DNA of 41,377 bases. Source: Propionivibrio sp. (lineage in GTDB: Bacteria > Pseudomonadota > Gammaproteobacteria > Burkholderiales > Rhodocyclaceae). Positions 1 to 41,377 of the stretch are shown here, one piece after another. A program made the position numbers and the translations under genes. The stretch lies in contig NZ_JAPUVO010000081.1 in assembly GCF_029255185.1 (NCBI RefSeq), forward strand, positions 1-41,377, given 5' to 3'. The notes beneath the pieces were generated by a model. It was given only the letters and a program-made list of their open reading frames with translations. It did no database searches and was not told the origin of the DNA. Numbering within the stretch: position 1 is the stretch's first letter; every line of letters begins with the position of its first letter.

Positions 1-215
1 CTGGAAAGCGTCATCTCCAATCCACTGTTATAGCTTTGCAGCTGATTCGTGATGAGTAGCAGTTGTTGTTTAAGGTCAGTTGAAACCTTTTTTTCCATCT
101 GATTAATGGTGAACTGAACCAAAAAAAACGTGCTCCCAATCAGGGTAGTGGCCAGTACCAGCAACACCGACAGGGTAAGCTTGACCGCCAAGGAGGCATT
201 GCGCAGAACGTTCAT
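1..215 (-). CDS. N-terminal fragment of a membrane chemoreceptor or sensor (cut by window edge)
   Basis: Reading the minus strand from ATG at 215 gives an open frame of 71 residues that runs off the left edge. It begins MNVLRNASLAVKL and continues into a hydrophobic segment at about residues 11-33. A hydrophilic stretch predicted to be helical and periplasmic follows. A clean ribosome binding site (AGGAG) lies about 5 bases upstream. A short positively charged N-terminus, one membrane helix and then an extracytoplasmic domain is the usual start of methyl-accepting chemotaxis proteins with a Cache sensor domain, or of sensor kinases. The signalling part lies outside the window, so the family is inferred from this N-terminus alone. 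Confidence 0.6.
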   Translation of the reverse strand, partial: MNVLRNASLAVKLTLSVLLVLATTLIGSTFFLVQFTINQMEKKVSTDLKQQLLLITNQLQSYNSGLEMTLS

Positions 216-366
216 TTCACTCTCCTAAATGTTGATGATTCAGCAGGCCGATATATAGTGATGGTGCGATTTCCACAGATTACCTGATCTAAACTCAATT
301 TGAGTAGTTTAATTATGGTCGCCAGATTTCACCATCCCGATACCACCATTAAGCTCCGCTAAACCA

Positions 367-1161
367 ATGACCATCGGCAAACTCATCCACTGGCTGCGCG
401 AATCAAATCAGCCCCATCCTTTGCCCGACGCTCTGTGGGAAGCAACGCTGGCCACGCTGCCCTTTGTCGACCCACTGGACCGAGAAGAAAAATCACGTTT
501 GCGCAAGTTGAGCAAAGCCTTCCTCGCTGAAAAAGAATTTACCAGCGCCGGTGGCCTGGAACTTAGCGATGTCATATGTGTTTCGATTGCCGTGCAGGGT
601 TGTCTGCCAATCCTTAATCTCGGCCTGGAACGATATCGCGACTGGGTTGGCATCATCGTCTATCCAGATGAATTCATTATCCCGCGTAGCGTCGAAGACG
701 AATTCGGCATCGTCCATGAGTACAACGACATTGCCTCGGGCGAAGCCTGGGAGGGCGGCCCCTTGCTCGTATCCTGGCGCGATGCACAAATGGCCGGCTC
801 AGGTTATAACGTTGTCATTCACGAGTTCGCGCACAAGCTCGACATGCAGAGCGGCGAGGCCAACGGCATTCCGCCACTGCCGGCGAACGTCTCGCGCACG
901 GAATGGGAAGCAGCGCTGCTCGCCGCCTACGACAATTTCTGCGCGCGAGTTGATGTTGCCGAGGAAAACGGCGAAGACTTCTACGCAACGTCCCTGCTCG
1001 ACCCCTATGCCGCCGAGAACCCCGGCGAATTCTTCGCCGTCATGAGCGAGACTTTCTTTGAAACACCGGATATCCTGCGTCAAGCCTACCCGACGCTCTA
1101 CGTGCAGATGAGCCGCTTCTACCGGCAGGATCCGGCCGCACGCAGTGACGGGGTTCGCTAA
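367..1161 (+). CDS. mtfA: MtfA family zinc metallopeptidase
   Basis: The product has 264 residues, close to the 265 of E. coli MtfA. MtfA is a gluzincin-like M90 peptidase that binds the repressor Mlc and so links to control of the glucose phosphotransferase system. The zinc site is intact: H152-E153-F-A-H156, followed by a Glu (residue 221) in the N-P-G-E-F-F motif, matching E212 of the E. coli enzyme. No signal peptide is seen, in agreement with a cytosolic location. No Mlc or ptsG gene is present in the window, so the regulatory partner in this organism is unknown. The ATG at 367 has only a weak Shine-Dalgarno but gives full-length alignment with the family. Confidence 0.9.
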   Translation: MTIGKLIHWLRESNQPHPLPDALWEATLATLPFVDPLDREEKSRLRKLSKAFLAEKEFTSAGGLELSDVICVSIAVQGCLPILNLGLERYRDWVGIIVYPDEFIIPRSVEDEFGIVHEYNDIASGEAWEGGPLLVSWRDAQMAGSGYNVVIHEFAHKLDMQSGEANGIPPLPANVSRTEWEAALLAAYDNFCARVDVAEENGEDFYATSLLDPYAAENPGEFFAVMSETFFETPDILRQAYPTLYVQMSRFYRQDPAARSDGVR

Positions 1162-1194
1162 CAACCGGTTTGCCCTGGCTTCCAAGACTACAGC

Positions 1195-1225
1195 TTGATC
1201 CATAACTGCCGATATGGGCTAGAAT
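1195..1225 (+). promoter_or_regulatory. Putative sigma-70 promoter of the HDOD gene
   Basis: TTGATC (1195-1200) and TAGAAT (1220-1225) are separated by 19 bases and sit in the gap after mtfA. Transcription from here would begin near 1232. That would exclude an ATG at 1229 and favours translation of the HDOD gene from 1301. The spacer is longer than optimal. Confidence 0.35.
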
Positions 1226-1300
1226 GCAATGCGTGTCCAATCTGAGCAACTTTGCATAAAACAGAATCAACTCCGCGAAAACACCAAGAGCACTCCATAT

Positions 1301-2518
1301 ATGCCAGAACCTTACTTTTTCTTTCGCCCGATTCTCGCTGCCGACCGCAGTTGGGCCGCCATTGACTGGCAATCCCGGTCACCCTTCACAACCGAAAGCG
1401 CCGACCTTGCGCGCTGTTTTTCCGAATCGACCGCTGCACCGCTGGCCGACATATTTCCCATGGTTGCGCCACTCAATCCGGCGGCTATGGAACAAAATTC
1501 GTTTTTCGACAGATTTGATGCCAGGCAGGTCGTTTTCGTTCTTCCCGCCACAAGTCTTGAAAACTCACAAACCTTGGCCAGGTGCAAGTACCTTCGCACC
1601 CAGGGCAATCGCTTCGGCCTGCACATAGACCATGGCGAACTGCTAAGGAAAGTGCCGGTTGCCGCGTTTGACTCTCTGTGGCTTGATGCGACGTTCGCCC
1701 GCCAGGAACTCTCGGCAAATGACTTGTCTTACACTAAAGACGCTGGATTCCACAAGATCGCCACCAGCGTCGCTTCGTATGAAATGTTCAGTTGGCTGAC
1801 CGAGAAGAAGTTTGACTGGTCTGACAGCCACTTCCTGGCGACACAAAATCCGCTTTACGCCAAAGAGCCTGATCTCACACGCTTTAAGTTGCTCCGGCTG
1901 TTAAACCTGGTCAGACAGGACGGCGACACGCGTGAGATTGAGGGAATCTTCCGTGAAGAACCGAAGCTTTCTTACAATCTGCTCCGTCTAGTCAATTCGG
2001 TTGCTGTGGGCGCCAGAACCAAGATCAGCAATTTCTCCCAGGCGATCGCGATACTCGGACGTCGCCAGTTGCAGCGCTGGCTGCAGTTGCTGATTTATGC
2101 CAATAATCTGGCCGATGGCAATGCGCCCAACCCCCTGATGCAGCTCGCCGCCGCGCGTGGACGCCAGATGGAACTGCTCAGTGCGGCAATCGTTCCACAA
2201 CCCGACATTCCTGATCTATGCGACAACGCGTTCATGATCGGGCTGTTTTCTCTGCTCGAGGTGTTGATCAATCTACCGATGAAAGACGTCCTCAAGGAAC
2301 TGCCATTGCATGACGAGGTTGTCGACGCCTTGCTCTCTGGGGGCCAGGGTGGAGTTCTCGGCCAGCTTCTTGCAGCAATCATAACCAGCGAAGCGGGTAA
2401 TTTTTCAGGCGCGGAAACGATTCTTTCCGGCCTCGGAATCAGCCCCGCAATGCACGCAAAATCGCAGATTACAGCCCTCTACTGGGCTAGTCGAATAAAC
2501 ATCAACAATCACGACTGA
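1301..2518 (+). CDS. Degenerate EAL / HDOD domain signalling protein
   Basis: The product of 405 residues has two parts. Residues 1 to about 190 resemble the degenerate EAL-like domain of the YuxH type (starting MPEPYFFFRPILAADR). Residues about 195-390 form an HDOD domain, a helical relative of HD-GYP that lacks the catalytic HD pair; the stretch NLLRLVNS...ISNFSQAIAILGRRQLQRWLQ is typical. Such proteins act in bacterial signalling, often near c-di-GMP or chemotaxis networks, but this gene has no informative neighbour. I chose ATG 1301 because the family normally begins at this M-P-E-P sequence and a promoter-like element lies just upstream. An in-frame ATG at 1229 would add 24 unconserved residues. 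Molecular role not known. Confidence 0.75.
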   Translation: MPEPYFFFRPILAADRSWAAIDWQSRSPFTTESADLARCFSESTAAPLADIFPMVAPLNPAAMEQNSFFDRFDARQVVFVLPATSLENSQTLARCKYLRTQGNRFGLHIDHGELLRKVPVAAFDSLWLDATFARQELSANDLSYTKDAGFHKIATSVASYEMFSWLTEKKFDWSDSHFLATQNPLYAKEPDLTRFKLLRLLNLVRQDGDTREIEGIFREEPKLSYNLLRLVNSVAVGARTKISNFSQAIAILGRRQLQRWLQLLIYANNLADGNAPNPLMQLAAARGRQMELLSAAIVPQPDIPDLCDNAFMIGLFSLLEVLINLPMKDVLKELPLHDEVVDALLSGGQGGVLGQLLAAIITSEAGNFSGAETILSGLGISPAMHAKSQITALYWASRININNHD

Positions 2519-2567
2519 CCCCCTGACCTCCCGGCGGCGAACCTTAAACAGCGCGGTTGCTGCCGGA

Positions 2568-3206
2568 TCACTCACCGCAAAAAGGATTGCTGCGCCGTTC
2601 GCTGCCGAAGGTCGACATCGGCCCGTGCCCAGGGATGAAGGCAACATCGTCGCCAAGCGGCCACAGTCGTCCATGGATAGACGCAATCAGTGCTGCGAAA
2701 TCACCTTTCGGAAAATCCGTACGTCCAATCGAGCCCTGGAACAAAACATCACCGACAATGGCCAGTCGACCGGGAGCATTGAAAAAGACCACATGTCCGG
2801 GCGTATGCCCCGGGCAATGCAAGACCTCCATTTCGACCTGGCCGAAACTGACGCGATCACCCTGCTCCAGCCAGCGATCTGGCGTAAAAGCGCGCACATC
2901 CGGAAATCCAAACATCCTGCTTTGCTCCGGCATGCCATCAATCCAGAACTGATCTTCACGCTGCGGACCTTCAATCGGCAGGGAAAACCGATCGGCCAGC
3001 TCAGCAACGGCCCCGGCGTGGTCAATATGCCCATGGGTTACAAGAATTCTTTCCAGAACAACCCCGTTTTTTTTCACCGCGCTCAGGATGCGCGCAATGT
3101 CACCACCAGGATCAACCACTGCTGCGCGCAGCGTCTGATCACACCACAGCAGGCTGCAATTCTGTTCAAACGGCGTGACTGGAATGATCTGATATTTTAT
3201 GCCCAT
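2568..3206 (-). CDS. gloC: Metallo-beta-lactamase fold hydrolase, type II glyoxalase GloC-like
   Basis: The 212-residue product matches E. coli YcbL/GloC in length and along its whole length. It is a hydroxyacylglutathione hydrolase of the metallo-beta-lactamase fold that acts in methylglyoxal detoxification. Metal ligands are present in T-H58-G-H60-I-D62-H63, the later C-P-G-H-T-P-G-H motif, V-G-D-V-L-F and the final I-P-G-H-G. The start at 3206 (MGIKYQIIPVT) is set by alignment to the E. coli N-terminus. A longer frame back to 3407 would overlap cysS and is not conserved. The gene lies 85 bases after cysS on the same strand, so co-transcription is possible. Substrate assignment comes from the family, not from the sequence itself. 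Confidence 0.85.
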   Translation of the reverse strand: MGIKYQIIPVTPFEQNCSLLWCDQTLRAAVVDPGGDIARILSAVKKNGVVLERILVTHGHIDHAGAVAELADRFSLPIEGPQREDQFWIDGMPEQSRMFGFPDVRAFTPDRWLEQGDRVSFGQVEMEVLHCPGHTPGHVVFFNAPGRLAIVGDVLFQGSIGRTDFPKGDFAALIASIHGRLWPLGDDVAFIPGHGPMSTFGSERRSNPFCGE

Positions 3207-3291
3207 GAATGCTATCGCCTGATGCTCGAAAAAGAGCGCGAAGTATAGTAGCTGAGTACTATTTTGTATCGTCCGCCAGTTGCAGTTGCGA

Positions 3292-4683
3292 TCAGGCGCG
3301 GCGCCAGATCGTCCCCTGCGCACCATCCTCAAGCACAATACCGGCGGCCAGCAGTTCGCTGCGAATACGGTCGGCTTCGCTGAAGTTTCTGGCTTTCTTG
3401 GCGGCAATCCGTGCAGCGATCAGTGCTTCGATCCTGTTGGCTGAGCATTCAGCCGCAGCGCCCTGGCCCTCCCCTCCCACTGGCGCGGCCTGCAGAAAGG
3501 TCTGTGGATCGCGTTTGAGCAAGCCAAGCAGGCCGGCCAATGCACGCAGTTGCCCGGCAAGCGCCGGCGTCTTGCTACGGTTGAGTTCGGAGGCCAGATC
3601 AAAGAGTACGGCGCAAGCTTCGGACGTATTGAAGTCGTCGTCCATTGCCTGACGAAAGCGCCGGGCATGGGCATCGCTCCAGTCAACCGGAACATCCTCG
3701 GACTTGACGGCCTTGAGCGCGGTATAGAGCCTCGCCAATGCCTGACGTGCATCATCGAGATGGATGTCGGAGTAGTTGAGCGGGCTGCGGTAGTGCGCGC
3801 GCAGGATGAAGAAACGCACCACTTCAGCGTCGTATTTCTTGAGCACTTCGCGAATGCTGAAGAAATTGCCGAGCGACTTGGACATCTTCTCGTCATCGAT
3901 ACGTACAAAGCCGTTGTGCATCCAATAATTGACGAAACGGCAATTATTGGCGCCTTCGGACTGGGCAATCTCATTTTCGTGGTGCGGGAACTGCAAATCC
4001 TGGCCGCCGCCGTGGATGTCAAAATGTTTGCCGAGCAGGTCGGAACTCATCGCCGAGCATTCGATGTGCCAACCCGGCCGGCCCCTGCCCCAAGGCGAAT
4101 CCCAGAACGGTTCGCCTTCCTTGCCGTGCTTCCACAAGACGAAGTCGAGCGGATCCTGCTTGGCCTGTTCGACGTCGACCCGTTCGCCTGCACGCAGATC
4201 GTCAAGCGACTTGCCGGAAAGCTTGCCGTAACCGGGAAACTTGCGCACCGAGAAGTTCACGTCGCCGTCGCCCGCCTGATAGGCCAGTCCATTGCTTTCA
4301 AGCTGACCGATCAGCTTCTGCATCTGCGGCACATACTCGGTGGCGCGTGGCTCAAAGTTGGGTTTCTCGACGCCGAGCGCCGCCGCGTCTTCGTTCATGA
4401 ATCCAATGAAGCGCCCAGTCAACTCCCCGATCGTCTCTTTGTTTTCCAGCGCACGCTTGATGATTTTGTCATCGATATCAGTAATATTTCGCACATAGGT
4501 CACCTCCAGGCCACTCGCCCGCAACCAGCGTTGAACCATATCAAAAACAACCAGAACACGGGCGTGACCAAGATGGCAGTAGTCGTAGACAGTCATCCCA
4601 CACACGTACATGCGAACCTTGCCGGGTTCGATGGGGACAAAGTCCTGCTTTTCTCTGACCAGAGTATTGTAGATTTTCAGCAT
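3292..4683 (-). CDS. cysS: Cysteine--tRNA ligase
   Basis: This class I aminoacyl-tRNA synthetase attaches cysteine to tRNA-Cys. The 463-residue product aligns end to end with E. coli CysRS (461). The zinc ligand C28 in M-Y-V-C-G is present, as are the HIGH-type motif H37-L-G-H40, the W-H-I-E-C-S-A-M and P-H-H-E-N-E-I-A-Q zinc-site segments, and the K-M-S-K-S loop near residue 268. The C-terminal anticodon-binding part ends in G-T-I-W-R-R-A. I chose ATG 4683 (MLKIYNTL), which matches the E. coli start exactly. A GTG at 4695 would add four residues. The gene is divergent from the TPR gene beginning at 4805. Confidence 0.97.
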
Positions 4684-4734
4684 TCTTCGGCTCACGAGAA
4701 CGCCCCATGAAAAAACGGGAGCATAAGGAGTACT

Positions 4735-4762
4735 TTGGATTCGACGCGCTTCTTGTTAGAAT
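4735..4762 (+). promoter_or_regulatory. Putative sigma-70 promoter of the TPR / L,D-transpeptidase / ppi run
   Basis: TTGGAT (4735-4740), 16 bases, then TAGAAT (4757-4762). It lies between the divergent cysS and TPR genes, about 43 bases before the ATG at 4805. It is the only good promoter-like pair before the tightly packed genes 4805-8186. Confidence 0.5.
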
Positions 4763-4804
4763 TAGGCGGTTAAGTCACCAACCCTTGAGAAGTATACCAT
4801 AACG

Positions 4805-5911
4805 ATGCGTCCCACCTCCCAAACGCCTTCACTGGCGCGCTTTTCAGCCATTATCCTTGGCCTGGTTCTGAGCGCTTCCGTTTCCCTTGCACAGGCCCAA
4901 TCCCTGCCGGACATCCAGCGTCTGATGAAACAGAATCAGATGCCGCAAGCCCTTGAAAAAGTTGACCTGTATATTTCGAGCAAGCCGAAGGACGCCCAAG
5001 GTCGTTTTCTGAGAGGACTGATCCTGACCGACCTGGGACGCCCGGCCGACGCCATTGCGGTATTTACCAAGCTGACCGAGGATTTTCCCGAGTTGCCCGA
5101 GCCGTACAACAATCTCGCCGTGCTTTACGCCCAGCAGAAGCAATACGACAAGGCGCGTTCCGCCCTTGAGATGGCCATCCGGACGCATCCGAGCTACTCC
5201 ATCGCGCATGAGAATCTTGGTGATGTTTACGCCAAACTCGCCAGCCAAGCCTACGACAAGGCGCTCCAACTCGACTCATCGAACGCTGCGACGCAAACGA
5301 AACTGTCGATGATCAAGGAGTTGATCAGCACCTCGTCCAAGCCAAGTGCCAAACCAGGAACGGCGGCCACACGCCCGGCAGTCGAGCCGCCGGTGAAGCT
5401 TGCAGCAGCAGAAGCACCCAAAACGGCGCCTGCAGTAACAACACCCTCGGCCCCGCCGCCACCTCCGGCAGTCAAATCCGCTGAAAAAGCGTCCGAAACG
5501 GTTGCCGCCGTAAAACCTTCCGAAACCAAGACGCCTGTAGAAAAAGCAGCGCCAGCCTCCTCCGCGGCAGGAAACGAATCTGATGTCACCAAGACCCTGC
5601 TCGGTTGGGCCAGCGCCTGGTCGCGCAAAGATGTGAAAAGTTATTTGAGCTACTACGCCACCGATTTCCAACCCCCCAACGGCATGGCGCGCAAGGCGTG
5701 GGAAACCGAGCGCGCACAACGCATCGACAAGCCGGGCAAATTGCAGGTCAAAGTTGAAGACATAAAAGTTTCAGTCACTGGCGACAAGGCCACGGTCAGA
5801 TTTCGCCAGAGCTATACGTCGGCAACGCTCAAGTCATCCGCCGGCAAGACCATTGTTTTCGTGAAAGCAGCCGGAAACAAATGGCTCATTTTGCAGGAAC
5901 GCGTCAGTTGA
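4805..5911 (+). CDS. Exported TPR protein with C-terminal NTF2-like (Cds6-type) domain
   Basis: The product has 368 residues. Residues 1-31 form a signal peptide with a hydrophobic core IILGLVLSASVSL and an A-Q-A-Q cleavage region. Tetratricopeptide repeats span about 33-150. A low-complexity Ala/Pro/Lys/Thr linker follows (about 170-255). Residues about 259-366 form an NTF2-like domain (L-L-G-W-A-S-A-W-S-R-K-D-V). A related domain ends the next gene, an L,D-transpeptidase. The stop codon overlaps the next start by one base, so the two are almost certainly translated together. A periplasmic scaffold or partner for the transpeptidase is a reasonable inference; no enzymatic motif is seen. The linker resembles flexible cell-wall-spanning linkers. 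Confidence 0.8.
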   Translation: MRPTSQTPSLARFSAIILGLVLSASVSLAQAQSLPDIQRLMKQNQMPQALEKVDLYISSKPKDAQGRFLRGLILTDLGRPADAIAVFTKLTEDFPELPEPYNNLAVLYAQQKQYDKARSALEMAIRTHPSYSIAHENLGDVYAKLASQAYDKALQLDSSNAATQTKLSMIKELISTSSKPSAKPGTAATRPAVEPPVKLAAAEAPKTAPAVTTPSAPPPPPAVKSAEKASETVAAVKPSETKTPVEKAAPASSAAGNESDVTKTLLGWASAWSRKDVKSYLSYYATDFQPPNGMARKAWETERAQRIDKPGKLQVKVEDIKVSVTGDKATVRFRQSYTSATLKSSAGKTIVFVKAAGNKWLILQERVS

Positions 5912-7119
5912 TGCGGAGAGTCACGCTCGCTATCGCTTTCACCGCCCTGGTTGGCGTGTGCGCTACGGGGTCGATTGTTGTTGCCAGTTCAAGCAAGCCA
6001 CCAGTCACTTTTTCAGACTCGGGTCCGGAACCTCAGTTGTCCAGGATTCTTGTCGAGATTGAGAAAAACCATCTCGACACAGCGCTTCAACGGACCGAAA
6101 CGCTGCTGCAACAGTATCCGAATTTCCGTCTGGCTCACCTGATCAAGGGCGACCTGTTGCTAGCCCGTAGCATGCCGCTGTCAACCTTCGGCAATGCCCG
6201 AAATGCGCCAGAGGAGAAACTGACCGATCTGCGCGAGGAAGTCGTTGCCCGTCTCAAGGCCTACCGCAGCCGGCAGGCTACCGCTGACTACGTGCCGCGC
6301 TATCTGATGCAAATGCAGCCCGGCCAGGAACACGCGATCGTTGTCGATACGCAAAAGTCGCGCCTCTACCTCTACCAAAACGACAATGGCCGGCCACGCT
6401 TTGTCGCCGACTACTACATCACGCACGGCAAGCTGGGCGCCGATAAGACCCGCGAAGGCGACAAGAAGACCCCGGTCGGCGTCTATCATGTCACCTCCAG
6501 CCTGCCCCTTAATAAACTTGGCGACTTTTACGGCAGTGGCGCCTTCCCGATCAACTACCCCAACGAATGGGACAAGCGTCAGGGGCGTAATGGGCACGGC
6601 ATCTGGCTGCATGGCACGCCGTCGGACACCTTCTCACGCCCACCCAAGGCTTCTGACGGCTGCGTCGTTCTGGCCAACACCGATCTCGACGCTCTAGCCA
6701 AGAATTTACAGATCGGTCTGACACCCGTCATTATCAGCAATTCGGTCGAATGGCTTTCATTTGACGACTGGCAGAAGGAACGTAGCACGCTCAACAAGAA
6801 AATCGAAGAATGGCGTAACGATTGGGAAAGCAGGGATGTTGGCCGCTACCTGAAACACTATTCGAAGAAATTCCAGAGCAAGGATCAAGACCTCGAGCAG
6901 TTCGCCCAGCAGAAGCAGAAGGTGAATGCCGGCAAGGAATGGATAAAGGTCAAGCTCTCCAATGTCTCCATGTTCCGCAATCCGGGCAAGGAAGAACTGG
7001 TGATCGTCACCTTCGAGCAGGACTACCAGAGCAACAACCTCAACAACCAGATGAAAAAACGTCAGTACTGGGTCAGCGAAGACGGTACCTGGAAAATTAT
7101 TTTTGAAGGAGCAAGTTGA
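5911..7119 (+). CDS. L,D-transpeptidase (YkuD fold) with NTF2-like C-terminal domain
   Basis: The product of 402 residues has four parts: an N-terminal signal/anchor sequence (1-26), a short TPR-like helical region (about 36-75), a YkuD catalytic domain (about 140-275) and a C-terminal NTF2-like domain (about 296-402). The catalytic His is H234 (W-L-H-G-T) and the nucleophile C251 lies in S-D-G-C-V. L,D-transpeptidases form 3-3 cross-links in peptidoglycan or attach proteins to it; the architecture resembles the Cds6 group. I chose ATG 5911, which overlaps the preceding TGA by one base and has AGGAA 11 bases upstream. An in-frame ATG at 5881 would lie inside the TPR gene and weaken the signal peptide. 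Confidence 0.85.
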
Positions 7120-7685
7120 TGAAGCACGTTCTTGAGCTGCTGCTTGCTGCAGGACTGTTTGTTTCAGCCGCAGCGATAGCCGCCCCCACCGTCGAAATGC
7201 AGACCAGCATGGGTACCATCGTCATCGAGCTCAACTCGGAAAAAGCCCCGATCACCGTCAAAAATTTCTTGCAATACGCCAAGGACGGCTTTTACAACGG
7301 CACAATCTTTCACCGCGTCATTGATGGTTTCATGATCCAGGGGGGCGGTTTCCTGAAAGACATGAGTGAAAAGCCAACCGCCAGCCAGATTCTCAACGAA
7401 TCAAAAAATGGTCTGAAAAACGAGCGTGGAACGATTGCCATGGCGCGCCGCGCCGAACCCCACTCGGCCACCTCGCAGTTTTTCATCAACCACCAGGACA
7501 ACTCCAATCAGCTTGACTACCCGTTAAATGGCGGCGGTTACGCCGTGTTTGGCAAAGTGGTTCAAGGCATGGACGTGGTCGACAAAATCGCCAAAGTGCC
7601 CACTGGCAACCGCGCGATGCACCAGAATGTGCCGATCGAACCTGTCATCATCCAGTCAATCAAAATCAACCCTGATAAAAAGTAA
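7119..7685 (+). CDS. ppiA: Periplasmic peptidyl-prolyl cis-trans isomerase (cyclophilin)
   Basis: The 188-residue cyclophilin has an N-terminal signal peptide (hydrophobic 5-20, cleavage near A-I-A-A-P), so it acts in the periplasm. The active-site motif F-H-R66[11 protein letters not shown] is intact, as is [12 protein letters not shown] 7119 overlaps the upstream TGA by one base and has a strong AAGGAG (7106-7111) seven bases away. A TTG three bases earlier is unlikely. It is followed after nine bases by its cytosolic paralogue ppiB. Co-location with the transpeptidase suggests a shared envelope operon. Confidence 0.93.
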
Positions 7686-7694
7686 GGCATTTTC

Positions 7695-8186
7695 ATGATC
7701 AAGCTGCACACCAACTTTGGCGTCATAACCCTTGAACTCGACGCTGAAAAAGCACCGGAATCGGCAAAAAATTTCCTTGCTTATGCCCAGGCCGGACACT
7801 ATGACAACACGGTTTTTCACCGCATCATCCCGGGCTTCATGATCCAGGGTGGCGGCTTCGAGCCGGGTATGAAACAGAAACCGTGCCAGGATCCGATCAA
7901 AAACGAAGCCGACAATGGTCTGAAAAACGACGCCTACACGGTCGCCATGGCGCGCACCTCCGATCCGCACTCAGCCACCGCGCAGTTCTTCATCAATATC
8001 GCCGACAACGACTTCCTCAACTACACGGCACCGAACGCCAATGGCTGGGGTTACTGTGTCTTCGGCAAGGTGGTCGAAGGCAACGAGGTGGTCGACAAGA
8101 TCAAGGACGTAAAAACCGGCAGTACAGGATTCCATCAGGACGTGCCGAAAGAGGACGTCATCATCGAGCGCGCTGAAGTCAACTGA
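7695..8186 (+). CDS. ppiB: Cytosolic peptidyl-prolyl cis-trans isomerase B
   Basis: The 163-residue cyclophilin has no signal peptide and matches the length of E. coli PpiB (164). The catalytic Arg is R43 in [23 protein letters not shown] and the [14 protein letters not shown] segment complete the substrate groove. TAAGG (7683-7687) sits seven bases before the ATG. It is clearly a paralogue of ppiA, which lies nine bases upstream, and lpxH follows after 26 bases. Confidence 0.94.
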
Positions 8187-8212
8187 GCAGCTCGTTCGGG
8201 TCTGAATCGGCC

Positions 8213-8953
8213 GTGCTCCACTTCATTTCAGACCTGCACCTGTCGCCGCAGGCGCCCGGCGCCACCCGTATCTTTCTTGATTTTCTTGGCGGTCGCGCAC
8301 GCGCCGCCGAGCATCTTTACATCCTTGGCGATCTCTTTGAGGTCTGGCCGGGTGACGACTGCATTGATGATGTGCAGGACGGCTTCAATCATGGAATCAT
8401 CAATGCCCTGCGTGCGCTGACCGATTGCGGCGTCAGACTATCGGTGATGCACGGCAACCGAGACTTCCTACTCGGCAACGAATTCGCCCTACGCAGCGGC
8501 GCCAGCCTACTGCCTGACCCCTACGTGCTGTCGCTGCCCAGTTGGCAGTTTGTCCTCTCACACGGCGACCTGCTGTGTACCGACGACACCGACTACCAGA
8601 TATTTCGTACGCGGGTTCGCGATCCCGCCTGGCGTGTTGCCTTTCTCAACAAATCGCTGCAAGAGCGTAAGGCCATTGCCACCGCGCTACGCCAGCAGAG
8701 CGAAGATTCAAAGCGCGAAAAACTGAAACTGACGCAGTACATGATGGATCTCAATCCCGCAGACACGGAGGATTTCCTGCGCCATCATGGCTATGCCACC
8801 TTCATTCACGGTCACACCCACCGCCCGGCAAGGCACGACCACCTGGTTGACGGCATTCATGTCGAACGCTGGGTGATGTCGGACTGGCACGAAGATCACG
8901 GTGAATGCCTGAGCTGGGACGGGCGTCAGCTCAGTCGTGAAGTACTGCGCTGA
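8213..8953 (+). CDS. lpxH: UDP-2,3-diacylglucosamine diphosphatase
   Basis: LpxH hydrolyses UDP-2,3-diacylglucosamine to lipid X in lipid A synthesis, at the inner face of the cytoplasmic membrane. The 246-residue product carries the calcineurin-like metal motifs in order: S-D7-L-H9-L, L-G-D40-L-F, H-G-N-R-D-F-L-L-G, L-S-H-G-D and the I-H199-G-H201-T-H203 ending. The start appears to be GTG at 8213. No ATG precedes the conserved S-D-L-H-L motif in this frame, and no good Shine-Dalgarno is visible. The frame stays open upstream, so a different non-ATG start is possible. Confidence 0.93.
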   Translation: MLHFISDLHLSPQAPGATRIFLDFLGGRARAAEHLYILGDLFEVWPGDDCIDDVQDGFNHGIINALRALTDCGVRLSVMHGNRDFLLGNEFALRSGASLLPDPYVLSLPSWQFVLSHGDLLCTDDTDYQIFRTRVRDPAWRVAFLNKSLQERKAIATALRQQSEDSKREKLKLTQYMMDLNPADTEDFLRHHGYATFIHGHTHRPARHDHLVDGIHVERWVMSDWHEDHGECLSWDGRQLSREVLR

Positions 8954-9014
8954 CGGCGCCTGAACGCCAGATGATAAAATCCGGCCTTCCTTACTCTTGC
9001 CCTGTGGAGTCTTC

Positions 9015-9887
9015 ATGAACTCTTCACTTTCCGAGGCTGCCCTGCTCGCTGCTGAAATCGAGCGCAATGTTGCTGTCGCCTTGGCCGAGGACGTCGGTAG
9101 CGGCGATCTCACGGCTCAGTTGGTTGCTGACGATGCCATCGGACGCGCCACCATTGTCTCCCGCGAAAACGCTGTGTTGTGTGGCAGAGCATGGTTTGAA
9201 CACTGCTTCGCCAGACTCGACCCCACTATTTCGATCATCTGGACAGCCGCCGACGGCGACCGGGTCGTTCCCGACCAGATTCTGTGCGAAATTGAAGGCC
9301 CGGCGCGCGCCCTGCTCACAGGCGAGCGTACGGCACTGAACTTTCTGCAACTGCTTTCTGGCGTAGCGACCAAGACACGCCAGTATGCTGACGCCATTGC
9401 CGACACCCGGGCGCAGGTTGTTGATACCCGAAAAACACTTCCCGGCTTGCGTCTGGCACAAAAATACGCCGTCAAGTGCGGCGGCGGCAGCAATCATCGC
9501 CTGGGTTTGTACGATGCAATTCTGATCAAGGAAAACCATATCCTCGCTGCCGGCGGCATTGCTGCTGCAATGGCCACGGCAACACGGTTAGCCGTGGCGA
9601 CGGCCGGCCAGTGCAAGTTCATTCAGGTCGAGGTCGAAAACGCCGCCGAGCTGAATCAGGCGCTCGCCGCCGGCGCGACAATGATTCTGCTCGACAATAT
9701 GAGCCTTGACCAGATGCATGAGGCCGTCGCGATTACTGCGGGTCGTGCCGTACTTGAAGCCTCAGGCAACGTCACGCTCGAAACACTGCGCAGCATTGCC
9801 GAAACAGGCATCGACCGCATCTCGGTTGGCGCTTTGACCAAGGATGTTCATGCTCTCGATCTGTCGATGCGCTTTCAGGCTCAGTAA
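9015..9887 (+). CDS. nadC: Nicotinate-nucleotide pyrophosphorylase (carboxylating)
   Basis: This quinolinate phosphoribosyltransferase makes nicotinate mononucleotide from quinolinate and PRPP in de novo NAD synthesis. The 290-residue product has the diagnostic [10 protein letters not shown] and [13 protein letters not shown]-x-G-L-Y-D segments, I-K-E-N-H, E-V-E-N, L-L-D-N-M and E-A-S-G-N-V. I chose ATG 9015, with TGGAG about five bases upstream; a TTG at 8997 would add six residues. The gene is separate from lpxH by 61 bases that contain a -10-like GATAAAAT near 8972. Confidence 0.95.
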
Positions 9888-9925
9888 ATACGGGTGATCT
9901 GGCGGTACGCACCGGTTACTCCACG

Positions 9926-9954
9926 TTGTATGCCACTGACGCAGGGTCTATAGT
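9926..9954 (+). promoter_or_regulatory. Putative sigma-70 promoter of the small ORF at 9984
   Basis: TTGTAT (9926-9931), exactly 17 bases, then TATAGT (9949-9954). This is the best promoter-like pair between nadC and phaC. It points at the small ORF 9984-10175, with transcription starting near 9961. Confidence 0.45.
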
Positions 9955-9983
9955 GGTTCTAAGACCTTGGTAAGGAGTGCGTC

Positions 9984-10175
9984 ATGACCTTTTTAGATTC
10001 CCCGATTGGCCGCTGCGAGGCTGAACACACGATTGTCCTAACCGACCAGACGCAGCAACAATGTGTCTTGGAGCATGGCTGTCCGCCGGGACGTCGTTGT
10101 CCGCTGGATGGTTGTTTCGCCAGAATTTCAGGTTTGAGTGAGACGCAGTTCCCTGAAAAAACGACGCCCGGGTAA
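9984..10175 (+). CDS. Small Cys-containing protein of unknown function
   Basis: The 63-residue ORF has an unusually good start: AAGGAG (9972-9977) six bases before ATG, and a promoter-like pair with 17-base spacing just upstream. The peptide has Cys at positions 11, 27, 33, 39 and 44, four of them clustered in the segment C-V-L-E-H-G-C-P-P-G-R-R-C-P-L-D-G-C. It has no signal peptide. The regular Cys spacing suggests metal binding, but I do not recognise the family. It could also be a leader-like ORF of phaC, which starts 99 bases later. Coding status rests on the translation signals and the Cys pattern. Confidence 0.5.
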   Translation: MTFLDSPIGRCEAEHTIVLTDQTQQQCVLEHGCPPGRRCPLDGCFARISGLSETQFPEKTTPG

Positions 10176-10274
10176 CGTGGTTTTGAAATTTCCAAAGGCT
10201 GCTTTGCTTAGGCTGGAGGGGTGCCGCGCCCGGTCTGCTTCGGAGCGGCGTTGTCTCTGTCAATGGAGGGCGTT

Positions 10275-12029
10275 ATGGGCAGTAACGGTTTATTGAGAAA
10301 ACAGGACTTCGCCATGGATCTAACGGGAGTCAGTACCTATGAAGGTTTGATGGCCAGGCTTCAGCAGCGCCTCGACCCTTTTGGCGTGACAACGTCAATT
10401 CTCAATGCTCAGGTGGCGTGGATGATGCATCCGCAGGAGTTTGCGCGGGCGCTCAGCGCGATGTCCAGCGATGTCCTGGCCATTCAGACACACCTCATGC
10501 GCCGCGCCTTCGGTTTGGCGAGTGACGATGTGATCAAACCGCATGCCGATGATGCTCGCTTTGCCGACCCGGTGTGGACTGAAATACCAAGCTGGGACAT
10601 CATCAAGGAGTCATACCTTGGGTTTACACATCGGCTTGAGGACATGCTTTTCGAAACCCCCGGTCTTTCCGACAAGGAGCGCCGGCGGGCGGCTTTCTGG
10701 GTGAGAAAGTGGCTCAACGCAATGGCGCCGACCAATTTCTTTTTCACCAACCCGGTTGCCATGCGCAAATGCCTTCAGAGCAATGGAGATAGTCTAAAGC
10801 AGGGCTTCAAGAACCTGCTACGCGATATCGAAGCAAAAAACATCCGCATGGTCGAAGCCGATGCCTTTACGGTGGGAGTTGATCTGGCCACAACGCCGGG
10901 GCGGGTGGTTTTCCGCAACCGCATGCTTGAGTTGATCCACTACACGCCGACAACCGCCAAAGTGCACGCAACACCTATCGTCATCATCATGCCCTGGATC
11001 AACAAGTTCTACATCCTGGATTTGACGGCCAAGAAGAGTCTGGTCAAATACCTCACCGACCAGGGCTACAGCGTATTCATCACAAGCTGGAAAAACCCGA
11101 CTGCCGAGATGGCAGATGTCAGTTTTGACGACTACCTGCTCGAAGGTGTCGATCAGGTGGTCGGTGCCGTGTGCAAGCTGTGCAAGGTGCCGCAGGTCAA
11201 TCTGACCGGGTACTGCATTGGCGGCACCTTGGTAGCGACCTACATGGCCTGGGCCAGTCGCCACTATGGTGAGAAAAATATGCCAGTGGCTAACTGGACC
11301 TTATTCACCACCCTGACCGACTTCTCCAAGCCGGGTGACATTGATGTGTTCATCGATGAGGGCGCGATTCGTTCGCTCGAAGCGAAAATGGCGAAAGTCG
11401 GCTATCTCGACGGCAACGACATGGCATCGAGCTTCCGTCTTTTGCGCTCAAACAGCCTGGTCTGGCACTATTTCGAGAAAAGTTATCTGTTTGGTGAGCC
11501 ACTACCTGCGTTTGACGTGCTGTTCTGGAATATGGACACGACGCGCATGCCGGCCGCCATGCACTCCTTCTACCTGCGCGAAATGTACCTGAATAACAAC
11601 CTGATGAAGCGTGATGCACTGACCATCGCCGGCGAGCCGATCGACCTTGATCGCATCACCCAACCGCTTTATGCGGTAAGCGCCGAGGACGATCACATCG
11701 TTCCCTGGCGACAGTCCTACCGTATCCGCAAGTACATCAACGTCAAGGCGCCGGTACGTTTCGTTTTGTCCACCTCGGGTCACATTCTTGGCATCGTCAA
11801 TCCGGTGGTCAATCCACCCAAACGCGCTTTCTGGGTTGCTGAACCCGAACGTAACGAGCATTTCGAACACTGGTTCGGAAGAGCCGGGAAAACCCAGGGG
11901 TCGTGGTGGGAAGACTGGCTGGCCTGGCTCACGCCGCAGTGCGGGCCAATGGTCGCGCCACCCGACACCAAGGCCAACAACTATCCTGATCTCGGTCCTG
12001 CGCCGGGAACCTACGTATTCGAAAAATAG
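10275..12029 (+). CDS. phaC: Class I poly(3-hydroxyalkanoate) synthase
   Basis: PhaC polymerises (R)-3-hydroxyacyl-CoA into storage polyester at the granule surface. The 584-residue product is typical of class I enzymes. The modified lipase box G-Y-C314-I-G-G holds the nucleophile. D473 (D-D-H-I-V-P-W) and H503 (S-G-H-I-L-G) complete the triad, and the N-terminal PhaC_N domain is present. ATG 10275 follows GGAGGG by four bases. An upstream GTG at 10221 would add 18 residues of no obvious conservation. No phasin, phaA or phaB lies beside it, so precursor supply is encoded elsewhere. The phosphotransacetylase fusion at 13428 may share acyl-CoA metabolism. Confidence 0.93.
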   Translation: MGSNGLLRKQDFAMDLTGVSTYEGLMARLQQRLDPFGVTTSILNAQVAWMMHPQEFARALSAMSSDVLAIQTHLMRRAFGLASDDVIKPHADDARFADPVWTEIPSWDIIKESYLGFTHRLEDMLFETPGLSDKERRRAAFWVRKWLNAMAPTNFFFTNPVAMRKCLQSNGDSLKQGFKNLLRDIEAKNIRMVEADAFTVGVDLATTPGRVVFRNRMLELIHYTPTTAKVHATPIVIIMPWINKFYILDLTAKKSLVKYLTDQGYSVFITSWKNPTAEMADVSFDDYLLEGVDQVVGAVCKLCKVPQVNLTGYCIGGTLVATYMAWASRHYGEKNMPVANWTLFTTLTDFSKPGDIDVFIDEGAIRSLEAKMAKVGYLDGNDMASSFRLLRSNSLVWHYFEKSYLFGEPLPAFDVLFWNMDTTRMPAAMHSFYLREMYLNNNLMKRDALTIAGEPIDLDRITQPLYAVSAEDDHIVPWRQSYRIRKYINVKAPVRFVLSTSGHILGIVNPVVNPPKRAFWVAEPERNEHFEHWFGRAGKTQGSWWEDWLAWLTPQCGPMVAPPDTKANNYPDLGPAPGTYVFEK

Positions 12030-12103
12030 CCTCTGCAACATCTGGAAATTGTTGCAAGCACTCCAGACTTCACCCAAGCGACCGGCCATTTCGACCCAGA
12101 CGA

Positions 12104-12120
12104 GCGGCAATTTTTGCCGC
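12104..12120. terminator. Stem-loop after phaC (terminator-like, no T tract)
   Basis: GCGGCAA (12104-12110), three bases, TTGCCGC (12114-12120): a perfect 7-bp stem about 75 bases after the phaC stop. A second 7-bp hairpin, TGCAACA/TGTTGCA (12034-12056, nine-base loop), lies directly after the stop. Neither has a T run, so intrinsic termination is uncertain. Confidence 0.3.
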
Positions 12121-12202
12121 TGCCCTGGTCGACGCGTCTTCCGAAAGCTTGCTTTTGGACCCTCCAGCGGTACTGGAAACAACTGGCCCGTATATTGCGT
12201 GT

Positions 12203-12219
12203 TGAGAATATGATTCTCA
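12203..12219. promoter_or_regulatory. Perfect palindrome upstream of the FliD-like gene, Fur-like half-sites
   Basis: TGAGAAT-ATG-ATTCTCA is a perfect 7-3-7 inverted repeat 58 bases before the ATG at 12278. The GAGAAT/ATTCTC half-sites resemble Fur boxes of beta- and gammaproteobacteria, but the three-base centre is two bases longer than the usual 6-1-6 arrangement. It is a probable dimeric repressor site; the regulator is not proven. Confidence 0.45.
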
Positions 12220-12277
12220 TTGAACGGCGCCCGTTAGCGAGTCGCCTGATCTTAATAATGTTGCAACAGGAGTCGCC

Positions 12278-13231
12278 ATGTCACCTTTATCCATTACCCT
12301 ATTCAGCCAGGCTCAGCCAAGTAGCATGTCAGAAACCAGGCGCGCCACGACGCCGGAAAGCGGTGACTTTTCATCGTCGCTTTCTCTGCGCCTGGCCGCA
12401 TTTCAGGCGCAGTCGGTCAATTCACTGCTCGGTTCGGTTTTCAATGGGGGCCAAGCATCCTCAGGACTCGATTTTCTGACCAGCGCAAGCGATCCGCTTT
12501 CGCTCCTTGGCGCCTCGACCTCCAGCCAGGAGCTTTCGGCCAGCGGCCTTAATATGTCGCTCTTCGACCCGCAATCCGCTTACCGAATGATGAGCGTCAT
12601 CAACACCAAAGACGTCACCTACAAAGCTCAGTTCTCTGAACTGAGCGAAATGAAAACCGCTGTTGCCGGCTTGCAAGACGCTGGACAGACGCTGGGCAGC
12701 GTCAACGCTGCAATGGACAACGAGGCCATCAATGCCCAGCTTCAGACCTTTGCCGGGAAGTACAACGAATGGATCAAGCGCTTTGACGCAACGGTGAAGA
12801 GCGATGGCGTGCTGGCCGGAACTCAAGCCGCCGAAGTTTCACTCTACGAACTCGAGCAAAGCGTCGAGAACCCTTTTAACGGAGCGAAAGACGGCTTTCA
12901 CGGCCTACGTGACCTGGGTTTTACCATTGATCAGAACACCAATCTCGCCTCATTCGATGCCACCCGACTGGATGCGGCGCTTGCGAGCAACAGGGACGGA
13001 ACGATCGATACCCTACAGCAGTTCAGCGCAAACTTTGCCAAATCGGCCGAATTGCTCAATTCCCCCAACAATTTCATCCCTAACCGGCTGGCCAATCTGG
13101 ACCGGGTCATTGACTACATCTCGGACAACAAACCCTCACTCCAGGCTGAATTCGGCTTGGGCGATCCGGCCAAGCCGTCTGCGCAAATCACCAAGGCGCT
13201 GGCTGCCTACGATCAGATATTCAAGATCTGA
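12278..13231 (+). CDS. Orphan FliD C-terminal-like protein
   Basis: The product has 317 residues, with a Ser/Ala-rich, low-complexity first 90 residues and no signal peptide. The rest resembles the C-terminal part of flagellar cap protein FliD. The segment L-G-F-T-I-D-Q-N-T-N-L-A-S-F-D-A-T-R-L-D-A-A-L matches the FliD pattern (G-I-x-x-D-x-N-G-x-L-x-F-D-x-x-K-L-x-x-A-L). AGGAG (12268-12272) lies five bases before ATG. No flagellar gene is nearby and the N-terminal FliD domain is absent, so this is not a normal cap protein. A role in a filament-associated or secreted structure is possible. A palindromic operator-like site lies upstream. Confidence 0.6.
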   Translation: MSPLSITLFSQAQPSSMSETRRATTPESGDFSSSLSLRLAAFQAQSVNSLLGSVFNGGQASSGLDFLTSASDPLSLLGASTSSQELSASGLNMSLFDPQSAYRMMSVINTKDVTYKAQFSELSEMKTAVAGLQDAGQTLGSVNAAMDNEAINAQLQTFAGKYNEWIKRFDATVKSDGVLAGTQAAEVSLYELEQSVENPFNGAKDGFHGLRDLGFTIDQNTNLASFDATRLDAALASNRDGTIDTLQQFSANFAKSAELLNSPNNFIPNRLANLDRVIDYISDNKPSLQAEFGLGDPAKPSAQITKALAAYDQIFKI

Positions 13232-13330
13232 AACTACGGCGCACCCACGCCACCACCGGGCCAGACTTTGCTCCGGACTTGGTCAGCAGCGCTGGCCTGT
13301 CCTGCATTCTGCGGATCTTGCAACAAAGAT

Positions 13331-13359
13331 TTGTATGTTGCACCGCAGCAGATTATAAT
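13331..13359 (+). promoter_or_regulatory. Strong sigma-70 promoter of the MaoC-phosphotransacetylase gene
   Basis: TTGTAT (13331-13336), exactly 17 bases, then the consensus TATAAT (13354-13359), 69 bases before the first ATG at 13428. This is one of the best promoter matches in the core part of the window. Confidence 0.6.
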
Positions 13360-13427
13360 TTCCCGCATGATTTGAAGGGAAGCACCCTGATACACGGCGT
13401 GGTTGAAAAAGTCCTTCTCGGAGCGTA

Positions 13428-14852
13428 ATGATGCGTATAGAAACTCACCAGCACTTCCTTGAAAGCCGGATTTTCGACGAGATAAACATCGGCGACAGTT
13501 CGTCACTGATTCGCTCGCTACGTGCCGAAGACATCAAACTCTTCGCCATCATGTCCGGCGACATGAATCCGGCGATGGGCGACCAGGAATTCGCCAATAG
13601 CGGCATGTTCAGGGAGGTCATCGCGCACGGCATGTGGAGCGCCTCGCTCATCTCAACCGTGCTCGGAACACAATTCCCTGGGCCGGGGACCATCCTCGTT
13701 GATCAGGCGCTGCATTTTGCGCGACCAGTACGACTCGGCGACATGATTACCGTTACGGTAACCGCGAAGCAGATGTTCGCCCACAACCAGCACATCATTT
13801 TCGACTGCTCATGCATCAACCAGGACGGCATGCAGGTCGTGCATGGCACCGCCGAAGTACTGGCGCCGGCCGAGAAGATGATCACCAAGCGCGTCGACCT
13901 GCCGGACATTACCATCTCGGACAAATTCGCCCGCTTGCAAACACTGGTATCGCGCGCCAAGGGACTGTCGCCGATCGACATGGCGGTGGTTCATCCCTGT
14001 GACCTGGAATCGCTCAAAGGCGCACTGATGGCCGCCGAAGCCGGCCTCATCGACCCCATCCTGATCGGCCCCGAAACCAAGATACGCGCCATTGCCGCAG
14101 AATACAGCCTGGACCTCAAACAACACCGCATCGTCAACGTCAAACACAGCCACGACTCGGCAGCAATGGCCGTCACCCTGATTCGCAACGGCGACGCCGA
14201 AGCGCTGATGAAGGGCAGCCTGCACACCGACGAACTGATGGCTGAAGTGGTATCAAAAGCTGCCGGTCTGCGCACCGCGCGCCGCATCAGCCATGTCTTT
14301 CTGATGGATGTGCCGACCTACCCGCGGCCGATCCTGATCACCGACGCGGCGATCAATATCGCGCCGACGCTGGAAGAAAAAGTGCACATCATCCAGAACG
14401 CTATCGACTTCGCGCACATCATCGGCATCCCGGAACCGAAAGTGGCGATTCTCTCGGCGGTCGAAACCGTAAATCCCAAGATCCAGTCCACGCTTGACGC
14501 CGCCGCACTGTGCAAAATGGCCGATCGCGGCCAGATCAAGGGCGGCCTGCTCGACGGCCCGCTGGCCTTTGACAACGCGGTATCGATCGAGGCCGCCAAG
14601 ACCAAGGGCATCAACTCGGCAGTCGCCGGTCGTGCCGAAATCCTCGTCGTTCCCGATCTGGAGTCTGGCAATATGGTCGCCAAACAGCTCGAATATCTTG
14701 CCAACGCCCTCACCGCAGGCATCGTCCTCGGCGCCAAGGTGCCCATCGTACTAACTAGCCGCGCCGACACCGCCGAAACACGCATCGCCTCCTGCGTCAT
14801 CGCCACGCTGATCGCCCACGCCAACCGCAACAAGGAACTGACGCCGGATTAA
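13428..14852 (+). CDS. MaoC-domain / phosphate acetyl(butyryl)transferase fusion, hydratase His missing
   Basis: The 474-residue product joins a MaoC-like hot-dog domain (about 15-150) to a phosphate acetyl/butyryltransferase domain (about 165-470, with V-H-P-C-D, L-M-K-G-S-L-H-T-D and K-G-G-L-L-D-G-P-L). It matches the known bifunctional enoyl-CoA hydratase/phosphate acyltransferase architecture. The MaoC active-site motif D-x-N-P-x-H reads D45-M-N-P-A-M50 here, so the catalytic His is replaced by Met, while I-A-H-G-M downstream is kept. The transferase half looks intact and would interconvert acyl-CoA and acyl phosphate. No acetate or butyrate kinase is adjacent. Two consecutive ATGs occur at 13428 and 13431, with CGGAG four bases before the first. 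Confidence 0.88.
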   Translation: MMRIETHQHFLESRIFDEINIGDSSSLIRSLRAEDIKLFAIMSGDMNPAMGDQEFANSGMFREVIAHGMWSASLISTVLGTQFPGPGTILVDQALHFARPVRLGDMITVTVTAKQMFAHNQHIIFDCSCINQDGMQVVHGTAEVLAPAEKMITKRVDLPDITISDKFARLQTLVSRAKGLSPIDMAVVHPCDLESLKGALMAAEAGLIDPILIGPETKIRAIAAEYSLDLKQHRIVNVKHSHDSAAMAVTLIRNGDAEALMKGSLHTDELMAEVVSKAAGLRTARRISHVFLMDVPTYPRPILITDAAINIAPTLEEKVHIIQNAIDFAHIIGIPEPKVAILSAVETVNPKIQSTLDAAALCKMADRGQIKGGLLDGPLAFDNAVSIEAAKTKGINSAVAGRAEILVVPDLESGNMVAKQLEYLANALTAGIVLGAKVPIVLTSRADTAETRIASCVIATLIAHANRNKELTPD

Positions 14853-14898
14853 GCAAGGGTATCCTCGCCATCAACGCCAGCGCAAAACACCTGCCGCA

Positions 14899-14927
14899 GC
14901 GGGTAACGCGCTTGCCGTGTTACCCGC
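14899..14927. terminator. Strong stem-loop after the phosphotransacetylase gene
   Basis: GCGGGTAAC (14899-14907), 11-base loop, GTTACCCGC (14919-14927): a perfect 9-bp stem 47 bases after the stop. No T run follows, so it may be a 3'-end-stabilising hairpin or a factor-dependent terminator. Confidence 0.4.
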
Positions 14928-15031
14928 CGGCGCGCCACACACCGAATTGTGCGGCGCAGTAAAAATAAACTTCATTCCACGCAAATTGGTGATTCCACAG
15001 TCTTTTTCTGCCTGTTGCGCATGGTCAACAA

Positions 15032-15078
15032 CAACTACATTTAGTCATTTTCTTGCCTATGGACACTACATGCAGTAG
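15032..15078. promoter_or_regulatory. Tandem NrdR-like boxes upstream of nrdJ
   Basis: Two 16-base sites, at 15032-15047 and 15063-15078, share the core CTACATnnAGT. Their starts are exactly 31 bases apart, which is three helical turns. NrdR, the ATP/dATP-sensing repressor of ribonucleotide reductase genes, binds pairs of acaCwAtATaTwGtgt boxes with this spacing. Each box matches the conserved C-w-A...w-G-t positions. The second box lies inside a possible promoter. Together with the downstream nrdJ this makes NrdR control likely. Confidence 0.65.
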
Positions 15079-15081
15079 ATT
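15053..15081 (+). promoter_or_regulatory. Possible nrdJ promoter overlapping an NrdR-like box
   Basis: TTGCCT (15053-15058), 17 bases, TAGATT (15076-15081). The second NrdR-like box fills the spacer, which would explain repression. The hexamers are only moderate matches. Confidence 0.35.
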
Positions 15082-15223
15082 TATGTCTTGCCTGACTAAA
15101 AAACTCAGCTTTACCCCCTGATGTTCAGAGCACCCCGTTCGCGTCGGTTTGATTTCAATGGTCACCCGTATCGTCCACACCGCACACACCGCAGGCCGTT
15201 GCCACAAAAACAGAGAGGAAAAC

Positions 15224-18109
15224 ATGAGCCAGAATTCACAGCAACTATCCTTGACCGCGATCGTTGAAATGCCGCAAACCGCGCCCATGGCCGAACAGGA
15301 AATTTCCGCCGAAGTCCTGATCGAAAAGTACGCCAAAGGCAGCGAAGCCAGCGTCCATGACGTTCGCCGCCGTGTGGCTCGCGCCCTGGCCGCCAACGAA
15401 GAAGAAAAATACCGCGCCAAATGGGAGGAACGCTTCCTGTGGGCGCAGGAAAACGGTTTTGTCCCGGCTGGTCGCATCAATTCGGCCGCCGGCACGCCGT
15501 TGGCGGCTACGCTGATCAATTGTTTCGTGCAGCCGGTGGGTGATTCCATCGTCGAACTCGTCGACGGCAAACCCGGCATCTACAGTGCGCTCGCCGAAGC
15601 CGCTGAAACCATGCGTCGTGGCGGCGGCGTCGGCTATGACTTCTCGTCGATCCGCCCGCAAGGCGCGCAGGTCAAGGGCACCCAGTCGCGCGCATCCGGC
15701 CCGGTCTCCTACATGCGTGTTTTCGACCGTTCGTGCGAAACCGTCGAATCCGCTGGCGCCCGCCGCGGCGCACAGATGGGCGTGCTGCGCTGCGACCATC
15801 CGGACATCGAAGTCTTCATCCACGCCAAGGACCACGGCGACCTCTCCAACTTCAACATCTCGATCGGCGTCACCGACCCCTTCATGCAGGCGGTTGAAAC
15901 CGATTCCGAGGTCGAACTGACACACCGCGCCGAACCCAATGCCGACATGAAAGCCGGCGGCGCCTATCAGCGTGACGACGGCACGTGGGTCTATCGCAAG
16001 GTACGCGCCCGTGACCTGTGGGACCAGGTGATGAAGTCCACCTACGATCATGCCGAACCGGGAATTCTCTTCCTCGACCGCATGAACAAGGATAACAACC
16101 TCTATTACTGCGAAGTTATCGAGGCTACCAACCCCTGCGCCGAACAGCCACTGCCGCCCTATGGCTGCTGCTGCCTGGGCTCGATCAACCTGACCCTGTT
16201 CGTCAAAAACGCCTTCACCAACCGTGCCGAGTTCGACTTTGCTGCCTTCGGCGAAGTCGTCAAGGTGTCGACCCGCATGCTCGATAATGTGCTCGATGTC
16301 ACCGCCTGGCCGCTCGACCGCCAGCGCGAAGAAGCAGCCAGCAAGCGCCGTGTCGGCCTCGGCTATACCGGCTTGGGCGATGCTCTGTGCATGCTGTGCA
16401 TGCGCTACGATCGGCCGGAAGCCACCGCCATGGGCGCGCGCATTTCCGAACACATGCGCAACACCGCCTACCTCGCCTCGGTCGAACTGGCCAAGGAACG
16501 CGGCGCCTTCCCGCTGTTCAACGCTGAACTGTACCTCTCCGGTGGCAACTTCGCCTCGCGTCTGCCGACCGAGGTCAAGGCCGAGATCCGCAAGCACGGC
16601 CTGCGTAATTCGCACCTACTCTCGATTGCCCCCACAGGCACCATCTCGCTGGCCTTTGCCGACAATGCCAGCAATGGCATCGAACCCCCCTTCTCGTGGA
16701 CCTATAACCGCAAGAAACGCATGATCGACGGCACGCTCAAGGAATACGCCGTCGAGGATTACGCCTGGCGTCTGTACAAGCACATGGGCGGCGATGTCGA
16801 GAAGTTGCCCGACTACTTTGTCACCGCGCTCGAAATCTCGGCGCAGGCGCACAAGGACATGGTCGCCGCCGTCGCGCCCTTCATCGACACTTCGATCTCG
16901 AAGACGGTCAACGTCCCGGCCGACTACCCCTACGAGGAATTCCAGGACCTCTACATGAGCGCCTGGAAAGCCGGCCTCAAGGGTCTGGCCACCTACCGCC
17001 CGAACAGCGTACTGGGCTCGGTGCTCTCGGTCGAGTCGACCAAGCAGGCCGAAGACAAAAAGCAGCCTCAGGACTTTATCAGCGGCGACGCCAACCGCCG
17101 CCTGTCGATCAAGAACCTTCCTGCGCCGGTGCTCTCCAGCCTGCGCTGGCCGGGCCGGCCTAAGCTACCGGAAGGCAATATGGCGTGGACTTACATGATT
17201 GAGCACGAACTTGGCAAGTTCGCCCTCTTCGTCGGCCATGTCGAGGAAGAAGGCCGCTCATGGCCGTTCGAAGCCTGGGTCAACGGCCCAGCGCAACCAC
17301 GCGGCCTCGGCGCCGTCGCCAAGACACTATCGATGGACATGCGCGCCAAAGACCACGGTTGGCTGGCATTGAAACTCGAAACACTGGCTAAAACGCCAAA
17401 TGGCGAAGGCTTTGACATGCATTTCCCGCCGCATGGCGAGCGTCTGCGCATGCCCTCCCTGGTCTCCGCCATGGCGCGATTGATCCAGTTTCGCGTTGAG
17501 CAACTCGGCGCCTTCAAGAACGAGGGTCCGACGCCAGTGCTCGATGCCATGTTCAGCCTGAAAGAACCGAAGACCGGTACTGACGGCACCCTGTCATGGA
17601 CGGTCGACATCTTCAACCCGGCCACCGATGAAGACTTCGTTCTCGGCCTCAAGGAAATCACCCTGCCTGACGGTGTCACCCGCCCCTACTCGGTATGGCT
17701 CTCCGGCAACTACCCGCGCGCCCTCGACGGCCTGACCAAGCTGCTCTCGCTCGACATGCGCGTTCTCGACCCGGCCTGGATTGGCATGAAACTTCGGAAA
17801 CTGCTCGACTACCCCGAGCCGCTCGGCGACTTCATGGCCTTCATCCCCGGCACGCGCAAGCAAACCAATTACCCATCGACAGTGGCCTACATGGCACAAC
17901 TCATCATCCACCGCTACGCCATGCTCGGCATCCTCGACGAGAACGGTATGCCGCTACAGCAAATGGGCATTCTGCAAACCCCGGTCGGCAGCACGGCAGC
18001 CAAACCCACGGCCGGCAAACTGTGCGCCGAATGCGGCAACCACACCATGATCCGCAAGGACGGTTGCGACTTCTGCACTGCTTGTGGCGCGGTAGGGACC
18101 TGTGGTTAA
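15224..18109 (+). CDS. nrdJ: Adenosylcobalamin-dependent (class II) ribonucleoside-diphosphate reductase
   Basis: This single-chain class II reductase uses coenzyme B12 to make deoxyribonucleotides with or without oxygen. The 961-residue product has the redox Cys C100 (L-I-N-C-F-V), the thiyl site N-P-C305-A-E and the partner Cys cluster [11 protein letters not shown]. It also has [11 protein letters not shown] and A-P-T-G-T-I-S. Two tandem copies of a TSCPD-like domain follow (about 650-775 and 790-915). The last 30 residues carry C-A-E-C...C-D-F-C-T-A-C, a metal-binding or redox tail. ATG 15224 has GAGG five bases upstream; a TTG at 15149 is unlikely. No nrdAB is in the window. Confidence 0.95.
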
Positions 18110-18192
18110 GGCTTGTGTAGATGGTCACATGAGTTTGAATCGCACCCCGTCATTTGCCGGGGGCTTCGCAAGATAAGTGAGGAGAGGCCATG

Positions 18193-18251
18193 TGGCATAC
18201 ACATAGATATTGACCAAACAGCTAATTCCGTTATAATCTATGTGTATGCCA
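18193..18251. promoter_or_regulatory. Perfect 16-bp inverted repeat: probable HipB autoregulatory operator
   Basis: TGGCATACACATAGAT (18193-18208) and its exact reverse complement (18236-18251) are separated by 27 bases. The spacer holds the -35 and most of the -10 element of the hipBA promoter, and the right arm covers both candidate antitoxin start codons (18240 and 18246). HipB-type antitoxins repress their own operon by binding such palindromes. A bound dimer on each arm could also interact across the promoter. Extension by one base on either side breaks the pairing, so the arms are exactly 16 bp. Confidence 0.7.
18210..18237 (+). promoter_or_regulatory. hipBA promoter
   Basis: TTGACC (18210-18215), 16 bases, consensus TATAAT (18232-18237). 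Transcription would begin at about 18243-18246, directly at the ATG 18246, which implies a leaderless antitoxin mRNA. The promoter sits between the arms of the 16-bp inverted repeat. Confidence 0.7.
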
Positions 18252-18614
18252 AAAACCGCTCGTGCCCTCCTGCATCTCCCGCCTGCGACGGCTGCCGCCC
18301 TCGAAAAACTTGGTGCCGACTTGGCTGTGGCCCGCTTGCGTCGCAAAGAGTCATTGAAGACCTGGGCGAAACGCATGGGGGTTTCTGTGCCCACGCTGCA
18401 GCGCCTCGAAGCCGGTGACCCGTCTGTGGGCATCGGCATCATCGCGACGGCGCTCTGGCTCATCCAGCGAGACGGAGAGCTTGGAAATCTCGCGGCGCCT
18501 GAGTACGACCGAGGTGCCATTGAGATGGATGTCCGTGAGGCCCTTGAACTAGGCCGCGCGCGTACCCAAGCCTCCGCGGAAGGGCGTACGCGTAAGAACC
18601 AGACGACGGGCTAA
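18246..18614 (+). CDS. hipB: HipB-like antitoxin, XRE-family DNA-binding protein
   Basis: The product of about 122 residues has a helix-turn-helix at about 30-75 (A-R-L-R-R-K-E-S-L-K-T-W-A-K-R-M-G-V-S-V-P-T-L-Q-R-L-E-A-G), typical of antitoxins paired with HipA kinases. The basic C-terminal tail may contact the toxin. The stop at 18614 lies one base before the toxin ATG at 18616, so the pair is translationally coupled. The start is ATG 18246 or ATG 18240. The promoter position predicts a transcript beginning near 18244, which favours 18246 and leaderless translation. It is probably the repressor that reads the flanking inverted repeat. Confidence 0.85.
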   Translation: MPKTARALLHLPPATAAALEKLGADLAVARLRRKESLKTWAKRMGVSVPTLQRLEAGDPSVGIGIIATALWLIQRDGELGNLAAPEYDRGAIEMDVREALELGRARTQASAEGRTRKNQTTG

Positions 18615-18615
18615 G

Positions 18616-19932
18616 ATGCGTCTGGACGACCTGTACCTTTGGTACCTGGGTGACCCGGGCACACCGCGCTACGTCGGAGCGCTGAGGCTGGTTGCCGCCG
18701 GCAAGGGCGTCTCGTTGCACTACGGCAAGCAGTGGCTAGACAATGGGTTCGCGCTGAGCGAGGACCTGCCCCTCGTCGACATAGGGCACATGCCTCCAGG
18801 CCGTCTGGCGGCCGATGCGCAACGCGCGGTCGGCGCAGTCGATGATGCGCGGCCGGACCGTTGGGGCGAGAAGGTCATCCGTTGCGTGGAAAAGCCCAAG
18901 CGCCTCTCCCTCATGGAGTATTTGTACTACGCCGGCGACGACCGATTCGGTGCGCTCGGTGTTTCAACATCGTCGAGCACCTACAGCCCACGAGACGTAG
19001 GTCCGCTTCCTCGGCTTGACGATGCGCAACAGCTAAGCGAGGTGGCGGCCAAGATTGAAGCTTCGGAACCCATAACCCCCCTGGAAGCCAAGATTATTGC
19101 GGGCGGAGGCACTCCGCTCGGTGGCGCAAAACCCAAGGCGCTCATCGACATCGATGGCGAGCAGTGGGTTATCAAGTTCTTCAACAACGAACCCGTCGAC
19201 ACGCCACTCATAGAACACGCGACGATGACTCTGGCCGAGCGCGCGGGCATCACGGTGGCCAAGACGCAGGTCATCCACCTCACCGGGGCAAACGCGGTCG
19301 CCATTCGCCGCTTCGACCGCGAACTGGGTATGCGGATTCACAGCATCTCGGCCGGCACCGCCATCCGGGCGGCCACCGCATCGGGCGAGGAGCCAGAGAT
19401 GGGCTACCCCGAACTGGCGCGGATTCTCCGCCGCGTCGGCATCACCAAAGACGACATCAACCAGCGCGACGCACGCGAGCTCTTCCGTCGCATGGTTTTC
19501 AACATTTTGGTCGACAACACGGATGACCACGAAAAGAACCACGCCCTACTGGTCGTGAACCCGTTGAGCAATGGCCGCCTGAAACTGGCGCCGGCGTACG
19601 ACGTCCTGCCGACCAACTCGGGGCAGGGATACCAGGAATTTATTTGCGGAGCACTGGGCCGAGACTCGACGCTCGAAAATGCAATGTCGCAGTGCGATGC
19701 ATTCGGTCTGCTGCCCGCGGAGGCCGTGGCCGAAGTTGTCGCCGTCATCGACGTCGTGAACACCTGGCAGGAGCACTTCGCGCAGGCCGGCGTGACAGAG
19801 CGCGACATCGAGAGCCTGGCGGAGCGCATCGACGGCGCAGAACTCCTAGCCCAACGCACAGGCTTCGACCAGACTAGATTTCAGTCTGCGCCGGCGAAGA
19901 GAAAGCGAACAAGCCCTTTCCGGCGAACTTGA
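18616..19932 (+). CDS. hipA: HipA-like serine/threonine kinase toxin
   Basis: The 438-residue product aligns with full-length HipA kinases. E. coli HipA causes persistence by phosphorylating glutamyl-tRNA synthetase; the target here is unknown. The catalytic residues are present: D303 in N-T-D-D-H-E-K-N308 (equivalent to the E. coli D-G-H-A-K-N motif) and the metal-binding D329 in A-P-A-Y-D-V-L-P. G-G-A-K-P-K-A-L-I forms the ATP-binding segment. A basic tail, S-A-P-A-K-R-K-R, ends the protein. The gene begins one base after the antitoxin stop. A decayed related module follows 78 bases downstream. Confidence 0.9.
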   Translation: MRLDDLYLWYLGDPGTPRYVGALRLVAAGKGVSLHYGKQWLDNGFALSEDLPLVDIGHMPPGRLAADAQRAVGAVDDARPDRWGEKVIRCVEKPKRLSLMEYLYYAGDDRFGALGVSTSSSTYSPRDVGPLPRLDDAQQLSEVAAKIEASEPITPLEAKIIAGGGTPLGGAKPKALIDIDGEQWVIKFFNNEPVDTPLIEHATMTLAERAGITVAKTQVIHLTGANAVAIRRFDRELGMRIHSISAGTAIRAATASGEEPEMGYPELARILRRVGITKDDINQRDARELFRRMVFNILVDNTDDHEKNHALLVVNPLSNGRLKLAPAYDVLPTNSGQGYQEFICGALGRDSTLENAMSQCDAFGLLPAEAVAEVVAVIDVVNTWQEHFAQAGVTERDIESLAERIDGAELLAQRTGFDQTRFQSAPAKRKRTSPFRRT

Positions 19933-20010
19933 CAAAGACTGGCGATAAAAACAACAATGCGACTTATATGACTTTTTAATCTATTTATTAAGACAAATTC
20001 TGGATTTAAT

Positions 20011-20338
20011 ATGGCGACACCACTGCCCTTACCCGTCAGTCGTACGCTCAAGAAATTGGGGGGCGACCTCGAGCGTGCCCGGCTGCGCCGCAGCATGGCA
20101 AGGCATGCTGGCCGAGCGCATAGGTGTGTCCACAAAGACTGTGCAGCGCATGGAACAAGGCCACGCGGGCATCGCGCTACAGCACCTGGCTCGTGCACTG
20201 CAAGTCTTTGGTGAACTGGACCGCCTCGGACGGCTGATGGACACTGCGGAAGACTCCATTGGGCTGATGCTTGCTGACGAGAAGCTTCCGCAACGCGCCA
20301 GGCCCCCAAAACTCGAAAAAGGCGCTGGCGCCCTATGA
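20011..20338 (+). pseudogene. Frameshifted second HipB-like antitoxin
   Basis: Frame 1 from ATG 20011 reads MATPLPLPVSRTLKKLGGDL followed by E-R-A-R-L-R-R, the N-terminus of a HipB-like protein. It then loses similarity. The family continues in the next frame from about 20105 with M-L-A-E-R-I-G-V-S-T-K-T-V-Q-R-M-E-Q-G-H-A-G-I-A-L-Q-H-L-A-R-A-L, a clear helix-turn-helix, and ends at 20338. One frame change (net +1 base, or two lost) between about 20090 and 20105 breaks the gene. A sequencing error could give the same picture, but the adjoining hipA copy is also broken, so true decay is more likely. The two copies are only distantly similar to the intact hipB, so this is not a recent duplication. 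Confidence 0.75.
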
Positions 20339-20701
20339 AGCCCACCTCTGGCAACAACTCTCGGAGGCTAACTGCTCGATTGGACGTATGCATCGGCAAG
20401 GAGGGCGCCGACCTTGGCCGTCTGGCGTACGCAAAGGACGGCACCCGAGAGTATTCAAGCTTCGCTTACTGGTCCCATTACGTCCATCAAAACGTTGTTT
20501 GAGCTCGCCAACCGCTTCATGCTGGATGCCAATCAGGCTCGGGCAACTCTTTCTGACGTGCTAAAGGCGATAACGAGTTGGCGGACCGTCGCACTGAGCG
20601 CCGAAGTTGGCCTCAAGCCACAAGAACTTGATGATTTTTCGCCAGCATTTGAGCACGAGGAGCTCGACTTGGCCCAATCGCTCCTGGCTTCAAACTATTG
20701 A
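20335..20701 (+). pseudogene. Internally deleted HipA-like toxin remnant
   Basis: ATG 20335 overlaps the stop of the broken antitoxin frame (ATGA), as in live hipBA operons. The first 45 residues (R-L-D-V-C-I-G-K-E-G-A-D-L-G-R-L-A-Y-A-K-D-G-T-R-E) match the HipA N-terminus and end at a stop at 20502. From about 20470 another frame encodes a HipA C-terminus: T-S-I-K-T-L-F-E-L-A-N-R-F...A-F-E-H-E-E-L, ending at 20701. About 300 residues, with the kinase core and all catalytic motifs, are missing. No functional toxin can be made. Confidence 0.7.
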
Positions 20702-20721
20702 CCAAAGAGGCGAACGCAGGG

Positions 20722-22425
20722 CTACTGCTTCGCGCGGTAGTCTTCCGCTGCATACTGCCGCCATTCCCCGTTACCCAGAAGCTCCAGAACCTGTGGATGG
20801 TATTTCAGGATTGAAGGACGATGACCGACACTGATCAGCGTCGTCGTGCTGCCCGCCAGCAGTTGATACAGACTGTCCTCGTTGGCAATATCGAGAGCGC
20901 TGGTCGCCTCATCGAGGATGGCGTAGCGCGGTTCGACGCGCAACACGCGGGCAAAAGCCACGCGCTGTTGCTCGCCGACAGACAATACCTTGGCCCAGTC
21001 AAGTTCGGCTTCAAAGCCGCCAAAGCGGTCGGCAAGATCAGGCAGATTGACACGCTCAAGCAGACTCTGGAGTTCCTCGTTACTGATCTGCCGGTCCTGC
21101 TGCGGATACAACAACTGACTGCGCAGGCTGCCGAGCAGCATGTACGGACGTTGCGGCAGAAATAGCATCTCTCCGGCATCCGGCCGGATGATGCGGCCAC
21201 TTCCGGAACGCCACAAACCGGCAATGGCGCGTAGCAGCGAACTTTTTCCGCAACCGCTGGCACCGACGATCATCACCCCCTGCCCCGGATCAATGGTCAA
21301 CGAAAGATCCCTGACCAGAGTTCGCGCATGATTCGGCGTCAGCAAGGTCAGATCTTCGATTGCCAGGTGCGAATTGCTGACAAAAACGATTTCATCCCCT
21401 GGCTTGCGCAAACCACCATCTTTCTTAGCAAGGAATCTGGCGAAGCTATCGAGACGATCAATCCCGGCGGCAAACTTGCTGAAGCTTTCAAAGTTATCGA
21501 TGATCACCGTCAGTGCGCTCAATATCGCGGCAAACGCACCGGCTGCCTGGATCGCCCGCCCGACTTCAAGTTCCCCTGAGAGAACCCGGCTGGCAATGAT
21601 CGCGTAGGGCAACACAATGGTCATCAGACTGAAGCCGTACTGAAAAAGATTCAGATTCAGTTGCGCGCGGATCAGCTTATTAAAATTGCTGAAGGCCTCA
21701 TTGAAATGCTGACCGACCTGCCAAGCTTCCTGGGCTTCACCACGATAGAAGGCAATGGCTTCGGCGTTCTCGCGAATACGCACCAGACTGAAACGGAAAT
21801 CAGCTTCACGCCTGAGCTGATAAAAATTGAGCCTGATGAGAACCTTGCCGAATACCAACACGGTAACCGCCGTTCCGGCAACGGCATAGATGACCAGGAA
21901 AAAAACCAGTTCGGTGGATATCGACCAAAGCACGCCACAAAAGGCGATCAGTTGCAGCACGGCACCGACGATGACCAGCAGAAATTGAAGTGATTTCTGG
22001 GTAAAGGTGTTGATGTCTTCGGCAACACGCTGATCGGGGTTGTCGATCTCGGCATTGGCATTCAATTCGTAATAAGCCCGATGGCTAAAATAGCTGCCGA
22101 GAAAATTTCGCGTTAGCCAGCGCCGCCAGTTAAGACCGAGTTTGTCGCGCACATAGTAATAAAACGCATAAATCGGTATGGCCACGATCAGGATGCCCAG
22201 GCATTGCACGATCGACGTCCAGAACCGGTCAGCATCCTTGGCCGCCAATGCCGAGGTGAACTCGCCCGTAAGCTGGTTGAAGAGCACCGAAAACCCGGTC
22301 TGCCCCAACAATAACAGCACCAGCAGGACAAGCAGTCCGCGCGCCTGCCATTTTTCTTCACGCAACCAGTAGGGTGCGGCAATTGACCGGAAGCGCCGCC
22401 AAAGATGGTAATCAAAGTAGATCAT
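20722..22425 (-). CDS. ABC transporter, fused permease and ATPase (YddA/SbmA-BacA type)
   Basis: The 567-residue product has an ABC_membrane_2-type permease (about 1-330, with transmembrane segments near 25-45, 70-90, 150-170, 175-200, 265-290) and an ATPase domain. The ATPase has Walker A G-A-S-G-C-G-K-S-S, signature L-S-V-G-E-Q-Q-R-V-A and Walker B Y-A-I-L-D-E-A-T-S-A-L-D. The architecture equals E. coli YddA and the mycobacterial BacA-like importers, which move peptides, cobalamin or very-long-chain fatty acids. The substrate cannot be read from sequence. I chose ATG 22425 (MIYFDYHLW); a TTG at 22431 is possible. It converges on the decayed hipA copy, 20 bases away. Confidence 0.87.
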   Translation of the reverse strand: MIYFDYHLWRRFRSIAAPYWLREEKWQARGLLVLLVLLLLGQTGFSVLFNQLTGEFTSALAAKDADRFWTSIVQCLGILIVAIPIYAFYYYVRDKLGLNWRRWLTRNFLGSYFSHRAYYELNANAEIDNPDQRVAEDINTFTQKSLQFLLVIVGAVLQLIAFCGVLWSISTELVFFLVIYAVAGTAVTVLVFGKVLIRLNFYQLRREADFRFSLVRIRENAEAIAFYRGEAQEAWQVGQHFNEAFSNFNKLIRAQLNLNLFQYGFSLMTIVLPYAIIASRVLSGELEVGRAIQAAGAFAAILSALTVIIDNFESFSKFAAGIDRLDSFARFLAKKDGGLRKPGDEIVFVSNSHLAIEDLTLLTPNHARTLVRDLSLTIDPGQGVMIVGASGCGKSSLLRAIAGLWRSGSGRIIRPDAGEMLFLPQRPYMLLGSLRSQLLYPQQDRQISNEELQSLLERVNLPDLADRFGGFEAELDWAKVLSVGEQQRVAFARVLRVEPRYAILDEATSALDIANEDSLYQLLAGSTTTLISVGHRPSILKYHPQVLELLGNGEWRQYAAEDYRAKQ

Positions 22426-22863
22426 GGACAAGACCTGGCGAACGGCTCGTAACGGTCATTCCTGCCCTCGAAACAACGATATGACCTCCGTTGGGTTTGA
22501 GTATCAAACACTGACAGACGATAGTTCATGCGCTGCTCCAGAAATCGACCCCAGGCGGGCGCGCCCGGCGTTCAATCCACCCCGGATCGTCCGTCGATTA
22601 TCGCGCCCAGAAACTGGCAGGGTCTGTCCTGCAGCGCACATAGCCTTTGAAAAATCGCAGCGCGCCGGGACATCTGCACGCATTTCCAAAAGCCCTTGCC
22701 TATGTTCGATAGCGCACGGAAGTTTGTGTAAGAAAGTGGGACAGTGCGTTCGCGTGAATAATCGCCCGGCTTCCGGTTTGGGAAGGCGGCCTCTTCATTT
22801 GATTCGCCATCAACTGAGGGGAACCACTTTGGCGATGTGAACACCTCTGGAAAGGGCCGCACA
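22426..22863. other. Intergenic stretch with no recognisable feature
   Basis: These 438 bases lie between the divergent ABC transporter and BON lipoprotein genes. I see no convincing ORF, RNA gene or repeat. Reading frames here lack a good Shine-Dalgarno and do not look like any family. Promoters for both flanking genes must lie here, but no hexamer pair stands out. Confidence 0.5.
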
Positions 22864-23286
22864 ATGAAAACCTTGAAAAATTTAAAATTAATCGGCATTT
22901 CGCTGCTACTCGTTGCCGGGCTTTCCGCCTGTGACAGCAAGCCCGGCCCGGCGGAGAGCGCTGGCAAAAAGATCGACCAGACCGCGAATGAAGCCGGCAA
23001 GAAAATTGGCGAGACGGTCGATAAGGTCGGTGACAAGCTGGGCGAACAAGGCACCAAAACTGCGGTCGCCATTGACGATGCTGAGATTACGGCGAAGGTC
23101 AAGGCGGCCATTTTTGCCGAGCCGGGCCTTAAGACCCTGCAAATCAGTGTAGACACCGTAAAAGGCGTCGTAAGCCTGAGCGGCTCAGCGGATTCGCTGG
23201 CCAGTAGCGAGCGGGCCAAAGCCTTGGCCGCTGCGGTGTCAGGCGTTAAGGGTGTTGATAACCGGCTAGTGCTGAAGTTGAACTGA
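22864..23286 (+). CDS. BON-domain lipoprotein
   Basis: The 140-residue lipoprotein has a charged N-terminus (MKTLKNLKL), a hydrophobic core and the lipobox L-S-A-C25, so it should be lipidated and probably held in the outer membrane. A Lys/Glu/Ala-rich amphipathic stretch with repeated G-K-K-I-x-E-T-V-D-K units (about 38-65) follows. A single BON domain (about 72-138, I-T-A-K-V-K-A-A-I...G-V-V-S-L-S-G...V-K-G-V-D-N-R-L) is thought to bind phospholipid membranes, as in OsmY and DolP. An envelope-stress role is inferred from these relatives. I chose ATG 22864 because it begins a proper lipoprotein signal; a GTG at 22837 is less likely. Confidence 0.88.
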   Translation: MKTLKNLKLIGISLLLVAGLSACDSKPGPAESAGKKIDQTANEAGKKIGETVDKVGDKLGEQGTKTAVAIDDAEITAKVKAAIFAEPGLKTLQISVDTVKGVVSLSGSADSLASSERAKALAAAVSGVKGVDNRLVLKLN

Positions 23287-23366
23287 CGCGTGACCGCCGC
23301 CGCCAACGAAAAGATGGCGACGGCGCGATTTTCGGCGCGGGCGAGAAAGAAAACTATAAGTTGCAG

Positions 23367-23690
23367 CTATTTCGCGTTGCCCAGCGTGGTCTCCACGTCA
23401 TTTTCGGCCTGGAGCCAATCGATTAGCTCATTTCCGGGAGCGAAGTCGCGCTGTTCGGCGATATAAAAGGCCGCTTCCTCAATCATTTGCTTGGGGTTGA
23501 ATACGGCGTTCTCAGCGATCATTTGCTCGTATTCGTAATTACCCTCGGGGCGGTTCGCCGTCTCATTCTTCGCCTCGATGTCCGCTTCCTGCTGAATTCG
23601 TTCGCCGTGGAAATCAGCCGCTCCGGCGATCACTGCTTTATCTTTGTGATTGCCTTCGTGTTTATTCTCGATCCTGTGCCTACTCTTCAT
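23367..23690 (-). CDS. DUF2934-containing small protein
   Basis: The 107-residue hydrophilic protein has a C-terminal DUF2934 motif: M-I-E-E-A-A-F-Y-I-A-E-Q-R-D-F-A-P-G-N-E-L-I-D-W-L-Q-A-E. This motif is frequent in small stress-associated proteins of unknown function. The N-terminal half is rich in charged residues and His. A perfect AAGGAG (23697-23702 on the minus strand) touches the ATG at 23696, leaving no spacing, but is six bases from the ATG at 23690, so I place the start there. It converges with the BON lipoprotein, and such genes often occur together. Confidence 0.72.
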   Translation of the reverse strand: MKSRHRIENKHEGNHKDKAVIAGAADFHGERIQQEADIEAKNETANRPEGNYEYEQMIAENAVFNPKQMIEEAAFYIAEQRDFAPGNELIDWLQAENDVETTLGNAK

Positions 23691-23958
23691 TTTCATCTCC
23701 TTATTGACACGCGCCCAGTAAACCGCAGCTTCAGAAATCTGCGCTCGGGGCCGCTTGATCGGTGACCACCACCGGTGCCGATGAGATTAGGCGGATATCG
23801 CCTGCCGTTCTGTGCGCTGGCGCGCTTAGGCCGCTCAAGCGTCGCGGCACAGCAAAGTCTGCATCTGCCAATCGCCAGCATCCGATTCGAAAACAACAAG
23901 GTGTTCTCGATGAAGGACGGCTAAACTGGCTATCACGATGGATTTTTCAGGACGCCCC

Positions 23959-25143
23959 ATGAACCAACTGCCGCCTGCACACGTGCCGACAACGAATCAC
24001 CACCACGCGCTATGGAATTTAGGATTTCGCCCGTTTTATCTGCTGGCGAGTTTTTTCAGTGCTTTCAGTGTGCTGCTCTGGTCAATGCAATTTTCCGGCG
24101 ACCTGCCCTCCGCGTACCTGAAAGGGGCAGCATGGCATGGTCATGAAATGCTGTTCGGATATGCCACGGCGGTGATCGCTGGCTTTTTGCTGACTGCCGT
24201 GCGCGCGTGGACGAAGCAGCCGACTCCGAGTGGCGTCCCATTGATGGCATTGGCAGCGCTCTGGATCGGCGGCAGGGTTTTGCTACTGACCCCTCTGGCC
24301 ATGACGGCAGCGGTGGTCAATGCGGCCTTTCCTCTCGCCATCGCCGTGGCAATTGGCGTTCCGCTTTTCCGATCGCGCAATGTCCGCAACTATTTCTTTG
24401 TCGGCCTGCTGGTGTTGATGGCCTTGTTGTCCCTGGCCCTGCACCTGGCGCTGCAAGGCCGCTTCGAAGTGGAACCGCGCCTGGGTCTGCAACTCGCACT
24501 GGACGTGATCCTGTTCACCATGGCAGTCGTGGCTGGCCGCGTGATTCCGATGTTCACCAACAACGGAGTACCTGGAGCCAATGCCACACGCCACGCGCTG
24601 CTGGAAAAATGCGCACTTGGCGCGATATTGCTGCTGTTCGCCGCAGACCTGCTGCAATTACCTCAGAATGTCATCGCCATAATTGCACTGCTCGGTGCCC
24701 TGGCCCATGGACTGCGGCTGTCCCTGTGGAAACCGTGGCGCACCCTGAATACGCCGCTGGTATGGATACTGCATGCGGCCTATGCCTGGATAGTGGCTTA
24801 TCTCGCGTTGCGTGGCATGACTGCACTGCACCTTTTGTCCGGATCCTATGCCATTCACGCCCTGACAACAGGCGCAATTGGCGGATTGACGCTGGGCATG
24901 ATGACCCGAACCGCCCGCGGCCATACCGGGCGGCATCTGATCGCGGATGGCTTCGAAGTGCTCATGTTTCTTCTGGTTCAGATCGCAGCGCTTGTTCGTG
25001 TCTTCGGCGGCATCGTATCGCCGGACTTTTATCTAGCGAGCATTCAACTCTCGGGACTGCTGTGGGCCCTGGCCTTCGGTCTTTATGGCGTACGTTACTG
25101 GCCCGTTCTGACCCGCCCCCGCCTGGATGGGCAAGCGGGCTAG
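23959..25143 (+). CDS. nnrS: NnrS family membrane protein
   Basis: The 394-residue, very hydrophobic protein has about 12 predicted transmembrane helices. NnrS proteins are haem- and copper-binding membrane proteins tied to tolerance of nitric oxide and nitrosative stress, usually in denitrifiers. Conserved family segments are H-H-H-A-L-W-N-L-G-F-R-P-F-Y-L, W-H-G-H-E-M-L-F-G-Y and the late G-M-M-T-R-T-A-R-G-H-T-G-R. The His residues in them are the likely metal ligands. I chose ATG 23959, with AGGA six bases upstream; an in-frame ATG at 23938 lacks a Shine-Dalgarno. No denitrification gene is adjacent and no clear FNR/Dnr box was found. Confidence 0.92.
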   Translation: MNQLPPAHVPTTNHHHALWNLGFRPFYLLASFFSAFSVLLWSMQFSGDLPSAYLKGAAWHGHEMLFGYATAVIAGFLLTAVRAWTKQPTPSGVPLMALAALWIGGRVLLLTPLAMTAAVVNAAFPLAIAVAIGVPLFRSRNVRNYFFVGLLVLMALLSLALHLALQGRFEVEPRLGLQLALDVILFTMAVVAGRVIPMFTNNGVPGANATRHALLEKCALGAILLLFAADLLQLPQNVIAIIALLGALAHGLRLSLWKPWRTLNTPLVWILHAAYAWIVAYLALRGMTALHLLSGSYAIHALTTGAIGGLTLGMMTRTARGHTGRHLIADGFEVLMFLLVQIAALVRVFGGIVSPDFYLASIQLSGLLWALAFGLYGVRYWPVLTRPRLDGQAG

Positions 25144-25187
25144 TGTTTAATGTCAAATCGGAATTTTGGCATTGAACTGCCAATGCC

Positions 25188-25271
25188 TTATTTCACGTCA
25201 ACAACATCGTCGAGAAACTCGGCGCCTCCAATAAGACCCACGCCGTCGCCCTGGCGTTGCGCAGCGATTGA
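25188..25271 (+). pseudogene. C-terminal remnant of a LuxR/NarL-type regulator
   Basis: This frame reads L-F-H-V-N-N-I-V-E-K-L-G-A-S-N-K-T-H-A-V-A-L-A-L-R-S-D and then stops. It is the recognition helix and end of a LuxR-type helix-turn-helix (compare V-x-N-H-V-S-N-I-L-x-K-L-x-V-x-x-R-x-x-A). An in-frame TGA lies just upstream at 25173-25175, and the rest of the regulator is absent, so only the last 27 codons remain. It marks the left border of the mobile-element region that begins after nnrS. Confidence 0.6.
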
Positions 25272-25424
25272 TAGACGAGATTGTCGATTGCTGCCGCTGG
25301 CGGCGCCATCTTCGCACCCACCTTGCTTTTCTGCTGTCACCTTTCATTTCTGACAGGTACATTCCTCCCTGAAGTCGGGTACGCTTCCACGGCGACATTT
25401 GTCATGTAGATCGCTTGACCACGC

Positions 25425-25652
25425 TTGGCGCCGTTGAATCAGGCGGGACGTAACGATCTGCTGGAGGTGATTGATGACCGGGTGGGGACGCGTGCCACCC
25501 TGATCACCAGCCAGCTACCGACGGAACACTGGCATACCTATCTCAACGATCCAATACTGGCGGATGCCATTCTGGATCGGGTGCTGCACGCGGCGCACAA
25601 GCTCGCCCTGACTGGCGAATCCCTGCGTAAGCAGGAAAATCCAGCACGATGA
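25425..25652 (+). pseudogene. istB remnant (IS21-family helper ATPase, C-terminal part)
   Basis: The 75-codon fragment reads [19 protein letters not shown] followed by [13 protein letters not shown] and [11 protein letters not shown]. This matches the last third of IstB, the AAA+ helper of IS21-family transposition. The P-loop part is missing, and a TGA stands two codons upstream of the fragment, so it cannot be functional. IS21-like end repeats lie about 100 bases downstream, as expected for the right end of such an element. Confidence 0.8.
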
Positions 25653-25693
25653 ACCGCCTTTGCACGCAACACGGGTTACCCACCGCGCCGCTC

Positions 25694-25722
25694 GCCTCCC
25701 GCTTGATAAATCAGCGGGAGGC
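25694..25722. terminator. Stem-loop after the istB remnant
   Basis: GCCTCCCGCT (25694-25703), nine-base loop, AGCGGGAGGC (25713-25722): a perfect 10-bp stem without a T run, 42 bases after the istB stop. It may be the transcription terminator of the IS element. Confidence 0.35.
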
Positions 25723-25752
25723 GGCACCGTGGATAACCCTGCCGCCTCTCCA

Positions 25753-25901
25753 ATTTCGCGACAGCGTGACCGTCGTTTCACAAAAGCGTAACCGCGATTT
25801 CGCCAAGAGCATGACCGTTTGAGGCAACATCAATCTTTACCCATACAGCATCTCCGCATCGGTCACGCTTTGGCGAAATCACCGGTCACGTTCGGCGAAA
25901 T
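25753..25901. repeat. Five copies of an IS21-end-like 20-bp repeat in two orientations
   Basis: The unit is close to ATTTCGCCAAAGCGTGACCG. Three direct copies begin at 25753, 25775 and 25797, with an exact 22-base period. Two inverted copies occupy 25860-25879 and 25883-25901. IS21-family elements carry several such transposase-binding repeats at each end, inverted relative to each other. The order seen here (right-end orientation, then left-end orientation) is what a right-left junction of tandem or abutting elements would give. No istA follows, so the second element is lost. Confidence 0.65.
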
Positions 25902-25975
25902 ACGCACATTACAGTTCTTCATAAACTTGGGACTACCGAATCTTGCACCACCACGGTAGAAATTTAATTCGTCGA

Positions 25976-26047
25976 ACCGCCGGATACGTGACCCGTATGT
26001 CCGGTGGTGTGGGAGGGAGGGGCCGTGAGGCTTCTTCCTATCCCGAT
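25976..26047 (+). mobile_element. 3' remnant of a group II intron (domains V and VI)
   Basis: Positions 25976-26008 fold as domain V. A 9-bp lower stem (ACCGCCGGA with TCCGGTGGT) contains a G-U wobble at the centre of a C-G-C catalytic triad. Above it are a two-base bulge (TG, 25998-25999) and a short capped stem. Positions 26011-26044 fold as domain VI: GGGAGGGAGGGGCC / GTGA loop / GGCTTCTTCCTATCCC, with A26040 left unpaired as a branch-point adenosine. The sequence then ends in GAT, a usual intron 3' end. Domains I-IV and the reverse transcriptase are absent. Identification rests on fold and my memory of bacterial introns with this C-C-G-G-T-G-G-T-G-T-G-G-G motif. Confidence 0.6.
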
Positions 26048-26070
26048 TGGAGCTCTTCTTAGGAGATTAC

Positions 26071-27117
26071 ATGCGGCCCTACCTATTTCTTTTGCCCGCT
26101 CTGGCAATGATCGACGGATGTGCTTCAACCCCGAATTCTCGTTGGCTTGAGGGGGCGATGATGAGTTTTGAAGTTCTAGAAGTCGGACCACGGCAATACA
26201 AGCTATTCGCCAACGGCGCCGGTGCTCATAAGCGAGAGGAAGTTGAACGCGGATTTCTTGTTCGCGCCAGGGAGATCTGCGATGGTCAGGAGTTTAGCCA
26301 CGAACTCCTGACGACACCGTATCAGTATACGGTGTATGCGACCGTGATGATCGTCTGTAACGGCACTGTGGGACTGTGCCTACTGATGGGGGCTTTGCGG
26401 CATCGCGTGCTCACCTTCAGGGTCGAAGGAACCAACCCGGCGTTGTCGGTACTTGCCACCCTCACTATCTTGACGCTGGTGCTGCCCTCGTTCACTACCT
26501 CCACGCCTGGGCCAACGCTCTCGTCGGTCCAACTTGCCTTTGTTGGCGTGGTCTCACTTACGCTTTACGGAGTTTTTGTTTTCGTGCAGACCGTGCGCCA
26601 TCGTAGTTATTTTCTGCCCGTCGGAGTGGAGTCCGAGGACCAACCTGCAACTCCGCCCCCTGCGTCTGTGGCGTTCACAAGTTTTGCGCTGCTGTTTCTC
26701 TGTCTAGTTGCCGTCGTTGGCCTTGCCAAGGCGCTTGCGCCTAATATTGAGGCCATTGTTAATGCGGCATCGGTGCCGCATGCGGTCATCGGCATCGCTA
26801 TCGCGCTTATGGTTCTGCTGCCCGAAACCTGGGCCGCAGTCCGAACAGCCATGCGCAATCGCATGCAGACGAGCTTCAATCTGGCTCTGGGTTCTGCGCT
26901 TGCCACAATCGGCCTGACCATACCAGCTGTGGCAGCCACTTCCATCATATGGGGACTGCGGCTGGATCTCGGGCTGCCTCCAAAGGAGATGGTGCTGCTC
27001 GTGCTCACCCTGATGATTTCGGCAATGACCTTGGCCGGGGGGCGTTCTACAGTGCTTCAGGGAGCCGTACATCTAGTGCTGTTCGCCGTGTTTATCTTCC
27101 TTGCGGTCTTGCCGTGA
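26071..27117 (+). CDS. Chimeric ORF: lipoprotein N-terminus joined to the C-terminal part of a ChaA-type Ca2+/H+ antiporter
   Basis: The 348-residue reading frame has two unrelated parts. Residues 1 to about 82 form a small lipoprotein: signal peptide, lipobox-like I-D-G-C17, then K-L-F-A-N-G-A-G-A-H-K-R-E-E-V-E-R-G-F-L. From about residue 88 it matches the C-terminal two-thirds of ChaA, a calcium/proton antiporter (V-M-I-V-C-N-G-T-V-G-L-C-L-L-M-G-A-L-R-H-R onwards), with about eight membrane helices. The N-terminal ion-binding repeat of ChaA is missing, so transport is doubtful. A perfect 9-bp inverted repeat with a four-base loop (26314-26335) lies exactly at the join. AGGAG is five bases before ATG 26071. 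An attC-like site follows three bases after the stop. Confidence 0.75.
   Translation: MRPYLFLLPALAMIDGCASTPNSRWLEGAMMSFEVLEVGPRQYKLFANGAGAHKREEVERGFLVRAREICDGQEFSHELLTTPYQYTVYATVMIVCNGTVGLCLLMGALRHRVLTFRVEGTNPALSVLATLTILTLVLPSFTTSTPGPTLSSVQLAFVGVVSLTLYGVFVFVQTVRHRSYFLPVGVESEDQPATPPPASVAFTSFALLFLCLVAVVGLAKALAPNIEAIVNAASVPHAVIGIAIALMVLLPETWAAVRTAMRNRMQTSFNLALGSALATIGLTIPAVAATSIIWGLRLDLGLPPKEMVLLVLTLMISAMTLAGGRSTVLQGAVHLVLFAVFIFLAVLP
26314..26335. repeat. 9-bp inverted repeat at the lipoprotein/ChaA join
   Basis: ACACCGTAT (26314-26322), CAGT, ATACGGTGT (26327-26335). It falls where similarity changes from the lipoprotein family to ChaA. It may have mediated the deletion or be the footprint of a lost element. 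Confidence 0.6.
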
Positions 27118-27121
27118 GGGC

Positions 27122-27184
27122 GCCCAACACTGCGCTCCAAGGGACGCGCCGCATGCGGCGCGTCCCTAAGCTTGAACGTTATCT
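27122..27184. mobile_element. attC-like integron recombination site 1
   Basis: The site has the attC layout: R''-like GCCCAAC (27122-27128), an L'' region (CGCTCCAA), a perfect 28-base central palindrome (27140-27167), an L' region (TTGAACG) and R' GTTATCT (27178-27184). The predicted cut is between G27178 and T27179. R' departs from the GTTRRRY consensus at one position. The last six bases of R' (TTATCT) begin the next cassette and pair with its own R'' (see the second site), as cassette exchange requires. The site lies directly after the ChaA chimera. Confidence 0.65.
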
Positions 27185-27820
27185 CGCCAGTGGAACGTTC
27201 CGTCGCCCCTGAATTCCAATGGTTCATCACAATGGAGTCATGACATGACAAAGCCTGCGAAAAACACGGTTTGCCTCTGGTACGACGATGACGCTGAGAA
27301 CGCAGCGCGGTACTACGCCGAGACTTTTCCCGATTCGTTCGTCGGCGCGGTACACCGCGCACCAGGCGACTTCCCGTCGGGCAAGAAGGGAGACGTCTTG
27401 ACAGTCGAGTTTACCGTGATGGGTATTCCCTGCATCGGGCTCAACGGAGGGCCCGCGTTCAAGCACGACGAGGCGTTCTCGTTTCAGGTCGCGACCGTTG
27501 ACCAGGCCGAGACGGACCGATACTGGAACGCGATTGTCGGCAACGGTGGGCAAGAGAGCGAGTGCGGCTGGTGCAAAGACAGGTGGGGATTGTCCTGGCA
27601 GATTACGCCGATCGTCCTGACTCAAGCGTACACCAACCCCGATCGCGCTATCGCCAAGCGCGCGTTCGATGCAATGATGACGATGAAAAAGATCGACATT
27701 GCCACAATCGAGGCGGCGATACGTGGTTGAGGTTCTCGTGAAAGACGGGATAACGACATGGCGCTCAAGCTCGCTCCCTTCGGTCGCTGGACGCTGCGCG
27801 ATAAAGCCGCGCAGCGCCGG
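27179..27820 (+). mobile_element. Integron gene cassette carrying a VOC-family gene
   Basis: The 642-base unit is bounded by the predicted cut points of two attC-like sites. It starts TTATCTC, and its terminal attC has an R'' of GGGATAAC, which complements G+TTATCTC at seven of eight bases. It holds a single ORF with its own Shine-Dalgarno and little other sequence, the standard cassette layout. No integrase gene or attI site is seen in the window. Confidence 0.65.
27245..27730 (+). CDS. VOC family protein (PhnB-like), cassette-borne
   Basis: The 161-residue single-domain protein of the vicinal-oxygen-chelate fold is of the PhnB / 3-demethylubiquinone-methyltransferase-like type. It has C-L-W-Y-D-D-D-A-E-N-A-A-R-Y-Y-A-E-T-F-P-D-S near the start, then G-I-P-C-I-G-L-N-G-G-P-A-F-K-H-D-E-A and W-G-L-S-W-Q-I-T-P. 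The reaction is unknown; relatives include resistance proteins and dioxygenases, but many have no assigned role. GGAG (27234-27237) lies seven bases before ATG. It sits between two attC-like sites, and members of this family are common integron cassette genes. Confidence 0.85.
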   Translation: MTKPAKNTVCLWYDDDAENAARYYAETFPDSFVGAVHRAPGDFPSGKKGDVLTVEFTVMGIPCIGLNGGPAFKHDEAFSFQVATVDQAETDRYWNAIVGNGGQESECGWCKDRWGLSWQITPIVLTQAYTNPDRAIAKRAFDAMMTMKKIDIATIEAAIRG

Positions 27821-27826
27821 TTAGCT
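27748..27826. mobile_element. attC-like integron recombination site 2
   Basis: R'' GGATAAC (27748-27754), five-base gap, L'' GGCGCT (27760-27765), variable centre, L' AGCGCC (27813-27818), one base, R' GTTAGCT (27820-27826). The two halves are complementary (TAAC..GGCGCT with AGCGCC.GTTA). The centre contains CTCGCTCCCTTCGGTCGCTGG and GCGCG...CGCGC segments common in attC sites. A third cassette would start at TTAGCTC (27821), but it is soon interrupted by the IS110 fragment. Confidence 0.7.
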
Positions 27827-27905
27827 CTACGACAAGGGCTTCCCCGAATTCGCAAGTGCGCGTGATATTTTTTAGTTCATTTTTTTCTCTGGTCTGATTT
27901 CATTT

Positions 27906-28466
27906 TCACTGCATTAGGAGGTCGCCAATACAACGGTTGGCGTGGCCCGGCAGATCTTCGAGGTACGCTCCAATCGCTCGGCGCAGGCAGGCGACCTTCT
28001 GCGGCAGGACGATGCCGAACTCGGACATCAGGCCGCGCATCCTGTTATAGATCGCCGTACGTTCTTCGACAAAGCCTTGGCGGGTGCGATGCAGACAGAG
28101 GATGATTTGCTGATGTTCTTCCTTGACCGGGACAAAGCGCATGCTGGGTCGGGTGACGGCTTCGCAGATGGCGGCGGCATCGGCCGCGTCGTTTTTGCCG
28201 CGTTTGCCGCTCAGACGGTAGGGGGTGACGAACTTGGGGGCGATGAGTTTGACGCTGTGGCCATATTCCCGAAAAAACCGTGCCCAGTGATGTGCGCCTG
28301 AGCAGGCTTCCATGCCGATCAGGCAGGGCGGCAACTGGACGATCATCGGTAGCAGTTGCTCTCTTGTTACCTTGGGCTTGATCAGGGCCGCTTTGCCATT
28401 CTCATCAACACCATGAACAGCAAAGACGTTCTTGGCAAGATCAATTCCTATCGTCATAATGCTCAT
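27906..28466 (-). pseudogene. IS110-family transposase, N-terminal half only
   Basis: The 186-residue product begins MSIMTIGIDLAKNVFAVHG, the start of IS110 DEDD transposases. The first acidic residue is in G-I-D-L-A, and further catalytic-domain segments are L-I-G-M-E-A-C-S-G-A-H-H-W-A and K-N-D-A-A-D-A-A-A-I-C-E-A. Similarity stops at G-D-L-L-M-Q, where a stop follows. The C-terminal domain with the catalytic Ser (about 150 residues) is missing, so the enzyme cannot recombine DNA. ATG 28466 has AGGGGAAG a few bases upstream; a longer frame from 28490 is unlikely. The truncation point falls close to the second attC-like site. Confidence 0.85.
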
Positions 28467-28602
28467 GCACTTCCCCTTTCGTGGTTTCAAATGGACGACT
28501 TCGACATCACCATTTTGGCACTGCGTTGGCGTGCGGCTTTAACTCCGCTTCCTCGGGACGGGGAAGTCCCTTTCATTCGTTATGCCTAATCCCTGAGGGA
28601 CA
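28467..28602 (-). other. IS110 upstream noncoding end, possible bridge-RNA region
   Basis: These 136 bases lie between the IS110 transposase start and the divergent AP2 gene. In IS110-group elements the noncoding end before the recombinase encodes the bridge RNA that guides target and donor choice. Paired segments such as CCTCGGGACGGGGAAGTCCC and GGGATTAGG (minus strand) suggest structure. The exact element end is not visible, so this is a candidate only. Confidence 0.25.
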
Positions 28603-29064
28603 ATGAAACACCATCGCAACATTCGCCGCATAGATAATGACACCCGGAGGACCCATGCTTGGCTCGTGCAAGTTCAACGGAGAGGCAACGTCATCATAAA
28701 AATGTTCTCTGATAATATTTTGGGTGGGAAGCAAAAAGCCTTATCAGCCGCCCTTGAATACCGCGATGAGCTAATCCTTGCTGCTCCAGCAGCCGAGCGT
28801 AATCTGTGGCATCGGACGATTGTCCGGCGCAATAACACATCGGGCATTCCGGGCGTTGGTCTTTATAAAAGAACGAATGGCTCAGAAAGATGGAGAGCCG
28901 AATGGATCGATGAAAATGGAATTAGAAAATCACGAACATTCTCAGTAAGCATTTATGGCAAACGCAAGGCAAAACAACTTGCCATTGCCGAGAGACAGCG
29001 CCAGCTTGAACGGATATTTGAAATAAAAAACACTCAAGTTTGCTGGCCTAACGAACAAGGTTAG
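28603..29064 (+). CDS. AP2/ERF-like DNA-binding domain protein
   Basis: The 153-residue basic protein is of the bacterial AP2 type. It contains I-R-R-I-D-N-D...H-A-W-L-V-Q-V-Q-R-R-G...K-M-F-S-D-N-I-L-G-G-K-Q-K-A-L-S-A-A-L-E-Y-R-D-E-L, an AP2-like three-strand plus helix unit. A second, partly degenerate unit follows: S-G-I-P-G-V-G-L-Y...W-R-A-E-W-I-D-E-N-G...R-T-F-S-V-S-I-Y-G. Such proteins are often linked to mobile elements or homing nucleases, but no nuclease motif is seen here. GAGGG lies three bases before the ATG. It starts the A/T-richer region and is separated from the polysaccharide genes by about 270 bases, so it need not regulate them. Confidence 0.72.
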   Translation: MKHHRNIRRIDNDTRRTHAWLVQVQRRGNVIIKMFSDNILGGKQKALSAALEYRDELILAAPAAERNLWHRTIVRRNNTSGIPGVGLYKRTNGSERWRAEWIDENGIRKSRTFSVSIYGKRKAKQLAIAERQRQLERIFEIKNTQVCWPNEQG

Positions 29065-29196
29065 ATCGTGCAACATATTGCCTGATGTGTCTTGGGCCGA
29101 ACTTCTTGGAAATGGCTGCTGCGTTAATGTTTATTAAGAACGCTTCTTTCAAGATTGAAAGCATGTGAAAAATTGATTACCACCTGATTTCCTCGC

Positions 29197-29289
29197 TCGT
29201 CACCCCGGCGGCAGCCGGGGTCTAGCTCGTTTATCTAATTGTTAATGAATATCAGAGGAATGAACGGATTCCAGTTTTCACCGGAATGA
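29197..29289. repeat. REP-like pair of short palindromic repeats
   Basis: ACCCCGGC-GGCA-GCCGGGGT (29202-29221), preceded by CGTC, and 45 bases later GGATTCCAGTTTTCACCGGAAT (29266-29287, with ATTCC/GGAAT arms) are typical of dispersed REP-like repeats in proteobacterial genomes. The first hairpin may also end transcription of the AP2 gene. The rest of the gap 29065-29337 shows nothing else. Confidence 0.45.
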
Positions 29290-29337
29290 TAGCTTTTGGA
29301 GTGTTTATCCATTAATTCACAGCCTCTGAGTCCATCT

Positions 29338-30420
29338 GTGACTAAAATTTACTTTTACCCTCATTGCACATTTAGAGATCGTCAACTGGACACCATCCGT
29401 CGGTGGCCTGTAAGCGAGGTAATGAATCGCGACCTGCTTGATTTACACACCGGTACTCAGGTTGATGTTAGTTATGCAAATTCTTCAAAACTAATAATGT
29501 CCTGGAAACAAACCCTGCCGTTGTTAAATATCAAGTTACGCCCAAGAGTTGCACCGAAGGATTCAGTGATTTATGTATGGGGCGCCCTAATAGCCACTGG
29601 TGATTTTATTATTGATATTGATAATCCTTGGTCGCTTGTTGGTTATAACTTGCGGGCCATGCCACTTTATAATCGGCTAATAAAATTTATCCTTCTTTCA
29701 AAGCGCTGCCGTGAAATTCGTTGTATGAGCGAGGCTTGCCGAAACAGCCTTTGTTCGCTTTTCGGGATGGCCGTTTATGCTAAAGCCACGGTGCACTATC
29801 CATGCATTTCCCCTGTTTCTACTGTTATAAAGCCATCTGGCGATGTGTGTCGATTCCTTTTTGTCGGTACGCAATTCGAAATCAAGGGCGGTGAGGCCAT
29901 GCTCAAGGCTTTTCGACGTGTGTATGCACGACTGGGGTCGTGCCGCTTGGATGTAATCGCCCATCTTCCTCCCGATTTCGCCGCCCTCGCGGAAGGTTGC
30001 GACGGCCTTGTTGTCCACAAGGCTCACTTTACCCGCGATGAGGTGCACACCCGCTTCATGCAGAATGCTGACGTTCTTATTCTTCCTACCTATGTTGAAT
30101 CTTTTGGCATGGTCGCACTAGAGGCTTTGGCACATGGCTTGGCAGTGATCGCCACCGATGTTTATGCCTTGAGCGAGTTGGTTGATAACGGGGTTAATGG
30201 AAACCTTCTGTCGCCGCCAATTTCGATCTGGGATGGTGTAATGCCGTCTTCCGCTTACTTCAAGCTATCCGATATTAAACAACTCATCCGTGCGGCGGAT
30301 ACGAGTTTATTCGAGTTAGAATTAGAGCAGTCGATTGAGCGCTTTGTAGTGGATCGGGAGTGGCGCTTACGAGCAAGACAGGCCAGCACAAAACTAATGA
30401 CGGAGCGTTTCGCATGTTGA
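29338..30420 (+). CDS. Glycosyltransferase family 4 (GT-B)
   Basis: The product of about 360 residues has a GT4 C-terminal Rossmann domain. F-V-G-T-Q-F-E-I-K-G-G-E opens it, and the E-x7-E motif is E-S-F-G-M-V-A-L-E, followed by A-T-D-V-Y-A-L-S-E-L-V-D-N-G-V-N-G. It probably transfers a sugar from a nucleotide donor at the cytosolic membrane face. The start is uncertain: no ATG precedes conserved sequence, and I place it at GTG 29338 (V-T-K-I-Y-F-Y-P-H). A TTG at 29296 or an ATG further in are alternatives. It is the first gene of a tightly coupled run; its stop overlaps the next start by seven bases. Confidence 0.8.
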   Translation: MTKIYFYPHCTFRDRQLDTIRRWPVSEVMNRDLLDLHTGTQVDVSYANSSKLIMSWKQTLPLLNIKLRPRVAPKDSVIYVWGALIATGDFIIDIDNPWSLVGYNLRAMPLYNRLIKFILLSKRCREIRCMSEACRNSLCSLFGMAVYAKATVHYPCISPVSTVIKPSGDVCRFLFVGTQFEIKGGEAMLKAFRRVYARLGSCRLDVIAHLPPDFAALAEGCDGLVVHKAHFTRDEVHTRFMQNADVLILPTYVESFGMVALEALAHGLAVIATDVYALSELVDNGVNGNLLSPPISIWDGVMPSSAYFKLSDIKQLIRAADTSLFELELEQSIERFVVDREWRLRARQASTKLMTERFAC

Positions 30421-31346
30421 TATCGCACGTTATTCCCGCACATAATTCATCCACAACAATACTACGAACACTGGAATCTGTATTTCGATGGCCCGTGCCG
30501 ACGGATTGGCAGGTTGAAGCGATTGTGGTTGATGATGGTAGCGATGATGCCCTGGAATTAGCCTATATCGTTGAACAGTTCACCGCTGCCCAATTGGTGG
30601 TGCACAAAACTAATCGCGGCATGTGCGCAGGACGTAATAGCGGTATTGCAGCATCGCGAGGAGATATTGTATCCATACTGGATTCGGACGACGAGTTGGT
30701 GGTGAAATGGCCTTCGGTGATGGAGAAAATCCTTCAGGAATGGCCCGCCAAAGTTAATATTTGCTATGCCGCCTGCCAAAATACAAAATTTCAAATAACT
30801 TCTCAAGAACCTGATTATAAAGGACTGCTGTCTCTTAATGACCTCCTGAATGAGCGCCATTCCGGGGAATACATCCCGCTATTTCGCGGCGAATATATTC
30901 GTCAAAAACCTTATATTGATCTAAATATGCGCAAGTCTTGTGGAATTGTGAGTTACATTAACTTTGCTCTGGATGGGCCATTCTGGATCACGCCGCAAGT
31001 GCTGCGTATCTATCACGACGATAGAGTCGCCTCTGTGTCGGCTGCCTGGACTACACCAAACAAGGCCAGAGAGACCGCCGAGTGTTATAAAAACCTGTTT
31101 GATCGTTTTGCATTTCTATATATTCGTGAAGCTCCAAAAATCTATAGAACAAAGCTACTGCGCTATGCAGTTTACTTAAAATTTTCGGGCCTAAAAGGGG
31201 CTTGGCGAACTTGGTTTCGTGGCGCGTCTCTTTCCTGCGTGAAAGAGTCTTTAGGTGTGGCGGTGATTTTAGTACTTGGCCAAAAATTTGGTGGCGCAAT
31301 CGCTAAAATGGCCAAACAAATTGGACTGATTAGGCGTTATGGATAA
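30414..31346 (+). CDS. Glycosyltransferase family 2 (GT-A)
   Basis: The 310-residue product has a GT-A fold. It begins with M-L-I-S-H-V-I-P-A-H-N-S-S, then V-V-D-D-G-S-D-D and the metal/nucleotide motif I-L-D-S-D-D-E-L. The C-terminal third is basic with a weakly hydrophobic stretch (A-V-I-L-V-L-G-Q-K-F-G-G), suggesting membrane association. ATG 30414 overlaps the end of the preceding gene and has GGAG eight bases upstream. The sugar and acceptor are unknown. The stop overlaps the next ATG by eight bases. Confidence 0.88.
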   Translation: MLISHVIPAHNSSTTILRTLESVFRWPVPTDWQVEAIVVDDGSDDALELAYIVEQFTAAQLVVHKTNRGMCAGRNSGIAASRGDIVSILDSDDELVVKWPSVMEKILQEWPAKVNICYAACQNTKFQITSQEPDYKGLLSLNDLLNERHSGEYIPLFRGEYIRQKPYIDLNMRKSCGIVSYINFALDGPFWITPQVLRIYHDDRVASVSAAWTTPNKARETAECYKNLFDRFAFLYIREAPKIYRTKLLRYAVYLKFSGLKGAWRTWFRGASLSCVKESLGVAVILVLGQKFGGAIAKMAKQIGLIRRYG

Positions 31347-32067
31347 AGCGACAAACATCCCTTCGGGTTTCTACGAGTCCTTTTGGGAGGACACTATTTA
31401 TCAGCAGGCCTATGCATTCGATTCTGCTGTTCGTGACAGATTCCCCGCTATTAAAAAAGTCTGGGGAGAAATGGTTTTACCAAATCGCGTCTTGGATTTC
31501 GGCTCAGGGAATGGCGTATTAAGCTATTGGATGCACTGTAATGGATTTGGCACATCAATACTCGGCGTTGATGTGAGCAATTCCGGTGTGAACAACGCAC
31601 GAAAAACATTTTCAGGAAATGGCTTGCATTTCGAAACTATTGATTATTTATCAAACACTACGGATCGCGAGCAATTCGACGTTGTTGTGTCATCCCATGT
31701 CCTGGAGCACGTGCCTAATCCAGAAACAACACTGAGCCAATTGCGAAAATTAAGTGATTGGTTTGTTTTCGAAGTTCCCATTGAGATTTGTTTGTGGCAA
31801 AACATTTCACACGCCTTACGCCGCACACATCGGCAGCAAAATGATCTTGGACATGTCAATTTTTGGACTACAAAATCGTTCAGGGCTTTCCTGGAGGAAA
31901 ACGGTTTTTTGATCGTTCGAGATTATCACTATGCGTCTGCGCCTTATTCGCCATACAACACCTTGCTTAAACGAACCGCAGAACGACTCCTTCTAGCTGG
32001 TATTGGACTGACTCTATACAGCCGCTTGATGGCAACCCACTATATCGTGCTTGCCCGTCTGCGATAA
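31339..32067 (+). CDS. Class I SAM-dependent methyltransferase
   Basis: The 242-residue product has SAM-binding motif I V-L-D-F-G-S-G-N-G (51-59), motif II G-V-D-V-S-N-S-G-V and F-D-V-V-V-S-S-H-V-L-E-H-V-P-N-P. This is the pattern of methyltransferases that act on sugars or lipids in surface polysaccharide clusters. It overlaps the upstream glycosyltransferase by eight bases. The substrate is likely a sugar of the same polymer, by context only. Confidence 0.85.
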   Translation: MDKATNIPSGFYESFWEDTIYQQAYAFDSAVRDRFPAIKKVWGEMVLPNRVLDFGSGNGVLSYWMHCNGFGTSILGVDVSNSGVNNARKTFSGNGLHFETIDYLSNTTDREQFDVVVSSHVLEHVPNPETTLSQLRKLSDWFVFEVPIEICLWQNISHALRRTHRQQNDLGHVNFWTTKSFRAFLEENGFLIVRDYHYASAPYSPYNTLLKRTAERLLLAGIGLTLYSRLMATHYIVLARLR

Positions 32068-32081
32068 CAAAAGGCTTTACT

Positions 32082-32873
32082 ATGCTTTCAACACCTGCCC
32101 AGTCTCAAAAATCTGTTGAGTCTTTTAGCTGGCAATGGACTAAACAAACAGTAATCGATTCGACACGGACCTTCCATCGACGCCTGTTCACGGATTGTGG
32201 CCTCTGGTTCGATCATCATGATGACAAAGTGATCGCTGATGTCTGCTCGGGCAACGGTCGGCATGTTTGGGCGTTGGCAAACATGACGAAGGCTGTACGG
32301 ATCATTTCTGTGGAGCTTGCGCAGCCTGCAGCCGCTCTTCAAAGACAAATCTTTGCAGGCGAGCCGCGCGTCGAAGTAATTCAGGGCGATGCTGGCTTAG
32401 TTGAGTTCGAAGCGGATTTTATTTATTTACTTGGTGCGATTCAGCATGTGGAAGACCCACTCAATGTTCTGAAGCGAGTGATCAACAATTTGAACGATCG
32501 CGGTGAGTTGGTGGTTTCATTTTATATGGTCACGCCGGCAACGATGGCGTTAGAGCCGATCCGTTCGATCACCAAGCGGCTACCGAAATCACTGTTATGG
32601 GCTTTAAGCCCCGTTCTGGCGCCTTTGTTCATGGTACGAAAAGCTGGCAGGGAGATGGGATTTAAGAATGCCAGGCACACAGCGTATGACTGGTTTGGTA
32701 GCCATCAATACCAGCGCTATTTCACTGAGCCAGAAATCTTTTCCATGTTCGAAATGGCGGGTATCGATCCCAGTAATATCATCAAGCTGGGCAAGGGATT
32801 TTTTAAGTTGCGCGCTGGAGAAGGGGCACGGCTCGACGATACTATTCATACTTTTGGCGCTGACGCCAAATGA
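32082..32873 (+). CDS. Class I SAM-dependent methyltransferase
   Basis: The 263-residue product has motif I V-I-A-D-V-C-S-G-N-G (50-59), an acidic motif II region (I-I-S-V-E-L-A-Q-P) and Y-L-L-G-A-I-Q-H-V-E-D-P-L. It differs clearly from the preceding methyltransferase, so it is not a recent duplicate. The C-terminal part carries a membrane-interface-like segment (L-L-W-A-L-S-P-V-L-A-P-L-F). The stop overlaps the next ATG as ATGA. A sugar or lipid-linked substrate is inferred from context. Confidence 0.83.
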   Translation: MLSTPAQSQKSVESFSWQWTKQTVIDSTRTFHRRLFTDCGLWFDHHDDKVIADVCSGNGRHVWALANMTKAVRIISVELAQPAAALQRQIFAGEPRVEVIQGDAGLVEFEADFIYLLGAIQHVEDPLNVLKRVINNLNDRGELVVSFYMVTPATMALEPIRSITKRLPKSLLWALSPVLAPLFMVRKAGREMGFKNARHTAYDWFGSHQYQRYFTEPEIFSMFEMAGIDPSNIIKLGKGFFKLRAGEGARLDDTIHTFGADAK

Positions 32874-34846
32874 ATGTGGCGCTTCCCACAAATTCCGTAC
32901 CGATTGCACGTGTTCTCCTTCTTTTTTCAAGTAGTGAGCTTGGCGGAGCTGAACGGAGTCTGACGCGAATGGCGTGTCAGTCGTCAGCGCTTGAATATCA
33001 TCTTGCAACTCTGGATGGCGAAGGGCCTTGGTGCGATTGGGTGCGTGAACTACAGCGCCACCCCGTTGTTTTTGGCTATCGCAAGGGAGCAAAAGCTCAC
33101 GGCCAGTTGAACCTGCGCGCATTTATTGCCTTGCGGGCTTACATTCGACGCGAGCAGATCAATGTGATTTATGTCTGTGGTATTCGCGCCGCATTTATTT
33201 TGCGCTGGATGAAGCCACTCATGCCTGGTGTCTGTCTGGTGCAAGGTGTGCGTTGGAATCCGGCTTCGGATTCGCGACTCGATCACTGGTTCAGGTTTCT
33301 TGAGCGTTGGTCTAACCTGCTGGTGGATGGCTACATAACAAACTCGCAGATCGCAGCGGATACGCTGGCCCAGCGTTGCAGGATTCCCACGCGCCGCATT
33401 CATGTCATCTACAACGGCCTTGCAGAAATTCCCGCAGACGATTCAGAGACTAGCGCGCGTCCCTTAGAAGTATTGACGGTAGCGAATCTCAGTCCGCGGA
33501 AAGACCACCTCAACTACTTAAATGCCATAACACTTGTTCTCGCTACGATCCCTCAAGCCCGCTTTATTTTCGTCGGGCGGGATGATATGTCTGGTGAGGT
33601 TCAACATGCGATTGAGCAGAAGGGGCTTGCGCATGCAGTGCGGTGCGTTGGTTTTCAGATGGATGTCTCGTCCTATTTGAAGCGGGCACGACTATTTGTC
33701 TTGCCTTCGCCTTCGGGCGAAGGGTGTCCAACGGCTTTGCTAGAAAGCTTTGCGTGGGGATGTCCGGTTGTTGCATATGCAGCTGACGGTATACCTGAGT
33801 TGGTCAACGATAATGTCGATGGGTTTGTTGTTCCGCCAAGGGATGTGACTGCCATGGCTGAAAAAATCATCACGATGTTGAATGACGGCAGCCTCGCCGT
33901 TAAATTTGGTCAGGCAGGCAAAAAAAAGGTGGCCGATAAATTCACCCTGGGCGCCTGTGCGAAGTTCCATGAGATTGCCATTAAACGGATTGTCCATGGA
34001 ATAGATTCAGACTTTCAGATGAGGAATGTTGATACAAAAACGGTGGGAGGGTTCGGTCTTGAATGGGCGGCATTTGATCAAAGTGGTTTGATCGAGATCG
34101 AAAAAAAGCAAATATTCAACGATTATTTCTCGATATTTCCTTGGGGCAATTTGCCAAGCAACGCAGTAGGCGCTGATATAGGCTGTGGAAGCGGCCGATG
34201 GGCTTCGATTGTTGCCCCTAGAGTCGGTTTTCTGCATTTAATTGACGCCAGTGAACAAGCTCTCGAAGTAGCGCGAAAAAATCTCGGCAACATCGCTAAC
34301 TGCACTTTTGGCCACGCCTCAGTTGCTGAACTTCCCTTTGAAGATGGGAGTCTGGATTTCGCGTACTCACTCGGGGTTTTGCATCATGTACCCGATACTG
34401 CCGCAGCCATCGCATCTATTGCCGTGAAGATGAAGCGTGGAGCACCTCTGCTCTTGTATCTTTATTACGCTTTTGATAACAGGTCGTGGTGGTACAGAGC
34501 CGTGTGGAAACTCAGCGATCTGACACGAAAAATTGTTTCGACAATGCCGTTCGGTGCAAAAAGCATCCTTTGTGAAATTATTGCAGCCTTGGTTTACTGG
34601 CCTATGGCGCGATGCGCAAAACAACTCGCCGCTATGGGAAAAATGCCGATGGGGTGGCCACTTGCCTATTACCGAGACAAGTCGTTCTATGTAATGCGAA
34701 CCGATGCGCTGGATCGTTTCGGTACGCGTCTGGAGCAGCGCTTTAGTAAAGGGCAGATTGAATGCATGTTGCGAGAAGCAGGAATGATCGATGTTCGCTT
34801 CTCTGATCGGGAGCCTTACTGGTGTGCTGTAGGCGTCAAGAAATAG
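32870..34846 (+). CDS. Fused glycosyltransferase (GT4) and SAM-dependent methyltransferase
   Basis: The 658-residue product has two enzymes in one chain. Residues about 10-385 form a GT4 glycosyltransferase: S-S-S-E-L-G-G-A-E-R-S-L near the start, V-A-N-L-S-P-R-K-D-H, and E-x7-E at about 284-292 (E-G-C-P-T-A-L-L-E). Residues about 400-658 form a class I methyltransferase: G-A-D-I-G-C-G-S-G-R-W at about 433-443, then L-G-V-L-H-H-V-P-D-T. The frame is continuous across the join (about 380-400). The fusion suggests that a sugar is added and methylated in sequence. It overlaps the preceding gene by four bases; the next starts three bases after its stop. Confidence 0.87.
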   Translation: MNVALPTNSVPIARVLLLFSSSELGGAERSLTRMACQSSALEYHLATLDGEGPWCDWVRELQRHPVVFGYRKGAKAHGQLNLRAFIALRAYIRREQINVIYVCGIRAAFILRWMKPLMPGVCLVQGVRWNPASDSRLDHWFRFLERWSNLLVDGYITNSQIAADTLAQRCRIPTRRIHVIYNGLAEIPADDSETSARPLEVLTVANLSPRKDHLNYLNAITLVLATIPQARFIFVGRDDMSGEVQHAIEQKGLAHAVRCVGFQMDVSSYLKRARLFVLPSPSGEGCPTALLESFAWGCPVVAYAADGIPELVNDNVDGFVVPPRDVTAMAEKIITMLNDGSLAVKFGQAGKKKVADKFTLGACAKFHEIAIKRIVHGIDSDFQMRNVDTKTVGGFGLEWAAFDQSGLIEIEKKQIFNDYFSIFPWGNLPSNAVGADIGCGSGRWASIVAPRVGFLHLIDASEQALEVARKNLGNIANCTFGHASVAELPFEDGSLDFAYSLGVLHHVPDTAAAIASIAVKMKRGAPLLLYLYYAFDNRSWWYRAVWKLSDLTRKIVSTMPFGAKSILCEIIAALVYWPMARCAKQLAAMGKMPMGWPLAYYRDKSFYVMRTDALDRFGTRLEQRFSKGQIECMLREAGMIDVRFSDREPYWCAVGVKK

Positions 34847-34849
34847 CCT

Positions 34850-36778
34850 ATGTGCGGAATCGCGGGCCTACTGGGTCAATTCACTGCGTCAAACTGTACG
34901 ACAGAGATTCTGAAGCGCTTGACGCATCGTGGCCCTGACGGAGCCGGCGAGTGGTCCGCAGAGGGTGTCTGGCTCGGTCACCGTCGTTTGTCAGTGCTTG
35001 ACCTGTCCCTTGAAGGCCGGCAACCGATGATTTCCAACACCGGTCGCTATGTGTTGACGTTTAACGGCGAGGTTTATAACTATCTCGATCTTCGCCGGGA
35101 ACTGGAGGACGTCGGTACGGTTTTTCGAGGCCGTTCCGATACTGAAGTCGTTCTTGCTGCCTGTGAGTGCTGGGGGGTTGAGGCCGCAACGGTTCGTTTT
35201 GAAGGGATGTTTGCTTTTGGCCTGTACGACACCTTTGAAAGAGCGTTGTGGCTCGCGCGCGATCCTCTGGGCATCAAGCCTCTTTATTACGCCGATGCGA
35301 AGGCCGGCTTTGCCTTTGCCTCTGAATTGCAAGCGTTACAGCCTGTACCCTGGCTGGATGATTCGATTAACCCTGATGCGCTTTATGCTTATTTCCGTTA
35401 TTTGAGCATCCCCGCTCCGGCTTCGATCGTGCTCGGAGTTAAAAAACTGCCTTCGGGTTGTCTGCTCCGCCGGGGCGCCAATGGTGTCCGTATTTTTCCT
35501 TACTGGAGTGCCGAGGCAAGTGCGCGGGCAGGTCGCGACAAGCCCTTGAAGTTAAGTTTTTCAGAAGCTGCTGATGAGTTAGAAGCGCGCTTACGCCGCT
35601 CCGTTAGCTTGCATATGCAGTCGGATGTTCCTTATGGGGCCTTTCTTTCCGGCGGGGTTGATTCTTCTACTGTAGTGGCCTTGATGCAGGCCGTATCGCC
35701 CCGGCCGGTTACTACGTTTGCGATTGGATTTTCAGATCCCAGCCATGATGAGTCACGCTATGCCAGGGCTGTGGCCGTTCATTTGGGTACGGATCATCAT
35801 GAATTGATTCTGAATGCCAAAGACATACCGGCGCTGATTCCCGAGGTGGCGTCATACTATGACGAGCCTTTTGCTGACGGGAGTTCGATCCCGACTTTCC
35901 TGGTCTCAAGATTCGCTCGTGAACATGTCACGGTTAGCCTTTCCGGCGATGGCGGGGATGAGCTCTTCGGTGGCTACCCCCGATATTTTTGGGCCGAGCG
36001 GATTGAAAAATGGCGCAAGCGCCTGGGAAAACGAGGCTCAAAACTGGCAGCGGGCATGCTGCAATGCGTCCCCAATGTATTTTGGGACGATACGATAAAT
36101 CCTCTATTGGGACATCGCTATGGCGGAGCATCCGGTTTGTCAGAGAGGGTGAGGCGTGTTGCCGCCTATCTCGGATGTTCTCGTGATCAGGCGTATGCGT
36201 TGACGATGTCAGCGTGGCCTTTTCCAGAGGAGCTACTCGGGAAATCGTCGCGTGCAGCGTTAGGGCCGGATTCTGTGAATTACCCCGACCTGATGTGGGC
36301 AGAAGAAATGATGCTTGTCGATCAACAGTGTTATCTGCAAGATGACATTCTGACCAAGCTTGATCGGGCCAGTATGGCCGTGTCGCTGGAGGCCCGGGTG
36401 CCCTTGCTGACCCATCCGCTGTTTGAATGGAGTTGGCGCCTCCCGCAAAGTTTCAAGCTTGCCAAGAATGGTGATCAGGGGAAGTTGTTGCTTCGGGAAG
36501 TGCTTTATCGCCATGTGCCGAGGGAACTGATCGAGCGACCCAAGCAAGGTTTCGGCATGCCAATGGGCAAGTGGCTCCGGGAGCCATTACGCGATTGGGC
36601 TGAGGCCATGCTAGGCACTGCTGACCTTGAAGACGCGGGTCTGATTCCTGGGCCGGTCAAACAGGCGTGGCGTGAACACCTGGCCGGCGCAGACAGGCTT
36701 CCTCGGCTATGGACGGTTCTGATGTATGTCCAATGGCGTAAAAACTGGGTTAAAGGTCGCAACGCATGTGCGGCCTAG
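34850..36778 (+). CDS. Asparagine synthase-type glutamine amidotransferase 1
   Basis: The 642-residue product begins with the Ntn nucleophile after Met removal (M-C2-G-I-A-G). It has R-G-P-D-G, an N-terminal glutaminase domain (about 2-215) and a synthetase domain with the pyrophosphate loop S-G-G-V-D-S-S. Tandem paralogues inside polysaccharide clusters usually amidate sugar acids (WbpS-like) rather than make free asparagine; that role is inferred. The end overlaps the next gene, a paralogue, by 13 bases. Confidence 0.9.
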   Translation: MCGIAGLLGQFTASNCTTEILKRLTHRGPDGAGEWSAEGVWLGHRRLSVLDLSLEGRQPMISNTGRYVLTFNGEVYNYLDLRRELEDVGTVFRGRSDTEVVLAACECWGVEAATVRFEGMFAFGLYDTFERALWLARDPLGIKPLYYADAKAGFAFASELQALQPVPWLDDSINPDALYAYFRYLSIPAPASIVLGVKKLPSGCLLRRGANGVRIFPYWSAEASARAGRDKPLKLSFSEAADELEARLRRSVSLHMQSDVPYGAFLSGGVDSSTVVALMQAVSPRPVTTFAIGFSDPSHDESRYARAVAVHLGTDHHELILNAKDIPALIPEVASYYDEPFADGSSIPTFLVSRFAREHVTVSLSGDGGDELFGGYPRYFWAERIEKWRKRLGKRGSKLAAGMLQCVPNVFWDDTINPLLGHRYGGASGLSERVRRVAAYLGCSRDQAYALTMSAWPFPEELLGKSSRAALGPDSVNYPDLMWAEEMMLVDQQCYLQDDILTKLDRASMAVSLEARVPLLTHPLFEWSWRLPQSFKLAKNGDQGKLLLREVLYRHVPRELIERPKQGFGMPMGKWLREPLRDWAEAMLGTADLEDAGLIPGPVKQAWREHLAGADRLPRLWTVLMYVQWRKNWVKGRNACAA

Positions 36779-38730
36779 CCGGCGTACTGGGGCTTGCCGC
36801 CCTGGATCATCAACCGATCGCATCCGTGATGGGGCTAATGATTGCCCCTTTGCAGCACCGTGGCCCGGATGATCAAGGGGTATGGTGCGACAACGATGAG
36901 GCTGTTGGTCTGGCGCATGTTCGTCTCTCGGTTCTTGATCTTTCGTCTGCGGGCCATCAGCCCATGCACTCCCATTGCGGGCGGTATGTGATCGTTTTTA
37001 ACGGAGAAATCTACAACCATCTGGATTTGCGGGTTGAGTTGCAGACGTCCGCCCTCACCCCCTGGCGCGGACAATCGGATACGGAAACTCTGCTGGCTTG
37101 CTTTTCCGTTTGGGGTGTCGAGAAGACGCTAAAAGCGACCGTGGGGATGTTCGCCTTCGCCCTGTGGGACAGGCAGGAACGCAAACTTGTCCTGGCCCGC
37201 GATCGCCTGGGTGAAAAGCCTCTCTACTACGGCTATGTGGCCGGGGCCTTTGCCTTTGCCTCGGAGTTGAAAGCACTCAAAGCATTGCCCGGCTTTAGCG
37301 GCGAAGTCGACCGGGGAGCACTGGCGCTGCTATTGCGCCACAACTGCATTCCGGCGCCCTATAGCATTTACCGTGGCCTGTCCAAGCTTATGCCGGGAAC
37401 ATGGCTGGAACTGACTTCGGATGCGATGCGACAACAGCAGATGCCGCAACCCCTGGCCTATTGGTCGGCATTGGCCGCGGCAATGACCGGGGTAAGCAAG
37501 CCATTTACCTTTGCCAGCGATGCGCAGGCCGTAGCGGCACTTGAGGCCGAGTTGTCCCGCGCGGTGGCCGGGCAAATGCTGGCCGATGTTCCGCTCGGCG
37601 CTTTTCTCTCCGGCGGGATCGATTCCTCGGCCGTCGTTGCCTTGATGCAAACGCAGTCTAGCCGCCCGGTCAAGAGTTTTTCGATCGGCTTTCGCGAGGC
37701 GGGTTATGACGAAGCCATTTACGCTAGCGAAGTTGCCCGCCATATCGGAACCGAGCACACTGAGCTGTACGTATCGCCACAGGATGCGCTGGCGGTGATC
37801 CCGAAGCTGCCTACAATCTACGATGAGCCGTTTTCTGACTCCTCGCAGATCCCCACCTACCTGGTCGCGCAACTGGCTCGTGAGCGGGTCACGGTGGCTC
37901 TCTCTGGCGATGGCGGCGACGAGCTGTTCGGTGGTTACTCGCGCTACTTTCTCGCCGCGCGACTGTGGGGGAAGATTGAACTGATGCCTCATGCGTTGAG
38001 AAGGGCTGTTGCACATGTCATTTTTTCGCTATCGCCTCAAGCTTGGGACAACATCTATCGACTGGCAGCCCCGTTCATTCCCAAGGCACACCGCTGGCCA
38101 GCACCCGGCGACAAGCTGCACAAGGGAGCAACATTGCTCGACGCTGCCAGTGGCATGGGCTTGTATCGCGGCCTGGTGAGCCACTGGGAACCTAGCGACG
38201 TGGTGCTGGGCGCAGCCGAGCCGGAAACGCCGCTGTCTGGTCGGCCGCCCTCACTGCCTTCGTTAACCGAGCAGATGATGCTGCTCGATGCGTTAAATTA
38301 TCTCCCCAATGACATCCTGGTAAAGGTGGATCGTGCCGCCATGGCGGTCAGTCTCGAATCACGGGTGCCACTGATTGACCATCGAATCTTTGAATTTGCC
38401 TGGCGTCTGCCCATGCATTACAAGGTTCGTGGGGGAACAGGAAAGTGGCTTTTACGCCAAGTGCTGTACAAGCATGTGCCAGCAGCACTCGTCGATCGAC
38501 CCAAGATGGGCTTTGGTGTGCCGATCGACTCCTGGCTGCGTGGGCCCTTGCGTGAATGGGCCGAAGAACTGCTTGGTGAGGAAAGATTACGGCGTGAAGG
38601 CTATTTCCAGCCGGCGCCCATCCGTCGCAAATGGAAAGAGCATCTTTCCGGCCAACGCAATTGGCAGTACCACTTGTGGGATGTGCTGATGTATCAGGCG
38701 TGGCTGGAGGCGGAAAACGCTTCGCCATGA
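36766..38730 (+). CDS. Asparagine synthase-type glutamine amidotransferase 2
   Basis: The 654-residue product is the second of a tandem pair. Cys2 nucleophile (M-C-G-L-A-G), R-G-P-D-D, F-N-G-E-I-Y-N-H and the S-G-G-I-D-S-S loop are intact. It differs from its neighbour at many positions and by several small insertions, so the duplication is old. The two may amidate different uronic acids. It overlaps the preceding gene by 13 bases and the following glycosyltransferase by four (ATGA). G/C content is back to the level of the core genes. Confidence 0.9.
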   Translation: MCGLAGVLGLAALDHQPIASVMGLMIAPLQHRGPDDQGVWCDNDEAVGLAHVRLSVLDLSSAGHQPMHSHCGRYVIVFNGEIYNHLDLRVELQTSALTPWRGQSDTETLLACFSVWGVEKTLKATVGMFAFALWDRQERKLVLARDRLGEKPLYYGYVAGAFAFASELKALKALPGFSGEVDRGALALLLRHNCIPAPYSIYRGLSKLMPGTWLELTSDAMRQQQMPQPLAYWSALAAAMTGVSKPFTFASDAQAVAALEAELSRAVAGQMLADVPLGAFLSGGIDSSAVVALMQTQSSRPVKSFSIGFREAGYDEAIYASEVARHIGTEHTELYVSPQDALAVIPKLPTIYDEPFSDSSQIPTYLVAQLARERVTVALSGDGGDELFGGYSRYFLAARLWGKIELMPHALRRAVAHVIFSLSPQAWDNIYRLAAPFIPKAHRWPAPGDKLHKGATLLDAASGMGLYRGLVSHWEPSDVVLGAAEPETPLSGRPPSLPSLTEQMMLLDALNYLPNDILVKVDRAAMAVSLESRVPLIDHRIFEFAWRLPMHYKVRGGTGKWLLRQVLYKHVPAALVDRPKMGFGVPIDSWLRGPLREWAEELLGEERLRREGYFQPAPIRRKWKEHLSGQRNWQYHLWDVLMYQAWLEAENASP

Positions 38731-39866
38731 GCAAGGCCCCGTCCAAGGAAGTTTGGGTTGCTATAAATACCACATGGAATGTTTTCAATTTTCGTCGTGG
38801 TTTGCTTACAGCACTTGGCGCAGCAGGGTTTCGCGTCACCGCCTATGCGCCGCCAGATGATTACATTGGCAGGGTAGAGTCTTGCGGCGTGCGCTATGTG
38901 CCAATGCAACTCAATAATGCAGGCACCAATCCATTACGAGAGTTGATGACCTTGTGGCAAATGGTGCGCTTGTTGGGGCGCGAACGTCCGGCCTTACTGC
39001 TGACTTACACCCCAAAGGTGAATATTTATCTTGCGCTGGTGGCTCGCGTGTGGGGCATACCGGTGGTGGCGAATGTTTCAGGCTTGGGGCGGACATTTAT
39101 CGCCGGCGGCTGGCTCAACCGCATAGCACGAGTTCTGTATCGAATCGCTTTCTCTTGGCCAAAATGCATTTTTTTTCAGAATGCCGAAGACCGGGCGGTT
39201 TTTCTTGATGCCGGTTTGGTCAGGGCGGAGCAAACGGCCTTGCTTCCGGGTTCCGGCGTCGATGTATCCCGGTTTTCTCCAAGGAGAAACGCACGGGAAG
39301 GGGGGGCTTTCGTCTTCTTGTTGGTGGCGCGGCTGATGTGGGACAAGGGCGTTGGTGAGTACATTGCCGCCGCTCGCCAGTTGAAAGCAGAGTTTCCTGC
39401 AGTGTCCTTTCGTTTGCTGGGTTTTCTGGATGTGCCTAGCCCTTCTGCGGTAACACGGGCCGAGGTGGATGCCTGGGTGCATGAAGGCGTTATTGAGTAT
39501 CTTGGTCACTCGGACGATACGGTTTCGATTTATGCCGAAGCCGATTGCGTGGTGTTGCCGTCATATCGGGAAGGCATGCCAAAAACATTACTTGAGGCAG
39601 CCAGCATGGCCTTGCCAACGATAGCAACGGATGTTCCCGGGTGCCGGCAAGCCGTGCTTGATGGAGAGACCGGCTTGCTCTGCAAAGTGCGGGATTCAAC
39701 AGCGCTTGCCGAAGCAATGCGCCGCATGCTGCTGCTGTCAGCAAAGGAGCGGGCCCAGATGGGCAAAGCCGCACGGGAGCGGATTATTCGAGAATTTGAC
39801 GAAAAGATTGTGATCCAGAAATATCTGGTGGCTATTGGGAAAGTTCTGTCAGGGCAATCAGAGTGA
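38727..39866 (+). CDS. Glycosyltransferase family 4 (PglA/WbpY-like)
   Basis: The 379-residue product is a GT-B enzyme. Segments include Y-T-P-K-V-N-I-Y-L, N-V-S-G-L-G-R-T-F, L-P-G-S-G-V-D and the E-x7-E motif E-G-M-P-K-T-L-L-E. This pattern is typical of glycosyltransferases acting on undecaprenyl-linked sugars, often the second sugar of an O-unit. I chose ATG 38727, which overlaps the previous stop (ATGA) and gives the usual N-terminus. The frame is open back to 38631 inside the preceding gene, but that part is not conserved. It is the last gene of the cluster in view; no flippase, polymerase or initiating transferase is seen. Confidence 0.87.
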   Translation: MSKAPSKEVWVAINTTWNVFNFRRGLLTALGAAGFRVTAYAPPDDYIGRVESCGVRYVPMQLNNAGTNPLRELMTLWQMVRLLGRERPALLLTYTPKVNIYLALVARVWGIPVVANVSGLGRTFIAGGWLNRIARVLYRIAFSWPKCIFFQNAEDRAVFLDAGLVRAEQTALLPGSGVDVSRFSPRRNAREGGAFVFLLVARLMWDKGVGEYIAAARQLKAEFPAVSFRLLGFLDVPSPSAVTRAEVDAWVHEGVIEYLGHSDDTVSIYAEADCVVLPSYREGMPKTLLEAASMALPTIATDVPGCRQAVLDGETGLLCKVRDSTALAEAMRRMLLLSAKERAQMGKAARERIIREFDEKIVIQKYLVAIGKVLSGQSE

Positions 39867-40010
39867 GCGACAGTATCGCAAGACGTCCAAACACCTGTGT
39901 TGGTTACCGCACCGACGCAAATTTTCAGGAACCTTAGTGTGCAACTCGTGAACCCAATAGGGGGCACATGATTTGAGCACCTGTGATCACCTTTGACCGA
40001 AAGGACTGCC

Positions 40011-40985
40011 ATGCCCATTACTGCCACCTTACCTCCTGATCCACGCCAACGCGGTGCCCTGGCCGACAGCCACGCCGACACCGTAATTTCCGTCACCAGC
40101 GCTGTCTCGTGGGGCGCCATCGCTGCGGGCGCTGCTGCCGGCGCTGCCCTGTCATTGATCCTGCTCATTCTCGGTGTCGGGCTCGGCCTGTCATCGGTAT
40201 CCCCGTGGTCCTCTGAAGGAATTAGTGCAGCGAATTTTGGCGTATCCACCATCGTTTGGCTCACGCTCACGCAGTTGCTTTCTTCCGCGATGGGGGGCTA
40301 CTTGGCCGGCCGACTGCGAAGCAAATGGATGGATACGCACACCGACGAGGTCTATTTCCGTGACACCGCGCATGGCTTTCTGGCTTGGGCGGTGGCCTCG
40401 CTGGCCACCGCCACGCTGCTGACCTCGGCTATCGGGGGCATCCTCAATGGCGGTATCCAGGCCGGGGCCTCGGTCGTTAGTGGTGTAGCCAACACTGCCA
40501 CCGTGGCTGCGAGTGGCTTTACTGCATCTGGAAAGATGGCCGCTGAGGACAGTGGGCCAATGGCTTACTTTGTCGATTCGCTGTTTCGCCGTAGTGGGAG
40601 CGCTGAGGCTGCCAGTCCGACCGGATCTTCCGTACCTGCTCAAGCCTCCGAGCGCACAATGACCAAAGATGCCGCGGAGGTTGGCCGTATTTTCATGAAC
40701 GTCAGCCGTTCCGAACCCCTGCCGCCCACGGACATACAGTACGTCGGTCAGCTCGTTGCCCAACGTACGGGGATGTCGCAGCAAGAGGCCGAGAAGCGCG
40801 TGACCGACGTCTACGCGCGCGCTCAGGCCAAGCTGCACAATGCCGAAGTTGCCGCCAAAGATGCCCTCGACAAGGCACGCAAGGCATCGGCCTACGCGGC
40901 GTTGTGGGTGTTTGTGTCCTTGCTCATCGGTGCCTTCGTCGCGAGCTTGGCTGCTACTTACGGTGGCCGGCAGCGTGACGCCTGA
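40011..40985 (+). CDS. Multi-pass membrane protein of unknown function
   Basis: The 324-residue product has hydrophobic segments at about 29-61 (rich in Gly/Ala), 73-97, 122-145 and 300-320. Between the third and fourth lies a long soluble stretch with coiled-coil character near the end (Q-E-A-E-K-R-V-T-D-V-Y-A-R-A-Q-A-K). I know of similar uncharacterised membrane proteins in proteobacteria but cannot name a function. AAAGGA lies five bases before ATG 40011; a TTG at 39993 is less likely. A 24-residue membrane peptide follows 38 bases downstream and may be co-expressed. Confidence 0.75.
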   Translation: MPITATLPPDPRQRGALADSHADTVISVTSAVSWGAIAAGAAAGAALSLILLILGVGLGLSSVSPWSSEGISAANFGVSTIVWLTLTQLLSSAMGGYLAGRLRSKWMDTHTDEVYFRDTAHGFLAWAVASLATATLLTSAIGGILNGGIQAGASVVSGVANTATVAASGFTASGKMAAEDSGPMAYFVDSLFRRSGSAEAASPTGSSVPAQASERTMTKDAAEVGRIFMNVSRSEPLPPTDIQYVGQLVAQRTGMSQQEAEKRVTDVYARAQAKLHNAEVAAKDALDKARKASAYAALWVFVSLLIGAFVASLAATYGGRQRDA

Positions 40986-41023
40986 CTATCCAGTTCAAAT
41001 ATCCAACTTCAAGAGGCCTCACT

Positions 41024-41098
41024 ATGCGTTCACTTCTATTGTTTTTTCTCGGCATTCCCATCCCGATCATCATCCTGATCGCGCTGTTCGTGCATTGA
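41024..41098 (+). CDS. 24-residue hydrophobic membrane peptide
   Basis: The peptide begins MRSLLLFFLGIPIPIIILI and ends A-L-F-V-H. It is one positively charged N-terminus followed by a single membrane helix with a conserved-looking G-I-P-I-P motif. AAGAGG lies eight bases before the ATG. I recall similar tiny proteins beside membrane protein genes in proteobacteria, so I judge it real. Its length puts it below normal gene-calling limits. It could be a regulator or partner of the membrane protein encoded just upstream; no function is known. Confidence 0.6.
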   Translation: MRSLLLFFLGIPIPIIILIALFVH

Positions 41099-41158
41099 TT
41101 GCACAACACTTACCCCAACTAACTAGGAACTGGACAGTGTCGACTTTTCCGATTTTTT

Positions 41159-41377
41159 TCACGCGACCAATAGGCTGGCGGCCGAGGCCAGATCGTAACG
41201 GGTGTATTTGCTCGTTATTTTCTTGAGGCTGGGGTCTAATTGTGGAAACGTTAAAAATGCCGGGATGGCCGCCCGCAGGGCGTTTGCGACGACAAGCTCG
41301 GATGGGGGTAGCGCTGGATTCATGGTGCGAAGCCAACTGCGGAAGTTGCGCCATACCTCAGCGGTGAAGTTTAGCGA
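41159..41377 (-). CDS. C-terminal part of an unidentified protein (cut by window edge)
   Basis: The minus strand is open from the right edge to a TGA at 41159-41161, giving 72 residues of a C-terminus. It reads F-T-A-E-V-W-R-N-F-R-S-W-L-R-T-M-N-P-A-L-P-P-S-E-L, then R-A-A-I-P-A-F-L-T-F-P-Q-L-D, and ends S-A-A-S-L-L-V-A. The amphipathic pattern looks protein-like, but I do not recognise the family. An overlapping ORF in another frame on the same strand seems less likely. Confidence 0.45.
   Translation of the reverse strand, partial: SLNFTAEVWRNFRSWLRTMNPALPPSELVVANALRAAIPAFLTFPQLDPSLKKITSKYTRYDLASAASLLVA

Follow-up and report, generated by a model that had tools for sequence, protein, structure and literature searches.

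A VOC gene cassette between two attC sites, the second interrupted by an IS110/IS1111-type element, in a Propionivibrio genome

Layout of the locus and its upstream neighbourhood

The window (the whole stretch of DNA that was analysed, 41,377 nucleotides) is C81:1-41377 of the genome of Propionivibrio sp., G000, which comprises 3,255,106 bases in 141 contigs. It carries a VOC gene cassette with an attC site at either end, an insertion sequence (IS) located within the second site and a probable third cassette gene. Non-cassette genes flank this array, with NnrS at 23938-25143 on one side and glycosyltransferases from 29296 on the other. The features are listed below; R1 and R2 are the covariance models described in the next section.

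25907-26048, plus strand: remnant of a group II intron 3' end (Rfam RF00029, 40.8 bits over 25975-26047, gathering threshold 40)
26047-27117 (ATG at 26071), plus strand: upstream chimeric open reading frame, from profile matches; ends 4 bp before attC1
27122-27184, minus strand (folds on the bottom strand): attC1, from covariance-model matches, geometry and fold; R'' GCCCAAC 27122-27128, L'' 27134-27141, L' 27165-27171, R' GTTATCT 27178-27184
27179-27830, plus strand: VOC gene cassette, from the TT of attC1 R' to the last base before attC2 R', by family alignment
27245-27730, plus strand: VOC/PhnB-like gene, 161 aa (Pfam PF06983, 164.5 bits)
27748-27830, minus strand: body of attC2, from R2 and R1 matches and relatives; R'' GGATAAC 27748-27754, or 27751-27757 by the family register, which is that of the model alignment; L'' 27763-27770 with extrahelical C 27766 (G on the bottom strand); L' 27819-27825; spacer TCTAC 27826-27830
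27831-28578, minus strand: internally deleted IS110/IS1111-type element, 748 bp, from its junctions, inserted between the L' spacer and the R' of attC2
27906-28490, minus strand: remnant DEDD transposase gene (NF033542, 180.1 bits; Pfam PF01548)
28579-28585, plus strand: GTTATGC, the R' of attC2 in its displaced position, where the next cassette begins
28603-29064, plus strand: probable third cassette gene, encoding an AP2-domain protein, from a domain match and 80% DNA identity to C140:29272-29723
29046-29075, no strand assigned: R''-like GCCTAAC followed by an attC end that is broken and non-canonical; 31 bp of it recur at C117:11721-11751 (97%)

The open reading frame upstream of attC1 is a fusion or decay product. 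Its N-terminal part of about 84 residues weakly resembles CC0125-type lipoproteins (E 0.012, below the model cut-off) and is unrelated to the remainder, which corresponds to the C-terminal portion of ChaA-type antiporters (profile positions 99-369 of 372, below the model cut-off; Pfam Na_Ca_ex, 73 bits). No start could be located for this upstream cassette: inspection by eye of the DNA before the reading frame showed no good G-TTGGGC partner of the R'' GCCCAAC, and a TTGGGA near 25926 is preceded by C, not G. Farther upstream, 25641-25906 contains repeated GGTCACG...GCGAAAT-type motifs, which we take to resemble an IS21-type end, and an 88% identical stretch is found in G022:C347. Stretches related to the intron remnant end at 26048. 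An association of group IIC introns with integrons is reported (PMC7923331).

The attC sites and the cassettes

Integron integrases recombine folded single-stranded attC sites. In place of the IntegronFinder attC model we used two covariance models built in this analysis from sites of the same genus and family, R1 from 30 short and R2 from 18 long attC sites. Training sites were gathered by a geometry scan of 236,715 bases, which returned 82 matches, 72 of them folding well, while one shuffled control returned 18, nine of them folding well. Nine of 57 selected sites were dropped before a first alignment, A1, some for their odd make-up and others by choice. In A1, which mixed short and long sites in 48 rows, L'' was misplaced, and two separate alignments were made from it, A2 (30 rows) and A3 (18 rows). 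In the alignments L'' and L' change in pairs, and an extrahelical G is conserved almost without exception in A2 and in every row of A3. Both window sites are excluded from the training rows, but many of the source stretches, and with them part of the training set, came from BLAST with attC2 as query; the R2 score of attC2 is therefore not independent, and attC1 represents the only wholly independent test of the models.

With filters off, R1 matches attC1 over 27122-27184 on the minus strand (44.4 bits, E 4.5e-9) and attC2 over 27757-27831 (31 bits, E 1.1e-5), its next match in the window being at E 0.88. R2 matches attC2 over 27751-27837 (85.3 bits, E 6.3e-21) and attC1 (33.1 bits, E 1.1e-6), followed, on the other strand, by the palindrome at the centre of attC2 (E 0.15). 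Besides attC1 and attC2, neither model finds an attC at E < 0.1 in the 41,377-nt window. Both sites of the preliminary description were thus recovered on the bottom strand, and for attC1 its coordinates and R''/L''/L'/R' organization stand. A search of 25500-29500 against Rfam at E <= 1 gave no attC match. At 6.0, the threshold used in training, the geometry scan passed over both sites (attC1 5.1; attC2 minus the IS 5.7) and returned two other window matches that are presumably false. Strict and relaxed palindrome scans picked up neither site, because neighbouring R' and R'' need not pair and the L boxes are bulged.

All elements of an attC site are present in attC1, namely the R''-L''-L'-R' order, a bottom-strand hairpin and an extrahelical base, with two mismatches between L'' and L'. 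Its cut site is expected between 27178 and 27179. Folded as single-stranded DNA, the bottom strand of attC1 reaches a z-score of -4.69, which none of 200 shuffles equals. For attC2 (27748-27831), in contrast, the free DNA fold is not clearly better than that of its shuffles, of which 29 in 200 do as well (z -1.13). The same elements occur in attC2 with two departures: its R' is displaced by the IS, and its R'' (GGATAAC) lies 3 bp farther out than in the family register, lengthening the R''-L'' distance.

Relatives of attC2 are found by BLAST in many genomes of the genus, over 76 bp and with up to 99% identity, and many of these matches stop at 27830/27831, where the relatives continue with GTTRRRY. 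The usual layout of the family, compared with 50 BLAST matches in fetched stretches, is CTAAC-ATGGC (or CCGGC)-GCTCAACC...GGTTAGC-TCTAC-GTTRRRY. Given that R' follows the spacer TCTAC in relatives, it is expected from 27831, where the window instead reads GACAAGGGCTTCCCC. The preliminary description had ended attC2 at 27826; the body of the site holds, its right half does not. The supposed R', GTTAGCT at 27820-27826, overlaps L' (27819-27825), and the true R' is found at 28579-28585. The L' of this family contains GTTAGC and is easily mistaken for R', a trap in reading such sites.

The VOC gene between attC1 and attC2 is an integron cassette, a single reading frame followed by an attC whose own R'' is complementary to the preceding R'. 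The R' of attC1 (GTTATCT) equals the complement of the attC2 R'' (GGATAAC) at three of four variable positions, and the last position forms a G-T wobble. None of 39 other sampled R'' agrees with GTTATCT in three or more variable positions. Among 39 R'/R'' pairs of neighbouring attC sites from the genus and family, own genome included, all four positions agree in 30, three in five, two in three and one in one. The mean agreement is 3.64 compared to 2.49 in shuffled pairs (maximum 2.90 in 2000 shuffles).

Solved relatives of the VOC protein are 1u69 (the nearest), 3oms and 1u7i. VOC/PhnB-like proteins of integron cassettes share the PF06983 domain with the gene on C81. We compared the best 80 relatives listed from a species-genome collection. 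At E <= 0.01, R1 places an attC within 150 bp of the VOC gene in four of these loci (L047, on both sides, L059, L029 and L050); L047 is a Gallionella MAG in which the VOC copy lies between two attC matches. Unlike the C81 gene, 65 of the 80 have no R1 match at E <= 1 across the examined stretch; R1 is tuned to sites of this genus and family, and attC sites are therefore undercounted here. The 35 R1 matches at E <= 1, found in 15 loci, all lie opposite the VOC-gene strand, as do 16 of 17 R2 matches at E <= 0.1 (the exception being L077, E 0.07). No attC was found with R1 or R2 at E <= 0.5 in 14 sources around VOC homologues from relatives in the order, among them same-genus homologues in G006 (one) and G013 (two). 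VOC relatives are also carried by 333 plasmid records. Since attC adjoins some homologues and not others, cassettes are one setting of the family but not its only one, and its earlier description as common in cassettes stands only in part.

The AP2 gene downstream is most likely a third cassette, because its 80% identical copy on C140 sits between attC matches (29175-29243 and 29715-29778). The attC that follows it is most likely broken after R''. A tiny attC at 29046-29066 was considered and rejected (R1 11.5 bits, E 0.88, not significant). The half-site at 29046-29075 is common to apparent array ends (G000:C117:11721-11751, L184:440-494, L175:6564-6626 and L176:3626-3688), and in two other genomes of the genus, G007 and G010, more complete forms of it read as attC sites oriented opposite to the array. 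We think it unlikely that GTTGCACGATCTAACCTTGTTCGTTRGGC, which runs against the array direction and closes both the window array and that on C117, represents a shared array-end element of this genome, with the fuller G007 and G010 versions as reversed attC sites, and acts as a boundary or inverted-capture site. Beyond it, 29157-29295 is a dispersed repeat, of which further copies with 68-86% identity lie on C119, C83, C136 and C65 of this genome.

An IS110/IS1111-type element inside attC2

The element separating attC2 from its R' has lost its internal part. The transposase remnant corresponds to the N-terminal part of the protein (profile positions 1-190 of 343), the C-terminal part being gone. 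Two longer copies of 1507 and 1512 bp are found in G007; compared to these, the 748-bp window copy is missing the transposase C-terminus together with most of the non-coding DNA downstream, so that neither a complete transposase gene nor a complete downstream non-coding (guide RNA) part is present. The subterminal inverted repeats read AAGGGCTTCCCC and AAGGGACTTCCCC. The left junction, CTAC-TACAAGGGCTTCCCC, occurs in several genomes of the genus and corresponds at two places in G007 to the start of the IS. The right end is AAGTCCCTTTCATTC, and CATTC is followed by GTT in all eight distinct copies that reach it, a count that leaves out L155 and L171, whose matches fall short of the end. The bases after the right end are GTTATGC in the window and GTTAGCC, GTTAGAT, GTTCGGC (twice), GTTGGAC, GTTAAGT and GTTGGGC elsewhere. 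At the left, six of eight distinct ends, including that of the window, follow a recognisable attC L' and spacer; the two without a clear attC body are on C123 of the same genome (L181) and on G010 C1 (L183). The eight right ends and six left ends therefore indicate that the IS sits between the attC spacer and R'.

The IS1111-attC group of insertion sequences is reportedly the subject of work by Tetu and Holmes from 2008 and by Post and Hall from 2009. Elements of the group possess subterminal inverted repeats with outer extensions of about 6-7 bp and 3 bp, as described in PMC11187229. The family of the window IS has the same inverted-repeat layout and occupies one fixed position of attC, always in the same orientation. 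Shared with the group are a DEDD transposase, the subterminal repeats, insertion at the border of the attC R', the single orientation and, in longer relatives of the window IS, a long non-coding part downstream of tnp. In contrast, the window copy is short of the transposase C-terminus and most of the downstream non-coding DNA. Judged by its sequence, the window IS is a dead remnant of an IS1111-attC-type element.

Another shortened copy of 776 bp, L164 (G010:C1), has a different internal deletion. A non-autonomous IS derivative shared between the two is unsupported because the deletions differ.

Class of the array and its proposed history

IntegronFinder 2.0 designates clusters of attC sites lacking an integron integrase as CALIN (PMC9024848). 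Two attC sites and no nearby integrase are found at this locus, which differs from the class in nothing basic; of its two scorable attC sites, the IS divides one. We are highly confident that it represents a remnant array of this kind, running from the chimeric antiporter reading frame through attC1, VOC, attC2 and AP2 to a broken attC3, in which an integrase inserted the cassettes and an IS subsequently entered attC2. This supports the earlier reading, in which the VOC cassette lies between two attC sites and the array is detached or decayed.

The observation that no integrase is in view is true of the window, and a search of the genome located one on C59 (TIGR02249, 502 bits, cut-off 265; 332 aa), starting about 265 bp from the contig end. 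It is the one PF13495 match in the genome, and the sole TIGR02249 match above the cut-off lies at the same place. Beside intI, G000:C59:20880-21153 holds an attI-like GTTAGGC and an apparent first-cassette start that is cut by the contig end. At E <= 0.01, R1 finds at least 15 attC sites on eight contigs of this genome, C81 included; this number is a lower bound from 150 scored candidates out of 1468 at first look and includes the window sites and some training sites. In 59 genomes of relatives, R1 matches (E <= 0.01) are present in 29 of 29 with an integrase above the cut-off, several of which had supplied training sites, compared to 14 of 30 without one.

Could the two hairpins be terminators or other palindromes that look like attC by chance? 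The centres of both sites are strong GC-rich palindromes, and the simple palindrome and geometry scans do not single them out, but the model E-values (4.5e-9 for attC1, 6.3e-21 for attC2), the covariation among relatives and the strand bias at the 80 best VOC loci (35/35 with R1, 16/17 with R2) make the chance of this practically negligible. It is also very improbable that the array belongs to the main integron and only looks detached since the 141-contig draft broke at repeated attC sites. The integrase gene near the end of C59, with the attI-like sequence and first-cassette start, would fit such a break, as would an attC on C139 close to a contig end, and the authors of IntegronFinder 2.0 warn of this effect in drafts (PMC9024848). 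Against it, the C81 array is set amid non-cassette genes, with about 26 kb of contig on one side and 12 kb on the other, and at least 12 kb of other DNA would therefore separate it from any integrase.

Within the preferred reading of a remnant array, we give somewhat less than an even chance to an in-trans integrase having put the cassettes directly into a secondary site of the chromosome, at a locus that never had intI. The integrase on C59 together with attC sites on eight other contigs, counting C81, is consistent with this, and in-trans mobilisation and secondary sites are described in PMC12444791. On the other side, no empty site or clean left boundary was found, and an old integron minus its intI would look alike. 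Among the matches listed from 28 genomes of the genus, with ten candidates each, there was no empty site and no relative sharing both flanks.

According to the history we propose for the remnant array, the VOC cassette would once have been a free circle in which the R' and R'' now found at its two ends belonged to one attC. This circle would have been inserted next to attC1 by an integron integrase, possibly supplied in trans. Later, an IS1111-type element targeting the attC R' border would have landed in attC2, presumably guided by its own guide RNA, and at some time the IS would have lost about 760 internal bp. Insertion by the integrase would thus have been followed by immobilisation by the IS: attC2 would now be a poor or dead site, so that the VOC gene would not be excisable alone. 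Signs of decay at the locus are the IS in attC2, the 3-bp longer R''-L'' distance, the chimeric upstream reading frame and the broken third attC. Both the CALIN and the IS1111-attC-type interruption are known kinds, and the array is small, decaying and ordinary. It provides a well-delimited case of a cassette probably frozen as an attC-targeting IS split R' from its site, the genome having attC sites on at least eight contigs.
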